A stretch of DNA of 64,000 nt from Pseudomonas lalkuanensis (lineage in GTDB: Bacteria > Pseudomonadota > Gammaproteobacteria > Pseudomonadales > Pseudomonadaceae), in NCBI RefSeq assembly GCF_008807375.1, contig NZ_CP043311.1, positions 86,001 to 150,000 on the forward strand. The letters run 5' to 3'. The position numbers and the translations under genes are program-made. Each line of letters starts with the position of its first letter. Position 1 is the stretch's first letter. Below the pieces are notes generated by a model. The model searched no databases and was not told the origin of the DNA. It worked only from the letters and a program-made list of their open reading frames with translations. Shown here in pieces: positions 1 through 64,000 of this stretch.

Positions 1-49
1 GATCGGTCCATTCTACTTCGGGTCCGGTGAATAAAGGTTGATTTCACGC

Positions 50-2797
50 ATGAGCCAAGCCCCCCTCGTCCTGGTGGACGGATCCTCCTACCTGTACCGC
101 GCCTTCCATGCCCTGCCGCCACTGACCACCTCGGCCGGCCTGCCCACGGGCGCGGTCAAAGGCGTGCTGAACATGCTCAGGAGCCTGCGCCGGCAGTTCC
201 CTGACAGCCCCTTCGCGGTAGTCTTCGACGCCAAGGGCGGCACCTTCCGCGATGAAATGTTCGCCGAGTACAAGGCCAATCGCCCCTCGATGCCGGATGA
301 GCTGCGCGTTCAGGTGGAGCCGTTGCATGCCAGCGTGCGCGCACTGGGGCTGCCGCTGCTCTGTGTGGAGGGCGTGGAAGCCGACGACGTGATCGGCACC
401 CTGGCCCGGCAGAGTGCGGCGGGCGGGCGTCCGGTGGTGATCTCCACCGGCGACAAGGACATGGCGCAGTTGGTCGACGGGCACATTACGCTGGTCAACA
501 CCATGACCGGTAGCACGCTGGACGTGGATGGCGTGAAGGAGAAATTCGGTGTCGGTCCTGAGCTCATCATCGACTACCTGGCGCTGATGGGGGACAAGGT
601 GGACAACATCCCCGGCGTGCCCGGCATCGGCGAGAAGACCGCCCTCGGCCTGCTCACCGGCGTAGGGGGGGGCCTGGACGTCCTCTATTCCAGCCTGGAC
701 AAGGTGCCCGCCCTGCCGATCCGCGGCGCCAAGGGCCTGCCGGCCAAGCTCGAAGAGCACAAGGACATGGCCTACCTGTCCTACAAGCTGGCGACCATCA
801 AGTGCGACGTGGAGCTGAACGTCGAGATCGACGCCCTGCACCCCGGCGAACCCGACCGGGAGGCCCTGGCCGAGCTGTATCGCACCCTGGAATTCAAGAC
901 CTGGCTGGACGACCTGCAGCGCCAGGCCAAGTCCGACGGCGAGCAGCTGGAGCTCGTCGAAGCCGCGCCCGCCGAGGCCGAGGCGCGCTACGAGATCATC
1001 CTGGAGCAGGCGCAGTTCGATGCCTGGCTGAAGAAGCTGGAGGCCGCCCCGCTGTTCGCCTTCGACACCGAAACCACCAGCATCGACGCCCAGCAGGCGC
1101 AGGTGGTGGGCGTGTCCTTCGCCGTGGAAGCCGGTGAAGCCGCCTACGTGCCCCTGGCCCACAGCTATATGGGCGTACCGGCGCAGCTTGACCGCGACGC
1201 CGTGCTCAAGGCCCTCAAGCCGCTGCTGGAAGACCCGAACAAGGCCAAGGTCGGCCAGCATGCCAAGTACGACATGAACGTCCTGGCCAATGCCACGACA
1301 CCCATCGCCGTGCAGGGCATCGCCTTCGACACCATGCTCGAATCCTACGTGCTGGATGCCACTGCCACGCGCCACGACATGGACAGCCTGTCCCTCAAGT
1401 ACCTGGGGCATAGCACCATCCGTTTCGAGGACATCGCCGGCAAGGGCGCGAAGCAGCTGACGTTCGACCAGATCGCCATCGAGCAGGCCGGCCCCTACGC
1501 CGCCGAAGATGCGGACGTCACCCTGCGCCTGCACCAGACCCTGTGGCAGAAGCTGGAGGCGATCCCGTCCCTGGCCAAGGTGCTGAAGGAGATCGAGATG
1601 CCGCTGGTACCGGTCCTTGCGCGTATCGAGCGAAACGGTGCTTTCGTCGACGGCAAGTTGCTGGGCCAGCAGAGCCTGGAACTGGGCGAGAAGATGGTGG
1701 CGCTGGAGCGCCAGGCCTACGATCTGGCCGGCCAGGAGTTCAACCTCGGCTCGCCCAAGCAGCTTGGCGCCATCCTCTATGAAAAGCTCGGCCTGCCGGT
1801 GCTGGCCAAGACTGCGACCGGCCAGCCTTCCACCGCCGAGAACGTGCTCGCCGACCTCGCCGAGCAGGATTACGAGCTGCCCAAGGTGATCATGCAGTAC
1901 CGCTCCCTGAGCAAGCTCAAGAGCACCTACACCGACAGACTGCCGGAGCAGATCAACCCGCGCACCGGGCGTATCCACACCTCCTACCACCAGGCGGTGG
2001 CGGCTACCGGGCGCCTGTCGTCCACCGATCCGAACCTGCAGAACATCCCGATCCGCACCGCCGAGGGCCGGCGCATCCGCCAGGCCTTCGTCGCGCCCAA
2101 GGGCTACAAGCTCCTGGCGGCGGACTATTCGCAGATCGAGCTGCGCATCATGGCCCACCTGGCCAAGGATGAAGGCCTGCTGGACGCCTTCCGCCATGAC
2201 CGCGACGTGCACCGTGCCACCGCTTCCGAGGTGTTCGGCGTACCGCTGGACGAGGTAACCCCGAACCAGCGCCGTAGCGCCAAGGCGATCAACTTCGGCC
2301 TGATCTATGGCATGAGCGCCTTCGGCCTGGCCAAGCAGATCGGCGTCGAGCGCAAGGAAGCCCAGGCTTACATCGACCGCTACTTCGCCCGCTATCCGGG
2401 TGTGCTGGCCTATATGGAGCGCACCCGCGAGCAGGCTGCGCAGCAGGGCTTCGTCGAAACCCTGTTCGGTCGCCGGCTGTACCTGCCGGAAATCCACTCG
2501 AAGAACCAGGCCATGCGCAAGGGCGCCGAGCGCACCGCGATCAACGCGCCGATGCAGGGCACCGCGGCGGACATCATGAAGCGCGCCATGGTAGCTGTGG
2601 ATAACTGGCTGCAGGAAAGCGGCCTGGACGTCCGCGTCATCCTCCAGGTGCACGACGAACTGGTGCTCGAAGTGCGCGAGGACTTGGTGGATCAGGTATC
2701 CGAGCAGATTCGTCCGCTCATGAGCGGTGCCGCCGAACTGGATGTGCCGCTGGTAGTGGAAGTGGGTGTGGGTGACAACTGGGATGAGGCGCACTGA
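50..2797 (+). CDS. polA: DNA polymerase I
   Basis: Repair and Okazaki-fragment-processing polymerase with 5'-3' exonuclease, 3'-5' proofreading and polymerase activities. The 915-aa protein has a FEN-type N-terminal nuclease (about residues 1-290). Its proofreading domain keeps the DTETTS motif near residue 340, so the 3'-5' exonuclease looks active. The polymerase domain carries motif A (DYSQIELRI, about 690), motif B ([14 protein letters not shown], about 741) and motif C (QVHDELV, about 866). The length is normal for the family. I chose ATG at 50, giving [13 protein letters not shown], over an in-frame TTG at 38 because the nuclease domain begins directly after it. The gene lies upstream of a small RNA and engB, the usual arrangement in gamma-proteobacteria. 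Confidence 0.97.
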
Positions 2798-2814
2798 GTG
2801 CGCCTTCGTGGCGG

Positions 2815-2842
2815 GCATCTGTTTCAGGGCTGAAACAGATGC
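2815..2842 (+). terminator. Perfect 12-bp hairpin after polA
   Basis: The arms GCATCTGTTTCA (2815-2826) and TGAAACAGATGC (2831-2842) are perfectly complementary around a GGGC loop, 17 bases after the polA stop. No strong T-run follows, so it may be a weak terminator or an mRNA 3'-end stabiliser. Confidence 0.55.
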
Positions 2843-2901
2843 TTAGTTCCTGATCGAATAAACAGATTATTTTGATAGCGAATTGTTTTTATGGGCGGTC
2901 T

Positions 2902-2929
2902 GAACTTTCTGCGAGGCAGGGGAGTCACA
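2902..2929 (+). promoter_or_regulatory. AlgU (sigma-22)-type promoter of the ErsA-like small RNA
   Basis: GAACTT at 2902-2907 is followed after 17 bases by TCACA at 2925-2929. This resembles the AlgU/RpoE-type consensus GAACTT-N16/17-TCTGA. A start about 6 bases further on (near 2935) and the terminator ending near 3066 would give a transcript of about 132 nt. That is the length I recall for P. aeruginosa ErsA, which is AlgU-dependent. Confidence 0.6.
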
Positions 2930-2934
2930 CACAT

Positions 2935-3066
2935 GAATGGCTGGTGAAGCCTTTCGATGCTCCTTTTGCTGTGTTTAGTGTTGGCAGATATCTGGACCCC
3001 GCCCTAGCGGTTCAGACTTAGACCCCGAACTTCCCCCTCCCCATACGAAGTCCGGGGTTTTTTTTG
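2935..3066 (+). ncRNA. ersA: ErsA/Spot42-like regulatory small RNA
   Basis: The polA-engB intergenic region holds no ORF. It has an AlgU-type promoter at its left end and a strong Rho-independent terminator at its right end. In enterobacteria this locus encodes Spot 42 (spf); in Pseudomonas it encodes ErsA, an Hfq-dependent RNA linked to envelope stress that targets algC and oprD (recalled from the literature). A C/T-rich unpaired stretch (ACTTCCCCCTCCCC, 3029-3042) forms the terminator loop region and could pair with Shine-Dalgarno sequences. Both ends are estimates: the 5' end from promoter spacing, the 3' end from the T-run. Confidence 0.72.
3022..3065 (+). terminator. Rho-independent terminator of the small RNA
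   Basis: ACCCCGAACTT (3022-3032) pairs with AAGTCCGGGGT (3048-3058) with a single mismatch, and eight T residues follow on the + strand. The T-run side shows that the terminated RNA is on the + strand rather than belonging to engB. Confidence 0.85.
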
Positions 3067-3074
3067 CCCGGAAT

Positions 3075-3716
3075 TCAGGCTTCGGCCTCGCCTTCTTCCT
3101 GATCCAGCTGCAGCCAGTGCGCCAGCACTGCGTGGGCTTCCTCGACGCCCTGGCGCTTGGGCGCCGAGAACAGCTGGATGCTCACGCCCTCGCCCCAACC
3201 CTTGCGGATTTCCTGGCGCACCTTGAGCAGAGCGTTCTTCGCCGCGCCGAAGGCGAGTTTGTCGGCCTTGGTCAGCAGGATGTGCATGGGCATGTTGCCG
3301 GCGCTCGACCAGTCCAGCATCAGGCGGTCGAAGTCGGTGAGCGGGTGGCGGATGTCCATCAGCAGCACCAGGCCGGCGAGGCTTTCGCGGCTGCTGAGGT
3401 AGGCCTCCAGGTGGTGCTGCCAATGCTGCTTGAGGGGGATCGGCACCTTGGCGTAGCCGTAACCCGGCAGGTCCACCAGGCGGCGTTCTTCGTCCAGGGA
3501 GAAGAAGTTCAGCAGCTGGGTGCGGCCAGGCGTCTTCGAGGTTCGCGCCAGGTTCGCGTGGGTCAGGGTGTTCAGCGCGCTCGACTTGCCGGCGTTGGAG
3601 CGTCCGGCGAAGGCTACTTCCAGGCCGCTGTCTGGCGGGCACTGGTCGACCTTGGCGGCACTGATGAGGAAGCGGGCCTGTTGGCACAGGCCAAGAATGG
3701 GGTTCTTCAATGACAT
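3075..3716 (-). CDS. engB: Ribosome biogenesis GTP-binding protein EngB (YihA/YsxC)
   Basis: Essential small GTPase needed for assembly of the large ribosomal subunit. The 213-aa protein shows the TrmE-Era-EngA-EngB fold motifs: G1 GRSNAGKS (residues 38-45), G3 DLPGYG, G4 TKAD and G5 SAPK. The ATG at 3716 ([10 protein letters not shown]) was chosen because it precedes the conserved N-terminus. The open frame extends far upstream to about 5120, but that stretch lies antisense to the cytochrome genes and is not coding. The gene converges with the polA small RNA and is divergent from the c5 cytochrome gene. Confidence 0.95.
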
Positions 3717-3761
3717 GGGGAATCCAGGGGGTGCGACGCGGTGTCGCATAGGGCGGTTTCG

Positions 3762-3790
3762 TTTCCGTTTATGCCTCGCCAGTATATAAT
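3762..3790 (+). promoter_or_regulatory. Sigma-70-like promoter before the c5-type cytochrome
   Basis: A consensus -10 box TATAAT sits at 3785-3790. The -35 position (about 3762-3767) is weak, so the site may need an activator. It lies in the divergent gap between engB and the cytochrome gene. Confidence 0.4.
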
Positions 3791-3893
3791 GCCGCAGATT
3801 TAGTGTGCGCTTTATCCCCCAGGGTCTGGTGTCCACGGCAACGACCGACGCACGAAAAGAATGCGCGGCAATGCCCTCCCGATGAGGTTGATC

Positions 3894-4184
3894 ATGAAGA
3901 AAGTACTGCTCGTCGCTAGCCTTGCGGCGCTGTCCTTCGCCGCTCAGGCGGCTCAGGATCCGGAAGCGGTTTTCAACAGGGCCTGTGGTGCCTGTCACTC
4001 TGGTCAGCTGCCGATGGCGCCGAAAAAAGGCGACAAGGCTGCCTGGGAACCGCGACTGGCCAAGGGCATGGACACTCTGGTGCAGAGCGTCACCAATGGT
4101 TTGAACGCCATGCCGCCGAAAGGCCTGTGCATGGATTGCAGTGCCGAGGACTACAAGGCCGTCATCCAGTGGATGAGCCAATAA
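3894..4184 (+). CDS. Cytochrome c5-type monohaem protein
   Basis: Periplasmic electron carrier of 96 aa. A signal peptide ([19 protein letters not shown]) is followed by a haem-attachment site CGACH (C31, C34, H35) and a downstream Met ligand in NAMPPKG. The CMDC pair near the C-terminus is typical of cytochrome c5, where it forms a disulfide. I chose ATG at 3894 because it begins the signal peptide; an upstream in-frame ATG at 3861 would add an unhelpful hydrophilic extension. Cytochrome c4 follows after 51 bases, and the pair probably delivers electrons to terminal oxidases. Confidence 0.9.
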
Positions 4185-4235
4185 AGTAGCCCGGCACATA
4201 ACACCTTTACCCTTTAGCCGTAGTTGGATTAGCTG

Positions 4236-4841
4236 ATGAACAAAGTAATCGTGAGTCTGCTGTTGACCCTGGGCATCACCGGCATGGCCCACGCCGCTGG
4301 CGACGCCAAGGCTGGTCAGGCCAAGGCCGCTGTTTGTGGCGCTTGCCACGGTCCGGATGGCAACAGTGCCGCCCCGAACTTCCCGAAACTGGCTGGCCAG
4401 GGCGAGCGCTACCTGCTCAAGCAGATGAAGGACATCAAGGCCGGTAACCGTACCGTGCTGGAAATGACCGGCCTGCTGACCAACACCAGCGACCAGGACA
4501 TGGCCGACATCGCCGCCTACTTCTCCAGCCAGAAGGGCAGCGTCGGTGCCGCCGACCCGAAAGTGGTCGCTCGTGGCGAAGCCCTCTTCCGTGGCGGCAA
4601 GCTGGAACAAGGCATGCCTGCCTGCACCGGCTGCCATGCTCCTGACGGCTCCGGCAACGCGGCTGCCGGCTTCCCGCACCTGGGCGGCCAGCATGCCCAG
4701 TACGTGGCCAAACAGCTGACCGACTTCCGCGAAGGCAACCGCACCAACGATGGCGACAGCATGGTCATGCGCGGCATCGCGGCCAAGCTGAGCAACAAGG
4801 ATATCGAAGCGGTTTCCAGCTACATCCAGGGTCTGCACTAA
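4236..4841 (+). CDS. cc4: Dihaem cytochrome c4
   Basis: Periplasmic dihaem cytochrome of 201 aa thought to donate electrons to haem-copper oxidases such as cbb3. It has a signal peptide cut after AHA (residue 20). Two similar halves each carry one CxxCH site: CGACH (34-38) and CTGCH (130-134), the internal duplication typical of c4. A strong terminator follows, so it is probably the last gene of the cytochrome unit. Two c-type cytochromes directly before dsbA make sense because their maturation depends on periplasmic thiol chemistry, though co-regulation is only an inference. Confidence 0.95.
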
Positions 4842-4866
4842 GACCCGTTGTCTGGAATCTGAACAA

Positions 4867-4889
4867 GGGTGGCCTCGGCCACCCTTTTT
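4867..4889 (+). terminator. Rho-independent terminator after cytochrome c4
   Basis: GGGTGGC (4867-4873) pairs with GCCACCC (4878-4884) around a four-base loop, followed by TTTTT. Confidence 0.9.
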
Positions 4890-4983
4890 CGTTCTGCGGC
4901 CCGCTACAATGGCCGGAACCCGCTGTGTAGTCGCAGGTCGAATCATGGCCTTCGCGGCCCCATTACCCCTCAAGGAGTGAAGC

Positions 4984-5616
4984 ATGCGTAACCTGATCCT
5001 TTCCGCCGTTCTTGCCGGTGCCAGCCTGCTGGGCGTGAGTGCCGTACAGGCTGACGACATCGAGGCCGGCAAGCAGTACGTCGAGCTGAGCAGCCCGGTT
5101 CCGGTGTCCGTACCCGGCAAGATCGAAGTGGTGGAGCTGTTCTGGTACGGCTGCCCGCACTGCTATCAGTTCGAACCGACCCTCAACCCCTGGGCCGAGA
5201 AGCTGCCGGAAGACGTGAATTTCGTGCGCATTCCCGCCATGTTCGGTGGCCTGTGGAACGTCCACGGCCAGCTGTTCATCACCCTCGAAAGCATGAAGGT
5301 CGAGCATCAGGTGCACAAAGCCGTGTTCGATGCCATCCACAAGGAAGGCAAGAAGCTGGCTACCCCGGAAGAGATGGCTGAATTCCTCGCTGGCCAGGGC
5401 GTCGACAAGGACGCCTTCCTCAAGGCCTACAACTCCTTTGCCGTGAAGGGCCAGATGGAGAAAGCCAAGAAACTGGCCATGGCCTACCAGATCACCGGCG
5501 TCCCGACCCTGGTGGTCAATGGCAAGTACCGTTTCGACATCAGCTCCTCGGGTGGCCCGGAGCAGACCCTCAAGGTCGCCGAACACCTGATCGAGAAGGA
5601 GCGCGCCGCGAAGTAA
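4984..5616 (+). CDS. dsbA: Thiol:disulfide interchange protein DsbA
   Basis: Periplasmic oxidase that introduces disulfide bonds into secreted proteins and is re-oxidised by DsbB. The 210-aa precursor has a signal peptide cut near VQA (residue 23). The catalytic CPHC motif is at C57-C60 in a thioredoxin fold, and the cis-proline loop TGVPT comes later in the sequence. AAGGAG at 4973-4978 is a good ribosome-binding site. The gene stands between the c4 terminator and the EEP-family gene, which starts 16 bases after its stop. Confidence 0.96.
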
Positions 5617-5632
5617 GCGGCGCATTCGCCCG

Positions 5633-6511
5633 ATGCTGCGACGCTGGGTGGGTGAGCGGGCGGCGAGCTCGTGCGATGCACGGGTGAACCCCCACTGCGA
5701 CAGGGGCGGGCTGCCCGCCAATGGCCGCCTGCGCTTGCTCAGTTTCAACATCCAGGTCGGTATCAACACCGAGCGATACCATCACTACCTGACCCGTGGC
5801 TGGCAGCACCTGCTGCCGCACACGGGCCGCGCCGGAAACCTCCAGCGCATCGGCAGTCTGCTTGGCGACTACGACCTGGTCGCCCTGCAGGAAGCGGACG
5901 GCGGCAGCATCCGCTCCGGCTTCGTCAACCAGGTCGAGCATCTCGCCCAGCTTGGCGACTTCCCCTACTGGTACCAGCAGCTCAATCGCAATCTCGGGCG
6001 CCTCGCCCAGCACAGCAATGGCCTGCTCAGCCGCCTGCAGCCCAGCCTGCTGGAGGACCATCCCCTGCCGGGGCCGCCCGGTCGTGGCGCGATCCTGATG
6101 CGCTTCGGCAAGGGCTCCGAGGCTCTCGCCGTGGTGATGATGCACCTGTCCCTCGGCGCGCGTACCCGCACTCGCCAACTGGCTTACATCCGCGAACTGG
6201 TGGCCGGCTACCGCCACCTGGTGCTGATGGGCGACATGAACACCCACGCCAACGACTTGCTGGAACGCTCGCCGCTGCGCGAGCTGGGCCTCCTGGCCCC
6301 GCAGGTCGAGGCGACCTTCCCCAGCTGGCGGCCACAGCGCTGCCTCGACCACATCCTGCTCAGCCCCAGCCTGACCCTGGAGCGGGTGGAGGTGCTCAGC
6401 CAACCCATTTCCGACCACCTGCCCGTGGCCGTGGACATTCGCCTGCCCGTCGAACTGCAGGCCGACCTGCCCCTGGCCCTCAGCCAACCCAAGCGCGGAA
6501 TCCCTGCATGA
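5633..6511 (+). CDS. Endonuclease/exonuclease/phosphatase (EEP) family protein
   Basis: A 292-aa metal-dependent hydrolase of the EEP superfamily, which includes phosphodiesterases, nucleases and phospholipases; the substrate is unknown. The expected motifs appear in order: SFNIQ (Asn ligand), LQEADGG (metal-binding Glu), HLSLG, GDMNTH (catalytic Asp and Asn), LDHIL and the C-terminal SDHLPV catalytic His. I see no clear signal peptide. The stop overlaps the start of the next diguanylate cyclase gene (ATGA), so the two are probably translationally coupled. I recall the same pair next to dsbA in P. aeruginosa. Confidence 0.85.
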
Positions 6512-8451
6512 GCGATGACGCCCAGCGCTGGAAAGCCAGATACCTGGAAAACCTCGAACAGCAGGAGAAGCTGGAGAAGCGCTGGGATGCCCGCCTCGAC
6601 CTCCTGCGTCGCGGCCTGGTGCGCAGCTCCCTGGCGGCCGAGGGCTCCGACAAGGCAGTCGACCAGTGCATGCAGGAGCTGCGCGAAATCATCCGCGGCG
6701 AGCAGATGGACGCCGGCCTCGCGGCCCTGATTCCGCGCCTGGAAAAGGCCGTGCTGGACTCCGAGCAACGCCGCCAGCAGCGCGTGGAACAGAACGTCAG
6801 CGCCCTGACCGGCATCACCAGCCGCCTGCTTGCCCTTGACCTGCCCCGTGACGTGCGCAAGGGCCTCAAGCAGTTCGCCAAGCGCATCGACGAGCGTGCG
6901 CGCCAATCCCGCGAGCTGCCTGCAGTGCTGGCTGAATTGGGCGTGCTCCAGGGCCAGGCGCTGCAAGCGCTTGCCCGCGAAGACGCGACGGTCGCCAGGC
7001 CCGGCCTGCTGCAACGCCTGTTCGGCAACGGACGCGACGAGCCTTCGGCCGAAGCCGCCCCTGCGTCAGCCGTTCCTGCCGCTCCGCAAGTCCAGGAGCG
7101 TTCCCCGGCGGGCGAAGCCGCTCCCCGGGCCGAGGCCCTGCCCGAGCCGGTTGACCACCCGACGCCGACCGACGCAGATCCTGCTGCCACCCGCCCGCTG
7201 CCAGCGCCTGTCGAACCCGCGCCCGCAGTGCCCGTCTCGGTTGCCCCAGCGCGCAGCAGCACCCTCGACAGCCTGCCGCTGGCCGCCTCCATCCTGACCG
7301 GAGAGGGTGACCCCGAGTACGCCCTGCCGGCCCAGCCAGAGCCCGGCTACAGCGCCATCGCTCCCCACGTGGCCGACAGCCTGCGTTCACTGCTGGATGA
7401 GCTGGACCTGCCCGAACATCACCAGCCCCAGGCAGCATTGCTGCGCCAGCGCCTGGAGGGTGGGCTCAACTGGTACGAACTGGTGCCGGTGCTGGATGAC
7501 TTCGGCGTGCTGGTGCTGGCGGTGACCGACAATGGTCACCGCGAGTTCGCCGGTTATCTCAAACAGCTCAACCAGCGGCTGGCGCTGTTCCTCGAAAACC
7601 TCAGCGCCGCCCAGGAAGGTTATGCCGAGTCGCTGGACAGCGCCCGCGCCCTGGACGACCAGCTGCGCGAACACGTCAGTGGCCTGCAGGCCAGCGTGCA
7701 GGACGCCACCGACCTCGACCATCTCAAGCAGAGCCTCGAGCATCGCCTCGACGGCTTGCTCGACACCATGAACCGCTACCAGCAACAACGCTCGGCCCGC
7801 GAGCAGGAAGTGGGCGAGCGCTTGCAGGTACTGATGACGCGGGTGGCAGCCATGGAAGACGAAGCCAGGGTCTTCCACGACAACCTCGAGGTCCAGCGCC
7901 AGAAGGCCCTGCAGGACCCCCTGACCGGCCTGCCCAACCGCGCTGCCTGGAACGAGCGCCTGGAGATCGAACAGGCGCGGCAGCAGCGCTACGGCGGCGA
8001 CCTGCTGCTGGCGGTGATCGACATCGACCACTTCAAGCGCATCAACGACGGCTTCGGCCACCTGGCCGGCGACAAGGTGTTGAAGATCATCGCCGGCGAA
8101 CTCAGCCGGCGCCTGCGCAAGACCGACTTCATCGCCCGCTTCGGTGGCGAGGAGTTCGTCCTGCTGCTGCCTTCCACCCCCGTGGACGGCGGCGAGCGAT
8201 TGCTGGAGAACCTGCGTGCGGCCATCGAGGCCTGCCCCTTCCACTTCAAGGGCGAGCGGGTGTCCATCACCCTCTCCGCCGGGCTGACCACCCTGATGGC
8301 CGGTGAGCCCAGTGACGCCGCCTTCCAGCGTGCCGACCAGGCGCTCTATCGGGCCAAGCACCAGGGGCGAAACCGCGTCGAGCTGGCGCTGGTGCAGCCG
8401 CCGTCCGGAGGTGGCGAAGCCGGCGCGCGGGGCGTGCCTCAGCCGGTCTGA
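6508..8451 (+). CDS. Diguanylate cyclase (GGDEF domain), DgcH-like
   Basis: Synthesises the second messenger cyclic di-GMP. The 647-aa soluble protein has a long N-terminal region rich in predicted helix, with a Pro/Ala-rich linker near residues 175-250 and further coiled-coil up to about residue 470. A C-terminal GGDEF domain follows. The active site reads GGEEF (about 546-550), an accepted active variant, and an RKTD inhibitory I-site lies five residues before it, so product feedback is likely. No transmembrane segment is seen. The start ATG overlaps the EEP gene stop by four bases. Confidence 0.9.
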
Positions 8452-8455
8452 GCCC

Positions 8456-9874
8456 TCAGGCCGCGCTGGAGAGATAGGGCTTCCAGGTTTCCGGAATGTG
8501 CTCCAGGCGCGGATAGTCGAGCCCGGCGAACTGGAGTTCGCTGAGCATGAACGGCGTGTGCCGCTGTTCAATCGGCAGGCCGCGCAGCTCGGGCAGCCAG
8601 AGGCTGACGTAGGTCGCTTCCGGATCGTACTGGCGAGCCTGGCGCAGGGCGTTGAAGGCCAGGGCGCGTCGCGGGTCGCTGGCGACGCCGGCGAGGTAGG
8701 CCCAGTTGCCCCAGTTGCTCGCCGGGTCGTAGTCCAGCAGGTGTTCCTCGAACCAGGCCGCGCCGTAGCGCCAGTCCTGCTGCAGGTCGTTGACCAGGTA
8801 GGCCGCGACTATCTGGCGGCCGCGATTGGACATCCAGCCGGTCGCCATCATTTCGCGCATGCTGGCGTCCACCAGCGGCATGCCGGTACGCCCGTTGCAC
8901 CAGTGCAGGTAGCGCTCATCGAGGTTTTTTGGTGCCCGTGCCGTGGCTTTCAGCCCATCCGCGCGGAACAGGGCGTTGCCGTAGCGCAGCAGTGTCCAGC
9001 GGAAGAACTCGCGCCAAAGCAGCTCCATCCGCAACTGCTGGGTGGACTCGCTGCGGCCGTGCTGCGCTTCCAGGCGGTGCAGCTCGGCGGCCACGCGTCG
9101 CGGCGACAGGCTGCCGTTGGCCAGCCAGGGCGACAGCTTGGACGAGTACGCGTTGCCGATCATGCCGTTGCGCGATTCCAGGTACTGGTGCACGCCCTGG
9201 GTTTCCCACAGGTAGTCGCGCAGCCGCGCCAGTGCCGCGGGCTCGCCGCCGGCGAACGGAAAGGCGGTGGCCGGCACCCCGAGGGGTTCGCCCAGGCCCA
9301 GGCGGGACAAGGTCGGCAGTGGTTCCATCAGGCTGGCTGCGCCACTGGGCAGCGGCGGCAGGCTGTAGGGGGCGGGGCGTGGCTGGAACACATGGATGCG
9401 CGTTTCCAGCAGATCGCGGAACTGGTTGAAGGCCGAGGGCAGCTCGTTCAAGGGACGGGGCAGCTCTTCCTCGCGCAGCAGGTTGTTGCCCGGCAGCTCG
9501 CTCAGCTGCACGCCCAGGGCATGGCGCACCCGGCGCAGCTCGTCGCGCTCGTAGGGGGCTATCTCTTCCAGGGTCAGTACCTCATCCAGTCCGAGGTGCT
9601 CCACCAGGGCGGGAATCACCAGTTCGGCGTGGCCCTGCACCACCATCAACCGTGAGCCATGCTGGCGCAGGCCGGCATCCAGCGCCGCCAGGCTTTCCAG
9701 CAGGAAGCGCGCGCGATGCACGCCGAGCCGGCGCGCGCCGAACCGCGAGGGACGAAGCAGGGCGGGATCGAAGACGTAGAGCGGCAACAGGCGATCGGCC
9801 TGGAGCGCCGCCTGCAGCGCCGGGTGATCGTCGAGCCTGAGATCCTGCTTCAACCAGAGCAGCGCGCGGCGCAT
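8456..9874 (-). CDS. DASH-type cryptochrome / deoxyribodipyrimidine photolyase family protein
   Basis: Flavoprotein of the photolyase-cryptochrome superfamily, 472 aa. It has the N-terminal alpha/beta antenna domain (WLKQDLRLDDHPAL) and a C-terminal FAD domain. The signature blocks ESRNGMIGNAYSSK, LSPWLANGSLSPR, MREMMATGWMSNRGRQ and the block around SNWGNWAYLAGVASDPRR match Cry-DASH better than class I CPD photolyase. Cry-DASH enzymes repair pyrimidine dimers mainly in single-stranded DNA and may also signal. The gene converges with the diguanylate cyclase gene, with only four bases between stops. Confidence 0.85.
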   Translation of the reverse strand: MRRALLWLKQDLRLDDHPALQAALQADRLLPLYVFDPALLRPSRFGARRLGVHRARFLLESLAALDAGLRQHGSRLMVVQGHAELVIPALVEHLGLDEVLTLEEIAPYERDELRRVRHALGVQLSELPGNNLLREEELPRPLNELPSAFNQFRDLLETRIHVFQPRPAPYSLPPLPSGAASLMEPLPTLSRLGLGEPLGVPATAFPFAGGEPAALARLRDYLWETQGVHQYLESRNGMIGNAYSSKLSPWLANGSLSPRRVAAELHRLEAQHGRSESTQQLRMELLWREFFRWTLLRYGNALFRADGLKATARAPKNLDERYLHWCNGRTGMPLVDASMREMMATGWMSNRGRQIVAAYLVNDLQQDWRYGAAWFEEHLLDYDPASNWGNWAYLAGVASDPRRALAFNALRQARQYDPEATYVSLWLPELRGLPIEQRHTPFMLSELQFAGLDYPRLEHIPETWKPYLSSAA

Positions 9875-9991
9875 GGCGATTTCCTCGGCTGGGAACCCCT
9901 AGCTACAACATTAACTGCAGCCTGAAGAAGCCACGCCGCCGTTCATCCCGGCTCGAAGTCCCCATGTCCGATAACGACGGTGGCCTCAGGC

Positions 9992-9997
9992 TATAAT
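9992..9997 (+). promoter_or_regulatory. -10 box of a probable promoter for marC-ampDh2
   Basis: A consensus TATAAT hexamer lies 132 bases before the marC-family start in the 255-bp divergent gap with the DASH gene. I see no good -35 hexamer at the right distance. Confidence 0.35.
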
Positions 9998-10129
9998 CCG
10001 CGCCCTTTGGCCAGGCGTCGCGCCAGGGAAGATTTCGCAACAGGTTCGCCACCAGGGAGTGCGGCCTGTGCGCAGACGACGGCGCAACCGGCCATTACAC
10101 TTCTGCCCATTGGTTCAGGGGAGCACCTC

Positions 10130-10723
10130 ATGGAAATCCTCGGCATTGCCGTTCTGATCTTTCTGGTCACCGACCCCTTCGGCAACATCGCCATCTTCAT
10201 CGCCGCGCTCAAGGGAGTGGCCCCCGAGCGCCGCCTCAAGGTGGCCCTGCGCGAGCTGCTGTTCGCCCTCGCCCTGCTCCTGCTGTTCCTCACCTTCGGC
10301 GACAAGATCCTCAGCGGATTGGGCCTGTCCCGCGAATCCATCGCCATCGCAGGCGGCATCATCCTCTTCATCATCGCCCTGCGGCTGATCTTCCCGCGCC
10401 CGGAAGGCGTGCTCGGCGACCTGCCCGGCGGCGAGCCGATGCTGGTGCCCCTGGCCACCCCGGCGGTGGCCGGCCCATCGGCCCTCGCCGTGCTGATGAC
10501 CCTGCGCAACACTCACCAGGGCGAACTCTGGGAACTCTATGTCGCGGTGATCCTGGCCTGGGCCTGCACCGCCCTGATCCTGTTGCAGGCTGCGTTCCTG
10601 CAGCGCTTCCTCGGTGACCGCGGCCTTATGGCCGTGGAGCGCCTGACCGGCATGCTGCTGATCATGCTCAGCGTCGACATGCTGCTCGACAACCTGCAAA
10701 GCGTCCTTCACCTGAACCCATGA
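10130..10723 (+). CDS. MarC/YhgN family inner-membrane protein
   Basis: A 197-aa integral membrane protein with about six hydrophobic segments, including LGIAVLIFLVTDPFGNIAIF at the N-terminus, a signature of the UPF0056 (MarC) family. The biochemical role is not established; the early link to multiple-antibiotic resistance was later questioned. The ATG at 10130 has GGGGAGC eight bases upstream. The stop overlaps the start of ampDh2 by four bases (ATGA), which suggests a two-gene operon of a membrane protein and a cell-wall amidase. Confidence 0.88.
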   Translation: MEILGIAVLIFLVTDPFGNIAIFIAALKGVAPERRLKVALRELLFALALLLLFLTFGDKILSGLGLSRESIAIAGGIILFIIALRLIFPRPEGVLGDLPGGEPMLVPLATPAVAGPSALAVLMTLRNTHQGELWELYVAVILAWACTALILLQAAFLQRFLGDRGLMAVERLTGMLLIMLSVDMLLDNLQSVLHLNP

Positions 10724-11499
10724 AGACCCTCGTTCTGAGCCTTGCATTCCTACTGCTGGGTGGCTGCGCCGGCGGGCTGCGCATCGACGACAGCCAGCGC
10801 TCGGTGAGCCAGAGCAGTCGCGTGCAGTACGTGGTGCTGCACTACACCTCCACCAACATGGAGAACTCCCTGCGCCTGCTGACCCGCGACGGCGTCAGCA
10901 GCCATTACCTGATCGGCGACCACCCGGCGAAGATCTACCGCCTGGTGGACGAAAACCGCCGTGCCTGGCACGCCGGGGAAAGCGAATGGCAGGGCCGCAC
11001 CTGGTTGAACGCCAGCACCATCGGCATCGAACTGGTCAACGATGGCTATCGCGAAGCCCCGGGTGGCCGGGTCTACCAGCCTTACAGCGACGAGCAGATC
11101 GATGCCCTGATCCTGCTGCTCAAGGACATCGTCCAGCGCCACAACCTGCCGCCGGGCAGCATCATCGGCCACAGCGACATCGCCCCCCAGCGCAAGGTCG
11201 ATCCGGGCCCGCTGTTCCCCTGGAAGCGGCTGGCCGACGTCGGTCTCGTGCCCTGGCCGGATGCCAACGCGGTGGCCCGCGAGCAGGCGCGCTTCGTCGC
11301 GGCCCTGCCCACCGTCGGCTGGTTCCAGCAGCAGCTGCTGCGCCAGGGTTACACCACGCCGCAGACCGGCGTGCTGGACAAGGAAACCCGCAACGTCATC
11401 GCCGCCTTCCAGATGAAGTACCGCCAGAAGCTGTTCGACGGCCAGCCCGACGCCGAAACCGCCGCGTTGCTGCTGGTGCTCAATGGGATGCGGCACTGA
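10720..11499 (+). CDS. ampDh2: N-acetylmuramoyl-L-alanine amidase AmpDh2, lipoprotein
   Basis: Zinc amidase that removes the peptide stem from anhydro-muropeptides or peptidoglycan. In Pseudomonas it is a periplasmic/outer-membrane homologue of AmpD that modulates AmpC induction. The 259-aa precursor has a lipobox LGGC with a Cys near residue 16. An Amidase_2 domain follows with the zinc and catalytic residues in VLHYTST, the WHAG region, and HSDIAPQRKVDPGP. A C-terminal peptidoglycan-binding-like segment (about 190-259) completes it. It overlaps the marC-family gene and lies just upstream of the kinB terminus. Confidence 0.92.
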   Translation: MKTLVLSLAFLLLGGCAGGLRIDDSQRSVSQSSRVQYVVLHYTSTNMENSLRLLTRDGVSSHYLIGDHPAKIYRLVDENRRAWHAGESEWQGRTWLNASTIGIELVNDGYREAPGGRVYQPYSDEQIDALILLLKDIVQRHNLPPGSIIGHSDIAPQRKVDPGPLFPWKRLADVGLVPWPDANAVAREQARFVAALPTVGWFQQQLLRQGYTTPQTGVLDKETRNVIAAFQMKYRQKLFDGQPDAETAALLLVLNGMRH

Positions 11500-11528
11500 G
11501 CCCGGGCGCGTGCAGGAGCTGCTTTTTC

Positions 11529-11629
11529 GTAGGAGCGAATTCATTCGCGAAGGGCAGCTCCGCTGCCCGATTTTCCCAGCCCCGCTGGACGGTCCTTCGG
11601 CCCGTTTCGCGAATGAATTCGCTCCCACA
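11529..11629. repeat. Inverted pair of REP elements (BIME) after ampDh2
   Basis: GTAGGAGCGAATTCATTCGC (from 11529) and its inverted partner ending in GAATTCGCTCCCAC (11605-11628) flank a spacer that has its own hairpin, GGGCAGC-TCC-GCTGCCC. This is the common pseudomonad REP family. It sits between the convergent ampDh2 and kinB genes and may help end transcription from both sides. Confidence 0.85.
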
Positions 11630-11658
11630 GGTCTCGGCCGGCAATTCTTGGCCTGGGA

Positions 11659-13434
11659 TCACACAGGCAAGGTCATATAGAACTGCGCCCCCTGCCCCGG
11701 CCGTGAATAGAGGCCGACGCGCCCGCCATGCAGCTGCACGATCTCCTTGCACAGCGCCAGGCCCAGGCCGGCGCCGCCCTTGCGGTGGCCGACCTGCACG
11801 AAGGGTTCGAAGATTCGCGCCTGTTGGCTGTAGGGCACACCGTCGCCGTCGTCCGCCACGCCTAGCAGCACCCGTTCGCCGTGACGCCGGGCCTGCAGGC
11901 GGATCTGTCCGCCGTCCGGGCTGTGGCGGATTGCGTTGCCCACCAGGTTGTCCAGCGCCCGCTCGATCTGCAGGCGGTCCAGCTTCACCCGTGGCAGCGG
12001 CGGGTGCAGTTCCAGCTCGATCCCGATACCGCGTTCGCTGGCCTGGGCGCTGTAGCGCTGGCGCAAGGCACAGAGCAGTTCTTCCAGGTCGCAGGGTTCA
12101 CGCTCCAGGGCCTGCACGCCGCTCTGGTAACGGGAGAAATCCAGCAGGTCGTTGATCAGCCGCACCAGCCGCTGCATCTCTTCGTCCACGGTTGCCAGCA
12201 GGTCGGCCTCGCGGCTTTCCGGGTCGAAGCGCAGCCGCTCGTTGAGCAGACCGAAGGCCATCTGCATGCCGGTCACCGGCGTCCGCAGTTCGTGGGAGGC
12301 GCGCAGCACGAACTCCTTGCGTACCCGTTCGAAGGCGCGCTCCTCGGTCACGTCGCGCAGCACCATCACCCCGCCCAGCACGCGCCCGCCCTCCAGCGCC
12401 ACCGGGACCATGCGCCAGCTCAGCAGGCGCTGCTCGGCTTCGGCCATGACCACCAGGTCCTCGGGCTCGTCCTCCAGAGGATCGCCGCGCAGTACGCGCT
12501 GGGCCTGCTCGTCCAGTTCCGCTCGGCCGAGCGCCTTGGACAGGAGGTGGCCATGCGGCACTTCCTCCCAGGACAGCTGCCGCTGGGCCACCGGATTCGC
12601 GTGCTGGATGCGTCCCTGGCGATCGAGGATCAGCAGGCCATCGTCAATGCTGTCGAGCACCGCCTTGAGGCGCTGTTGCTCGCCCAGCAGTTTCTCCACG
12701 TTGGTTTCCTTGAGCAGGCGCAGGGCCTCGGTCATCAGGCCGAAGCGGCGGATCAGCGCAGCCATCTCGTTCACCGGCGACAACGGCAGGGTGACCTGGA
12801 AATCTCCCCGCCCCACCTGGTCGGCCGCCTTGGCCAGGGCGTCGATCGGCGCACCGAAGCGACGGGCGATACCCTGGGCGGTGATGAAACCGATCAACAG
12901 CACGGCGCCGCTGACCAGCCCGAGCAGCCCGGCGATCATCCGGGCGCGGTCACGGGTCGCCGTTTCCGCCGTCCTGACGATGGACAGGGAATGACGTTGC
13001 AGCTCCGCCAGGTTGGCGCGCAGGGCGTCGAGGGCGCGGTCGGTCTCGCGCTGGTCCAGCAGGGTCGTGCGCAGGCTGGCAGGCTGGCGCACGACATCGA
13101 GGAAGACCTGGTAGGACGCTGCGATCTTCTCGAAATGCTCGTGGGCCTGTGGATCGGAGGTCGAATCCAGACCTTCCTTCAGCGCCTCCATGAACCTCTG
13201 TTGGGCGTCCTGCAGGGCCGCGACGTCCACTTCCTCGCCCAGCAAGTTGACCATCTGGTCGCCCAGGTGCTGGCGCATACGCTGGCCGATGTCGAGGGTC
13301 GAGAAAGACTGGTTGATCAGCCGCTCCCGGGAGCCGGCGATCTGGGTCACGCTGACCAGCCCCAGCAACAGGCCCACGAGGGCGACGGTGATCAGTGCCG
13401 AGATGCTCAGGAACAGCCGCGTGCGCAGTCGCAT
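11659..13434 (-). CDS. kinB: Sensor histidine kinase KinB
   Basis: Membrane kinase/phosphatase of the alginate two-component system and partner of AlgB. The 591-aa protein has a first transmembrane helix at about 7-29 and a periplasmic helical sensor (about 30-165). The second helix is at about 167-190, followed by HAMP, PAS (about 255-365) and HisKA domains with phosphoacceptor His in ASHELRTP (about 380). The ATPase domain keeps the N-box (NLVGNAIRHS), DDGDGVP and GGAGLGLA. It follows algB after 14 bases, in the order algB then kinB. In P. aeruginosa KinB mostly acts as an AlgB phosphatase that restrains alginate overproduction. Confidence 0.93.
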   Translation of the reverse strand: MRLRTRLFLSISALITVALVGLLLGLVSVTQIAGSRERLINQSFSTLDIGQRMRQHLGDQMVNLLGEEVDVAALQDAQQRFMEALKEGLDSTSDPQAHEHFEKIAASYQVFLDVVRQPASLRTTLLDQRETDRALDALRANLAELQRHSLSIVRTAETATRDRARMIAGLLGLVSGAVLLIGFITAQGIARRFGAPIDALAKAADQVGRGDFQVTLPLSPVNEMAALIRRFGLMTEALRLLKETNVEKLLGEQQRLKAVLDSIDDGLLILDRQGRIQHANPVAQRQLSWEEVPHGHLLSKALGRAELDEQAQRVLRGDPLEDEPEDLVVMAEAEQRLLSWRMVPVALEGGRVLGGVMVLRDVTEERAFERVRKEFVLRASHELRTPVTGMQMAFGLLNERLRFDPESREADLLATVDEEMQRLVRLINDLLDFSRYQSGVQALEREPCDLEELLCALRQRYSAQASERGIGIELELHPPLPRVKLDRLQIERALDNLVGNAIRHSPDGGQIRLQARRHGERVLLGVADDGDGVPYSQQARIFEPFVQVGHRKGGAGLGLALCKEIVQLHGGRVGLYSRPGQGAQFYMTLPV

Positions 13435-13448
13435 GGCCTTTGCCTCGT

Positions 13449-14795
13449 TCAGAGGCCGTAGAGCTTGCGCTTGCGGTACAGGGTGGAAGCGTCGATGCCG
13501 AGGGTGCGGGCGGCCTGGTCCAGGGTGTCGCTGCTGGCCAGCACCCCGGCGATATGCGCCCGCTCCAGTTCCTCCAGGCTCAGGGGCCCACCCACTCGCG
13601 GCGTGTTGGCGGCGGGCGTGTCGCCCAACCCCAGGTGGCTGACGTCCACCACCTCCTGGTTGCAGATGATGCTGGCGCGTTCGATCACGTTGCGCAGCTC
13701 TCGCACATTGCCTGGCCAGCGGTAACCCTGCAGCGCCGAGATCGCCGCCTCACTGAAGGCGCGCGCGGGGCGCCCGTAGTCGCCGACGAAGCGCGCCAGG
13801 AAGCGCTCGGCGAGGTCGAGGATGTCTTCGTGGCGCTCCCGCAGCGGCGGCAGGCTCAGGGCGATCACATTGATGCGGTAGAGCAGGTCCTCGCGGAAGC
13901 GGCCGTCGCGGGACATCTCCTCCAGGTCGAGGTTGGTGGCGGCGAGGATGCGCACGTCGGCACGGCGGGTCACCGGGTCGCCCACACGCTCGTATTCCTT
14001 GTCCTGGATGAAGCGCAGCAGCTTGGGCTGCAGGCTCAGGGGAAAGTCGCCGATCTCATCGAGGAACAGGGTGCCGCCGTCGGCCTGGCTGACCCGGCCG
14101 AGGGTGCTTTCGCTGGCCCCGGTGAAGGCGCCGCGGTTGTGGCCGAACAGCTCGCTTTCCATCAGGTCTGCCGACAGCGAAGGGCAGTTGACGGTGACGA
14201 AGGACTTCTTCGCCCGCTTGCTCCAGCCGTGGATGGCGCGGGCCAGCTCACCCTTGCCAGTGCCGGATTCGCCGAGGATGAGGATGTTGGCGTCGGTGCC
14301 GGCCACCTGTCGTGCGGTTTCCAGCACCGTCATCATCGACGGGCTCTCGGACGCCAGGCCTTCACCGGCGCGGCGCATCTCGCCCTCCAGGGCTTCCAGG
14401 CGCGCGGTGAGCTGGCACATTTCCAGCTGCTTGGCCGCAGCCATGCGCAACTGGTCCGGGCTGCAGGGTTTGACCAGGTAGTCGGCGGCGCCGGCCTGCA
14501 TGGCGTCCACCGCCGTATCCACGGCCGAGTGCGCGGTGACGATCACCACGCGCATCCAGGGCGCCTGTACGCGCATCTGCGCCAGCACATCCAGGCCGTT
14601 GTCCTCGCCCAGGCGCAGGTCGAGGAAGCACAGGTCGAACACCTGCCGTTGCAGGATCGCCTCGGCCTGCGCCGCGCTGCCCGCCGTGGCGACGCTGTAG
14701 CCCTCATCCTCGAGGCAGTAACGGAAAGTGCGCAGGATGGCGGCTTCGTCATCCACCAAGAGAATTCGTCCCTGGTTCTCGCTTGCCTGTTCCAT
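13449..14795 (-). CDS. algB: Alginate regulator AlgB, NtrC-family response regulator
   Basis: Response regulator controlling alginate and other virulence genes, 448 aa. The receiver domain has phosphoacceptor D59 in FLDLRLGED. The sigma-54 AAA+ domain has Walker A GESGTGKG, the GAFTGA loop that contacts sigma-54, and a Walker B-like LFLDEIGDF. The C-terminal Fis-type helix-turn-helix ends in LGIDASTLYRKRKLYGL. I chose the ATG at 14795 (MEQASENQ) over one at 14819 because GGAGCGAG lies just upstream and the receiver domain starts at once. The promoter region contains the first of two 55-bp double-palindrome repeats, compatible with autoregulation. Confidence 0.93.
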   Translation of the reverse strand: MEQASENQGRILLVDDEAAILRTFRYCLEDEGYSVATAGSAAQAEAILQRQVFDLCFLDLRLGEDNGLDVLAQMRVQAPWMRVVIVTAHSAVDTAVDAMQAGAADYLVKPCSPDQLRMAAAKQLEMCQLTARLEALEGEMRRAGEGLASESPSMMTVLETARQVAGTDANILILGESGTGKGELARAIHGWSKRAKKSFVTVNCPSLSADLMESELFGHNRGAFTGASESTLGRVSQADGGTLFLDEIGDFPLSLQPKLLRFIQDKEYERVGDPVTRRADVRILAATNLDLEEMSRDGRFREDLLYRINVIALSLPPLRERHEDILDLAERFLARFVGDYGRPARAFSEAAISALQGYRWPGNVRELRNVIERASIICNQEVVDVSHLGLGDTPAANTPRVGGPLSLEELERAHIAGVLASSDTLDQAARTLGIDASTLYRKRKLYGL

Positions 14796-14839
14796 GATCT
14801 CGCTCCATTTCCGAGTCATAGAAAGTTAGTCCAAGAATC

Positions 14840-14895
14840 ATCGTGCAAGTTGCACGCGCTTTTCCTACACGGCTTGCAGCATGCAAGCGCAGGAA
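14840..14895 (+). promoter_or_regulatory. Double-palindrome repeat, copy 1 (predicted enhancer-binding-protein site)
   Basis: Contains palindrome CGTGCAAGTTGCACG (14842-14856) and palindrome CTTGCAGCATGCAAG (14873-14887), separated by 16 bases. A second, nearly identical copy lies at 15271-15325 in the same orientation. It is 46 bp upstream of the algB start and about 50 bp upstream of a sigma-54-like promoter that reads the other way. TGCAA/TTGCA half-sites arranged like this fit a dimeric NtrC-type activator; AlgB is the obvious candidate but this is inference. Confidence 0.6.
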
Positions 14896-14936
14896 CACTG
14901 GGCTGCAGGTCCAGATTGCTGATTTCCGGGGATTTC

Positions 14937-14951
14937 CGGCACGGGCGTTGC
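14937..14951 (+). promoter_or_regulatory. Sigma-54-like promoter 1 (reads away from algB)
   Basis: CGGCACGGGCGTTGC matches TGGCACG-N4-TTGC except for the first base; the invariant GG and GC are ten bases apart as required. The predicted start is near 14963. Copy 1 of the double palindrome lies 51-96 bases before the GG, a normal activator distance. Confidence 0.55.
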
Positions 14952-14969
14952 CCCTTTTCCCTTACCTGA

Positions 14970-15170
14970 ATGCGGAAAGGGTCGATTCCTGTGGGGGCCT
15001 TTTCCCAACCAGGTGCGCTCCCTTCGTACTCGCCCGAACCCCCGCTGGCGGGCCCACACTTCTTGCTCGGCCTGGTGGGGATATTCGGTCTGCTCGGGCT
15101 GCTCTCTGAATGGCCGCCGAATGAGTGGGGTCAATCCACCTGGAGCGATTTCGGTCGCCTGATGCCATGA
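14970..15170 (+). CDS. Possible 66-aa small membrane protein downstream of sigma-54 promoter 1
   Basis: I do not recognise this ORF. It encodes a Pro-rich N-terminus, a hydrophobic segment (HFLLGLVGIFGLLGLL) and a tail rich in Trp and acidic residues (EWPPNEWGQSTWSDF). It begins only about seven bases after the predicted sigma-54 transcription start and has no visible Shine-Dalgarno, so it would be nearly leaderless. Codon third positions are less GC-biased than in neighbouring genes, which argues against a real gene. The transcript could instead be non-coding. Confidence 0.25.
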   Translation: MRKGSIPVGAFSQPGALPSYSPEPPLAGPHFLLGLVGIFGLLGLLSEWPPNEWGQSTWSDFGRLMP

Positions 15171-15270
15171 ATCCAGGAACTACCGGGGCCGGTGAGGAAC
15201 ATCGCCGTCACCCCGGGCTCCGCCTTGCGCAGCTGGTTCGGGCTGCCGGTGTGGCCAGCCATGAAGAAAT

Positions 15271-15325
15271 ATCGTGCAAGTTGCACGCACTTTTCCGGCA
15301 GGCCTTGCAGCATGCAAGCGAAGGA
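15271..15325 (+). promoter_or_regulatory. Double-palindrome repeat, copy 2 (predicted enhancer-binding-protein site)
   Basis: Palindromes CGTGCAAGTTGCACG (15273-15287) and CTTGCAGCATGCAAG (15304-15318) recur with the same 16-base gap as in copy 1. The palindromes are identical between copies, while the intervening bases differ at several positions. That pattern of conservation points to protein-binding sites. It lies 67 bases before the GG of sigma-54 promoter 2. Confidence 0.6.
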
Positions 15326-15383
15326 AGTCGTGAGCCGGACGCTAATACGCTGATCGATAAGGAAATTCTTCAACTTGAAAGAC

Positions 15384-15398
15384 TGGCACAGGCCTTGC
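15384..15398 (+). promoter_or_regulatory. Sigma-54 promoter 2, near-consensus
   Basis: TGGCACAGGCCTTGC matches TGGCAC-N5-TTGC exactly, with GG and GC ten bases apart. The predicted start is near 15410, giving a leader of about 257 bases before the 79-aa membrane-protein gene. The leader includes a CCGTCC/GGACGG hairpin near 15515-15535. Copy 2 of the double palindrome is at about -137 to -92 relative to the start. Confidence 0.7.
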
Positions 15399-15572
15399 GA
15401 GATCCCTGGTACCTGAAGGCGCGTCGGTCTTTCACCTCTTGTGACCGTTACACACCCCAGGACCACTCCGCCTGGAACAGGGAGGTTCCGGGCCTTTTGT
15501 CAGCGGTGATCCGTCCGGGGAGCAGGACGGGAATTTCCGTCGGAGCTGGCAGGGATGCCGGCGCAAGCGAGT

Positions 15573-15599
15573 GAATTTCCGATGTATTCAGGGCCCCGA
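15573..15599 (+). promoter_or_regulatory. Possible AlgU-type promoter before the small-envelope-gene run
   Basis: GAATTT (15573-15578), 16 bases, then CCCGA (15595-15599): five of six and three of five matches to GAACTT-N16-TCTGA. It is 68 bases before the 79-aa gene. AlgU input would fit the alginate setting, but the match is weak. Confidence 0.3.
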
Positions 15600-15666
15600 G
15601 TGGCATGGGCCGTGCGCTCGTAGTCTCGAGGTCGATCGAACATCCGCCCAAGGGGAGGATTCGAGG

Positions 15667-15906
15667 ATGAAGGGTTTCCAGTGGTGGTCGCCCAGTTGGC
15701 TCATGGTGGTGCTGATCGGGCTCGTGGTAGTGCTCGGCATGCTCGCTGACTATTTCCTGCGCGAAGGCGCCCGGCCTGCGCCGCTGCAGATTCCCGCAGT
15801 GGAACAGAGCAGCAGGACGGCGCCGGTTCGTGCCGACGGGCCGCTGCACGAAGTGAGTCAGCCCGCGCAGACCGAGGTCGTTACCCAGCTGCGCTGGGTC
15901 TTCTGA
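15667..15906 (+). CDS. Small single-pass membrane protein, function unknown
   Basis: A 79-aa protein beginning [11 protein letters not shown], followed by one hydrophobic helix (about residues 11-28) and a hydrophilic, Pro/Gln-rich tail that would face the periplasm by the positive-inside rule. I do not recognise a family. GGGGAGG eight bases before the ATG is a strong ribosome-binding site. It is the first gene of a tight same-strand run (49-aa peptide, DUF1328, Ivy-like) downstream of a sigma-54 promoter and a possible AlgU promoter, so a role in envelope stress is a reasonable guess. Confidence 0.6.
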
Positions 15907-15927
15907 GTCCGCTCAAGGAGCTTCGCC

Positions 15928-16077
15928 ATGTGGAGTCTTGCCGCTGTCCTGGCCTCTTCGCTGTGCTGCCTTGCCTCGCCGCGCGGTGCCTTCCTCGGGT
16001 TTGCAACATCCATCGACTCGACGCGCTGCGTCGTGCCGATCGTCAAGGTGCAGCCGTGCCGTCGGCCGCTGCGCTGA
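15928..16077 (+). CDS. Possible 49-aa exported peptide
   Basis: A short ORF starting [18 protein letters not shown] with AAGGAG seven bases before its ATG. The N-terminus looks like a signal sequence or membrane anchor. The remainder is basic and has two further Cys residues ([14 protein letters not shown]). It lies 21 bases after the 79-aa membrane gene and 26 before the DUF1328 gene, so it fills the operon neatly. No family is recognised. The good ribosome-binding site and spacing favour a real gene; its small size keeps it uncertain. Confidence 0.45.
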
Positions 16078-16103
16078 AAACGTCAAAGCAGAAGGAGAAG
16101 GCC

Positions 16104-16265
16104 ATGTTGAGCTGGGCACTTACTTTTCTCGTCATTGCCATCGTTGCCGCCGTGCTGGGTTTTGGCGGCATCGCCGGGACCGCCGCGGGCATCGCGAAGA
16201 TCCTCTTCGTCATCTTCCTGGTGTTGTTCGTGGTGTCCTTCATCATTGGTCGACGAGCGCCCTGA
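16104..16265 (+). CDS. DUF1328 (YtjA/UPF0391) small membrane protein
   Basis: A 53-aa protein made of two hydrophobic helices: [19 protein letters not shown], then [20 protein letters not shown]. This is the standard DUF1328 pattern. Members are often induced by envelope or general stress, but their function is not known. AAGGAGAAG lies just before the ATG. The Ivy-like ORF begins nine bases after the stop, so the two are probably co-transcribed. Confidence 0.88.
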
Positions 16266-16274
16266 GGCGGTTGC

Positions 16275-16748
16275 ATGGAATGCCTGGACAAGGTGCCGGT
16301 CGCCTGGCGCGCGGATTTGGCCGGCCCCTCGGCGCTGGCCGCCGACAGGGATGCCCAGCATCGGCTCAACGAATTGCCTGGCAGTGATCCCGGGTATCGG
16401 GAGACCTGGCAGGAGAGTGTGGAAGACAAGGGCGACAGGTTCCTGGTGGGCGAGCTCTGCGAAGCGAGGAGTTGCTGCAACCAGCACCGCTATGTCGCCT
16501 TCAGCTGGAACAAGGACGCCGTCCGGGGACTCTATGTGCAGGTACCGGATGGATTGCCGTCCGGTAAGTCGCCCAGTCGACATGCCAGTTTCCGCTGGCT
16601 CGGCGAGCCGGATGACGAAGTCCGGCGCATCCTCGACGAGCAATTGAAGGCGGACCCGAACTGGTATCGAGACCAGAGGGAACCAGGCCCGCCGATGGGC
16701 CGAGGGACCAGGGGGCCGGGTTGTTCCGCGTCGTCAGGAGCGGCGTGA
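16275..16748 (+). CDS. Ivy-like (vertebrate lysozyme inhibitor family) protein, divergent
   Basis: A 157-aa protein whose core (LNELPGSDPGYRETWQE, the Cys pair, then NQHRYVAFSW and GLYVQVPDG) follows the Ivy fold. Active Ivy proteins have a CKPHDC loop that plugs lysozyme. Here it reads CEARSC, so the Cys spacing is kept but the key Lys-Pro-His-Asp is lost, and lysozyme inhibition is doubtful. P. aeruginosa has an Ivy paralogue next to algB (PA5481, as I recall), which supports the assignment. The N-terminus lacks a hydrophobic core, yet SALAAD resembles a signal-peptidase site, so the signal peptide may be degenerate or the start wrong. Confidence 0.6.
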   Translation: MECLDKVPVAWRADLAGPSALAADRDAQHRLNELPGSDPGYRETWQESVEDKGDRFLVGELCEARSCCNQHRYVAFSWNKDAVRGLYVQVPDGLPSGKSPSRHASFRWLGEPDDEVRRILDEQLKADPNWYRDQREPGPPMGRGTRGPGCSASSGAA

Positions 16749-16799
16749 CCCAGGGGCAGAAGGGGTGCCTCCGCAATCATGCGGGCCAGGTCAGGAGAG

Positions 16800-16841
16800 C
16801 TGCTGCCGGGAGCTGGATAACCTCCAGCTCCCGGCGGGCAG
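16800..16841 (+). terminator. Strong hairpin downstream of the Ivy-like gene
   Basis: CTGCTGCCGGGAGCTGG (16800-16816) pairs with CCAGCTCCCGGCGGGCAG (16824-16841) around a seven-base loop. No T-run follows, so it may terminate weakly or protect an mRNA end. Confidence 0.45.
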
Positions 16842-16870
16842 CGGAAAGCGCCACGCAGCTACAGCACCCT

Positions 16871-16968
16871 ATGAAGGGGCGATTTCAATCGCCTTGCAGA
16901 GCGGAGGTCCGCCTGCTGGCCTATCGGGGATGCTGTGCATCCCCTGGTGAATGAATCCGCCCCCACAG
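16871..16968. repeat. Degenerate REP pair between the Ivy-like gene and wrbA
   Basis: GAAGGGGCGATTTCAATCGC (about 16873-16892) and GAATGAATCCGCCCCCACAG (about 16949-16968) form the ends of a decayed inverted REP unit related to the GAATTCATTCGC family. It is located between convergent genes. Confidence 0.5.
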
Positions 16969-16983
16969 ATTGTTCACCTTCGC

Positions 16984-17580
16984 TCACTGCATCTTGCTAG
17001 CCAAGGTCGCCACGTGTGCGCCCTGGAACTTCGCCAGGGCCAGTTCCTTGGCGCTTGGCATGCGCGAGCCGTCGGCACCGGCCACCGTGGCTGCGCCATA
17101 GGGCGAGCCGCCGCGCAGTTCGCTGATGTCGGTGAGTTCCGGTGCCGAGTAAGGCAGCCCGGCCAGCAACATTCCGTGGTGGGCCAGGGTATGCCAGAAG
17201 GAGGTGATGGTGGTTTCCGAGCCGCCGCCGGTCCCGGTGGAGGTGAAGACGCTGCCGATCTTGCCGATCAGCGCCCCCTTCACCCAGAGCCCGCCGGTCT
17301 GGTCGAGGAAGTTGCGCATCTGCGCGCTCATGTTGCCGAAGCGGGTGGGTGTACCGAACAGGATCGCGTCGTAGTCCGCCAGTTCCTGTGGACTGGCCAC
17401 CGGCGCGGCCTGGTCCAGCTTCGCGCCGGCCTTGCGGGCCAGATCCTCGGGCATCGTTTCCGGCACGCGCTTGAGGGTGACTTCCACGCCCGGAACGCTG
17501 CGGGCACCTTCGGCGACCGATTCCGCCATGCGTTCGATATGACCGTACATCGAGTAATAGAGCACCAGGACCTTCTTCAT
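16984..17580 (-). CDS. wrbA: NAD(P)H:quinone oxidoreductase WrbA
   Basis: Flavodoxin-like FMN enzyme that reduces quinones by two electrons, protecting against redox cycling. The 198-aa protein has the FMN phosphate-binding loop YYSMYGHI at the N-terminus, [20 protein letters not shown] in the middle and [11 protein letters not shown] further on, all characteristic of WrbA. ATG at 17580 ([10 protein letters not shown]) is preferred over an in-frame upstream start because the flavodoxin beta-strand begins there. It is transcribed alone, divergent from gltP. Confidence 0.94.
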
Positions 17581-17740
17581 TTCAGCTCTCCATCCGATCG
17601 AAATTCTGGGACCCGAGCGGGTCGGACCCAGACAGCCTAGATGGTGCTCACGCACTTTGCCGCCGTAGCTTCAACGGAATATCCCATGCCGGAAATGCTA
17701 TTGCGCGGCCTCTGGAACCATCGTCCCATCTGGTTTTGGT

Positions 17741-17757
17741 CATGCCGATTCGGCATG
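17741..17757. promoter_or_regulatory. 17-bp palindrome upstream of gltP
   Basis: CATGCCGATTCGGCATG is a perfect palindrome with one central base, 131 bases before the gltP start in the 307-bp wrbA-gltP divergent gap. It is a likely operator for a dimeric regulator. I see nothing else recognisable in this gap. Confidence 0.45.
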
Positions 17758-17887
17758 GGGTAGGCGGTTACGGCATTAGACGATCGTTAGCCTCCTATGA
17801 ATCATGTCGCCCCTTTTTGCGGTCCGCCCGGCCATCCCGGACGGTGCCGTGCTCCCGACTTCCACAAGAAATCAGAGGGTGACGACT

Positions 17888-19210
17888 ATGACCAAGGCCA
17901 GACTGAGCCTCGCATGGCAGATTCTCATCGGGCTGGTGCTGGGTATCGCCATTGGCGCCCTGCTCAACCACTTCAGCGCGGAAAAGGCCTGGTGGATCGC
18001 CAACGTCCTGCAACCGGCGGGCGATATCTTCATCCGCATGATCAAGATGATCGTCATCCCGATCGTCATCGCCTCGCTGATCGTCGGCATCGCCGGCGTG
18101 GGCGATGCCAAGAAGCTCGGCCGCATCGGCCTGAAGACCATCATCTACTTCGAGATCATCACCACGGTGGCGATCGTGGTCGGCCTGCTGCTGGCCAACT
18201 TCTTCCAGCCCGGCTCCGGCATCGACATGAGCACCCTGGGTACGGTGGATATCTCCAGGTACCAGCAGACCGCCCAGGAAGTGCAGCATGACCATGCACT
18301 GATCTCGACCCTGCTGAACCTGATCCCCTCCAACATCTTCGCCGCCGTGGCCCGTGGCGAGATGCTGCCGATCATCTTCTTCTCGGTGCTGTTCGGCCTT
18401 GGCCTGTCCAGCCTGCCGGGCGAGACCCGCGAACCCCTGGTGAAGGTATTCCAGGGGGTGTCCGAGACCATGTTCAAGGTCACCCACATGATCATGGCGT
18501 ACGCGCCCATCGGTGTTTTCGCGCTGATCGCCGTGACCGTGGCCAACTTCGGCTTCGCCTCCCTGCTGCCGCTGGCCAAGCTGGTGGTGCTGGTCTACTT
18601 CGCCATCGCCTTCTTCGCCTTCATGGTGCTGGGCCTGGTGGCCCGCCTGTTCGGCTTCTCCATCACCACGCTGATGCGCATCTTCAAGGACGAACTGATC
18701 CTCGCCTACTCCACCGCCAGCTCCGAGACCGTGCTGCCGCGCATCATCGAGAAGATGGAAGCCTACGGCGCGCCGCGTGCCATCAGCAGCTTCGTGGTGC
18801 CCACCGGCTACTCCTTCAACCTCGACGGCTCGACCCTGTACCAGAGCATCGCCGCGATCTTCATCGCCCAGCTCTACGGCATCGACCTGTCCGTTGGCCA
18901 GCAGCTGCTGCTGGTGCTGACCCTGATGGTCACTTCCAAGGGCATCGCCGGCGTTCCGGGCGTGTCTTTCGTGGTCCTGCTGGCCACCCTGGGCAGCGTC
19001 GGCATCCCGCTGGAAGGCCTGGCCTTCATCGCCGGTGTCGACCGCATCATGGACATGGCGCGCACCGCCCTGAACGTGATCGGCAACGCCCTGGCGGTGC
19101 TGGTGATCGCCAAGTGGGAAGGCATGTACGACGCCGAGAAGGGCCTGCGCTACCTGGCCTCCCTGCCGAGCGCCGAAGCCTCGCCCAAGGGGCGTGCGGT
19201 CATTGACTGA
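17888..19210 (+). CDS. gltP: Proton/glutamate-aspartate symporter GltP
   Basis: Dicarboxylate/amino acid:cation symporter (DAACS family) importing glutamate and aspartate, 440 aa with about eight transmembrane segments and two re-entrant loops. Family signatures are the Ser-rich loop YSTASSETVLPRI and the motif TGYSFNLDGSTLYQ, followed by MVTSKGIAGVPG. I took the ATG at 17888 (MTKARLSLAWQ), which begins the first membrane helix region; the open frame reaches back to 17804 without a domain. It has its own terminator and is therefore monocistronic. Confidence 0.93.
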   Translation: MTKARLSLAWQILIGLVLGIAIGALLNHFSAEKAWWIANVLQPAGDIFIRMIKMIVIPIVIASLIVGIAGVGDAKKLGRIGLKTIIYFEIITTVAIVVGLLLANFFQPGSGIDMSTLGTVDISRYQQTAQEVQHDHALISTLLNLIPSNIFAAVARGEMLPIIFFSVLFGLGLSSLPGETREPLVKVFQGVSETMFKVTHMIMAYAPIGVFALIAVTVANFGFASLLPLAKLVVLVYFAIAFFAFMVLGLVARLFGFSITTLMRIFKDELILAYSTASSETVLPRIIEKMEAYGAPRAISSFVVPTGYSFNLDGSTLYQSIAAIFIAQLYGIDLSVGQQLLLVLTLMVTSKGIAGVPGVSFVVLLATLGSVGIPLEGLAFIAGVDRIMDMARTALNVIGNALAVLVIAKWEGMYDAEKGLRYLASLPSAEASPKGRAVID

Positions 19211-19229
19211 GATCGCGCCGCGCTGAACG

Positions 19230-19264
19230 AGAAAGCCCCGACCTGGTCGGGGCTTTCTGCTTTT
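19230..19264 (+). terminator. Rho-independent terminator after gltP
   Basis: AGAAAGCCCCGACC and GGTCGGGGCTTTCT form a long uninterrupted stem (19230-19258), followed by TGCTTTT. Confidence 0.9.
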
Positions 19265-19402
19265 ATCTCCCCTCTCCTCTTCAGGGAGAGGGGCCGGGGG
19301 TGAGGGAGGATTGGTATTGCACGGACTCAAAGGCAGATTGAATTCGCCGCTGTACGAGCTGCCCCGCTAGAATCCGCCTCACTGATTTCTGGGGGACTGC
19401 AA

Positions 19403-20629
19403 ATGCTCAACGGCCTGTGGCTGAGCTTCTTCCTGGTGGCGGCGGTGGCCGCGCTGGTGCGCTGGATCGGGGGGGACCCGGGGGTGTGGGCGGCGATGGT
19501 GGAAAGCCTGTTCGCCATGGCCAAGCTCTCGGTGGATGTGATGGTCCTGCTGTTCGGGACCCTGACCCTGTGGCTGGGCTTCCTGCGCATCGCCGAGAAG
19601 GCCGGCCTGGTGGATATCCTGGCGCGGCTGCTCGGCCCGTTGTTCGCCCGCCTGATGCCGGAGGTCCCGCGGGGGCATCATGCGCTCGGCCTGGTCACCC
19701 TGAGCTTCACCGCCAACGGCCTGGGCCTGGACAACGCGGCCACGCCGATCGGCCTCAAGGCGATGAAGGCGCTGCAGGAGCTCAACCCCAGCAGCATCTC
19801 GGCGAGCAACGCCCAGGTGCTGTTCATGGTGATGAACGCCTCCTCTTTCGTGCTGCTGCCGGTGACCATCTTCATGTACCGCGCCCAGGCCGGTGCCACG
19901 GATCCCGCCCTGGTGTTCCTGCCGATCCTCCTGGCCAACGCGATCTCCACCATGACGGCGCTGCTTTCGGTGGCCTTCATGCAGCGGATCAAGCTGACCG
20001 ACCCGGTCCTGCTCGCCTGGTTCGGCGGCGCCGCGCTCCTGCTCGGCGGGTTCATGGCGGTGCTGGCCGGCCTGTCGGCGACCGCGCTGACGGCGCTGTC
20101 TTCGCTGCTCGGCAACCTGACCCTGTTCGCCCTGATCCTCTGCTTCCTGCTGATGGGGGCGCTGAAGAAGGTGCCGATCTACGAGACTTTCGTGGAAGGC
20201 GCCAAGGAAGGCTTCGACGTCGCGAAGAACCTCCTGCCCTACCTGGTCGCCATGCTGTGCGCCGTAGGTGCCCTGCGCGCCTCGGGAGCCCTGGACCAGT
20301 TGCTCGATGTCATCCGTTGGGCGGTGGAAGGCCTGGGGCTGGACAGCCGCTTCGTCGAGGCGCTGCCCACCGGCCTGGTCAAGCCCTTCTCCGGCAGCGC
20401 GGCGCGGGCCATGTTGATCGAGACGATCCAGACCCAGGGCGTCGACAGCTTCCCCGCGCTGGTGGCCGCCACCATGCAGGGCAGCACCGAGACGACCTTC
20501 TATGTGCTGGCGGTGTATTTCGGCTCCGTGGGCATCCAGCGTGCCCGCCATGCCGTGGGCTGCGCCCTGCTGGCGGACCTGTCCGGCGTGCTCGCGTCCA
20601 TCGGCGTCTGCTACTGGTTCTTCGGCTGA
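19403..20629 (+). CDS. Nucleoside-recognition (Gate) domain membrane protein, SpmA-SpmB fusion
   Basis: A 408-aa membrane protein containing two Gate domains. The N-terminal half resembles spore maturation protein A (TANGLGLDNAATPIGLKAM, about residues 98-116). The C-terminal half resembles SpmB (KPFSGSAARAMLIETIQTQG and MQGSTETTFYVLAVYFGSVG, about 330-385). In Bacillus these are separate genes acting in spore cortex dehydration; fused forms occur in non-sporulating proteobacteria, where the substrate is unknown. I expect a transporter. The start has no clear ribosome-binding site. A REP palindrome follows the stop. Confidence 0.85.
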   Translation: MLNGLWLSFFLVAAVAALVRWIGGDPGVWAAMVESLFAMAKLSVDVMVLLFGTLTLWLGFLRIAEKAGLVDILARLLGPLFARLMPEVPRGHHALGLVTLSFTANGLGLDNAATPIGLKAMKALQELNPSSISASNAQVLFMVMNASSFVLLPVTIFMYRAQAGATDPALVFLPILLANAISTMTALLSVAFMQRIKLTDPVLLAWFGGAALLLGGFMAVLAGLSATALTALSSLLGNLTLFALILCFLLMGALKKVPIYETFVEGAKEGFDVAKNLLPYLVAMLCAVGALRASGALDQLLDVIRWAVEGLGLDSRFVEALPTGLVKPFSGSAARAMLIETIQTQGVDSFPALVAATMQGSTETTFYVLAVYFGSVGIQRARHAVGCALLADLSGVLASIGVCYWFFG

Positions 20630-20635
20630 GTCGCG

Positions 20636-20681
20636 ATGTGCAGGAGCGAACTCATTCGCGAATGAATTCGCTCCTGCACAT
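20636..20681. repeat. REP palindrome of 46 bp between convergent genes
   Basis: Two abutting REP arms form an almost perfect 46-bp palindrome: ATGTGCAGGAGCGAA at the left, TTCGCTCCTGCACAT at the right, and one mismatched pair in the middle. It lies 6 bases after the Gate-domain gene and touches the 3' end of the DUF2914 gene, so it may be a bidirectional transcription stop. Confidence 0.85.
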
Positions 20682-20682
20682 G

Positions 20683-21726
20683 TCAGTGGGGCTTGGGCGG
20701 CAGCTCGGATGGGGTGACCTTGAAGCGCAGGGTGCCGATCATCTGCCCCGCTTCAGTCAGGACCTGGACCTGCCAGCGCCCCACCGGGTTGCCGGGGAAA
20801 TTCTGCTTGTGGGTCCAGGCGCGGTAGCCAGCTTCACGGCCGCCGTGGATGTCCAGGGCGATGCGGTCCACTTCGCGGCCATTGAAGCGCCACACGTGGT
20901 AGATGCGCTCGTTAAGCCCGCGCGGTGCATTGATCGAGGTGTAGGCGTACAAGCCCTTGCTGCGCAGTTCGGCGGCTCTGACTTCTTCCACGCCATCGCC
21001 CGGGGTGCGCTGGTGGTTATCCAGGTCCGGCGTCACCGCCACTTCGGTCAGCCAGAGCGTCGCCGGCGGCACCCAGACCCGCGTCACCCAGCCCAGCCCG
21101 CCCAGGGCCAGGATCAGTACCGCCAGGCCCAGCACCCGCCACCAGCGTTGCCCACGAAACACCCCGAGCAGGCTGACGAAGGACAGTGCGACGGCGGTGC
21201 CCAGTGCCCAGCGGTAGCTCTGCGCGGTGGTCTGCTGGAGGATCAGCGGCAGCGCGGCCAGCAGCACGGCGAACAGCGTCAGCGTGTGATAGGCCAGGAA
21301 CAGCCAGCGTCGCGGCGCCAGGTGGCGGTTGTAGATCGGGTCGGTGATCGAGCACAGCGCCGCCACGCCCAGTAGCCCGGTGAACAGGGCCTGGCCGCTG
21401 TTCCAGCTGGTGGTGATGGCGAAGAACGGCAGCACGAAGAACAGGCTTTCCTGGTGGATCAGCTGGGTCAGGAAGCGCATCAGGGGTGGCGGCAGCTCGA
21501 TGCCGAACAGGCGCTCGACGCTGCGTCGGAACAGGTTCTCCAGCATCAACCAGAGCCAACTCACCAGCAGCAGGATGGCGATCACCTTGGCCACCCGCGC
21601 GCCCCGGTCCACCAGGAAGAAGCTCGCCATGCCGGAGCAGAAGCCGTAGAGGGCGATCAGCCGTGGATGGCGTTGCAGCAGCTCGATGAGCTTGAGCACT
21701 TGGGGTTTGAAGGTGGACAGCAGCAT
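20683..21726 (-). CDS. DUF2914 domain membrane protein (with DUF5924-type N-terminus)
   Basis: A 347-aa protein with about six or seven hydrophobic helices in the first 220 residues. A soluble DUF2914 domain follows at the C-terminus (KGLYAYTSINAPRGLNERIYHVW, REVDRIALDI, GYRAWTHKQNFPGNP, GRWQVQVLT). The C-terminal domain has an immunoglobulin-like beta pattern and would face the periplasm or cytoplasm depending on helix count. Function is unknown. It is conserved in this position near gltP in pseudomonads, as I recall. Confidence 0.8.
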   Translation of the reverse strand: MLLSTFKPQVLKLIELLQRHPRLIALYGFCSGMASFFLVDRGARVAKVIAILLLVSWLWLMLENLFRRSVERLFGIELPPPLMRFLTQLIHQESLFFVLPFFAITTSWNSGQALFTGLLGVAALCSITDPIYNRHLAPRRWLFLAYHTLTLFAVLLAALPLILQQTTAQSYRWALGTAVALSFVSLLGVFRGQRWWRVLGLAVLILALGGLGWVTRVWVPPATLWLTEVAVTPDLDNHQRTPGDGVEEVRAAELRSKGLYAYTSINAPRGLNERIYHVWRFNGREVDRIALDIHGGREAGYRAWTHKQNFPGNPVGRWQVQVLTEAGQMIGTLRFKVTPSELPPKPH

Positions 21727-21819
21727 CGGTCGCGACTGGGCTGGGGGCGAAGGCGCGCAGGATACTGCCCGCCGGGAGCCCTGAGAAGGCGCGCCGGCGC
21801 CGGGCTGACGGCCTGCGGC

Positions 21820-22323
21820 TCAGCCCAGCAGCAGGCGCATCTTCTGCGGCTGGTCGGTGCGGCCGTTGGGCAGGGTCACCGGCGGCAGGTCCGTCAGCCA
21901 GCGAAAGGCGAAGCGCTCGTAGAGGCGGATGGCCGTCGCGTTGGACTTCAGCACCGTCAGCTCCACCCGGCGCATGTCGAGCCGGCGGCAATGTTCGAGC
22001 GCCACTTCCATCAGGTTGCCGCCCAGGCCCCGGTTGCGGTGAGCCTTCTTAACCTGCATGCCGAGCACGCCGAAGTCTTCCCCGGAGCCATCCTTCATAC
22101 CGCAGAAGCTCGCGGGGAAGACCTCGATGGACCCCACCAGGTCGCTTTCGACTTCGGCAACGAACTGCGGCAGGTCCAGTGGCAGCGAGCGCAGCAGCAT
22201 CGCCCGCATCTGCTCGATGGGCGGCGCCTCGGCTCGCAGCAGGAACTCACCCTCGGCGCTGACCTCGGCGAAGAGGCGATGCAAGGCTTCGATATCGCTG
22301 ATGCGCAGCTTCCTGATCGACAT
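21820..22323 (-). CDS. GNAT-family N-acetyltransferase
   Basis: A 167-aa acetyl-CoA-dependent acyltransferase. The acetyl-CoA pyrophosphate-binding loop appears as QVKKAHRNRGLGGNLM (R/Q-x-x-G-x-G/A type). It is followed by the usual strand-helix VELTVLKSNATAIRLYERFAFR, where the Asn and Tyr are typical of the family. The substrate cannot be inferred. It stands between the DUF2914 gene and the chemoreceptor gene on the same strand, about 60 bases from the latter. Confidence 0.85.
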   Translation of the reverse strand: MSIRKLRISDIEALHRLFAEVSAEGEFLLRAEAPPIEQMRAMLLRSLPLDLPQFVAEVESDLVGSIEVFPASFCGMKDGSGEDFGVLGMQVKKAHRNRGLGGNLMEVALEHCRRLDMRRVELTVLKSNATAIRLYERFAFRWLTDLPPVTLPNGRTDQPQKMRLLLG

Positions 22324-22383
22324 GGCGTCCTGCTCCGGGGAAATGCTGGCACTCTCGCCCAGGGTTCGATGTCTGGCAATGCT

Positions 22384-23976
22384 TCAGCCGTGCCGGTGGC
22401 GCCTCTCCCAGAATTGCTGGGCCAGTGCTTGCAGTTCCGCCGCCAGGTCCGCCACCTGGTGGGCGCTGTGCTGGCTGTGGCCACTGCTTTCGGCGTTGCT
22501 GTCGGCGGCGATACGGATGCTCGCCAGGCTGCGCTGGATCTCCTCGCTGGCGGCGCTCTGCTGCTCCACCGCGCTGGCGATCTGCAGGCTCATGCTGCTG
22601 ATTTCGCTGACCTGGCCATTGATCCGGGCCAGGGAGTCGCTGGCGCGTAACGCCTGCCCCAGGCTCGCGGATGCCTGCCGGCAACTCTGCTGCATCGCTT
22701 CCACGGCATCGCCGGCGCCCTGCTGGAGTCTGGCGATCAGTGTGTGGATCTCTTCCGTGGAGTGCCGGGTCCGCGAAGCCAGGGCCCGCACCTCGTCGGC
22801 GACCACCGCGAATCCACGGCCGGCCTCGCCCGCGCGCGCCGCCTCGATGGCAGCGTTCAGCGCCAGCAGGTTGGTCTGTTCGGCGATGCTGCGGATCACC
22901 TCCAGGATCTGGCTGATATCGCCACTGTGGCTGCGCAGTGCCTGCACGGTGCCGCTGGCCTGGCGAACCTCTTCGTCGAGGCTGGCGATGTGCAGGCGGG
23001 TGGCATCCACTTCTTCCCGGCCGGCGCTCGCGGCAGCGTCGGTCTGGTCGGCGGCGGTGGCGCTCTGCTGGGCGCTGCGGGCCACTTCCTGGACGCTGCA
23101 GGCCATCTGCTCGATGGCACTGGCGACATGCTCGGTGTCCAGCTGCTGGCGGCGGGTCGCAGCGCTGGTGCTGGTCACCGACGACGCCAGGTGGCCGGCA
23201 TGGCCCGCCAGTTGCCGGGCGGATTCGGCGATACGCCCGACCACGGCACCCGTTTCGGTTTCCAGCATGCGCATGGCGAAGTCGAGTTCGCCGAATTCGT
23301 CGGTCCGGCCGCAATAGAGCCACTGGCCGATGGGGTTGTCAGCGATGCGCCTGGCCTTTTCCAGCAGTGCGCTCAGGGGACGCAACTGCCAGTGGATCCA
23401 GGCACCGCAGACCCCGAGGCTGGCGAGGGCGGCGGGAACACCGGCCAACGGCAGCATGCCGTCGAGTAGCTGGGCGAGGCCCAGGCCGGAGAGGCCGGCA
23501 GCGACGCAACCCGCCAGCAGGCGTGCACCCAGGCCGAGGAGCGGACGCCGCAGGGCACTGGGTCGGCGCCCCTCCCGCAGGCTTGTGTAGAGCTGTTCTG
23601 CAGCTGCAGCCTGGACGGAATCGGGGCGGGTTCTCACCGACTGGTATTCCACCACCTTGCCGTCCCGCAGCACCGGCGTGACATAGGCGCTGACCCAGTA
23701 GTGGTCGCCGTTCTTGCAACGGTTCTTCACCAGCCCCATCCAGCTGCGGCCGTCCTTGAGGGTCTGCCAGAGATGGGCGAAGGCTTGCGGCGGCATGTCC
23801 GGGTGACGCACCAGGTTGTGGCTGCGCCCCAGCAGTTCGTCGCGGTCGAAGCCGCTGATGGCCAGGAAGTCGTCGTTGACGTGGGTGATGATCCCTTTCA
23901 GGTCCGTGGTGGAGAGGATGTTGGCATTGGCGTCGAACTCCACCGCTCGTCCGCTCACCGGCAAGTTGATCTTCAT
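22384..23976 (-). CDS. Aer-like PAS-domain methyl-accepting chemotaxis protein
   Basis: Energy/oxygen taxis-type chemoreceptor of 530 aa. The N-terminal PAS domain carries the Aer signature ([22 protein letters not shown], then [18 protein letters not shown] and [15 protein letters not shown]), which in Aer binds FAD. Hydrophobic helices (about 150-195) follow, then a HAMP-like region and the signalling hairpin ([38 protein letters not shown]). There is no periplasmic sensor domain. Its start overlaps the stop of the upstream globin-GGDEF-EAL gene by four bases (ATGA), so both are co-translated. The pair may link redox sensing to motility and c-di-GMP. Confidence 0.92.
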
Positions 23977-26222
23977 CGGCGGCTCCCCTGGCTATCTTCC
24001 CGGGGCCCGGTGGCCGGACCTGGCAGGCAGCCCTCGCCTTCGAACCCTTCCTCGCCCAGCAACAGCGGTTCGAGCATGCCCGGCGGCCGGGGGCGGCTGA
24101 ACCAGTACCCCTGCGCGTAGCGGCAGTCCTGGCCAAGCAGGAAGTCCAGGTGGGCCGGGTCTTCGACGCCCTCGGCCACTACTTCCAGGCCGAGGCTGCG
24201 GCCCAGGCCGATGATGGCTCGGGAGATGGCGTTCAGTTCGGGATCGTCCGGCGCGCCGCCGATGAAGCTGCGGTCCACCTTGAGGATCTGCAACGGGAAG
24301 CGCTTGAGGTAGCCGAGGGAGGAATAGCCGGTGCCGAAGTCGTCCAGGGCCAGGCGGACCCCGAGCACGGCCAGTTCGCGCAGGCATGCCAGGGTCTCGG
24401 CGCTGTCCTGCATCAGCAGGCTCTCGGTGATCTCCAGCACCAGGCTGGTGGGGCGCAGCCCGCACTCGCGCAGGATGGCCGCGACCCGCTGGGCGAATCC
24501 TGGTTGCAGCAGCTGCCGGCTGGAGAGATTCACCGAGCAGCGCAGGTCCTGCTGGCCTGCCAGTTGCCAGCGGCGAGTCCGCCGGCAGGCTTCCCGCAGC
24601 ACCCAGTCGCCGACCGCGATGATCTCGCCGGATTCCTCCAGCGCTGGAATGAACTGCAGTGGCGATTCCAGCCGGCCATTCCGGCGCCAGCGCAGCAGGG
24701 CCTCGACCGCGGTGACCTGCGGTCGGCTGCCATCGATGCGGCAGATCGGCTGGTAATGCAGTTCGAACTCTTCGCGGGCCAGCGCGTGGGCCAGGGCGTT
24801 GTGCAGGTCCAGGCGCTTCTGGGCGGCAGCCTGCAGTTCGGTGCTGTAGCGGGCGAACTGGGCCTTGCCGGCTTCCTTGGCGCGGTACAGGGCCAGGTCG
24901 GCGGCTTGGAGGGTATCCACCGCCTGCCCCTCGGCCAGCAGCCCGGTAATGCCGATGCTGGCGCTGACCGCCAGGCTGTGGTCGTCCAGGTGCAGGGGCT
25001 GGTGCAGGCTGTCGAGCATGCGCTGGGCGACCTGTTCGGCGTCGGCCAGGCAGGCCAGGTCGTCCAGCAGCACCACGAACTCGTCGCCGCCGAACCGCAC
25101 CAGGTGGTCCCCCGGACGCAGGCAACGGGTAAGGCGCTGGCTCACCTCCACCAGCACGCGGTCACCCATGGCGTGGCCCAGGCTGTCATTGATCAGCTTG
25201 AAGCGGTCGAGGTCGATGAACAGCAGCCCGGCCTCCCTTGCCCCGGGACGCTGGCGACGTTGCAGTGCCTGTTGCAGCAACTCGTCCAGGCGCAGGCGGT
25301 TGGCCAGGCCGGTCAGGGGATCGTGGCGGGCGGCGTGGCGCAGTTGCTGTTCGGAGAGCTTGCGCTGGCTGATGTCGGTCTGCGAACCGGCCATGCGCCC
25401 TTGTTCCGCCACGCCGCGTACCAGCACCCAGAGGTAGGCCCCGTCGCGACGGCGGATGCGGTACTCATGGTTCAGCCAGGGCGTGTCGCCGCGCAGGTGG
25501 GCATCCACCGACTGGCGCAAGCCGGGCAGGTCGTCCGGATGAACCCGGCCGAACCAGCTGGTGCTGCCTTCGCCCAGGCTGTCGCGGCCCAGGCCAAGCA
25601 TCGCCGCCCAGCGTTCGGAGAAGTAGATCCGGTCCGTTTCCAGGTCCCAGTCCCAGAGGCCGTCGTTGGCCCCGCGCAGGGCCCGGGCGAAGCGCGCTTC
25701 GCTGTCCTCCAGGGCCTGGCGTTGTGCGCTGCTGTAAGTGTCGATGGCCAGTGTCATGTCGAAGAACACTGCCTTCAGCAGGCTGGCGTAGATCCTTTGG
25801 TCCGCGCCTTCGCCCAGCAGTGCGCCGAGCATGTGATCCAGGTACAGGCGGTAGGCGCCCAGGTACCACTTGAGGTCCACCCCCACGTGCTGGTGCACCA
25901 GGCCCACGCGCAACCGGTCGAGCACATAGCCACGGTCGTAAGGACCGCGCCAGAGCCGCTGGTAGTAGTCGAGCTGGCTGTGCTTGAGGCGTTGAAGGGT
26001 GACGGGGTCGCGGAGGATGCCGGCGATGGGCCCGAACTGCGCCAGATGGTCGTACAGGCGTTCGACGAAGGCCTGGTGGCAGTCGTCCAGGCTTGCGCCC
26101 CGGCTGGCCAGGTGTGCCGCGTCCTCGTCCTGCCAGTCCAGATAACGGCAGCGCATCGTGACTTCCGCACGTGACAGGCCGATGCGGCCGAGCATTCCCT
26201 CGAGTTGTCGTTCCAGGCCCAT
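23973..26222 (-). CDS. Globin-coupled sensor with PAS, GGDEF and EAL domains
   Basis: Predicted haem-based oxygen sensor that makes or breaks cyclic di-GMP, 749 aa. Residues 1-160 form a globin-coupled sensor domain, with H110 in the [20 protein letters not shown] segment as the likely proximal haem ligand. A PAS domain follows (about 178-300; [21 protein letters not shown]). The GGDEF domain has an intact GGDEF motif and an RPGD inhibitory site. The EAL domain keeps EAL, the Asn of [25 protein letters not shown] and EGVE, so both activities look possible. ATG at 26222 is preceded by GGGAGG. It is upstream of and overlaps the Aer-like gene. Confidence 0.9.
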
Positions 26223-26254
26223 GCATCCTCCCTTGGATGTTTTCTGCGGGCATA

Positions 26255-26308
26255 AAAAAAGCGCCGTGATCGACATCCCCGGAGGAGATGCCGATCACGG
26301 CGCTTTGT
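26255..26308 (-). terminator. Rho-independent terminator between the 103-aa gene and the globin-GGDEF-EAL gene
   Basis: A long stem built from AGCGCCGTGATCG and its complement CGATCACGGCGCT, with a loop near TCCTCCGG. Read on the minus strand it is followed by TTTTTTT, so it ends transcripts coming from the 103-aa hypothetical gene and insulates the sensor gene. Confidence 0.85.
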
Positions 26309-26382
26309 CTTGCAGGCCCCTAACGTCCTGCCCGGCAAAGCCGGCTTCCGCGTTGGCGGAACCTTGCGGCCCCGTTTTTACC

Positions 26383-26694
26383 TCAGTCGTCGGGAGGCGG
26401 CAACTCCCCCAGTGCCTGTTCGAGGCGTTTGCGCAGGCGGCCCAGTTCACTGGAGCGGAAGGCGTGGCGGGTGCGCTCGAGCACCTCCACCGCCTCCCCC
26501 AGCAGGGCATGCACACGGCCGGAATGGTTCAGCGGCGCGTCCTTCAGCCAGCGGCACAGCGGGGCCTTCGAGCAGTCGCTGCTGGTGGTCAGCACGGTGC
26601 ATTCCAGGGCGTTGTAGGTCAGCAGCTGGCGCGCCTGGTCGGCGAGCACACGGTCATCGCTGATCAGCAGCAGGGGCGGGAGGATGCGTGGCAT
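26383..26694 (-). CDS. Hypothetical protein of 103 aa
   Basis: I do not recognise a family. The N-terminus (ILPPLLLISDDRVLADQARQLL) resembles the first strand and helix of a response-regulator receiver domain, including an acidic pair. The protein is too short for a full receiver domain and no phosphoacceptor aspartate is placed correctly. The C-terminal half is predicted helical (RHAFRSSELGRLRKRLEQAL). The ATG at 26694 was chosen over 26736 because the upstream part is hydrophilic and lacks a ribosome-binding site. A strong terminator follows, which supports a real transcript. Confidence 0.6.
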   Translation of the reverse strand: MPRILPPLLLISDDRVLADQARQLLTYNALECTVLTTSSDCSKAPLCRWLKDAPLNHSGRVHALLGEAVEVLERTRHAFRSSELGRLRKRLEQALGELPPPDD

Positions 26695-26888
26695 GGCGGG
26701 ATGACCTGATATCAAGTGGCCATCAACTTTATCCACGAGCCTGTGGACAAATATTGACCCGCATCAGTTGTCGCGATTCGCCACCCGCCCTGGCGATGTC
26801 GGCCACTGCCGCTCCCGGGACGGGCGACTAAGCTGCTCTGGCCTTGCCCCCGCGAGCGGCGACAGAAGAACAACAAGAGAACCCATCG

Positions 26889-27803
26889 ATGAACTACGAC
26901 AGCAGTCAGCAACTGATACTCGGGCTGGTGCTCGCCGCGCTGATCTTCGGCGTGGCGCTGGAACTGCGCCTGGCCCACTTCCTCCTGGTCCTGAGAAGGC
27001 CCTTGCCGGCGCTGGTGGGGCTGCTCTGCCAGTGCCTGCTGCTGCCCTGGCTGACCCTGGTGGCTACCCTCTTCCTCGACCTGCGCCCCGGCCTCGAACT
27101 GGGCATGCTGCTGGTGGCCGCCTGCCCCGGCGGCAACCTGTCCAACGTCATCACCCACCTGGCGCGGGGCAATACCGCGTTGTCGGTGAGCGTCACCAGC
27201 CTGTCGAGCCTCCTGGCGATCCTCAGCCTGCCGCTGAACTTCGCCGCCACCGCCAGCCTCAACCCGGACACCGCTGCGTTCCTGCGGGGCCAGATGAGCA
27301 GCCTGGACGTGGACGCCAGCGGCATCATCGGCGGCCTGGTACTGCTGCTGGTGCTGCCATTGCTGGCCGGCATGGCGGCGGGCAACCTGGCACCAGCCTT
27401 CAGCACCCGCGTGCTGCCCTGGTTCAAGCGCTTCTCACTGCTCGCCTTCGGCCTCTTCCTGGTGGTGGCCGCGGCGGGCAACTGGCAATTGCTGGTGGCC
27501 AACGCCGGGCTGGTGCTGCTGGTGGTGGTTGGACACAACGCCGGCGCCCTGCTGCTGGGCTGGAGCGCCTCGCGCCTGACCGGCCTCGCCGACGCGGACC
27601 GCCGCGCCCTGACCATCGAGGTCGGCATGCAGAACTCCGGGCTGGCCCTGGGGCTGATCCTCACCCAGTTCGGCGGCCAGGTGGACATGGCCCTGGTGGC
27701 CGGCTTCTGGGGGCTCTGGCACATCGTTTCCGGCCTGCTGCTGGTGGCCGTCTGGCGGCGCAATCCGCCCCGTGGCCAGGAGGAACTCTCGTGCGCGTCC
27801 TGA
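26889..27803 (+). CDS. Bile acid:sodium symporter (BASS) family transporter
   Basis: A 304-aa membrane protein with about nine or ten hydrophobic segments. Family features are the motif AACPGGNLSNVITHLARGN (about residues 78-96) and the EVGMQNSGLALGL segment (about 241-253), which correspond to the crossover helices that bind sodium and substrate in BASS proteins. The substrate in bacteria is usually an organic acid rather than bile acid. The 3' end overlaps the epimerase gene by 13 bases, so the two form an operon. Confidence 0.88.
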   Translation: MNYDSSQQLILGLVLAALIFGVALELRLAHFLLVLRRPLPALVGLLCQCLLLPWLTLVATLFLDLRPGLELGMLLVAACPGGNLSNVITHLARGNTALSVSVTSLSSLLAILSLPLNFAATASLNPDTAAFLRGQMSSLDVDASGIIGGLVLLLVLPLLAGMAAGNLAPAFSTRVLPWFKRFSLLAFGLFLVVAAAGNWQLLVANAGLVLLVVVGHNAGALLLGWSASRLTGLADADRRALTIEVGMQNSGLALGLILTQFGGQVDMALVAGFWGLWHIVSGLLLVAVWRRNPPRGQEELSCAS

Positions 27804-28756
27804 TCACCGGCGCTGCCGGCTTCATCGGCCAACAACTGTTGCGCGACCTGACTCTGCGCCATCCGGACTGGACCCTGGTCGCCGCGGACATCCGCCCGCT
27901 GAGCCACCAGGCGCTCCAGGCCAATATCGAACCGGTGTCACTGGACATCAGCTTGCCCCGCGAAGTGGCCGCCTGCGTGCAGCGCTGGAAGCCCGACGCC
28001 ATCGTGCACCTGGCCTCCGTGGTGACCCCGCCACTGGGCATGGGCGAGGCGCGCCTGCATGCCATCGACGTCGGTGGCACCCGCGCCGTGCTGGATGCGG
28101 CCGTGGCCCAGGGCGTCGGTCAATTGGTCGTCACCAGCTCGGGCGCTGCCTATGGCTATTACCCGGAGAACGCCGAGTGGATCGACGAGCAGCACCCGCT
28201 GCGCGGCCATGAACGCTTCGCCTACGCCCGTCACAAGCGCGAAGTGGAGCTGCTGCTGGCCGACGCGCGCAAGCGACATCCGCAACTGCGCCAGCTGGTG
28301 CTGCGCCCTGGCACCATCCTTGGCGAGCAGGTGAACAACCAGATCACCGAGCTGTTCCAGAAGCGCTCGGTGCTGGGCATCAAGGGGCACGACAGCCGCT
28401 TCGTGTTCATCTGGGACCAGGACGTGGTGGCGATCATCCGCGAAGGCCTGGAGCGCCGCGCCGAAGGCATCTACAACCTGGCCGGCGACGGCGCGCTGAG
28501 CATGGCCGAGATCGCCGACATCCTCGGCAAGCCCTACCGGCCGCTGCCCGCCGGTCTGCTGCGTACCGCCCTGGCCGTGCTCAAGCCCCTGGGCCTGACA
28601 CAGTACGGGCCGGAGCAGCTGGACTTCCTGCGCTACCGCCCGGTACTGGACAACCGCCGGCTGAAGGACGAGTTCGGCTACCGGCCGAAGTACTCCAGCC
28701 GCGAGGCGTTCCTGGCGTTTCTCAAGGCGCGGGGCATTGCCCCAAAACTGGGTTGA
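27791..28756 (+). CDS. NAD-dependent epimerase/dehydratase (extended SDR)
   Basis: A 321-aa sugar-nucleotide-type oxidoreductase. The N-terminal NAD-binding motif is ITGAAGFIGQQLL, with VAADIRPL for the adenine ribose. The catalytic triad shows as VTSSGAAYG (Ser) and YARHK (Tyr, Lys). I chose GTG at 27791, which gives VRVLITGAAGFIG at the expected distance from the N-terminus and has AGGAGG just before it. No nearby polysaccharide genes define the substrate. Gene overlap with the BASS transporter suggests related roles. Confidence 0.88.
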   Translation: MRVLITGAAGFIGQQLLRDLTLRHPDWTLVAADIRPLSHQALQANIEPVSLDISLPREVAACVQRWKPDAIVHLASVVTPPLGMGEARLHAIDVGGTRAVLDAAVAQGVGQLVVTSSGAAYGYYPENAEWIDEQHPLRGHERFAYARHKREVELLLADARKRHPQLRQLVLRPGTILGEQVNNQITELFQKRSVLGIKGHDSRFVFIWDQDVVAIIREGLERRAEGIYNLAGDGALSMAEIADILGKPYRPLPAGLLRTALAVLKPLGLTQYGPEQLDFLRYRPVLDNRRLKDEFGYRPKYSSREAFLAFLKARGIAPKLG

Positions 28757-28776
28757 ATCCCTGTGGGGCCCATCGG

Positions 28777-28856
28777 GTAGGGTGCGCCGTGCGCAGCGTC
28801 GGTTTGGCCTGGTGCCGAAGCTGGTCCTGAAGTCGGTGCGCACAGCGCACCCTGCG
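28777..28856. repeat. Inverted GGTGCGC-type repeat pair after the epimerase gene
   Basis: GTAGGGTGCGCCGTGCGCA (from 28777) and GTGCGCACAGCGCACCCTGC (about 28836-28855) face each other across about 40 bases. This is a different palindromic family from the GAATTCATTCGC REP units. A second pair of the same type lies at 45539-45600. Confidence 0.7.
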
Positions 28857-28936
28857 GTCCAGTCCGGGCTAAAGAGGTCGGCGTTGTGTTCGGTGGCGGA
28901 TTCGCCTCTACGGAAAGCCGGTCAGGCACCCAAGGC

Positions 28937-29956
28937 TCAGCTCCTGTGCTTCTGCCGGTACTCCCCCGGCGTCAGCCCGGTCCACTGGCGGAAGGCGCGG
29001 AAGAACACGCTGGGCTCGGAATAACCGAGCAGCACGGCGATGTCGGCAATCGGCAGGCGGCTTTCCTCCAGATGGCGCTCAGCCAGGTGGCGGCGGGTGT
29101 CGCTGAGCAGTTGCTGGTAGCTGCTGCCTTCTTCCGCCAGGCGCCGTTGCAAGGTTCGTTCGCTGATGCCGAGGGCCGCGGCCAGGGCGCTGCGGTCAGG
29201 TTCGCCACGGGCCAACTGGGCGCCGAGCAGGGCGACGACCCGCGCCCGTAATCCTTCGCTGGGCAGGCGTGCCAGCAGTGCCTCGGCGTGCTGGCGCAGC
29301 ACCGCCTGCAGTGGCGGGTTGGCCTGTTTCAGCGGCGCCGTGCGCAAGGCCAGGGGCAGTACCAGGGCGTAATCCTCCGCCTCGAACTGCAGCGGGCAGG
29401 CGAAACACTGCTGGTAAAGGCTGGTATCGGCCGGCGCCGCGTGCACGAAACAGGCCTTGAGCAGACGCAGGTCCGCCAGCAGCGGACGCATCAGCTCCAG
29501 CCAGAACGCCATCAGCGCCAGCACGCGTGCACGGGTTGCCGGCAGCGCCGGGTGCAGCGGACGGTACAGGGTCCAGAGCTCATCGCCACGCACTTCCAGG
29601 GCCAGGCTGCCGCCCTCGCCTACCAGCCGCTGGTAGCGCAATTCGGCCTCCAGCGCTTCGCCCAGGGTCGGGCTGCTCTGCAGCAGGTAGCCGAGCACGC
29701 TGAACTGGCCGGGCGCCAGGGCCCGGCCGATGGCCAGGCCCGGTTCGGGATGTGGCAGGCGGCTGTGGATGGTTCCCCAGAGTGCCTCCTGGGTGCTGAA
29801 GGGGATGCGCGCGTCCGGGTCGGCGAGGCGGCTTTCGTCGAGGCTGCTGGCGCGCAGCAGTTCCTCGCGGGCGAGGCCGAGCCCGGTGGCGGCGTGCAGG
29901 ACGGCCTGGGTCAGACTGGCGCTGACCGAGGCGCTGGAGGGGGCATGAGGCGTCAT
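28937..29956 (-). CDS. AraC-family transcriptional regulator (OruR/ArgR-like N-terminal domain)
   Basis: A 339-aa regulator. The first 190 residues form the arabinose-binding-domain-of-AraC-type sensor (PF12625-like), seen in regulators of amino-acid, fatty-acid or quaternary-amine genes. The C-terminal double helix-turn-helix reads LAAALGISERTLQRRLAEEG and IADIAVLLGYSEPSVFFRAFRQWTG, ending in TPGEYRQK. No divergent target gene is adjacent, so the regulon is not apparent from context. Confidence 0.9.
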   Translation of the reverse strand: MTPHAPSSASVSASLTQAVLHAATGLGLAREELLRASSLDESRLADPDARIPFSTQEALWGTIHSRLPHPEPGLAIGRALAPGQFSVLGYLLQSSPTLGEALEAELRYQRLVGEGGSLALEVRGDELWTLYRPLHPALPATRARVLALMAFWLELMRPLLADLRLLKACFVHAAPADTSLYQQCFACPLQFEAEDYALVLPLALRTAPLKQANPPLQAVLRQHAEALLARLPSEGLRARVVALLGAQLARGEPDRSALAAALGISERTLQRRLAEEGSSYQQLLSDTRRHLAERHLEESRLPIADIAVLLGYSEPSVFFRAFRQWTGLTPGEYRQKHRS

Positions 29957-30001
29957 GCCCGGATTCTGCCCAAGCGGCCGGCACGCTGTGAAGCGCTTGA
30001 T

Positions 30002-31690
30002 TCAGCGATGCGAGCCGATCTCCGGTTCGAAGAAGTGCGAGGGCGCGGCAGGCGCGTGCTCGTCCTCGACTGCATCGGGGGCGTCCGGGTTGTCCAGCAC
30101 CGCATAGGCGATGGCGCAGAACAACGAGTTGAGACGCTTCATGTCGCCGATCAGGCCCAGGTGCAGCGCGCTGGTCTCGATGCTCTGCACCACTTGCTGG
30201 TGCAGCCGCGAGACGTGGGCGTGGGCAAAGCGCCGTTCGAGGATGCGGAAGCGCTGTTTGGCGCGGCGCAGGCGCTTGGCGTTTTCCAGGTCGCCATTGA
30301 GGAACACCGAGAGGGCCAGGTGCAGGTTCTCCACCAACTGGTCGTGGAGGCTGACGATCTCTCCCAGGCCTTCATCGGAGAAGGCCCGGCCCTGGGCGTT
30401 GTTCTTGCTCTGTACGTCGTCGAGCATGCGCTCGATGATGTCCCCGGCCTGCTCCAGGTTGATGGTCAGTTCGATGATTTCCGCCCAGCGCCGGCTGTCG
30501 CGCTCGCCCAGGTCTTCGCGGGGCATGCGCGCCAGGTAGAGCTTGATGGCGGTGTAGAGGGCGTCGATGTCGTCGTCGAGGCGGTGGATGTCCTTGCCCA
30601 GCAGCGGGTCGCCGCCGCGCAGCAGGTGCAGCAGGTTGTTCAGCATCTGCTCGACGATATCGCCCATGCGCAGGGTCTCGCGCACGGCATTGGCCAGCGC
30701 CAGGCTGGGGGTTTCCAGGTCGGCCGGGTCGAGGTGGCGCGGCTTGGCCACATCGTCGGGCTGCGGGCGGTCCGGCAGCAGCCAGTCGCAGAAGCGCGCC
30801 ATGGGCACTGTCAGCGGCAGGCAGAGGGTGCAGCGCACGCTGTTGTAGAGCAGGTGGAAGGCGATCACCAGTTCGGCGGTGGAGATCGGCCAGCTATCGA
30901 TCCAGTTGGCCAGCGGCCCCACCAGCGGCAGCACCAGGATGCAGCCGGCCAGCTTGAACAGCAGGCTGCCGAGGGCCACCCGGCGCCCCGCGGGGTTCTG
31001 CAGGCTGCTGCTGAGCAGCGCGAGTACGCCGCTGCCAAGGTTGGCGCCGATCACCAGGCAGAGCGCCACCTTGAGGGAGATCACCTTGGAGGCCGCCAGC
31101 GTCGCGGTGAGCAGCACGGCCGCCAGGCTGGAATAGGAGACCATGGCGAACAGCGCGCCGGTCAGGGCGTCCAGCAGCACGTCGCCGGTCAGCGAGGAGA
31201 ACAGCACCTTCACCCCCTTGGCGGTGGTGATGGGTTCGGCGGCGGCGATGATCAGCTGCAGGGCGAGGATGATCAGCCCGAGGCCGATGCCGACTCGCCC
31301 CAACTGCCCCAGGCGGGTCTGTTTGCGGGAGAGGAAGAAAATCACCCCGAAGAAGATCAGCAGCGGCGACAGCCAGGAAAGGTCCAGGGTCAGCACCCGG
31401 GCCATCAGCGCCGTACCGACGTCGGCGCCGAGCATGATCGCCAGCGCCGGCGCCAGCAGCATCAGGCCCTGGGCGACGAAGGAACTGACCAGCAGCGCGG
31501 TGGCGTTGCTGCTCTGCACCAGGGCGGTGACGCCGATACCCGAGGCGAAGGCCAGGGGCCGGCGGCGCACGCTGCGGCTGAGCAGGCGGCGCAGGTTGGA
31601 GCCGTACACGCGGAGAATGCCCGTTCGCACGATGTGCGTGCCCCAGATGAGCAGGGCGACGGCCGAGAGGAGATTGAGCAAGGTCAGCAT
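30002..31690 (-). CDS. Na+/phosphate cotransporter family protein with PhoU-like C-terminus
   Basis: A 562-aa membrane protein of the NptA/YjbB type. It has two Na/Pi-cotransporter repeats: VTALVQSSNATALLV near residue 50 and VSYSSLAAVLLTATL near 187. After about eight helices, the C-terminal third (from about 340) is a soluble helical bundle like PhoU, with repeated heptad patterns. In E. coli YjbB exports phosphate. The upstream gap has a half Pho-box-like TTGTCAT at about 31772, too weak to call regulation by PhoB. Confidence 0.88.
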   Translation of the reverse strand: MLTLLNLLSAVALLIWGTHIVRTGILRVYGSNLRRLLSRSVRRRPLAFASGIGVTALVQSSNATALLVSSFVAQGLMLLAPALAIMLGADVGTALMARVLTLDLSWLSPLLIFFGVIFFLSRKQTRLGQLGRVGIGLGLIILALQLIIAAAEPITTAKGVKVLFSSLTGDVLLDALTGALFAMVSYSSLAAVLLTATLAASKVISLKVALCLVIGANLGSGVLALLSSSLQNPAGRRVALGSLLFKLAGCILVLPLVGPLANWIDSWPISTAELVIAFHLLYNSVRCTLCLPLTVPMARFCDWLLPDRPQPDDVAKPRHLDPADLETPSLALANAVRETLRMGDIVEQMLNNLLHLLRGGDPLLGKDIHRLDDDIDALYTAIKLYLARMPREDLGERDSRRWAEIIELTINLEQAGDIIERMLDDVQSKNNAQGRAFSDEGLGEIVSLHDQLVENLHLALSVFLNGDLENAKRLRRAKQRFRILERRFAHAHVSRLHQQVVQSIETSALHLGLIGDMKRLNSLFCAIAYAVLDNPDAPDAVEDEHAPAAPSHFFEPEIGSHR

Positions 31691-32008
31691 GGTGGCCCTC
31701 CTGGCGATCTCGAAGGCCGCTGTGTCCGTGGGCGGGAAAACAGCGGCCCAGTCAGGCGAGTTGCAACAAGATTGTCATCGTTGGACCGTCCCGGCCCTGG
31801 CTGATTACCGTTGCCTGCCTGAGTTTTCTTTACATGGTGACAAGTAAAGCCCGTCTCCGGGGTTTGTGCTCGTTGTCGATCAATAAGTTGGCGCAAAAAG
31901 CTGAGGTGGTTTCCGCATGGGATTTCCGGGCCCCATGGTGCGTGATGGGGGCGACCGTCGCCCGGCCCGGCTGCTAACCTGTGCCCACCTTCAGCAAGCG
32001 GCGCCCCC
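31691..32008. other. Divergent gap between the Na/Pi cotransporter gene and recC
   Basis: A 318-bp non-coding stretch. CTTTACATG (31828-31836) and CAAGTAAAG (31841-31849) form an imperfect 22-bp inverted repeat that could be an operator. I see no clear sigma-70 promoter pair. Confidence 0.4.
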
Positions 32009-35000
32009 ATGCTCAACCTCTACCACGCCAATGACCTGGAAAGCCTCGGCGAGCTGGCCTGCACCCTGCTCGCGCAACCCCAGCAGGACCCGCTGGCACC
32101 CGCCAGGGTGGTGGTGCCGAGCCAGGGAATGGGGCGCTGGCTGACCCTGCAACTGGCGCGCAAGCAAGGCATCGCCATGCACCTGGATATCCAGCTGCCG
32201 GCGCGTTTCGTCTGGGATGTCACCCGCCTGGTGCTCGGCGAGCTGCCGCCGCAATCGGCCTTCAACCCGGTCACCCTGGGCTGGCGCCTCTACGACTGGC
32301 TCTGCGAGACGGACAACCTGGCCCGCGCGCCGCGCCTGGCACAGTACCTTGAGGGCGGCGACGAACGCCGCCGGCTGACCCTGGCCTCGCGCATCGCCGA
32401 CGTCTTCGACCAGTACCTGCTCTACCGCGACGACTGGCTCGATGCCTGGGAACGCGGCGAGCTGCTCGGGTTGGGCGCGGATGAGGAATGGCAGGCCCTG
32501 CTCTGGCGCGAACTCACCGCCGATGGCCACCCGCACCGCGCACGCCTGTTGGGCGACCTGCTGGCGCGACTGCATGATGGCGCTCCTGTCGAGGGGCTGC
32601 CGGAGCGGCTGGTGGTGTTCGGCATCAGCAGCCTGCCGCCGCACCACATGCGCGTGCTCGAAGGTCTGGCGCGGCATTGCCAGGTGATCCTCTTCGCCCT
32701 CAACCCCTGCCGCGAAGCCTGGGGCGATATCCGTGACATCCGCGAGCTGGCTAAACTGCCGGAGCCGGGCATCGACGACTGGTACCTGGATGTCGGCCAC
32801 CCGCTGCTGGCCAGCCTTGGCAAGCAGGGCCGCGATTTCTTCGATGGCCTCTTCGCCCTGGGCGGCCAGGAAGTCGGCGTCTATGCCGAGGACGAGGACC
32901 TGCACGACAGCAGCCTGCTGCGCGCCGTGCAGAACGACATCCTGTGCCTGCGCACCCGCCGTCCCGAAGAGCGCATGGTCCTGCGCGAAGACGACCGCTC
33001 CCTGGAAGTGCACCTCTGCCACTCGCCCCTGCGTGAAGTGGAGGTGCTGCATGACCAGCTGCTGGCGCGCTTCAAGGCCGACCCCGGCCTCACGCCGGAC
33101 CAGGTGGTGGTGCTGACCCCTGACATCGAGCGCTACGCCCCTTATATCGAGGCCGTGTTCGCCCCCCGGGAAGGCGTGCCGCGCATTCCCTTCAGCCTCG
33201 CCGATCGCAGCCTGCGCGCCGAGCTGCCGCTGGTGGAAGCCTTCCTCGCGCTGCTGGAGCTGCCCCAGAGCCGTTTCGCTGCCGAAGAGCTGCTCGCCTG
33301 GCTGGAGCAGCCCGCCCTGGCCGCCCGTGCCGGCATCGAGAACGAGGACCTGCCACTGCTGCGCGACTGGCTGCGCGACGCTGGTGTGCGCTGGGGCCGC
33401 GACGGCGCCCACCGCGCACGGCTGGGGTTGCCGGAGGAAGGTGCCTTCAGCTGGCGCCAGGGCCTTGATCGCCTGCTGCTGGGCTTCGCCGCGCCGCCGC
33501 AACTGGCCGGCGACGCTCCGCCCCTGCTCGGCGACAGCTGGCCGCTGGATGCCCTGGAAGGGGCGCGCGCACAGCTGCTCGGCCGCCTCGCCGGTTTCGT
33601 CCAGCGCCTCAGTGCCCTGGCTGACGACATGGCCCGGCCACGGCCGCTGGCCGACTGGGCGGAAACCCTGCAGGGCCTGATCGACCAGCTGTTCGACGAG
33701 CGCGAGGCCGGCGATACCTTGTTGCTGTTGTCCCAGGCCTGCGGCGCCCTGCGCGAACAGGCAGAGGCCGCCGGCATCGAGCGTCCGCTGGAACTGGCCC
33801 TGGTGCGCCAGCACCTGGTGGCCGCCCTGGACCAGGGCAGTGGCGCCTCGGGCTTCCTCACCGGTGCCGTGACCTTCTGCACCATGGTGCCCATGCGCAG
33901 CCTGCCGTTCCGCCAGGTCTGCCTGCTGGGCCTGGACGACGGTGCCTTCCCGCGCCGCACTCCGGCTGCCGGCTTCGACCTGATCGCCCGCAAACCCCGG
34001 CGCGGCGATCGCGCCCGACGTCTCGACGATCGCTACCTGCTGCTGGAAACCCTGCAATCGGCGCGCGATGGCCTGTACTTGAGCTTCGTTGGCCGCGATC
34101 CCCGGGATAACGCCCACCTGCCGCCCTCGGTGCTGGTCAGCGAGTTGCTGGAAACCATCGACGTCACTGCCACCGCGGGTGAGCGCAAGGCGAGCGAACG
34201 CGTGCTGGTGGCCCATCCACTGCAACCCTTCGCCTCGGCCAACTTCGCCGGTGGCCAGTGGGCCGGTTTTGCCGCGCCCTGGTTCCGCGCCGCGAGCCGC
34301 CTGGCGGAAACCCCGCAGCCGGCCGCCGCGCCCTTCGCTTTGCCCCTGCCGGAGCCCGGCGCCGACTGGCTGACCCTGGAGCCGTCGCAACTGATCCAGT
34401 GCTTCCGCCACCCGGCGCGCTTCCTGCTCGAACAGCGTCTGGGACTGCGCCTGGCAGAAGCCGAGGAAGCCCTGGCCGGGGACGAGCCTTTCAGCCTCGA
34501 AGGTCCGGCCTGGCGCGGCCTGCGCCAGCTGGCGCTGGATGCCGTGGAACGTGGCTGGAGCGAGGAGGCTGAAAAACGCATTGCCCGGGCCGCTGGCTGG
34601 CTGCCGGTGGGCGAGGTGGGGCACGCGCTCTGGGGCCAATTGCGCGGCCCGGTGCGCGCCTTCGCCCCGCGCCTGTTCGAGGCACGCCCGGATGCCGTGC
34701 CGCAGCCGCTACTGGTGGATATCGAGCTGGCCGGTGTGCGCATCCACGGCTGGCTTGACGGCGTCACCCCGGACGGCCTGTTCGGCTGGCGCCTGAATCG
34801 CCTCGGCGAATGGGAGCTGGCGCCCTTCTGGCTGCGTCACCTGCTGCTCAACCTGGCTGCCACGCCCGGCATCGCCCGCGACAGCCGGCTGCTGTCCCCG
34901 GCCGGCGACTGGCAGGCCGGTCCCCTGGCCAACGCCCGCGAGTTGCTGGAGCCCTGGCTGCAGGCTTACCGCGAGGCCCTGTGCGCGCCCCTGCCCTTGC

Positions 35001-35254
35001 TCACCAAGGCCAGCTACGGCTTCGCCCATGGCCTGCGCAAGCCGGGCCGCAAGGAGCCGATCGACGCCGCCCGCGACAAGGCCCGCGTGGCCTGGGAAGG
35101 CCTCGACTTCGGCCCGGTGGGCGAATCCCGTGACCCCTGGTACGCCCTCGCCTTCCGCGACCGCGAACCCCTGGGAGAACGCTTCGAGCAACTCGCCGAA
35201 ACCCTCTACGGTCCGGCCCTGGACGCTCTGGCGGGAGGTGACGATGAAGAGTGA
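32009..35254 (+). CDS. recC: Exodeoxyribonuclease V gamma subunit RecC
   Basis: Subunit of the RecBCD helicase-nuclease that scans the displaced 3' strand for Chi and lacks helicase activity of its own. The 1081-aa protein starts MLNLYHANDLESLGELAC and has the conserved VVPSQGMGRWLTLQLARKQGIAMHLDIQLP block near residues 35-64. An inactive UvrD-like helicase core lies in the middle (CTMVPMRSLPFRQVCLLGLDDGAFPR, about 630-655). It is slightly shorter than the E. coli protein. It is followed by recB and recD on the same strand; unlike E. coli there is no ptrA between recC and recB. Confidence 0.96.
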   Translation: MLNLYHANDLESLGELACTLLAQPQQDPLAPARVVVPSQGMGRWLTLQLARKQGIAMHLDIQLPARFVWDVTRLVLGELPPQSAFNPVTLGWRLYDWLCETDNLARAPRLAQYLEGGDERRRLTLASRIADVFDQYLLYRDDWLDAWERGELLGLGADEEWQALLWRELTADGHPHRARLLGDLLARLHDGAPVEGLPERLVVFGISSLPPHHMRVLEGLARHCQVILFALNPCREAWGDIRDIRELAKLPEPGIDDWYLDVGHPLLASLGKQGRDFFDGLFALGGQEVGVYAEDEDLHDSSLLRAVQNDILCLRTRRPEERMVLREDDRSLEVHLCHSPLREVEVLHDQLLARFKADPGLTPDQVVVLTPDIERYAPYIEAVFAPREGVPRIPFSLADRSLRAELPLVEAFLALLELPQSRFAAEELLAWLEQPALAARAGIENEDLPLLRDWLRDAGVRWGRDGAHRARLGLPEEGAFSWRQGLDRLLLGFAAPPQLAGDAPPLLGDSWPLDALEGARAQLLGRLAGFVQRLSALADDMARPRPLADWAETLQGLIDQLFDEREAGDTLLLLSQACGALREQAEAAGIERPLELALVRQHLVAALDQGSGASGFLTGAVTFCTMVPMRSLPFRQVCLLGLDDGAFPRRTPAAGFDLIARKPRRGDRARRLDDRYLLLETLQSARDGLYLSFVGRDPRDNAHLPPSVLVSELLETIDVTATAGERKASERVLVAHPLQPFASANFAGGQWAGFAAPWFRAASRLAETPQPAAAPFALPLPEPGADWLTLEPSQLIQCFRHPARFLLEQRLGLRLAEAEEALAGDEPFSLEGPAWRGLRQLALDAVERGWSEEAEKRIARAAGWLPVGEVGHALWGQLRGPVRAFAPRLFEARPDAVPQPLLVDIELAGVRIHGWLDGVTPDGLFGWRLNRLGEWELAPFWLRHLLLNLAATPGIARDSRLLSPAGDWQAGPLANARELLEPWLQAYREALCAPLPLLTKASYGFAHGLRKPGRKEPIDAARDKARVAWEGLDFGPVGESRDPWYALAFRDREPLGERFEQLAETLYGPALDALAGGDDEE

Positions 35255-35269
35255 TCGCCAGCTCCCTGA

Positions 35270-35330
35270 GGGAGCCAATTCATTCGCGATGCAGGCCGCA
35301 GGCCTGCCCTGCGGCCTCGTCATCGGCAAG
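35270..35330. repeat. REP-derived insert in the recC-recB junction
   Basis: GGAGCCAATTCATTCGCGAT (35271-35290) is a degenerate arm of the GAATTCATTCGC REP family, followed by a CCGCAGGCC/CTGCGG hairpin. The 84-bp gap between recC and recB, unusual for such a tight operon, consists mostly of this element. Confidence 0.6.
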
Positions 35331-35338
35331 GAGCACCC

Positions 35339-38300
35339 ATGAGCCTCGACCTGCTCAAGGACCCCTTCACCGGCCGCAGCCTGATCGAGGCCAGCGCCGG
35401 CACGGGCAAGACCTGGACCCTCACCGCCCTGTACGCGCGCCTGTTGCTGGAACGCCAGCTGGGTGTCGGGCAGATCCTCGTGGTGACCTACACCACGGCG
35501 GCTACCGCCGAGTTGCGCGAGCGCATCCGTGCCCGTCTGGCAGCCTTGCTGGCCATGTACGAAGGCGCTCCGGCAGCCGATCCGGTACTGGCCGGATTGC
35601 ATGCGCAGTACCCGGGCGAGGACGCCCATCGCCGTCTGTTGCTGGCCGTCCACGGATTCGACGAGGCGGCCATCTTCACCATCCACGGCTTCTGCCAGCG
35701 CGCCCTGCAGGACGCCGCCTTCGAAGCCGGCGGAGATTTCGACAGTGAGCTGTCCACCGACGACCGCGAAGTGCTGGACGCGCTGCTCGCCGACCTCTGG
35801 CGGCGCGAGCTGGCGGACGCAGAACCGGCCTGGGCGCGTTTCCTGGCGCAGAAACGCATCACGCCGGCCTGGTTGCGCCAGCGCCTGCGTTCGCACCTGG
35901 GCAAGCCGTACCTGCGTGTCGAGCCCCGTGACCTGAAAGCGGGAGACCTGTCCGCCGCCAGCGAAGCCTGGAGCCATGCCCAGAGCTTCTGGCAGCGCCT
36001 GGGCAGCGAGTGCGTGGCCCAGCTTGCGCAGCTCGACAGCCTCAACAAGCGCAGTTACGACGCCGCCAAGTTCGCCCTGTGGCAAACCGAACTGGATGCC
36101 TACTTCGCCGATCCGGCTGCCCTCTTCGCCCCGCCGACCGGATTGGAAAAGCTGGGCACCGAGGCCTTGGCCAAGGCCACCCGGAAGGGCTTCGATGCGC
36201 CGGATCACGCGGTCTGCGCCGCGCTGCAGGGCCTCTTCGACGCCTTGCAGGAAGCTGTTCCAGCCGGTGAGGAGCGCCTGATCGACCTGCAGGTGCGCCT
36301 GCTGCAGACCCTCAACCGCGAGTTGCCGGCCCGCAAGGCGGCCCAGCGCCTGCTGGCCTTCGACGATCTGCTCAACCGCCTCGACGATGCCTTGCGCGGT
36401 CCGGCCGGCGAAGCCCTCGGCCAGGCCCTGCGCGAGCGCTATCCGGTGGCGCTGATCGACGAATTCCAGGACACCGACCCGGTGCAGTACGCCATCTTCC
36501 ACCGGGTGTACGAGCACCAGGGAGACCTTTGCTTCGTCGGTGATCCCAAGCAGGCCATCTACGCCTTCCGTGGCGCCGACCTCGCCACCTACCTCAAGGC
36601 CCGCGACGAGGCCGCGCGGCAGTACAGCCTGGACACCAACCACCGCTCCACGCCGCAGCTGATCGCCGCCCTCAACCAGGTGTTCGACCGACCCCTGCCC
36701 TTTGCCGAGCCCGGACTGGACTACCCACCGGTGGGCGCCAGCAGCAAGGCTCGTGCGCACCTGGTGCTGCCCGAAACCGGTGCGCCGCTGGAGCTGGTGT
36801 GGCTGGGGGACGAGCCGATCGGCAAGGGCGATGCGGGGCGCGCGGTGGCCAGCGATACCGCGCGACGCATCGCTGGCCTCCTGGCTGCCAGTGCCCGTGG
36901 TGAAGCCTATTTCGACGAAGATGGCGTACGTTCGCCCCTCAAGGGTGGGGACATCGCCGTGCTGGTGGCCAGCCACCGCCAGGCCGGTGATGTCGCCGCC
37001 GAACTCGCCGCCCGTGGCGTACCCAGCGTACGCCGGGGGCGGGACAGCGTCTGGCACAGCGAAGAGGCCGAGGAACTGGCGGCAGTGCTCGCCGCCTATG
37101 CCGAACCCGGTCGCGAAGGTGTGCTGCGCTACGCCCTGTCCACTCGCCTGCTGGGCCGCGATGCCCAGCAACTGGCGCGCTGCCAGGACGACGAGCACGC
37201 CTGGGACGAGGAGCGCGAGAACGCCGAGCGCTATCATCAGCTCTGGCAGCAGCAAGGCTTCATGCGTGCCTTCCGCGCCTGGCTCGATGAGCAGGGCGTG
37301 GCCGAACGCCTGATCGCCCTGCCCGACGGCGAGCGGCGCCTGACCAACCTCCTCCACCTGGCCGAACTGTTGCAGACCGAAAGTCTCCAGCGCCCCGGAC
37401 TGGAGCCGCTTCTGGCCTGGTTCAACGCCCAGCGCGTCGCCGAGAGCCATGGCGACGATGCCCTGCTGCGCCTGGAGAGCGATGCCGAACGGGTGCAGAT
37501 CGTCACCGTGCACACCAGCAAGGGTCTGGAGTACCCGCTGGTGTTCTGCCCCTACCTCTGGGACGGCGCCCTGCTGCGCCGCGATGAGGACATCACCTGC
37601 CACGCCGAGGACGGCACGCCGCTGCTGGACCTTGGTGGCGAGCACCTCGACGAGCACCGCGCCGTGGCCCGCCGCGAGCGCTTCGCCGAGCGTCTGCGCC
37701 TGGCCTACGTGGCGCTGACCCGTGCTCGCGACCGCCTGTGGATCCATTGGGGGCCAGTGGCCCTGCCCAAGGCGAAGAAGGACGGCGAGCTGCCGGAAGA
37801 CGGCCTGCACAGCTGCGCCCTCGCCTGGTTGCTGCACGGCCGCGAACTGGACGAGGCCGACGTGCTCGGCGCCCTCGCCCACCATATGGCCGTCCGGGAT
37901 GGCGCGGCCCTGCGCGCCGAGCTCGAAGCCCTGGCCGGAGCCAGCCGGGGCCAGATCGCCGTGGTGCCGCCCCAGGTCGAGGAAGCCAATGCGCAGGGCG
38001 AGTCCCGTGCCCTGCCGCCGGCCGGACTGGCGACCCTGGAGCGCACCCTGGCCAGCGCCTGGCGGGTGGGCAGCTTCTCCGGCCTGGCTGCTGGTATGCA
38101 CATGGAAGCACCCGACCGCGATGGCCTGGTGGTGCCGCCGGCCACCGAACCGGGCAGCGGCTTCTTCGCCTTTCCCCGTGGCGCCCGGGCCGGTACCTGC
38201 CTGCACGCCGTGCTGGAGGACTGGATGCGTGGCGAAGGCGAGCTGCCGGCGCTGGTGCAGAAGCATCTGCAGGGCCACGGCCTGCCCGATAGCTGGGTGG

Positions 38301-38866
38301 AGATCGCCAGCGACCATCTGCAGCGGGTGCTGGATACCGACCTGGACGGCCGGGGCCTGCGCCTGTCGGCCCTTGCCGCCAATCGCCGCTTGCCGGAGCT
38401 GGGCTTCACCTTCCCCGTGGCCGGGCTGGATGTGGGGCGCCTGCGGGCGATCCTCGCCGACCCCGCCCATGGCCTGCCGGAAGTGATGCGCGTGGCTGCC
38501 GAGCGCCTGGAGTTCGATACCCTCAAGGGCTTCATGAAGGGCTTCATCGACCTGACCTTCGAGCACGACGGGCGCTGGTACATCGCTGACTACAAGTCCA
38601 ACTGGCTCGGCCCGGATGCCAGTTACTATGGCGGCGAGCGCCTGGAGCAGGCCATCGCCGCCGAGCACTACCACCTGCAGTACCTGATCTACCTGGTGGC
38701 GCTGCGGCGCTTCCTGCGCCAGCGGCTGGATGGTTTCGCCAGCGGGCAGCTCGGCGGCGCCTGGTACCTGTTCCTGCGCGGCATGCCGGATTCCGGGGTG
38801 TTCTTCCATCGTCCCGCCGACAGCCTGCTGGATGCGCTGGACCTGCTGTTCGAGGAGGGCCGCTGA
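35339..38866 (+). CDS. recB: Exodeoxyribonuclease V beta subunit RecB
   Basis: The 3'-5' helicase and sole nuclease of RecBCD, loading RecA after Chi, 1175 aa. Walker A is ASAGTGKT (18-25). Other SF1 motifs are VTYTTAATAELRERI, LIDEFQDTDP, GDPKQAIYAFRGADL and TVHTSKGLEYPLVF. The C-terminal nuclease domain keeps the catalytic Asp of GFIDL and the Asp-Tyr-Lys of DYKSNW, plus the His of LHAVLEDW. The stop codon overlaps the recD start by one base (TGATG). Confidence 0.97.
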   Translation: MSLDLLKDPFTGRSLIEASAGTGKTWTLTALYARLLLERQLGVGQILVVTYTTAATAELRERIRARLAALLAMYEGAPAADPVLAGLHAQYPGEDAHRRLLLAVHGFDEAAIFTIHGFCQRALQDAAFEAGGDFDSELSTDDREVLDALLADLWRRELADAEPAWARFLAQKRITPAWLRQRLRSHLGKPYLRVEPRDLKAGDLSAASEAWSHAQSFWQRLGSECVAQLAQLDSLNKRSYDAAKFALWQTELDAYFADPAALFAPPTGLEKLGTEALAKATRKGFDAPDHAVCAALQGLFDALQEAVPAGEERLIDLQVRLLQTLNRELPARKAAQRLLAFDDLLNRLDDALRGPAGEALGQALRERYPVALIDEFQDTDPVQYAIFHRVYEHQGDLCFVGDPKQAIYAFRGADLATYLKARDEAARQYSLDTNHRSTPQLIAALNQVFDRPLPFAEPGLDYPPVGASSKARAHLVLPETGAPLELVWLGDEPIGKGDAGRAVASDTARRIAGLLAASARGEAYFDEDGVRSPLKGGDIAVLVASHRQAGDVAAELAARGVPSVRRGRDSVWHSEEAEELAAVLAAYAEPGREGVLRYALSTRLLGRDAQQLARCQDDEHAWDEERENAERYHQLWQQQGFMRAFRAWLDEQGVAERLIALPDGERRLTNLLHLAELLQTESLQRPGLEPLLAWFNAQRVAESHGDDALLRLESDAERVQIVTVHTSKGLEYPLVFCPYLWDGALLRRDEDITCHAEDGTPLLDLGGEHLDEHRAVARRERFAERLRLAYVALTRARDRLWIHWGPVALPKAKKDGELPEDGLHSCALAWLLHGRELDEADVLGALAHHMAVRDGAALRAELEALAGASRGQIAVVPPQVEEANAQGESRALPPAGLATLERTLASAWRVGSFSGLAAGMHMEAPDRDGLVVPPATEPGSGFFAFPRGARAGTCLHAVLEDWMRGEGELPALVQKHLQGHGLPDSWVEIASDHLQRVLDTDLDGRGLRLSALAANRRLPELGFTFPVAGLDVGRLRAILADPAHGLPEVMRVAAERLEFDTLKGFMKGFIDLTFEHDGRWYIADYKSNWLGPDASYYGGERLEQAIAAEHYHLQYLIYLVALRRFLRQRLDGFASGQLGGAWYLFLRGMPDSGVFFHRPADSLLDALDLLFEEGR

Positions 38867-40704
38867 TGAGCCTGTCCGATTGGTCCCTGGGGCCGCTGGA
38901 ACGCCATTTCACCGAGAGCCTGCAGCGCCTCGAGCCGCAGGCGCCCGATGCCGTGCTGGCGGCCGCCGCGTTGTGCTGCCAGGCCCTGGGCGCCGGCGAT
39001 GTCTGCCTGCCGCTGGCACGTTGGGCCGGGCAGCCATTGTTCGTCGAGGGCGGTCCCGGCCTGCAGGCCCCCGCCCTGCCCGCCTGGCTCGCCGCGTTGC
39101 AGGCATCGGCCCTGGTGGCTGCGCCCGGCGGTTATGCGCCGTTGACCCTGGACGGCGCCCGCCTCTACCTCAGCCGCTACCACGCCTACGAGGCGCAGTT
39201 GGCGGAGAACCTGTTGCGGCGGGCATCCGCCCGGCCGGAGGTGGACGAGGCGCAGCTCAGCGAATCCCTGGCGCGGCTGTTCGCCCGCAACACCCAGCAA
39301 CCGGACTGGCAGCGCCTGGCCGCAGCCCAGGCGGTGCGCCGTAACCTGGCCGTGATTTCCGGCGGCCCGGGTACCGGCAAGACCACCACAGTGGTGCGCC
39401 TGCTGGCGGCGCTGCTGGAGCAGCCCGGTGGTGAGCGGCTTGCCATTGGCCTGGCCGCACCTACCGGGAAGGCCGCTGCGCGCATGGCCGAGGCCATCCG
39501 TAACGCCAAGGCCGAACTGCCGGTGAGCGACGCCATCAAGGCCGCGCTGCCCGAGGAGGCGCGCACCCTGCACCGCTTGCTGGGCAGCCGTGGCGACACC
39601 CCTCAGGTGCGCCATCATGCCGACAATCCGTTGCCGTTGGACGTGCTGGTGGTGGACGAAGCGTCCATGGTCGACCTGGCGCTGATGGCCAAGCTGCTGG
39701 ACGCCCTGCCGCCCAATGCACGACTGATCCTGCTGGGCGACAAGGATCAGCTGGCGGCGGTGGAGGCTGGCGCGGTGTTCGCCGAACTCTGCGAAGGCCG
39801 TGGCCTGGACGCTGCCGCCGCCGCTGACCTGACGCGCATCACGGGCCAGACCGTGCCCGTGGAGCAGCCCCGTTCGCGCCTCGGCGATGCCGTGGTGCTG
39901 CTGACCCACAGCCACCGCTTTGCCGGCGACAGCGGCATCGGCGAGCTGGCGCGGCGCATCAATGGCGGCGACGCCCGTGGCACCCTGGAGCTGCTGCGTG
40001 GTGGTCATCCGGACCTGACCTGGAACGCCGGCCCCACCCCGGCTGCCCTGCTGGAGCGGCTGGAATCGGGCTATGCGCCCTACTTCGCTGCCGTGCGCGC
40101 CGCAGACCCCGCCTCGGCCTTCGCCGCGTTCAACGGTTTCCGCGCCCTGACCGCCCAGCGCGAAGGGCCCTGGGGCGTGGGTGGTATCAACGAAGCCCTG
40201 GAGGCGCGTATCAAGCGCCGCCTGAGTGTGTCCAGCCGCGAGCGCTGGTATCCCGGCCGGGCGGTGATGGTGCGCCAGAACGACTACGCCCTCGGCCTGT
40301 TCAACGGCGATATCGGCCTTTGTCTGTCCACGCCCAACGGGTTGCGGGTCTTCTTCGAGGGTGACGAGGGTTATCGGCCTTTCGCCCCGGCGCGCCTGCC
40401 CAGCCACGACAGCGCCTTCGCCATGACCGTGCACAAGAGCCAGGGCTCGGAGTTCACCGAAGTGCTGCTGGCCCTGCCGGAACAGCCCAGCCCGTTGCTC
40501 AGCCGTGCGTTGTTCTACACCGGCATCACCCGGGCCAAGAAAAAGGTGGAGATCTGGGGTTTGCCGGCGCGCCTGACCGAAGCGGTATCGACCCGCGCCG
40601 AGCGTGCTGCCGGGCTGGCGGAAAGGCTGGGCGAGTCGGCGGAGGTCGCCCCTCCGGCCGCGCTGCCAGCACCAGGGGACCAGGATCAACTGAGCCTGTT
40701 CTGA
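38866..40704 (+). CDS. recD: Exodeoxyribonuclease V alpha subunit RecD
   Basis: The 5'-3' SF1B helicase subunit of RecBCD, 612 aa, which also regulates nuclease activity. Walker A is GGPGTGKTT (from residue 166) and Walker B is VVDEASMVD. Later motifs include LLGDKDQLAAVEAGAVFAEL and the C-terminal AMTVHKSQGSEF. Translation is coupled to recB by the overlapping TGATG. It is the last gene of the recCBD unit; a REP arm and a terminator of the opposite strand follow. Confidence 0.96.
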   Translation: MSLSDWSLGPLERHFTESLQRLEPQAPDAVLAAAALCCQALGAGDVCLPLARWAGQPLFVEGGPGLQAPALPAWLAALQASALVAAPGGYAPLTLDGARLYLSRYHAYEAQLAENLLRRASARPEVDEAQLSESLARLFARNTQQPDWQRLAAAQAVRRNLAVISGGPGTGKTTTVVRLLAALLEQPGGERLAIGLAAPTGKAAARMAEAIRNAKAELPVSDAIKAALPEEARTLHRLLGSRGDTPQVRHHADNPLPLDVLVVDEASMVDLALMAKLLDALPPNARLILLGDKDQLAAVEAGAVFAELCEGRGLDAAAAADLTRITGQTVPVEQPRSRLGDAVVLLTHSHRFAGDSGIGELARRINGGDARGTLELLRGGHPDLTWNAGPTPAALLERLESGYAPYFAAVRAADPASAFAAFNGFRALTAQREGPWGVGGINEALEARIKRRLSVSSRERWYPGRAVMVRQNDYALGLFNGDIGLCLSTPNGLRVFFEGDEGYRPFAPARLPSHDSAFAMTVHKSQGSEFTEVLLALPEQPSPLLSRALFYTGITRAKKKVEIWGLPARLTEAVSTRAERAAGLAERLGESAEVAPPAALPAPGDQDQLSLF

Positions 40705-40789
40705 CCATGAGGCGGATGGGGAGCCGCCCTTGCCGGTTGGCGAAGAGCGAAGCGAAACCCAACAGTGCCTCGTTGGGCCGCTAGGCGGT

Positions 40790-40814
40790 GTTCGCGAATG
40801 AATTCGCTCCTACA
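40790..40814. repeat. Single REP arm downstream of recD
   Basis: TTCGCGAATGAATTCGCTCC with flanking TACAG matches the REP family seen at 11605 and 51460. No partner arm lies within the next 100 bases. Confidence 0.7.
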
Positions 40815-40835
40815 GAGGTGGATGCCCGGAAACAG

Positions 40836-40859
40836 AAAGCCCGGCATCCGCCGGGCTTT
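40836..40859 (-). terminator. Rho-independent terminator of the repeat-protein gene
   Basis: AAAGCCCGGC and GCCGGGCTTT form a ten-base stem with loop GGAT/ATCC. Read on the minus strand it is followed by CTGTTT, 20 bases after the stop of the repeat-protein gene. It could also serve recD on the + strand. Confidence 0.75.
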
Positions 40860-40878
40860 GAGGTGTTGCAGTCTGCGA

Positions 40879-41250
40879 TCAGCTGACGCGCTGGGCCTGC
40901 GGCAGACGATCGGCGCCGCCTTCGGCGACGTCGAACGCCTTGGTGCGATCAGAACCGCCTTCGGCTACGCGGAAGCCATTGGTGCGATCGGCACCACCTT
41001 CGGCGATACGGTTGGCACCGCTACGGTCAGCGCCGCCTTCGGCGATGCGGTTGGCGCCAGCGCGGTCGGAGCCACCTTCAGCCACGCGGTCCAGGACCAT
41101 GAAGCTGCCTTCGGCGGCGACCGGGTCGATGACCTGCAGGGTGGTGGCTTCTTTCGATTCACCCAGCACCGGCTGCGAGTCGGACGGCAGGGCAAAGGCG
41201 GAGGTGCTCAGGGCGGCGATGAACAGGGCAGCGAAGGCTTGGGTTTTCAT
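40879..41250 (-). CDS. Secreted protein of five 13-residue VAEGGSDR repeats
   Basis: A 123-aa exported protein. The signal peptide (MKTQAFAALFIAALSTSAFA) is followed by a short linker and five tandem repeats at residues 55-67, 68-80, 81-93, 94-106 and 107-119. The repeat consensus is (R/D)(V/I)AEGG(S/A)DR plus four variable residues. Similar short VAEGGSDR proteins occur in other pseudomonads and are sometimes labelled phage infection protein, without evidence I know of. The repeats are acidic and glycine-rich, suggesting a flexible or metal-binding surface. It has its own terminator and a GGAG ribosome-binding site. Confidence 0.75.
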   Translation of the reverse strand: MKTQAFAALFIAALSTSAFALPSDSQPVLGESKEATTLQVIDPVAAEGSFMVLDRVAEGGSDRAGANRIAEGGADRSGANRIAEGGADRTNGFRVAEGGSDRTKAFDVAEGGADRLPQAQRVS

Positions 41251-41464
41251 GATCTGTGGCTCCGTGAAGGGGGGAGGAAACTTCGTCTGGAGCCCATGTT
41301 ACGGATGGCGTTCTGATTAAAAAGTGATCACGCCAGATAGAAGACATCGATGTCGTTGATGATGTGAAAATCTTTTCTCCATCAGTGGGTTGCAGGCTTT
41401 GCATGCTTCTTCCCGGCAGGGCAGAAGGTCTGCGCTTGGACTGGGGGGGCAGCTGCGCAGCCCT

Positions 41465-41488
41465 TGGCGAATGAATTCGCCCCTGCAC
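41465..41488. repeat. Single REP arm
   Basis: TGGCGAATGAATTCGCCCCT is a variant arm of the main REP family in the 299-bp gap between the repeat-protein gene and the TerC-family gene. Apart from this arm and the adjacent terminator, I see no other feature in the gap. Confidence 0.65.
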
Positions 41489-41508
41489 CTGAGCTGTGTG
41501 CAATGAAA

Positions 41509-41530
41509 AACGGGGCCATTCGGCCCCGTT
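41509..41530 (-). terminator. Rho-independent terminator of the TerC-family gene
   Basis: AACGGGGCC and GGCCCCGTT pair with a short loop. Read on the minus strand the stem is followed by TTTTC, about 20 bases after the TerC-family stop. Confidence 0.85.
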
Positions 41531-41549
41531 CTTCATTCCATCGGCTTAC

Positions 41550-42308
41550 TTACTGCCCGGGAATGTCCTTGCGCAGTTTCACCGGATCTTCCTTGCGGCC
41601 GCGAGCGATACGCATGCGGATGTTGAGCGCCTCCACGGCCAGGGAGAAGGCCATGGCGAAATAGACGTAACCCTTCGGCACGTGGACTTCGAAGGACTCG
41701 GCGATCAGCACGGTACCGACCACTACCAGGAAGGCCAGGGCCAGCATCTTCAGGCTCGGGTGCTTGTCGATGAAGTCGCTGATGGTGCCGGCGGCCAGCA
41801 TCATCACCAGCACGGCGACGATGATCGCGGCCACCATCACCGGCACGTGGGAGACCATGCCGACAGCGGTGATCACCGAGTCCAGCGAGAACACGATGTC
41901 GATGATGGCGATCTGGATGATGGTGCCGATGAAGTTGCGCGCCGCGCCGTTGGGCGCTGCTTCGGCTTCATCTTCGCCTTCCAGGCTGTGGTACATCTCG
42001 GTGGTGCTCTTCCACAGCAGGAACAGGCCGCCGAAGAAGAGGATCAGGTCGCGGCCGGAGATGCCCTGGCCGAACACCTGGAACAGGTCGTTGGTGAGCC
42101 GCATGATCCAGGTGATGGAAAGCAGCAGGGCGATACGGGTGACCATCGCCAGCGCCAGGCCGAAGAAGCGGGTGCGCGCCTGCATGTGCGGCGGCATGCG
42201 GCCCACGAGGATGGCGATCATGATGATGTTGTCGATGCCCAGGACGATCTCCAGGGCGGTCAGGGTGAAGAAGGCGACCCAGATTTCCGGGCTGGTCAGC
42301 CATTCCAT
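41550..42308 (-). CDS. TerC/UPF0053 family integral membrane protein
   Basis: A 252-aa protein with about seven helices. The TerC signature residues appear as ALEIVLGIDNIIMIAI (acidic residues within helix 1) and IAIIDIVFSLDSVITAVGM. Family members are implicated in metal (mainly manganese) export or tellurite resistance; YgdQ-type proteins like this one are uncharacterised. The ATG at 42308 (MEWLTSPEIWVAFF) was chosen because it starts the first helix. There is no cytoplasmic CBS domain, so it is the short form. Confidence 0.85.
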   Translation of the reverse strand: MEWLTSPEIWVAFFTLTALEIVLGIDNIIMIAILVGRMPPHMQARTRFFGLALAMVTRIALLLSITWIMRLTNDLFQVFGQGISGRDLILFFGGLFLLWKSTTEMYHSLEGEDEAEAAPNGAARNFIGTIIQIAIIDIVFSLDSVITAVGMVSHVPVMVAAIIVAVLVMMLAAGTISDFIDKHPSLKMLALAFLVVVGTVLIAESFEVHVPKGYVYFAMAFSLAVEALNIRMRIARGRKEDPVKLRKDIPGQ

Positions 42309-42352
42309 GATGCGTTGATCCTCGCAAGTTTCTTGGTCTAGGGATGGAACAC

Positions 42353-42392
42353 GATCAAGCCGGAAAGAGCTTACGCAGTTTCCGGCTTGATC
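42353..42392 (-). terminator. Long hairpin downstream of the citrate transporter gene
   Basis: GATCAAGCCGGAAA (42353-42366) and TTTCCGGCTTGATC (42379-42392) form a perfect 14-bp stem. It lies between the transporter stop and the TerC-family start, both on the minus strand. There is no clear T-run. Confidence 0.55.
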
Positions 42393-42411
42393 GAATGTCA
42401 ATTAGCGACTG

Positions 42412-43719
42412 TCAGTGTGATCCGAAGAGCGGGAACACACCCAGCAGCAAGGCGGCGACGAGGATACACAGACAAATCATCACCGCCCACTTCAACGTGA
42501 AGCGCTGGTGGTCGCCGAACTCCACCTTGGCCAGGCCCACCAGCAGGTAGGTGGAGGGTACCAGCGGGCTCAGCAGATGCACCGGCTGGCCTACGATAGA
42601 CGCTCGCGCCATCTCCACCGGACTGATGCCGTAGTGGCTCGCAGCCTCGGCCAGAACCGGTAACACGCCGTAATAAAATGCGTCGTTGGACATGAAGAAG
42701 GTGAACGGCATGCTCACCACCGCGGTGATCACCGCCATGTAAGGTCCCATGGACGGCGGGATGATCGCCAGCAGGCTCTTGGACATGGCTTCCACCATGC
42801 CGGTGCCGGAGAGGATGCCGGTGAAGATGCCGGCGGCGAAGATCAGGCCGACCACCGCCAGCACGTTGCCGGCATGGGCCGCGACCCGTTCCTTCTGCTG
42901 CTGCAGGCAGGGGTAGTTGATGATCATGGCGATGCTGAAGGCGATCATGAACAGCACCGGCAGCGGCAGCAGCCCGGCGATCAGGGTCACCATCAGGGTG
43001 GCGGTCAGCGCGCCATTCACCCATAGCAGCTTGGGACGGCGGGCCTCCGGGTACTGCGACACGCTGATTTCGTCGTGATTGATCTGGTCATCCGGCAGGT
43101 GCAGCACGCCGAGGCGGGCGCGTTCGCGCTTGCCATAGGCCCAGGCGAGGCCGAACAGGGCGATGGCGCCGGCGGCCATGGCGGGGATCATCGGCACGAA
43201 GATGTCCGACGGGTCCACGTGCAGGGCGCTGGCGGCGCGGGCGGTGGGGCCGCCCCAGGGGGTCATGTTCATGATGCCGCCGGCGAGGATGATCAGGCCG
43301 GCCATGATCAGCGGGCTCATGCCCAGGCGGCTGTACAGCGGCAGCAGGGCGGCGACGCAGATCATGTAGGTGGTGGCGCCGTCACCGTCGAGGGAGACGA
43401 TCAGCGCCAGGGCGGCGGTGCCCATCGAGACTTTCAGCGGGTCACCTTTCACCAGCTTGAGGATCTTGCGCACGGCCGGGTCGAACAGGCCGGAGTCGAT
43501 CATCAGCGCAAAGTAGAGGATGGCGAACATCAGCATCACGCCGGTGGGGGCGAGCTTGCCGATGCCCTCCAGCATCATCGGGCCGATGCCCGCGGCAAAG
43601 CCGCCGATCAGGGCGAAGGCGATGGGGACGATGATCAGGGCGATCAGGGCGGACAGGCGCTTGGTCATGATCAGGTACATGAAGCAGATGACCATGGCGA
43701 AGCCGAGCAGAGTCAGCAT
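42412..43719 (-). CDS. Citrate:metal symporter, CitMHS family
   Basis: A 435-aa secondary transporter importing citrate complexed with divalent metal and proton. It has about 11-12 helices and the family blocks SLDGDGATTYMICVAALLPLY, GIMNMTPWGGPTARAA and FFMSNDAFYYGVLPVLAE. The P. aeruginosa homologue is, as I recall, citA near gltP. No two-component citrate regulator is adjacent. The REP-free upstream gap suggests its promoter lies within 43720-43800. Confidence 0.9.
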   Translation of the reverse strand: MLTLLGFAMVICFMYLIMTKRLSALIALIIVPIAFALIGGFAAGIGPMMLEGIGKLAPTGVMLMFAILYFALMIDSGLFDPAVRKILKLVKGDPLKVSMGTAALALIVSLDGDGATTYMICVAALLPLYSRLGMSPLIMAGLIILAGGIMNMTPWGGPTARAASALHVDPSDIFVPMIPAMAAGAIALFGLAWAYGKRERARLGVLHLPDDQINHDEISVSQYPEARRPKLLWVNGALTATLMVTLIAGLLPLPVLFMIAFSIAMIINYPCLQQQKERVAAHAGNVLAVVGLIFAAGIFTGILSGTGMVEAMSKSLLAIIPPSMGPYMAVITAVVSMPFTFFMSNDAFYYGVLPVLAEAASHYGISPVEMARASIVGQPVHLLSPLVPSTYLLVGLAKVEFGDHQRFTLKWAVMICLCILVAALLLGVFPLFGSH

Positions 43720-44116
43720 GGCGGTTCTCCGGACTTGATTCGGGCGGGGCTGTCAGCGCGTGGCCGAAGGCGTGCGGAGGACGGACGGAGGAGTGCCGGG
43801 CAGGCAGGGGGTGCGGAGCATATCGATCACCAATCTTGTTGTTGTCAGATGTCCGGTCTGTTGCCGGCACATCAGGCCGTTGAAAACTGCTGCGCTTGGT
43901 GATGCTGCGTTGAAAGGAGGCTCAAAATGCTCATTTACTGCTCGTAAACTGCGCTCTTTCGCCTGTTTTCGCCTTGCCTCACCTTCGCTCGCGACGTTTT
44001 CACTCTGCCTGCTGGGGGCGGATGCTAAGCGCGCAACCTTTCAGCCAGCTTTCGGCGGTGATCGGTACCGATTACGTGGCGATTTGTCGACGAATGGCGG
44101 ATTTGCCTGCGTGGTT
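43720..44116. other. 397-bp gap between the citrate transporter and AEC permease genes
   Basis: No gene is evident. Around 43920-43990 is a pattern (AAAATGCTCATTTACTGCTC, then GTAAACTGCGC, with a TTTAC-TGCTC-GTAAA hairpin at 43934-43948) that I associate with a repeated intergenic sequence of pseudomonads, from memory only. The citrate transporter promoter should lie at the left end. Confidence 0.35.
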
Positions 44117-45025
44117 TCAGGCGGACAGCGTGCGCATCACCAGCAGCAGGCTGCCGGCGGCGAGCAAGGTCTGCAGGGTGATGATGCCGGCCATCAGGTG
44201 GCTGTCGCCGCCGAGCTGTCGGGTCAGCACGTAGGCCGTGGGCGCGGTGGGCAGGGCGAAGAACAGCACCAGGATGCTGCTTTCCATGGCGGGCAGGCCG
44301 AGTACGCGGGCCACCAGGAAGGCGAGGGCGGGCATGGCCAGCAGGCGCAGGGCGCAGTTCCAGGCCAGTGCGGGAACCTCGCCGGCCAGTTCCTGGGGGC
44401 GTAGCGCGGCGCCGACGCAGAGCAGGCCCAGCGGCAGGCTGGCCACCGCCAGCAGGTTGAGCAGGCGGTCGGTGCCGCCAGGCAGGCCGATACCGGCCAG
44501 GTTGACCAGGGCGCCGGCCAGGCAGGCGAGGATCAGCGGGTTTTTCGCCACCGGCAGCAGCAGGCCGCGCAGGCTCACACCGCGTTCGGCGGTCAGCGCC
44601 CAGACCGACATCAGGTTCACCAATGGCACCATCAGGGCCAGCATCAGCGCCGCAATGGCCAGGCCATCCTTGCCAAAGAGGCTGCCGATGGCGGCGAGGC
44701 CCAGGTAGGTGTTGAAGCGCAGGATGCCCTGGGTAATGGCGCCAAAGCGTGCGGCCGGCCAGCTCAGCACGCGTCGTGCCAGCAGCAGGGCGGCCCAGCC
44801 GATGCCGAGGCCGAGGAACACCGCCAGCGCCAGGCGCGGCAACGCCGGGTTACCGAGCGGTGCGGTGGCCAGGCTGCTGAAGAGCAGGGCGGGGAAGAGG
44901 ATGAAGTAGTTCAGGCGCTCGGCGGCGGGCCAGAAGGCTTCGCCGGGGAAGTCCCAGCGACGCAGCAGGTAGCCGCCGACGATCAGGGCGAAGAGGGGCC
45001 AGAGGGCCTGGAAGAGGGTGAGCAC
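44117..45025 (-). CDS. AEC (auxin efflux carrier) family transporter
   Basis: A 302-aa permease with ten predicted helices arranged as two five-helix repeats. The blocks ERLNYFILFPALLFSSLA and NPLILACLAGALVNLAGIGLP are typical, and the C-terminal LFFALPTAPTAYVLTRQLGGD is a strong family mark. Bacterial members move malonate, malate or other small carboxylates; the substrate here is unknown. It is divergent from the GFA-family gene, sharing about a 100-bp gap. Confidence 0.88.
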   Translation of the reverse strand: MLTLFQALWPLFALIVGGYLLRRWDFPGEAFWPAAERLNYFILFPALLFSSLATAPLGNPALPRLALAVFLGLGIGWAALLLARRVLSWPAARFGAITQGILRFNTYLGLAAIGSLFGKDGLAIAALMLALMVPLVNLMSVWALTAERGVSLRGLLLPVAKNPLILACLAGALVNLAGIGLPGGTDRLLNLLAVASLPLGLLCVGAALRPQELAGEVPALAWNCALRLLAMPALAFLVARVLGLPAMESSILVLFFALPTAPTAYVLTRQLGGDSHLMAGIITLQTLLAAGSLLLVMRTLSA

Positions 45026-45125
45026 GGCGACATCCAGTCAGCGGGAAGCCCTCATCTTCTGTATGCGGGCGGCCTTGCGCAACCGCCTGCTAGCGTTAAC
45101 CAGGTGCCAGCGAACGGAGACTGCC

Positions 45126-45527
45126 ATGAGCGAACTGCATACCGGCGGCTGCCACTGTGGGCAGCTGCGCTACAGCGTCGAGGCGCCCTTGACCGACGTC
45201 GCCCACTGCCATTGCTCGATCTGTCGGCGGACCACCGGCGGCATCGTCACCACCTGGGCCACGGTGCCCCTGGCGAGCTTCCGCTGGACCGCCGGCACGC
45301 CGGCCGAATACGCCTCGTCGGCCGGTTGCATCCGCTACTTCTGCGCGAATTGCGGCAGCCAGTTGGCGTTCTTCACCCAGCTTGCCCCGGACACCCTGGA
45401 CCTGACGGTGGCCACCCTGGACCGGCCGGAAGTCGTTCCGCCGGACCGGCATATCTGGGTGAAGAGCCGTCTTCCGTGGCTGCACCTGGACCCGCAATTG
45501 CCGGAGGAGGATGAGGAGCAGCTGTGA
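45126..45527 (+). CDS. GFA (glutathione-dependent formaldehyde-activating) family zinc protein
   Basis: A 133-aa protein of the CENP-V/GFA fold. Zinc ligands are visible in GGCHCGQLRY, AHCHCSICRRTTGG and YFCANCGSQLAFF. The prototype binds S-hydroxymethyl-glutathione, but most family members have no assigned substrate. I chose ATG at 45126 (MSELHTGG), with GGAG eight bases upstream, over an earlier in-frame ATG at 45018 that lacks a domain. Confidence 0.87.
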   Translation: MSELHTGGCHCGQLRYSVEAPLTDVAHCHCSICRRTTGGIVTTWATVPLASFRWTAGTPAEYASSAGCIRYFCANCGSQLAFFTQLAPDTLDLTVATLDRPEVVPPDRHIWVKSRLPWLHLDPQLPEEDEEQL

Positions 45528-45538
45528 GTCGGGACCGC

Positions 45539-45602
45539 GCAGGGTGCGCTGCGCGCACCGGAATCTCCACACGGGGGGCCGATGCGCATGGCGCACCCCA
45601 CG
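45539..45602. repeat. Inverted GGTGCGC-type repeat pair
   Basis: GCAGGGTGCGCTGCGCGCAC (from 45539) faces GATGCGCATGGCGCACCCC (45581-45599). This is the same palindromic family as the pair at 28777-28856 and again lies just after a + strand gene. Confidence 0.7.
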
Positions 45603-45675
45603 AAATCCAACGGCCCCGGGTGCGGAATCGTTGGGCTTCGCTTTGCGCCAACCTGCCGAGGGCACATCGCGCGCT

Positions 45676-47634
45676 TTACGGAAGGACTAACCCGCCGGCG
45701 TCCTTGTGCAACTGGCGCAAGTGCGCGCCGATGGCCTTGAGGTTGGCTTCGGTGGCATTCAGCTCAGCCAGGCGCTGGGGTTCCAGCAGGCTGCGGACCT
45801 CGCGGTCGAGGTCGTCGTTGAGCTTGCGCATGGTCTGCTGACGGCTGCTGCTTTCGGCTTCCAGGCGCTGCCACTCGGCGCTTTGCGGCAGGCCGTAGCC
45901 GCCTTGCAGCATTTCCGCCGGCCGACTGAGGAAACCGCTGTTGGCGAGCATCTGTTCCAGGGTGCCGCCGGCTTTGGCGAAACGGGTCTGCCCGGCCTGT
46001 TCGCGGGAGCTGAGGTAATTGCGCTTGAGCTCGTCCTGGGCCAGCAGCAGCTGGCGGCGCTGGGCAGCCTGTTCCAGCAGGAGCAGGGCGGCGCTGGCGC
46101 GCAGGTCGGCCTTGTCGAACCAGGGGCGGCGCCGTTCGGCGGCCAGTTCCAGCCAGTCTTCCACCTGTTCCTGCGGCACGTTCAGGCGCTCGCGGAGGAT
46201 CTTGAACATGGCCTGGTAACGGTCACGGAAGGAGTCGAAGCGATAGCCCAGGCGCAGGGCTTCCTTGGGATCTTCCAGGGGCGCGGGGTCGGCCACGCCG
46301 CGGCCTTCCAGCAGCTTCAGGAGGCCGTTGGGCATGATGCTGTCGAGGTCGCGCAGGGCCGGGTGGTCGGTGCCGCTGCGCAACAGCTTGAGGGTTTCCA
46401 CGGCGCAGTTGTTGGAGAGGAACCAGTAGTCGCCGTCGTAGCTCCAGTGCATCTCGGCGGCGTGTTCCACCAGGGCGTCCACTTCCTCGCGGCTGAGCTT
46501 GAGCGGCACCGAGGCCAGGCTGCGCAGTTCGACCTTGGTGTATTCCTCGATCACCTGGTGCAACGGCAGCACGAACAGGCGCGACGGATAGGCGCCGGTG
46601 AGGCCGTCCCAGCTGGAAAGCTGCACGTCGCCGACGAAGGCGCGGTAGGACAGCACCAGGTGCTGGTCGAGGTCGAGGCGGCAGTCCGGTCCGCGCGGGC
46701 GGCCCGGGGCGCAGATGACCAGGCGCAGCATGCTGTGGCCCCAGCGGCTCACCCAGTTCTGGTTGGCTTCGGCGAACAGGTAGTCCACTTCGTAGACGCG
46801 CTCGGGGTCGAGCTTGCCCAGGGGCTGCTTGCCGAAGTCGCGACCGGCGTTGAGATAGGCGTAGCCGTCGTTGCAGGTGTCCTGCCGTTCCGGCGCCCAG
46901 CCGAAGTGTTCGCGGTAGTAGCGGTAGAGCGCCGGGCGGCGGCAGCCATAGGCCGGATCGAGGAGGAAGTACTCCATGTTCACCGCGACGAATTCGCGGG
47001 AGTTCGACAGCTCGTAGATGTCCGGGCTGCGCGCCACCTGGTGGTTGTCCTGCTCGCGCTGGCCACGCCTGCCCACGTACTGCGGCCAGCCGGCGAGGTC
47101 GAGCAGGCGCGGGTCGTCGCTCAGGGTGAAGCGGCGTTCGGTCTGCCCGCGGCAGTCGCCGGGCAGGCCCACTGGGCCGTTGCTGCCGGCCTGGTTGCGG
47201 CAGCGGAACTGTTGCGTCTTCTCGGCGCCGGACCAGAGCCGCGCGCGGTCGTAGATGTGGGTCAGTTCGTGGAGCACGGTGGCGAGCAGTTCGCGGCGCA
47301 CCGTGCCGTGCACGCGGTTGGTCTTCCGGGTCGCCGCGCTGCCGTCGGTGAGGCCCGCCAGCAGGTTGCGGTTGAGTACCAGTGCGTCGAAACGGGTGGC
47401 CCGGCCGTAGCCGTTCCCCGGCAGGTCATTGCTCCAGCCCACTTCTACTTCCCGGTCCAGGCGCTGGACGAAGGTCGGCGGCAGGGCCGCGAGGGCCTCG
47501 TCCAATAGTTGCTGGCTGGCCTGGCGCTGGGCCGCGGTCAGCCCTTCGTCATCCAGAGCCAGGCGCAAATCGGCCTGGGCGCTGCCTGCCAGCAGCAGGC
47601 CACCCAGGCAGATTCGGCGAAACCAGGTGTTCAG
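45676..47634 (-). CDS. DUF4105-like secreted protein with HExxH motif; non-standard start
   Basis: A protein of about 652 aa. The signal peptide (RRICLGGLLLAGSAQA) leads into an N-terminal region with VLHELTHIYD, an HExxH zinc-protease-like motif at residues 122-126. The middle (about 330-530) contains GHSMLRLVIC and FLSNNCAVETLKLLRSG, typical of DUF4105 domains, and the C-terminus is helical. No ATG, GTG or TTG exists in frame between the upstream DUF2388 stop and the signal peptide. The CTG at 47634 is the most plausible start, probably coupled to that gene; otherwise a sequencing frameshift is possible. Enzymatic activity is unproven. Confidence 0.7.
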   Translation of the reverse strand: MNTWFRRICLGGLLLAGSAQADLRLALDDEGLTAAQRQASQQLLDEALAALPPTFVQRLDREVEVGWSNDLPGNGYGRATRFDALVLNRNLLAGLTDGSAATRKTNRVHGTVRRELLATVLHELTHIYDRARLWSGAEKTQQFRCRNQAGSNGPVGLPGDCRGQTERRFTLSDDPRLLDLAGWPQYVGRRGQREQDNHQVARSPDIYELSNSREFVAVNMEYFLLDPAYGCRRPALYRYYREHFGWAPERQDTCNDGYAYLNAGRDFGKQPLGKLDPERVYEVDYLFAEANQNWVSRWGHSMLRLVICAPGRPRGPDCRLDLDQHLVLSYRAFVGDVQLSSWDGLTGAYPSRLFVLPLHQVIEEYTKVELRSLASVPLKLSREEVDALVEHAAEMHWSYDGDYWFLSNNCAVETLKLLRSGTDHPALRDLDSIMPNGLLKLLEGRGVADPAPLEDPKEALRLGYRFDSFRDRYQAMFKILRERLNVPQEQVEDWLELAAERRRPWFDKADLRASAALLLLEQAAQRRQLLLAQDELKRNYLSSREQAGQTRFAKAGGTLEQMLANSGFLSRPAEMLQGGYGLPQSAEWQRLEAESSSRQQTMRKLNDDLDREVRSLLEPQRLAELNATEANLKAIGAHLRQLHKDAGGLVLP

Positions 47635-47653
47635 GGGCCGATTCTCGTGAGGG

Positions 47654-47974
47654 TCAGAGGGCGACGATGGTTTCCGCCAGGGCCAGGTCGCTGGCCTCGC
47701 GGGCTTGCGGGAACTGTTCGCGCAGGGCGGCGAAGGCGGCTTCCAGCTGGGCGCCACGGATCTCGCCGGCGCTGGCGACGAAGCTGGCGGCGTCGTCACG
47801 GGCGGCCACGACGACCTTCATGTCGCGGATCGAGGTGGTGGTGTCGGAGGTGAAATCGAGGGTGCGATCCAGCGCGCGGACGATGATGTTGCTGGTCGCC
47901 ACCAGGGTCTGGGCCTGGACGGCACCGGCAACGAGGGAAAGGGCGATGGCTGCGACAGACAGCGAGCGGCGCAT
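47654..47974 (-). CDS. DUF2388 exported small protein (copy 1)
   Basis: A 106-aa periplasmic protein. The signal peptide (MRRSLSVAAIALSLVAGAVQA) is followed by the DUF2388 signature ARDDAASFVASAGEIRGAQLEAAFAALR. Function is unknown; some members carry a misleading holin label. It is about half identical to the second copy at 48141-48458, so the pair arose by duplication. The HExxH/DUF4105-like gene begins about 20 bases after its stop, so the three genes likely form one transcription unit. Confidence 0.85.
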   Translation of the reverse strand: MRRSLSVAAIALSLVAGAVQAQTLVATSNIIVRALDRTLDFTSDTTTSIRDMKVVVAARDDAASFVASAGEIRGAQLEAAFAALREQFPQAREASDLALAETIVAL

Positions 47975-48140
47975 GGAAGCTCTCCGTTGAAAATTTCTAA
48001 GGCATTGGACGGAAATGCCCGTCGGCAGTTCTCAGCCTCGGGCGCAGGGCGCGAAGGTTAGCGGAATGGGCGGACGAGAGCCAGGCGGGACGCGGCATGC
48101 AGCCTGTTGGGCCGCGACTGGCGCGGCCCGGAGGGGGCCG

Positions 48141-48458
48141 TCAGAGGGTGAGGATGGCCTGGGCCAGTTGCAGGTCGCTGGCCGCCAGCTGCGGTTGAGC
48201 GCTGCGGATGTGCTTGAACGCGGCTTCCAGCTGGGCGCCACGGATGTCGCCGGCGCTGGCGACGAAGCTGGCGGCGTCGTCTCGGGCGGCGAGCACGATC
48301 TTGTCGTCCTTGAACGAAGAGGTGACGTCGGACGTGGCATCCGAGGTGGCCGCAACGGCGTTGACCACAGCGTCAGTGGTAACCACGAAGCTGGTGGCCG
48401 AGGCGCTGGTGGCGAGCGCCAGCAGGGCGGCCGCGCTGAGCAGGCGAATAGAGGTCAT
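48141..48458 (-). CDS. DUF2388 exported small protein (copy 2)
   Basis: A 105-aa protein with signal peptide MTSIRLLSAAALLALATSASA and the same ARDDAASFVASAGDIRGAQLEAAFKHIR core as copy 1. The sequence between signal and core (VVNAVAATSDATSDVTSSFKDD) is Ser/Thr/Asp-rich. A gap of 166 bases separates it from copy 1, so it may have its own promoter. AAAGGAG just before the ATG (minus strand) is a good ribosome-binding site. Confidence 0.85.
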   Translation of the reverse strand: MTSIRLLSAAALLALATSASATSFVVTTDAVVNAVAATSDATSDVTSSFKDDKIVLAARDDAASFVASAGDIRGAQLEAAFKHIRSAQPQLAASDLQLAQAILTL

Positions 48459-48647
48459 TGGGGGCTCCTTTTACTGACCGGGACGGCGGCGTGATACGTG
48501 ATGAATGCCGCCGGCTGAGGGGAAAGCCTAGTCAATATGGCTGTTCCGGGCCAGTACTGGCCAAGCGCCTGCGATTGGCGGCTGCGCGTTGGAGAGGTGA
48601 TGGGGGCGCCTCGATACGTTCCAGCGCGCAGGGTCGCACATCGGTAC

Positions 48648-48863
48648 TCATCGCCAGAAGGGACGCTCCAGTTCCTGGTAGCGCTCGCTCGGACTGATTC
48701 CCACATCAGCCAGGGCGCGGGCGTCCAGCTGTGCGAGCTGGTGCCGGGTGCGGGCGTTACGCTGCCACTGGGCCAGGGTGGCGAACAGGCGCAGGTACCG
48801 GTGGGTGCGCGGGCGGCTGGATTCGAACTGTGCAGTGGCAGAGGCAGTGAGGGTGCGGTCCAT
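48648..48863 (-). CDS. DUF1127 small protein (copy 1)
   Basis: A 71-aa basic protein whose C-terminal half (RHQLAQLDARALADVGISPSERYQELERPFWR) is the DUF1127 (YjiS-like) motif. Short DUF1127 proteins in other bacteria bind RNA and affect phosphate or carbon metabolism; the role in Pseudomonas is not known to me. ATG at 48863 (MDRTLTAS) is chosen because GGGAAGGA lies upstream and the paralogue at 49209-49424 starts the same way (MERTLSSD). The leader shares a promoter-like motif with that paralogue. Confidence 0.85.
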   Translation of the reverse strand: MDRTLTASATAQFESSRPRTHRYLRLFATLAQWQRNARTRHQLAQLDARALADVGISPSERYQELERPFWR

Positions 48864-48975
48864 GGCGCTTTTCCTTCCCGCAGCACTGCGGGGATTGGTT
48901 ATGGAAGGCCATGATCTCGTTCTGCAGAAAAGCTGTGCAGTCACAGCAAGGGTGAATTGTGCTGTAGCAGATCTG
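48864..48975 (-). promoter_or_regulatory. Shared regulatory leader of DUF1127 copy 1
   Basis: Contains CTGTGCAGTCACAG (48933-48946, an inverted repeat CTGTG/CACAG) and ATTGTGCTG (48956-48964), both repeated upstream of copy 2. Next to the ribosome-binding site, CCCGCAG-TG-CTGCGGG can form a hairpin that includes part of GGGAAGGA. Confidence 0.55.
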
Positions 48976-49139
48976 ATTTATTGGAAACTGTATCGGTCTG
49001 ATCCGGTGCAGCTGTGTTGGGGCTGCGTCCTAGGGGGGGCGCCGCTCGCACCGGGAAGTCCGGAAATTCTGGTGCGCGCAGTGTTCACACTACAGTTCGC
49101 TCTTCAGTCGCCAGAAAAATCCGGTCCCAGAAACGACGA

Positions 49140-49164
49140 AACCCGTCGCGGGTGGCGACGGGTT
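49140..49164 (-). terminator. Terminator of DUF1127 copy 2
   Basis: AACCCGTCGC (49140-49149) and GCGACGGGTT (49155-49164) form a ten-base stem; read on the minus strand it is followed by TCGTCGTTTCT. It lies 45 bases after the copy 2 stop. Confidence 0.65.
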
Positions 49165-49208
49165 CTGTCTGGGGTGTTGCATTCGGGCCTCCTGGCCCGG
49201 CGAACTGC

Positions 49209-49424
49209 TTAGCGCCAGAAGGGCTTGTTCAGTTCGGCTTCGCGCTGTGCTTCGCTGATGCCAGCGTCGGCCAGCAGGCGATGGTCCAGCATGGCCAGTT
49301 GATGACGGCTGGCGATGCGGCGCTGCCACAGCAGCAGGGTGGAAACGGCGCGCAGGGCCCACGAGGATTTCGGGGATTGTTCAGCGCTTTCGAAAATCAG
49401 GTCGGAACTGAGGGTACGTTCCAT
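49209..49424 (-). CDS. DUF1127 small protein (copy 2)
   Basis: A 71-aa protein with C-terminal DUF1127 motif RHQLAMLDHRLLADAGISEAQREAELNKPFWR, the same length as copy 1 and ending in the same PFWR. The N-terminal half is divergent (SAEQSPKSSWALRAVSTLLLWQRR). ATG at 49424 (MERTLSSD) has GGGAAGGA upstream; an earlier in-frame ATG at 49466 lacks one. The gene is monocistronic with its own terminator. Confidence 0.85.
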   Translation of the reverse strand: MERTLSSDLIFESAEQSPKSSWALRAVSTLLLWQRRIASRHQLAMLDHRLLADAGISEAQREAELNKPFWR

Positions 49425-49753
49425 GGCGGCAGGTCCTTCCCGCTTGTGACGGGGCTTGGTTATCAACTGGTGCCTATGATGGACCCTGAACAGCTGCCTC
49501 TGTAGTCACAGTTGCTCTAAATTGTGCTGGGCTTTATTAGCATGCTTATCAACTGTTTTGCTGAAAAACTGCGCAACTGTATGGGTGCCCCGTTGAATCA
49601 CTCGTAATTCAACGGGAAACCGCAATTTTTCCTGAGTAAATAATGAACAGCAGGGCTTTTGAACAGTACAGTTCTGTATTTTCAGAAACTGTTTTTAGGT
49701 CTTGCCCTCAGAATCAATGGTTACAAGCCCATAACTGTTTTGCTCCGACCGGA
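49425..49753 (-). promoter_or_regulatory. Regulatory leader of DUF1127 copy 2 and 329-bp gap
   Basis: CTGTAGTCACAG (49500-49511) and ATTGTGCTG (49521-49529) correspond in order and spacing to the motifs before copy 1. A CCCCG-GCGGG hairpin precedes GGGAAGGA here too. The remainder of the gap is AT-rich with several ACTGT/ACAGT words and no ORF I can support. Confidence 0.5.
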
Positions 49754-51247
49754 TCAGTTGGCCAGCATCCGGCCGGTTTCTTCCAGATTGATATGCCAGG
49801 ACATGGCTTCGCGCAGCAGGTGCGGGGTATGGCCGCCCCTGGCGCAGGCGCGCTCGAAGTAGTCCAGCAGTTCGTGGCGGTAATCGGGGTGCACACAGCT
49901 GTCGATGATCGCCCGGGCGCGCTCGCGCGGTGCCAGGCCACGGAGGTCGGCCAGGCCCTGTTCGGTGACCAGGATGTCCACGTCGTGCTCGGTGTGGTCC
50001 ACATGGCTGACCATGGGCACCACGCTGGAAATCGCGCCGCCCTTGGCGATGGACTTGGTGACGAAGATGGCCAGGTGGGCGTTGCGGGCGAAGTCGCCGG
50101 AGCCGCCGATGCCGTTCATCATCTTGGTCCCGCCCACGTGGGTGGAGTTCACATTGCCGTAGATGTCGAACTCCAGGGCGGTGTTGATGCCGATGATGCC
50201 CAGGCGCCGCACCACTTCGGGGTGGTTGGAGATTTCCTGCGGGCGCAGTACCAGCTTGTCCTTGTAGCGCTCGAGATTGCCGAAGACGTCGCTGTTGCGA
50301 CGTGCGGACAGGGTGATGGAGCTGCCCGAGGCGAAGCTCAGCTTGCCCGCGTCGATCAGGTCGAAGGTGGAGTCCTGCAGCACCTCGGAGTACATGCTGA
50401 GGTCCTGGAAGGGCGACTCGATCAGGCCGCACATCACGGCGTTGGCAATGCTGCCGATACCGGCCTGCAGCGGCGCGAGGTTGTTGCTCATGCGCCCGGC
50501 GTCCACTTCACGCTTGAAGAAGTCGATCAGATGGTCGGCGATGGCCTGGGTCTCGTGGTCCGGCGGCAGCACGGTGGACAGCGAATCCGGCTGGTCAGTG
50601 ATGACGATGGCGGCGATCTTCGCCGGGTCGATCGGGATGGCGGTGCCGCCGATGCGGTCGTCCACGCGGGTCAGCGGGATCGGTGTGCGGGTCGGCCGGT
50701 AGGTCGGGATATAGATGTCGTGCAGGCCTTCCAGGTTGGGGTTGTGCGCCAGGTTGATCTCGACGATCACGCGCTTGGCGAAGATCGCGAAGCTGGCGGA
50801 GTTGCCCACGGAGGTGGTCGGCACGATATGGCCCTGCTCGGTGATGGCCACGGCTTCGATCACGGCGATGTCTGGCAGCCTGAGCTGGTGGTTGCGCAGC
50901 TGCTCCACGGTTTCCGACAGGTGCTGGTCGATGAACATCACTTCGCCCGCGTTGATCGCCTTGCGCAGGGTGCTGTCCACCTGGAAGGGCATGCGCCGGG
51001 CAAGCACGCCGGCTTCGGTGAGCTGCTTGTCGAGGTCGTTGCCCAGGCTCGCGCCGGTCATGAGGCTGATCTGCAGCGGCTGCTCCTTGGCTCGCGCGGC
51101 CAGGGCCTGGGGCACGGCCTTGGCTTCACCGGCACGGGTGAAGCCGCTCATGCCGACGGTCATGCCGTCTTCGATCAGGGCAGCGGCGTCGGCCGCACTC
51201 ATCACCTTGCCCAACAGGGAGGACAGGCGCACGCGATCAGAGTACAT
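49754..51247 (-). CDS. Acetyl-CoA hydrolase / succinyl-CoA:acetate CoA-transferase family
   Basis: A 497-aa enzyme of the Ach1/Cat1/AarC family that moves CoA between acetyl- or propionyl-CoA and succinate/acetate. Conserved blocks are VGMSGFTRAGEAKAVPQAL near the N-terminus, APLQAGIGSIANAV (the Gly-rich loop) in the middle, FDIYGNVNSTHVGGTKMMNG, and the C-terminal VTEQGLADLRGLAPRERA. The true reaction (hydrolysis or transfer) cannot be read from sequence; CoA-transferase is likelier for this family. It is transcribed alone. Confidence 0.9.
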   Translation of the reverse strand: MYSDRVRLSSLLGKVMSAADAAALIEDGMTVGMSGFTRAGEAKAVPQALAARAKEQPLQISLMTGASLGNDLDKQLTEAGVLARRMPFQVDSTLRKAINAGEVMFIDQHLSETVEQLRNHQLRLPDIAVIEAVAITEQGHIVPTTSVGNSASFAIFAKRVIVEINLAHNPNLEGLHDIYIPTYRPTRTPIPLTRVDDRIGGTAIPIDPAKIAAIVITDQPDSLSTVLPPDHETQAIADHLIDFFKREVDAGRMSNNLAPLQAGIGSIANAVMCGLIESPFQDLSMYSEVLQDSTFDLIDAGKLSFASGSSITLSARRNSDVFGNLERYKDKLVLRPQEISNHPEVVRRLGIIGINTALEFDIYGNVNSTHVGGTKMMNGIGGSGDFARNAHLAIFVTKSIAKGGAISSVVPMVSHVDHTEHDVDILVTEQGLADLRGLAPRERARAIIDSCVHPDYRHELLDYFERACARGGHTPHLLREAMSWHINLEETGRMLAN

Positions 51248-51386
51248 GGGGAAAAACCTCGGACAACGGGGTAGGAGCCGCGCAGTCTAGGGACTGGCGG
51301 GGTACCCGGCTTCTATACCAAGGTCGAAGAAATGGCTCTATTTTGGGCCTTTCGTCGGTAAATGGCCGACGCTTGGCGATCCGTCC

Positions 51387-51482
51387 GTAGGAGCGAATTC
51401 ATTCGCGAAAGAGCAGCGCAGCTGCCCCGGTCGGTCTGGAGGGCAGTCCTGCGGCCTGCTTCGCGAATGAATTCGCTCCCAC
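51387..51482. repeat. Inverted pair of REP elements (BIME)
   Basis: GTAGGAGCGAATTCATTCGC (from 51387) and TTCGCGAATGAATTCGCTCC (from 51460) are inverted across a GC-rich spacer. The arms match the unit at 11529-11629 almost base for base. Confidence 0.85.
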
Positions 51483-51516
51483 AATCCGACTACCCCAGGG
51501 GGGCTTCAAAAAAACA

Positions 51517-51543
51517 AAAACCCCGGCACCAGGCCGGGGTTTT
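51517..51543 (-). terminator. Rho-independent terminator of the pnt operon
   Basis: AAAACCCCGGC and GCCGGGGTTTT form an 11-bp stem; on the minus strand it is followed by TTTTTGTTTTTTT. It begins 20 bases after the pntB stop. Confidence 0.92.
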
Positions 51544-51562
51544 CGGTATCGCCGGACAGGGC

Positions 51563-52999
51563 TTAGTCCACAGCCTTGACCATGTCCTCGATCACCTTCT
51601 TGGCGTCGCCGAACACCATCATGGTCTTGTCCATGTAGAACAGTTCGTTGTCCAGGCCGGCATAGCCGCTGGCCATGGAGCGCTTGTTCACGATGATGGT
51701 CTTGGCCTTGAAGGCTTCCAGGATCGGCATGCCGGCAATCGGCGACTTCGGATCGTTCTTCGCCGCCGGGTTGACCACGTCGTTCGCGCCGAGCACCAGC
51801 ACCACGTCGGCCTGGCCGAACTCGGAGTTGATGTCTTCCATCTCGAACACCTGCTCGTAGGGCACTTCGGCCTCGGCCAGCAGGACGTTCATGTGGCCCG
51901 GCATACGGCCGGCAACCGGGTGGATCGCGTACTTCACGTTCACGCCGCGGTGGGACAGCTTCTCGGACAGCTCCATCAGCGCGTGCTGGGCACGGGCCAC
52001 CGCCAGGCCGTAGCCGGGGACGATGATCACGCTGTCGGCGTTGGTCAGCAGGAAGGCCGCGTCGTCGGACGAACCGGACTTCACCGGACGCTGCTCCTGG
52101 CTGCCGCCCGATGCGCCGGCGTCAGCTTCGGCACCGAAGCCGCCGAGGATGACGTTGAAGAAGGAGCGGTTCATCGCCTTGCACATGATGTAGGAGAGGA
52201 TCGCGCCCGAGGAGCCCACGAGGGAGCCCGCGATGATCAGCATCGAGTTGTTCAGCGAGAAGCCGATACCAGCCGCCGCCCAGCCCGAGTAGCTGTTGAG
52301 CATGGACACCACCACCGGCATGTCGGCACCACCGATCGGGATGATGATCAGCACGCCGATGACGAAAGCCAGCGCCACCAGCAGGGCGAAGGCTGCGATG
52401 TTGCCGGTGAAGGTGAAGTACAGGCCGAGGGCGATGATCGCCAGGCCCACCAGCAGGTTCAGCTTGTGCTGGCCGGCGAACTGCACCGGGGCACCCTGGA
52501 ACAGGCGGAACTTGTACTTGCCGGACAGCTTGCCGAAGGCGATGACCGAACCGGAGAAGGTAACGGCACCGATGGCCGCGCCGAGGAACAGCTCCAGGCG
52601 GTTACCGGCCGGGATGGAGTCGCCCAGGGAGGCAACGATACCCAGGGATTGCGGCTCGACGACAGCGGCGATGGCAATGAACACCGCGGCCAGGCCGATC
52701 ATGCTGTGCATGAAGGCGACCAGCTCCGGCATCTTGGTCATTTCGACGCGCTTGGCCATGATCGAACCAGCGGTGCCGCCGACCAGCAGGCCGACGATCA
52801 CGTAGCCGATGCCCTGGGTGGCGAGGTCCGCACCGAGCTTATAGATGAGGCCGACGGTGGTGAGCACGGCGATGGCCATGCCGACCATGCCGAACAGGTT
52901 GCCGCGACGCGACGAAGTCGGGTGCGACAGGCCCTTGAGCGCCTGGATGAAGCACACCGAGGCGACGAGGTAGAGAACAGTGATCAGGTTCATGCTCAT
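51563..52999 (-). CDS. pntB: NAD(P) transhydrogenase subunit beta
   Basis: Membrane subunit of the proton-translocating transhydrogenase that makes NADPH from NADH using the proton gradient. The 478-aa protein has about eight or nine helices in the first 260 residues, and a C-terminal NADP-binding domain III with VIIVPGYGLAVARAQ and VNVKYAIHPVAGRMPGHMNVLLAEA. ATG at 52999 (MSMNLITVLYLVAS) was chosen because it begins the first helix; the open frame further upstream overlaps pntAb and is not coding. Last gene of the pntAa-pntAb-pntB operon. Confidence 0.96.
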   Translation of the reverse strand: MSMNLITVLYLVASVCFIQALKGLSHPTSSRRGNLFGMVGMAIAVLTTVGLIYKLGADLATQGIGYVIVGLLVGGTAGSIMAKRVEMTKMPELVAFMHSMIGLAAVFIAIAAVVEPQSLGIVASLGDSIPAGNRLELFLGAAIGAVTFSGSVIAFGKLSGKYKFRLFQGAPVQFAGQHKLNLLVGLAIIALGLYFTFTGNIAAFALLVALAFVIGVLIIIPIGGADMPVVVSMLNSYSGWAAAGIGFSLNNSMLIIAGSLVGSSGAILSYIMCKAMNRSFFNVILGGFGAEADAGASGGSQEQRPVKSGSSDDAAFLLTNADSVIIVPGYGLAVARAQHALMELSEKLSHRGVNVKYAIHPVAGRMPGHMNVLLAEAEVPYEQVFEMEDINSEFGQADVVLVLGANDVVNPAAKNDPKSPIAGMPILEAFKAKTIIVNKRSMASGYAGLDNELFYMDKTMMVFGDAKKVIEDMVKAVD

Positions 53000-53001
53000 G
53001 G

Positions 53002-53316
53002 TCAGTGCTTCTCCAACTGCGCTTTCGGTGCTTTCTTCTTGAACATTTCCAGCATGCGTCGGGTGACCAGGAAGCCACCGAAGACGTTCACCGCGGCCAG
53101 TGCCACGGCGAGGGTGCCCATGGCCTTGCCCAGCGGGGTGACGGTGAGGGCGGCGGCCAGCATGGCTCCGACGATCACGATCGCCGAGATGGCGTTGGTC
53201 ACCGCCATCAGCGGGGTGTGCAGGGCCGGGGTGACGTTCCACACCACGTGGTAGCCAACGTAGATGGCCAGCACGAAGATGATCAGGTTGTAGATGCCGT
53301 CGGAAATCAGGTCCAT
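53002..53316 (-). CDS. pntAb: NAD(P) transhydrogenase subunit alpha, membrane part
   Basis: A 104-aa protein with three hydrophobic helices ([49 protein letters not shown]). It corresponds to the C-terminal membrane portion that is fused to PntA in E. coli. The split three-gene form is common in pseudomonads. It sits two bases before the pntB start, so translation is tightly coupled. Confidence 0.95.
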
Positions 53317-53327
53317 GGTCTCTATCC

Positions 53328-54488
53328 TTATGCGTTCGCTTTTTGCGGAGCAGCGGTCGCGGCGGGAGCGCCGTTGCTACGCACGACATTGCCGTCGCGG
53401 CACATCAGGCATGCGGCGACGATGTCGTCTTCGAGGTTGATGTTGAGCTGGCCGTCCTTGTCGAGGATCAGCTTGAGGAAATCCAGCAGGTTGCGCGCAT
53501 AGAGGGCGGAGGCGTCCGCCGGCACCATGGCGGCCAGGTTGCTGTGGCCGACGATGGTCACGCCGTGCTTGACCACTACCTGGTCGGCTTCGGTCAGCGG
53601 GCAGTTACCGCCCTGGGCAGCGGCCAGGTCGATGACCACGGAGCCCGGCTTCATTTCGGCAACGGTGGCCTCGTGGAGCAGGGTCGGTGCCTTGCGGCCC
53701 GGGATCAGCGCGGTGGTGATGACGATATCGGACTGCTTGGCGCGCTCGTGCACGGCCTTGGCCTGACGCTCCATCCAGGAGGCCGGCATCGGACGGGCGT
53801 AGCCGCCAACGCCTTGGGCGCATTCGCGCTCCTCGTCGGTCTCGAACGGCACGTCGACGAACTTGGCGCCGAGGGATTCGATCTGCTCCTTCACCGCCGG
53901 GCGCACGTCGGACGCCTCGATCACCGCACCCAGGCGCTTGGCCGTGGCGATGGCCTGCAGGCCCGCTACGCCGGCACCGAGGATGAGGATGCGCGCGGCC
54001 TTAACGGTGCCGGCGGCGGTCATCAGCATCGGCATGAAGCGCGGGTAGTGGTGAGCCGCCAGCAGCACGGCTTTGTACCCGGCGATGTTGGCCTGGGACG
54101 ACAGCACGTCGAGGCTCTGGGCGCGAGAGGTGCGCGGCGCCGCTTCGAGGGCGAAGGCGGTGATACCGCGAGCGTTCATGCGCGCGATGGTCTCGTTGCT
54201 GAAGGGGTTGAGCATGCCCACCAGCACGGCGCCGGCACGCATGTGCGCCAACTCGCCCTCGGTCGGGGCAACCACTTTCAGCACCAGGTCGGCGCCGAAG
54301 GCGGCGGCGTCGTTGCCAATGGTGGCGCCAACGGCCTCATAGGCACTGTCCGGGATACTGGCGCTGACGCCGGCACCGCTTTGCACCGTCACCTGGTGGC
54401 CTTGGCTCACCAGCTTCTTGATGGTTTCGGGCGTCGCGGCAACCCGCGTCTCGCCAGCATGGCTTTCGAGAGGAACACCGATGTGCAC
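53328..54488 (-). CDS. pntAa: NAD(P) transhydrogenase subunit alpha, NAD-binding part
   Basis: A 386-aa soluble domain I that binds NAD(H). It carries the alanine-dehydrogenase/PNT N-terminal block ([24 protein letters not shown]) and a Rossmann motif [20 protein letters not shown]. The typical RQD-loop-like region appears around AYEAVGAT to DLVLKV. I chose GTG at 54488, preceded by GGAG at a seven-base distance, because it gives (V)[12 protein letters not shown], the family N-terminus; the open frame extends upstream without homology. First gene of the operon. Confidence 0.93.
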
Positions 54489-55178
54489 TTCAAATCTCCT
54501 GCGTGATCGATCTGGTGAACCAGTGCACTGCGGATGGTGCTCTGGCGAGGCGGATCCGCCTTTCAACAGCCTGGTATCGCAACAGCCGAAACCTGGTGGC
54601 GCGGCATTCTGCAATCGGGACCTCAACTGCTTCAAGCAGTTCTGGAGTAAAACGGCGCAAAAACTACAAGTCACGATTAGACTTGTCGTCCCTGGCTTCC
54701 GTTCCAGACCCCGTCATCACTGGTGGAGGCGAGTCTTCACCAAGGACTCCGGTGCCGGTCTCCATCCCCAGGCTGAATGACTATCCATCAAAGCAGCGCC
54801 AGTACAGGCTTTGGGTACGTGACATCCTGCCGTTAATGGCTGGCGCACTGTTAGTAAGACTTTTTAATAGTTGCCATAAGGCTGCGGAAAATGGGCGTTC
54901 TGTAGCTTTTGAAAATGCCTGACTACAGAGTCAGGATTCAGATTTCAGTCGATTGGCAAGGAGAAGGGTAGTTCGCGTGTAACCCAGTCGCCTCGCGGGC
55001 TGCGCCAATTTGTCGCGGGTGCCGTAATGGGAACGGACGATGTCGCTCGGGTGAAATTCGGGCAGGCGATACCGGGGGTGTTCGGCTTTTGCCGGCGGTT
55101 TCGTACGCAGGGTGGAAAACCACGGAAAGGATTTCCACCCTGCCGGGGGATGCACGGCGCGTTTCCGCTTGTGAGGCC
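54489..55178. other. 690-bp gap between pntAa and the LuxR-family gene
   Basis: The largest gap apart from the algB upstream region. It should contain the pnt promoter on the minus strand. I see a CCTGACT-acag-AGTCAGG hairpin (54918-54935) and a REP-like hairpin near the right end. Composition in 54600-54960 is noticeably less GC-rich than the flanks. Short ORFs on both strands have no recognisable features, so I do not call genes here. Confidence 0.4.
55107..55143 (-). repeat. GGTGGAAA-type palindrome at the end of the LuxR-family gene
   Basis: GCAGGGTGGAAA (55107-55118) pairs with TTTCCACCCTGC (55132-55143). It resembles another pseudomonad intergenic palindrome class (GGTGGAAAACC...TTTCCACC), recalled from memory. 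It is 36 bases after the regulator stop and may serve as its terminator. Confidence 0.6.
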
Positions 55179-57698
55179 CTAGACCAGCAATCCCAGCGTC
55201 TTGGCGCGCATCACCGCCTGGGTGCGGCGCTTTACGCCGAGCTTGCTGTTGATCTTCTTCGTGTGGGTTTTAACCGTGTTCACCGAGATGAACAGGTAGC
55301 CGCCGATTTCCTGGTTGGAGAAGCCTTCAGCCAGCAGTTGCAGGACGGCGCGTTCGCGCTGGCTGAGCAGGTTGCCCTGATCGTTCTCGACCGCGCCGGC
55401 ACTGTCGCAGCGTGGGTAGTCACGCAGCAGGCCGTGCATGCCCAGGCGCTCGGCCTCCTCCAGGGCCTGGCGGTGCAACTGGCTGGCCTCGGCACGGCCG
55501 AGGGCATGCCAGGTGGCGGCGAGGGCCAGTTGCACCTCGCAGGCCAGGGGCGCGAACTGCAGCGACTGACTGTGCGCCAGCAGTGACTGGAGCATGGCTT
55601 CAGCCTGCTCGGCACGCCCGGATTCCAGTTGTGCACGGGCCAGCAGCAGTTGGTTGCGCAGGGGGAGGGTGGGGTAGTCCAGGGGCGCCATCCAGCGGCA
55701 ATCGCCCTCGAAGTAGCGCTGGATGCGCAGGGCAACCGGCTCGATGCGCTCCCAGCGGCCCTGACGGGCCAGCACGCGCATGCCCTGCAGATTCAGGACG
55801 CCGCTGTAGGCATAGCGCCAGACCTGGCGGCAGTGCATCTGCCGCTCGGCCTCGCGCAGTTCCTGGTAGGCCTCGTCGAACTGACCACGGCGGGCGCGGA
55901 GTTCCGCCAGGCCGAGGAAACCGTGCAGGGCAAAGGGATCCAGGCATTCGTGGGCCTGTTCCAGACCAGCGCGCAGGGCACCTTCGGCGTCCTCCAGGCG
56001 ATCGGTGATCAGGTGCAGTTCCGCCTGGATCAGGTGCAGGCGGCCAAGCATCAGGCTGTCCACCTGCTTGCGCCTGCCGATCAGCGCGAAGCTTTGCTCC
56101 AGCAAGGTCTGGGCCCGGCCAAACTCGCCGCGCAGCAGAAGCAGGCGGATTCGGTCGAGGTTGAGCAGCACTTCGAACAGCAGGCTGCCCTGGCGGCGGG
56201 CGATCTCCAGCGCCTTGTGCAGGTGGGGCTGGGCCTCTTCCGGGGCGCCGCTGGCCATGGCCACCCGTGCCAGGCTGGAGTAGCAGAACAGGATGGGCAT
56301 CCAGTCGTGTTCGGGCAGGTGCTCCAGTGCCTCGCGGCAGTGCAGCCGAGCGTTGGCGACGGACTGGCCACGCAGCGCGGCGAGCACGCCGTGCAGAGCC
56401 TGCCAGTTGGCCAGCAGCTTGCGGTTGCGCAGAGCGGTCGGTTGCGGCAGGAAATGGCCGAGCTTGGCGATGCAGGCTTCGGCTTCGTCCAGGCGCCAGG
56501 AAATCAGCAGGCCCCAGGCATTCAGGCTGAGCAGGCGCGGTGTGCTTTCCAGCAAGGTGGCGGGCAGTCGCGCGCGCCAGGCCAGGAGGTGGGCCAGGTG
56601 CTGTTCGCCGGTCAGCCATTCCTGGCCGAGGCGCTCCAGGTAGTTGGCCGCCGCTTCCGGTTGGCCGGCACAGAGGGCCTGCTCGATGGCGTCCTCCACC
56701 TGGCCGGCGGCGATGAACATGCGGCAGGCGCTGAGGTGGAGGCGAGTGGCGGCGGCTTCGCTGATGCGGTGGCGAAGGGCGCGGGCCACGGCTGGCAGCA
56801 CGCGGTACCAGGTGCCGTGTTCGTCCAGCGGCATGCAGAAGGCCTGCCGTGCGAGCAGGCGCTCGAAAAGCCCGGCGCCGTCGCTCTCTTCCCAGAGGTG
56901 CTGGCAAAGCTCGGCCGAGACCTTGGGCAGGTGCGCCAGGGCGAACAGGCAGTTGGCTTCTTCAGGGCTCAGGCGGTTGAGCAGTTCGTGGTCCAGGTAT
57001 TCCCTGAGCCAGCAGTGGTTGCCACTGGCGCTGGTCGGCACCTTGGCGGAGAGGTGCAGGCGCACGCCGGCGCACCAGCCTTCGGTTTCCTGCCAGAGCT
57101 CTTCGCGCATGGCGGCGCTGGTGCGCGGCGCCAGTTGCTCTACCAGCTGTTCGTGCTGCTGGCGATCGAAAGCCAGCTGGGGGGCGTCCAGTTCCAGCAG
57201 CTCGCCGGCCAGCAGCAGGCGCGGCAGGTTCCAGGCCGGGCGCTGGCGCACGCTGACCAGCAGGCACAGATCGGGCAAGGCGCGCGCCAGGAGCTGGTCG
57301 ATGCAGTCGTCGAGCCCGGCGGAGGGATGGCCGGGGTAGTCGTCCAGGACCAGCCATATCGGTTCGCCGCGATGTGCCAACAGCTGCTGCAGGGCCTGGG
57401 CGGTGGGCAGGGCAGGGGCGTCCTCGGCCAGCTCGGCGGCGAGTTGGGCGAGCAGCTGCTCCGGCGTCAGCGCCTGGCCGGCGAGGTTGAGCCAGACGAC
57501 CCGTGCCGGTTCGGTCCGGGCGCGGAGGAACTCGTTGATCAGCACGCTCTTGCCGAAGCCGGCCGGGGCGCAGAGCAGGCGAAGCTGGGCATCCTGGGCG
57601 GCGAGGCGTTCGACCAGTCGCGGACGCGGGATATGGGCCGGAGGCAGGCGTGGCAGGCGAGACGCAAGGACGTGCGGTGTCTGGCCGTGACGGGGCAT
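55179..57698 (-). CDS. MalT-type LuxR-family transcriptional regulator
   Basis: A large 839-aa regulator. The N-terminus has a STAND-type ATPase with Walker A APAGFGKSVL (about residues 44-53) and a Walker B-like WLVLDDYPGHPS. The central 400 residues are TPR-like helical repeats that usually sense an inducer, and the C-terminal HTH is LSQRERAVLQLLAEGFSNQEI, ending in NTVKTHTKKINSKLGVKRRTQAV. It lies downstream of the DUF1302-DUF1329 pair on the same strand; I recall the same three genes together in P. aeruginosa (PA3921-PA3923), so it probably regulates them. Confidence 0.9.
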   Translation of the reverse strand: MPRHGQTPHVLASRLPRLPPAHIPRPRLVERLAAQDAQLRLLCAPAGFGKSVLINEFLRARTEPARVVWLNLAGQALTPEQLLAQLAAELAEDAPALPTAQALQQLLAHRGEPIWLVLDDYPGHPSAGLDDCIDQLLARALPDLCLLVSVRQRPAWNLPRLLLAGELLELDAPQLAFDRQQHEQLVEQLAPRTSAAMREELWQETEGWCAGVRLHLSAKVPTSASGNHCWLREYLDHELLNRLSPEEANCLFALAHLPKVSAELCQHLWEESDGAGLFERLLARQAFCMPLDEHGTWYRVLPAVARALRHRISEAAATRLHLSACRMFIAAGQVEDAIEQALCAGQPEAAANYLERLGQEWLTGEQHLAHLLAWRARLPATLLESTPRLLSLNAWGLLISWRLDEAEACIAKLGHFLPQPTALRNRKLLANWQALHGVLAALRGQSVANARLHCREALEHLPEHDWMPILFCYSSLARVAMASGAPEEAQPHLHKALEIARRQGSLLFEVLLNLDRIRLLLLRGEFGRAQTLLEQSFALIGRRKQVDSLMLGRLHLIQAELHLITDRLEDAEGALRAGLEQAHECLDPFALHGFLGLAELRARRGQFDEAYQELREAERQMHCRQVWRYAYSGVLNLQGMRVLARQGRWERIEPVALRIQRYFEGDCRWMAPLDYPTLPLRNQLLLARAQLESGRAEQAEAMLQSLLAHSQSLQFAPLACEVQLALAATWHALGRAEASQLHRQALEEAERLGMHGLLRDYPRCDSAGAVENDQGNLLSQRERAVLQLLAEGFSNQEIGGYLFISVNTVKTHTKKINSKLGVKRRTQAVMRAKTLGLLV

Positions 57699-57826
57699 GA
57701 GGCGGTTCTCGCGGAGTTGTTGTTATGGGTGAACCGGACCCTTGCAGACTAGATCGGCCTCAGGTGCGCTTGAAGGAGCATGCATGGCGCTGATGAGTCG
57801 CCATAACACGGCGGTGCGGAGGGGAG

Positions 57827-57850
57827 GGGCGCCCCTGGATCGGGGCGCCC
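57827..57850 (-). terminator. GC-rich hairpin after the DUF1329 gene
   Basis: GGGCGCCCC (57827-57835) and GGGGCGCCC (57842-57850) form a nine-base stem eight bases after the DUF1329 stop (minus strand). No T-run follows. Confidence 0.5.
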
Positions 57851-57857
57851 GGAGGGG

Positions 57858-59225
57858 TCAGCGAATGCCTGCGTTGCGCAGGGCGGCAGGGGTGTAGTCG
57901 GCGCCGGTGGCGGCAAAGCCGAACTCGATGCCGTGCTTCTCTTCGTTTTTCAGGCCAAGGGCAATGTAGCGTCCAGCGATGATGTCGTAGAGGGCTTCCA
58001 CGGCATAGGTGGCCACCTGACGCTGGTAGTGGTAGCTGGCGTGGCCTTCACCCACGCGCCAGAGCTGGCCACGGCCGTCGTAGTGGTCGGCGTAGGCAAC
58101 CTGCCAGCTGTCTTCGTCGATGAAGTAATGGCGCTTGGCGTAGATGTGGCGCTCGTTGGGCTTGAGGGTGGCGACCACTTCCCACACGCGGTGCAGCTCG
58201 TAGCGGGTCAGGTCCTGGTTCAGGTGGCCCGGCTGGATGATCTCCTTGTAGGTGAGCTTGGGCGATTCCAGCTTGTAGCTGTTGTAGGGGATGTACATCT
58301 CCTTCTTGCCGATCAGCTTCCAGTCATAGCGATCCGGGGCGCCGGAGAACATGTCGAAGTTGTCGGCGGTGCGCATGCCGTCGGCGGCGGTGCCCGGGCC
58401 GTCGTAGGCCACCTGCGGGGCGCGGCGCACGCGGCGCTGGCCGGCGTTGTAGAGCCAGGCCAGGCGAGGTTCCTTCACCTGGTCGATGGTCTCGTGGACC
58501 AGCAGCACGTTACCCGCCAGGCGCGAGGGTGCCAGCACGCGCTGCTTGAAGTAGAGCAGCACGTTGGCCGACTTCTCCTTGTCCAGCTGGCTCATGTCGG
58601 CCGGGAAGGCCACTTCGTCCTCGAATTGCACCGGGGTGAAGGAACCGTTGGTCTGCGGGGTGGCCTGGACTACCAGGCGCCGGGCGTTACCGCCGCGGTA
58701 ACGGGTGATGTGGTTCCACATCACTTGCACGCCGTCCTTGGGAATAGGGAAGGCGTAGTAGTGGCTCTCGGCGAAGTTGGACAGACCGTTGCCGCCGTCC
58801 ACCGGCTGGGTGTTGACGGCGCTCTGCTTGGCCGCGTCATAGATGGCCTGCGGTGCGGCGGCGCTGCGATGGCTCGGGTAAACCGGAATCTTGTAGGTGC
58901 TGGCGTAGCGCCTGAACATCGCCATCTGGCCGGGTGACAGCTTGTCCTTGTATTGCTCGGCGTTGGCGGCGGTGATGGTGAACAGCGGCTGCTCATTGGC
59001 ATAGGGGTCGCCGACGAAGCCATTGGCGTCGACTACCGCGGCGTTGGTGGGCAGGCCGCCGGTCCAGGCCGGGATGCTGCCATCGGCATTGCCGACCTTC
59101 TCCGCGCCCAGCGGGGTGAGGCTGGTACCGAGTTGGGCTGCCTCTTCCTGGCTGACAGCGGCCATGACGTTGGCGGCGAGCAGGCTGAGGACCAGGACGC
59201 CGCTTTGCAGGATGCTTCTCTTCAT
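57858..59225 (-). CDS. DUF1329 exported protein (LolB-like fold)
   Basis: A 455-aa precursor with signal peptide MKRSILQSGVLVLSLLAANVMA. The mature protein begins VSQEEAAQLGTSLTPLGAEKVGNADG, the conserved DUF1329 N-terminus, and contains the later blocks YNAGQRRVRRAPQVAYD, DRYDWKLIGKKEMYIPYNSYK and HRVWEVVATLKPNERH. DUF1329 proteins are almost always paired with DUF1302 proteins and are thought to act at the outer membrane on hydrophobic compounds such as sterols, alkanes or aromatics. It follows the DUF1302 gene after 17 bases. Confidence 0.9.
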   Translation of the reverse strand: MKRSILQSGVLVLSLLAANVMAAVSQEEAAQLGTSLTPLGAEKVGNADGSIPAWTGGLPTNAAVVDANGFVGDPYANEQPLFTITAANAEQYKDKLSPGQMAMFRRYASTYKIPVYPSHRSAAAPQAIYDAAKQSAVNTQPVDGGNGLSNFAESHYYAFPIPKDGVQVMWNHITRYRGGNARRLVVQATPQTNGSFTPVQFEDEVAFPADMSQLDKEKSANVLLYFKQRVLAPSRLAGNVLLVHETIDQVKEPRLAWLYNAGQRRVRRAPQVAYDGPGTAADGMRTADNFDMFSGAPDRYDWKLIGKKEMYIPYNSYKLESPKLTYKEIIQPGHLNQDLTRYELHRVWEVVATLKPNERHIYAKRHYFIDEDSWQVAYADHYDGRGQLWRVGEGHASYHYQRQVATYAVEALYDIIAGRYIALGLKNEEKHGIEFGFAATGADYTPAALRNAGIR

Positions 59226-59242
59226 TGCAGGAATCCTTGCGA

Positions 59243-61009
59243 TCAGAAGTTGAGGCCGAAGCTGAGGGCGACGAAGTCGCGGTCAGTGGTCGTGTTGTAG
59301 TGGCCGCCGAAGAAGTCGGTGTACGACAGGCTGGCGGTGTAGGTGTTTTGGTACTCAGCGTTGAGACCGAGGCTGACGGCCTTGGAGCCTTCGTTGAAGT
59401 TCGGGCCGTAGCCGTCGACGTCGTGGGACCAGGCGATGCTCGGCGTCAGGTTGATGCCGGCGAAGACGTTGCTGTAATCCAGGCTGGCGCGGGCGCGGTA
59501 GCCCCAGGAGCTGCTGGTGTAGAAGCCCTTGTCGTTGCACTCGCGCTGCTGGGGGCTGGCGGCGGTGAGGGCGAGACACACCGCCTGCGAGGACAGCTGG
59601 CCGGGACCATAGATGGGGTCGCGGCCGAAGCGCAGGTCGCCGATGTTGTCGTCAAGGCCGCCGATATGGTTGTAGCCAACCTCGCCGACGAGGGTCAGGC
59701 GGCTGGCGCCCATGACCTGGTCGATGAACTGGGTGGCGGTGATCTGGGCCTGGGTGACCGGCTTGCGCTCGTAGCCGTGCAGCTCTTCACCGGCGCGGTT
59801 ACGTGAGTGACCACTTTCGAAGATGGGCGTGTTGGGTACGCCAAGGGCGGCGAACGACAAGTCAGTACTGTTCAGCTGCAGCGGCATGTTCGGGCGGAAG
59901 CTGACTTCACCGGCGAGCGAGGTGCCTTCGACGTTGGTCTGGAAGCTCAGGCCGTAGAGGCGGATGTCTTCCGGGTACTCGATGAAGTAGCGCGCACCGG
60001 GGGCGCCCGGAATGATCGCCGCGCTCGGCGTCCTGGTGCGGATGGTGCTGAAGATCGGGCCGCGGCTGTGGTAGTTCATCGCGTAGGCGCCAAACTCGGT
60101 GTCGTTCATTTCCGGTACGAACCAGCGCAGGGCCACGCCGAACTGACCGCTGTCGCGGGCGTCACGGTCGCCGGCGCGGGGGATGTAGAGGGTGCCGCCA
60201 GTATTGGTGGATACGCCGGGCGGGAGGTCTGGGCCAGCAACGATCAGGCGGTCGACGCAGCCATCGGCCACAACGTCCGAGGTGGAGAAGAAGGTGCCGC
60301 AGTTGTCGGCCACCGTCTGGTCCCATTCCAGCTGGTAGAAGGCTTCGGCGGAGAGGCTGTCGGTCAGGCTCTGCGACACGTAGATCATATTGACCGGGAT
60401 CAGCCCTTCCTTGATCTCGGCGCCGGGGCGGCGGAAGGCAGCCACGTCGATCGGGTTGATCGAGTTGATGCTGTTGCCGATGAAGGTACTTTCACCCCAG
60501 CTAACCACCTGCTTGCCGATCCGGACGCTGCCCGGCAGGTCGCCCAGGTTGTAGTTGTGATAGAGGAAGGCATCGAGCAATTGCGCGCCGGAGGACTTGG
60601 CGCCCTCTTTGCGGTTGTGATCGTCGATGTCGTAGAAGAGCCGGTGCTCGTCCTTCAGCTCGAAGTCATACCAGTACTTCCCGCGCAGAAAGACGCCGGT
60701 ATCGCCGTACTTCAATTCCAGGTCGTGGATGCCCTTGAAGATCTTCGAGAAGGTCTCCCCCTTCTTGAAGTTCAGACGGCCGTCGTCCGAGGTGCGCGAC
60801 AGCGCCTCGCCGCCGCTGGCGGTGGAGATGAACTCCGGATCAGGCGAGCGCACAGCCCAACTGGCGCCTACCGAGAGGGATGAGTCGAACTGAGCTTCGA
60901 TTTCACCGATGTTGAACGTGATGGCAAAGGCCTGGGCGCTGCAACCCAGGGCGATGGCGGCGGCCAGCGTGTGCGGCCGGAAGATTCCGCGCATTGTTCT
61001 TGTTGTCAT
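59243..61009 (-). CDS. DUF1302 outer-membrane protein
   Basis: A 588-aa exported protein with signal peptide ending in SAQAFA, and the DUF1302 N-terminus ITFNIGEIEAQFDSSLSVGASWAVR. Alternating beta-strand patterns continue to the end, and the final residues DFVALSFGLNF end in Phe, as outer-membrane beta-barrels do. It is probably a channel for hydrophobic or aromatic substrates working with the DUF1329 partner. It is the first gene of the operon and lies behind a perfect 28-bp palindrome at 61090-61117. Confidence 0.9.
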   Translation of the reverse strand: MTTRTMRGIFRPHTLAAAIALGCSAQAFAITFNIGEIEAQFDSSLSVGASWAVRSPDPEFISTASGGEALSRTSDDGRLNFKKGETFSKIFKGIHDLELKYGDTGVFLRGKYWYDFELKDEHRLFYDIDDHNRKEGAKSSGAQLLDAFLYHNYNLGDLPGSVRIGKQVVSWGESTFIGNSINSINPIDVAAFRRPGAEIKEGLIPVNMIYVSQSLTDSLSAEAFYQLEWDQTVADNCGTFFSTSDVVADGCVDRLIVAGPDLPPGVSTNTGGTLYIPRAGDRDARDSGQFGVALRWFVPEMNDTEFGAYAMNYHSRGPIFSTIRTRTPSAAIIPGAPGARYFIEYPEDIRLYGLSFQTNVEGTSLAGEVSFRPNMPLQLNSTDLSFAALGVPNTPIFESGHSRNRAGEELHGYERKPVTQAQITATQFIDQVMGASRLTLVGEVGYNHIGGLDDNIGDLRFGRDPIYGPGQLSSQAVCLALTAASPQQRECNDKGFYTSSSWGYRARASLDYSNVFAGINLTPSIAWSHDVDGYGPNFNEGSKAVSLGLNAEYQNTYTASLSYTDFFGGHYNTTTDRDFVALSFGLNF

Positions 61010-61089
61010 GCGGCTCTCCAGAGCGGGTCTTGGGAGGCCTCATGCTAATCAGCCGCTTCCAGCGCCATAACTGCCTGAACGGGCGATTT

Positions 61090-61117
61090 CGCCTATCACC
61101 CTAGAGGGTGATAGGCG
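61090..61117. promoter_or_regulatory. Perfect 28-bp palindrome upstream of the DUF1302-DUF1329 operon
   Basis: Arms CGCCTATCACCCT (61090-61102) and AGGGTGATAGGCG (61105-61117) are exact inverted copies around AG. It is 81 bases before the DUF1302 start. Possible roles are operator for the nearby MalT-type regulator or terminator of the upstream LysR gene; the lack of a T-run favours an operator. Confidence 0.6.
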
Positions 61118-61203
61118 CGTCGTGCGAGTGCCTGGAACGGGTCTTCCTCCGCTCGCTGGACGGGGGCGGGCGAGGTGGTGCTACCTGGGGTTACAGCCTG
61201 TAC

Positions 61204-62112
61204 TCAGTCCAGGCCGGCGCCGCTCCGGTAGGTGCCCGCGGCGTCCACCAGCCAGTCGCGGAAGGCGATCAGGGCGGCGGATTCGAGCTTGCGTTCGGGA
61301 ATGATCAGGTAATAGGCCTTGTCGCTGCGGAAGCTGTGGGAGTGGGCGATCACCAGGCGGCCGTCGGCCAGTTCGCGCTGGATCAGGAAAGGTGGGATCA
61401 GCGCCACGCCCATCTCGTGCATCGCCGCCTGGGCGAGCATGGAAAAGAGTTCGTAGCGTGGGCCGCTGAGGTCGCGGGCGACGTTCATCCCGAGGGAGCT
61501 GAACCACTGGCGCCAGGCGTAGGGGCGGGTGGTCTGCTGCAGGAGCGGCAGGCGCGCGATGGCGTCGGCGTCCAGGCCCTGTTGGTCCTCCAGCAGCGCC
61601 GGACTGCACACCGGCACCGAGTTTTCGTGCATCAGGAAGTCGGCGCGAGTACCCGACCATTCGGCATCGCCGAAATAGATGGCGGCGTCGAAGTCGGTGT
61701 CGGCGAAGAGGAAGGGGCGGGTGCGGTTGGTGAGGTTGACCGTGACCTCTGGATGCAGGCGCTGGAAGTCCTTCAGCCGTGGTACCAGCCACTGGGTGCC
61801 GAAGGTGGGCACGATGGCCAGCTCCACGGTCATTGCGCCTTGCTGACCCATCACCGCCAGAGTGTCGCGTTCCACCGCGTCGAGCTGGGCGGCAATGCGC
61901 CGTGAATAGGCCAGGCCGGCCTCGGTCAGCTTCACCCCGCGCCGCGAGCGGCGGAAGAGCTCCAGTCCGAGAAACTCCTCCAGTCCGGCGATCTGTCGGC
62001 AGATGGCACTCTGGGTCAGTGACAGCTCATCAGCGGCCTTGGTGAAGCTCTGGTGGCGGGCGGCGGATTCGAAGGCGACCAAGGCGCCGGTACTGGGTAT
62101 CTTGCGGCGCAT
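61204..62112 (-). CDS. LysR-family regulator, probable regulator of gcdH (GcdR-like)
   Basis: A 302-aa LysR-type regulator with N-terminal winged helix [20 protein letters not shown], then [20 protein letters not shown], and a substrate-binding domain (about 90-300). It is divergently transcribed from gcdH with a 193-bp gap, the standard layout for a LysR regulator and its target. In Pseudomonas the gcdH-linked regulator responds to glutarate (recalled). ATG at 62112 ([15 protein letters not shown]) matches the usual LysR start; the upstream open frame is not homologous. Confidence 0.9.
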
Positions 62113-62216
62113 GCTGTACCTCAGGTTCACAAGTAAAGGCTTGGAAATGGGTCTTTTGGCTTTTCGGAGTGAGAAATTAGCACAACAGCATGCGAAATCC
62201 TCGTTTGTCCGATACG

Positions 62217-62233
62217 TCCTAGGCTGTCTAGGA
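62217..62233. promoter_or_regulatory. Inverted repeat in the LysR-gcdH divergent region
   Basis: TCCTAG-GCTGT-CTAGGA is a perfect 17-bp inverted repeat of the T-N-A form that LysR-type regulators bind. It is 73 bases before the gcdH start. A second candidate, ATTAGCACAACAGCATGC, lies near 62177-62194. Confidence 0.45.
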
Positions 62234-62305
62234 TGCGTCAACACTAGTAAGGCAGTGGCCCGCGATGGCCCGCCCCCCGAACCCCGCTTACCGAGGACAC
62301 TCCCC

Positions 62306-63487
62306 ATGGCCGCCAAAGCAAGCTTCAACTGGATCGACCCGCTGCTGCTGGACCAGCAACTCACCGAGGAAGAGCGCATGGTGCGTGACAGCGCCCAGCA
62401 GTTCGCAGCCGACAAGCTGGCCCCGCGTGTCCTCGAAGCCTTCCGTCATGAGCAGACCGATCCGGCGATCTTCCGCGAGATGGGCGAAACCGGCCTGCTC
62501 GGCGCGACCATTCCGGAAACCTACGGCGGCAGCGGCCTGAACTACGTGTGTTACGGCCTGATCGCCCGCGAAGTCGAGCGCATCGACTCCGGCTATCGCT
62601 CGATGATGAGCGTGCAGTCCTCCCTGGTGATGGTGCCGATTTACGAGTTCGGCAACGAAGCCACCAAGCAGAAGTACCTGCCGAAGCTCGCCAGCGGCGA
62701 GTACATCGGCTGTTTCGGCCTGACCGAGCCGAACCACGGTTCCGACCCGGGCTCGATGATCACCCGCGCCAAGAAAGTCGACGGCGGCTACCGCCTGACC
62801 GGTAACAAGATGTGGATCACCAACAGCCCGATCGCCGACGTCTTCGTGGTCTGGGCCAAGGACGATGCCGGCGAGATCCGTGGCTTCGTGCTCGAGAAGG
62901 GCTGGCAGGGCCTGTCCGCTCCGGCGATCCACGGCAAGGTCGGTCTGCGCGCCTCCATCACCGGCGAGATCGTGATGGACAACGTCTTCGTTCCCGAAGA
63001 GAACGCCTTCCCCGACGTACGCGGCCTGCGTGGTCCGTTCACCTGCCTGAACTCCGCGCGCTATGGCATCTCCTGGGGCGCCCTGGGCGCCGCCGAAGCC
63101 TGCTGGCACACCGCGCGCCAGTACGTGCTGGACCGCAACCAGTTCGGTCGCCCGCTGGCGGCCAACCAACTGATCCAGAAGAAGCTGGCCGACATGCAGA
63201 CCGAGATCACCCTGGCCCTGCAAGGCTGCCTGCGCCTGGGCCGCATGAAGGACGAAGGCACCGCCGCGGTGGAAATCACCTCGATCATGAAGCGCAACTC
63301 CTGCGGCAAGGCGCTGGATATCGCCCGTATGGCTCGCGACATGCTGGGTGGCAACGGCATCTCCGACGAGTTCGGCGTGGCCCGTCACCTGGTGAACCTG
63401 GAAGTGGTGAACACCTACGAGGGTACCCACGACGTCCACGCGTTGATCCTCGGTCGCGCGCAGACCGGCATCCAGGCGTTCTTCTGA
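62306..63487 (+). CDS. gcdH: Glutaryl-CoA dehydrogenase
   Basis: FAD enzyme that oxidatively decarboxylates glutaryl-CoA to crotonyl-CoA in lysine, hydroxylysine and glutarate breakdown. The 393-aa protein has the acyl-CoA dehydrogenase blocks [16 protein letters not shown] (FAD/substrate) and [17 protein letters not shown], and the catalytic Glu in [14 protein letters not shown] (human E370 equivalent). ATG at 62306 has GAGG upstream; the open frame reaches to 62003 without domain. It is followed after 69 bases by a CoA-transferase gene, which supplies glutaryl-CoA. Confidence 0.95.
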
Positions 63488-63556
63488 TCTTCCGCCGGGC
63501 CTCTCTTCTATATATAGGTGCGAGGCCCGGGCCCTTTCGCGAACCCAGGTGATCCC

Positions 63557-64000
63557 ATGGCTGGCGCTCTCTCCCATATCCGTGTGCTCGACCTCTCCCG
63601 CGTGCTGGCTGGCCCCTGGTCCGGCCAGATCCTCGCGGACCTGGGGGCCGAGGTAATCAAGGTCGAACGGCCGGGCTCCGGCGACGACACCCGTGCCTGG
63701 GGCCCGCCCTTCCTCAAGGGCGCCGATGGCCGGGATACCAGCGAGGCCGCGTATTTCCTCTCTGCCAACCGCAATAAGCAGTCGGTGACCGTCGACTTCA
63801 CCCGTCCCGAGGGCCAGAAACTGGTTCGCGAACTGGCGGCGAAATCCGACATCCTTATCGAGAACTTCAAGGTGGGTGGCCTGGCGGCCTATGGGTTGGA
63901 CTATGAGTCGCTGAAGGCCATCAACCCGCGCCTCATCTATTGCTCCATCACCGGCTTCGGCCAGTTCGGCCCCTATGCCAAGCGTGCCGGTTACGACTTC
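63557..64000 (+). CDS. Glutarate CoA-transferase (CaiB/BaiF family), cut by the window end
   Basis: The first 148 codons of a class III CoA-transferase, running off the window with no stop. The N-terminus [21 protein letters not shown] is typical of the family, followed by [22 protein letters not shown] and later [19 protein letters not shown] and [18 protein letters not shown]. In Pseudomonas this gene sits after gcdH and probably activates glutarate with succinyl-CoA as donor (inferred from context). The catalytic Asp should lie about 20 residues beyond the window edge. Confidence 0.88.

Follow-up and report, generated by a model that had tools for sequence, protein, structure and literature searches.

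What does the DNA upstream of algB in Pseudomonas lalkuanensis drive, and why is part of it present twice? In the 64,000-nt stretch analyzed here (the window), algB and its partner gene kinB lie on the minus strand, and a block carrying two palindromes (dyads 1 and 2) occurs twice in tandem beside the start of algB. IHF-like sites were judged against the IHF consensus.

11659–13434, minus strand: kinB, the partner sensor kinase of AlgB (Pfam KinB_sensor, HisKA, HATPase_c)
13449–14819, minus strand: algB, NtrC-type response regulator (Pfam Response_reg, Sigma54_activat, HTH_8)
14845–14853, plus strand: dyad 1 of copy 1, GCAAGTTGC (15-bp palindrome at 14842–14856)
14876–14884, plus strand: dyad 2 of copy 1, GCAGCATGC (palindrome at 14873–14887)
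14912–14922, plus strand: IHF-like site of copy 1, CAGATTGCTGA, off consensus
14937–14951, plus strand: −24/−12 element of copy 1
15276–15284, plus strand: dyad 1 of copy 2, GCAAGTTGC (palindrome at 15273–15287)
15307–15315, plus strand: dyad 2 of copy 2, GCAGCATGC (palindrome at 15304–15318)
15343–15353, plus strand: IHF-like site of copy 2, TAATACGCTGA, at a position shared in a 19-sequence genus alignment
15384–15398, plus strand: sigma-54 −24/−12 element of copy 2, TGGCACAGGCCTTGC, perfect to the searched consensus

A preliminary description of this locus had reported a two-copy block with identical palindromes at the same spacing, each copy followed by a −24/−12 element, at 14937 and 15384. 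The block is present as stated, and we measured the repeat at 63 nt (14833–14895 and 15264–15326; 87% identical; offset 431 bp). Every dyad has perfect 6-bp arms and a 3-bp center in both copies, and dyads 1 and 2 are 31 bp apart, or about three helical turns. Both −24/−12 elements were also recovered, the one at 14937 with C instead of T as its first base; TGGCACAGGCCTTGC at 15384 satisfies the GG-N10-GC requirement of a sigma-54 element, which is kept across the genus. The idea of two equivalent working modules was not supported. In copy 1, the spacer between dyad 2 and −24 is short (52 bp vs. 68 bp in copy 2), the −24 has the C, the IHF-like site is off consensus, and no terminator follows. 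Judged by these sequence features, only copy 2 looks intact.

Individually, the parts are unremarkable. The −24/−12 pattern alone is at chance level (8 found vs. 7.96 expected, one mismatch allowed), and neither palindrome alone, with three mismatches allowed, is in excess over chance. The composite pattern TGCAAGTTGCA-N12–24-TTGCAN3TGCAA, in turn, has two matches in the 6,056,953-bp genome, both in the window copies, and none in the reversed control. A looser GCAN3TGC pair plus sigma-54 element also has two matches, namely copy 2 and a site 5 Mb off that lies before a gene for a single-BON exported-looking protein; copy 1 is missed because its spacing is short. Chance as the origin of the module was rejected on the combination of its parts, and it is this combination, with the spacing and conservation of the parts, that makes up the evidence for a module.

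On balance, we consider it probable that the block is part of an enhancer-type sigma-54 promoter at which AlgB and IHF act, that copy 2 makes a trans-acting RNA, that copy 1 has decayed and that algB is self-limited. An NtrC-family activator, most likely AlgB made from the divergent gene, would bind both GCAN3TGC dyads, IHF would bend the DNA between the dyads and the −24/−12 element, and RpoN-RNA polymerase would transcribe away from algB. From copy 2, this would yield an RNA of ~92 nt with two hairpins that ends at its own terminator and probably acts in trans by pairing, with the conserved ACCUCUUGUG loop as its contact surface. By activating the divergent unit, AlgB would at the same time restrain its own gene. 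As for copy 1, it would be a decayed duplicate of a paralogous unit of RNA and small ORF.

A candidate small RNA after copy 2

The preliminary description gave starts only; after copy 2 we can add a conserved structured RNA and a terminator, followed by a third promoter-like element and a small operon:

15408–15499, plus strand: candidate small RNA, ~92 nt, two hairpins, loop ACCTCTTGTG
15470–15493, plus strand: intrinsic terminator hairpin, 9 bp with a 6-nt loop, then CTTTTG
15601–15615, plus strand: third −24/−12 element (module B), TGGCATGGGCCGTGC; dyads not recognizable in the window
15667–15906, plus strand: small membrane-protein-like ORF (MKGFQWW...) after module B, no Pfam match
16104–16265, plus strand: DUF1328 small protein (Pfam PF07043)
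16275–16748, plus strand: Ivy-type lysozyme inhibitor (Pfam PF08816)

Promoter, structured RNA and terminator are thus all present at copy 2, as sequence features. A covariance model seeded with 13 genus sequences was searched against 296 family genomes, using strict filters that lose weak matches; it matched 14 genomes, all within this genus (14 of its 18 genomes). Three of its finds lay outside the seed set: the RNAs of G001 and of G012 copy 1, which had already been spotted by eye, and a new one, the second copy in G009. The ten-base loop ACCTCTTGTG is identical in all 13 aligned genus genomes and one base off in the 14th, G001, and 13 of the 14 share the loop ACCUCUUGUG without change; paralogous RNAs carry other loops. 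Over 13 genomes, the mean pairwise identity is 0.75 in the RNA vs. 0.51 and 0.47 in its flanks.

The cells of the terminator stem are 98% paired. Two-sided pair changes in the plain MAFFT alignment numbered 4 vs. 2.5 in shuffles, with 91 of 500 shuffles as high, and in the alignment fitted to the model 13 vs. 5.3, with 0 of 500 as high. When folding was compared with shuffles, the window RNA gave a modest z of −1.65, and the RNAs of relatives gave −3.4, −2.8 and −4.3, with −0.47 and −0.82 for two others.

The RNA segment has no match in Rfam at E up to 1, and this includes the Qrr family, for which Rfam has a model. Known RNAs over the segment were considered and rejected: ivy-DE sits elsewhere, and a mir-598 match is far below cut-off, on the other strand and inside algB. 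The ivy-DE element (RF02999; 62.2 bits) is found on the plus strand at 16705–16801, at the end of the Ivy gene. A protein-coding reading was also rejected, since the ORFs at 15125–15574 (plus), 14865–15134 (minus) and 15131–15466 (minus) have no Pfam match and the RNA segment contains single-base indels among relatives. Searches for targets yielded no convincing candidate. Across 14 genomes, the complement of 11 nt of the loop, CACAAGAGGTA, was met a single time other than in the RNA, and the eight-nt complements CAAGAGGT...ATG showed no excess over the reversed control among the matches listed for 13 genomes. A few complements before an ATG recur in several genomes (19 regions looked at, without a statistic). 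The recurring sites, which we take to be CcoQ-like, PTS-like and PrmA-like starts, were not used as targets, having no statistic behind them.

The 92-nt segment could instead be a cis-acting leader with a conditional terminator (an attenuator) for the small-ORF/DUF1328/Ivy operon rather than a free RNA. The U-run of the terminator is short (CTTTTG, only four Ts), and conserved loops can serve as ligand or protein sites. Moreover, G001 and G010 are without module B and have the DUF1328 gene closely behind the terminator with no visible second promoter, which makes a leader possible. Between terminator and operon, however, dyad-like sequences of a separate module B can be made out by eye in 9 of the 14 RNA-bearing genomes, which favors a free small RNA over a leader; module B dyads are not recognizable in G000 (the genome of the window), G012 or G015, but the window retains the −24/−12 element at 15601. 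We regard the attenuator as unlikely, and we continue with the trans-acting RNA as the preferred reading.

Within the genus, the candidate RNA alternates with protein genes. The 14 RNA-bearing genomes make up one side of a branch of the algB tree (support 100/99), and on this tree the RNA has a single origin. In exactly the other four genomes (G003, G007, G008 and G017), the same promoter precedes an algB-linked DUF2383 gene, with a triple-BON gene before it, also algB-linked, in three of the four. No RNA-bearing genome (0/14) has an algB-linked DUF2383 gene; judged from the genomes in hand, RNA and algB-linked DUF2383 gene are mutually exclusive in this genus. RNA-bearing G005 has a distant relative of this gene at another place (26% identity). 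At other loci, distant matches of triple-BON length (38–45%) turn up in 10 of the 14, the genome of the window among them, so that the function may not be gone. Separately, we considered the RNA as a leftover terminator of the BON-DUF2383 operon. This idea is weak, as the hairpin after DUF2383 in G008 reaches only E 0.64 with the covariance model and has no T-run.

Copy 1 is followed by traces of a similar unit:

14963–15015, plus strand: RNA hairpin remnant, from the fold; second (terminator) hairpin missing
15021–15170, plus strand: small-ORF remnant with its start lost, from comparison by eye; intact after copy 1 of G012 (JM0905a) (MTSYLSYSPETPETPLTG...)

Copy 1 looks, from these traces, like the decayed remnant of a paralogous unit of RNA and small ORF. 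G009 and G012 have such a second, paralogous unit, consisting of the module, an RNA with a different loop and a small ORF, and by eye copy 1 of the window is its counterpart minus the second hairpin and the ORF start. In G012 copy 1 the second hairpin is kept, but with too few Ts for a terminator call. Two copies at the algB-side place were found only in the window and G012 among the 18 genus genomes, under strict patterns that decayed copies would escape; the second unit of G009 is placed differently. The closest relative by AlgB identity (G015, 98%) has a single copy. By eye, this module (locus L155, from 1440) looks like a chimera of the two copies, such as recombination between the repeats with loss of the middle would leave. 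The inactivity of copy 1 is itself a guess, given that its 52-bp spacer is only 4 bp below the family minimum of 56 bp.

The module across Pseudomonadaceae and its link to algB

The pattern dyad-N20-dyad-N60–72-sigma54 was searched in 298 genomes of the family and is present in 172, with 0 matches to the reversed control in every row. With AlgB presence called at E at most 1e-140, the pattern is found in 170 of 250 AlgB-positive genomes vs. 2 of 48 AlgB-negative genomes, the two exceptions being G195 (92% complete) and G250 (73% complete). The difference is also seen inside the two genera that hold both AlgB states in number (22/31 vs. 1/6 in g5 and 65/97 vs. 0/6 in g14; stratified permutation p = 1.5e-4). 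In the genus of the window, all 18 genomes have the module directly or almost directly next to algB. This co-occurrence, observed at the level of sequence, supports an enhancer for AlgB.

The preliminary description had asked whether palindromes and −24/−12 elements are co-conserved upstream of algB in relatives. A single module is widespread in the family. Among 89 algB upstream regions from 90 family loci (L180 was dropped, its AlgB start not being recognized), a perfect dyad pair at 30–32 bp is present in 42 and absent from 47; 37 regions add a sigma-54 element, and 34 of these 37 also have a putative IHF site, defined as the pattern YAANNNNYTGA after the IHF consensus. The reversed control gave 0/89, and loci outside the family 0/19. 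The distance from dyad 2 to −24 in the 37 loci is 56–69 bp (64–69 bp in 35 of them, 56 bp in two g4 genomes). Many fluorescens/putida-group loci, viewed by eye in 15 named cases, have one GCAAGTTGC at algB, followed at some distance by a looser second module, and such loci drop out of the strict count. A perfect dyad pair without a recognizable −24/−12 element is found at L042 and at four g9 loci (L179, L181, L183 and L186). An alignment of 19 module sequences from the 18 genus genomes shows no variation in the CGTGCAAGTTGCA stretch; the spacers vary, and against them both the IHF-like AA....TGAT and the −24/−12 element stand out as conserved.

AlgB was put forward earlier as an NtrC-type activator with an intact GAFTGA loop, and this is borne out by the motif in its translation and by receiver, AAA+ and HTH domains in Pfam. 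Its place as the leading binder is strengthened by the co-occurrence of module and algB over the family, which makes it the best candidate; that it binds the dyads is what we infer.

A different NtrC-family activator may bind a module that is real, with AlgB merely its neighbor. Twenty of the 30 family loci read with the pattern are away from algB, so another activator with similar sites is possible, and sites of the TTGCAN3TGCAA type are used in an overlapping manner by LuxO and SypG (PMC10162802, in excerpt). The pattern is nearly missing from AlgB-negative genomes, though, within genera too, and the module lies at algB throughout the genus; furthermore, no such activator was recognized by eye among the ORFs in 7 kb around the BON-gene site described below. 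Taken together, these points make another activator improbable, and AlgB remains our preferred activator.

The 20 loci away from algB (L105, L106, L109, L112–L115, L117–L121, L123, L125–L130 and L132) could belong to a wider AlgB regulon, or a different activator could serve them. Where tested, their modules precede genes for DUF3509, BON and small exported-looking proteins. The genome of the window itself has a second full module on the minus strand (G000:C1:5109022–5109145, in L133), before a gene for a single-BON exported-looking protein. Among the matches listed, a module adjoins the single-BON gene, by position, in at least 16 of the 18 genus genomes, with none listed for G001.

The block might also be duplicated as a mobile element or recombination repeat, with only an incidental likeness to a promoter. 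This would fit two near-identical 63-nt copies 431 bp apart and a copy number that differs among close relatives (one in G015, two in G012), but it is very improbable, as the genome has just these two copies and, outside them, the spacing, IHF-like site and −24/−12 element recur over the family with zero reversed-control matches.

A putative algB promoter overlapping dyad 1

On the opposite strand, dyad 1 of copy 1 coincides with part of a possible promoter for algB:

14826–14852, minus strand: putative AlgU-type algB promoter, with CAACTT at 14847–14852 (inside dyad 1), 17 bp, and CTAA at 14826–14829

AlgU-type promoters have a GAACTT-like −35, 16–17 bp and a TCTRA-like −10. The CAACTT-N17-CTAA layout resembles such a promoter and departs from the consensus. 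According to the title of one paper, expression of algR, algB and algD reportedly forms a hierarchy modulated by algT. Dyad 1 reads GCAACTTGC on the algB strand, and this sequence or a close variant lies within 260 bp upstream of algB in 98 of 102 readable loci (104 given). The spacer from CAACTT to CTAA is exactly 17 bp in 89 of the 95 loci that have CAACTT and 18 bp in 3, with CTAA absent in 3, although algB loci are related and these are not 95 independent cases. An overlap with the −35 would explain why dyad 1 always has AGT at its center when it lies next to algB; away from algB, AGT is the center in 0 of 18 genus pattern rows. With the algB-proximal dyad 1 on the −35 of this putative promoter, AlgB would limit its own gene.

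The promoter would begin a transcript near 14819, which suggests that AlgB begins at 14795 rather than at the first codon of the longest ORF. The true start is likely this ATG (MEQASENQ), eight codons inside the ORF that begins at 14819: an SD-like GGAGCGAG lies upstream of it, and the alignment with family AlgB homologues outside the genus begins at residue 8 or 9 in most.

Parallels and implications

In layout, the copy 2 unit resembles LuxO-sigma-54-qrr1 of Vibrio, in which an NtrC-type regulator, a sigma-54 promoter and two dyads also come together with a small RNA (here a candidate) beside the regulator gene. In excerpts of the papers concerned, the sigma-54 promoter of V. fischeri qrr1 is preceded by two dyads that fit TTGCAWWWTGCAA, the motif of LuxO (PMC10162802), and V. 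cholerae qrr1 adjoins luxO (qrr1<>VC1021, where VC1021 is luxO; PMC10328515). A LuxO chain, 5ep0, is among the solved structures closest to AlgB by sequence. The differences are that the RNA here has no Rfam match, that organism and signaling pair are others, and that there is an IHF-like site and an overlap with an AlgU-like promoter.

In Pseudomonas, the CbrB-sigma-54-CrcZ system is similar in that a two-component regulator of the NtrC type controls a small RNA from a sigma-54 promoter. It differs in the sites used by CbrB and in CrcZ itself, which is longer and titrates Hfq; the candidate RNA here is without an Rfam match. The window also has DUF1328 and Ivy genes in a place like that of PA5482-PA5481, which we take to adjoin algB in P. 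aeruginosa. PA5481, which shares an operon with PA5482, is of the Ivy type, and an RNA is not mentioned for that operon in the available text (PMC4981712, in part).

For AlgB itself, published excerpts describe the GAFTGA motif (PMC6932827) and, per a review, binding of unphosphorylated AlgB to three sites in the algD promoter (PMC10418997). AlgB is the regulator in both settings, but the available part of that review describes no sigma-54 promoter at algB. A limited search of open-licence PMC papers turned up neither an AlgB site of this form nor a description of a sigma-54 promoter at algB itself. As far as the main texts at hand extend, a SELEX atlas mentions AlgB three times and yields no site (PMC8041468), PMC11957545 mentions AlgB once, and PMC13086498 does not mention it.

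A bolder version of our model is decidedly tentative. In this clade, the AlgB/sigma-54/IHF promoter may have lost a triple-BON and DUF2383 envelope-stress operon and may now make a trans-acting small RNA, an arrangement that would have been reached independently of LuxO-qrr1 in Vibrio; dyad 1 would double as the algB −35, forming a switch that lowers algB as the RNA rises.

Work on AlgB has centered on its regulation of alginate, biofilm and virulence. If it binds the dyads, a motif is ready for finding its direct sigma-54 targets family-wide, and BON-domain, DUF2383, DUF1328, DUF3509 and small exported-looking proteins would be candidate targets. The clade would also be a datable case of a promoter that switched from driving protein genes to driving a small RNA, the protein state being retained in four genomes.
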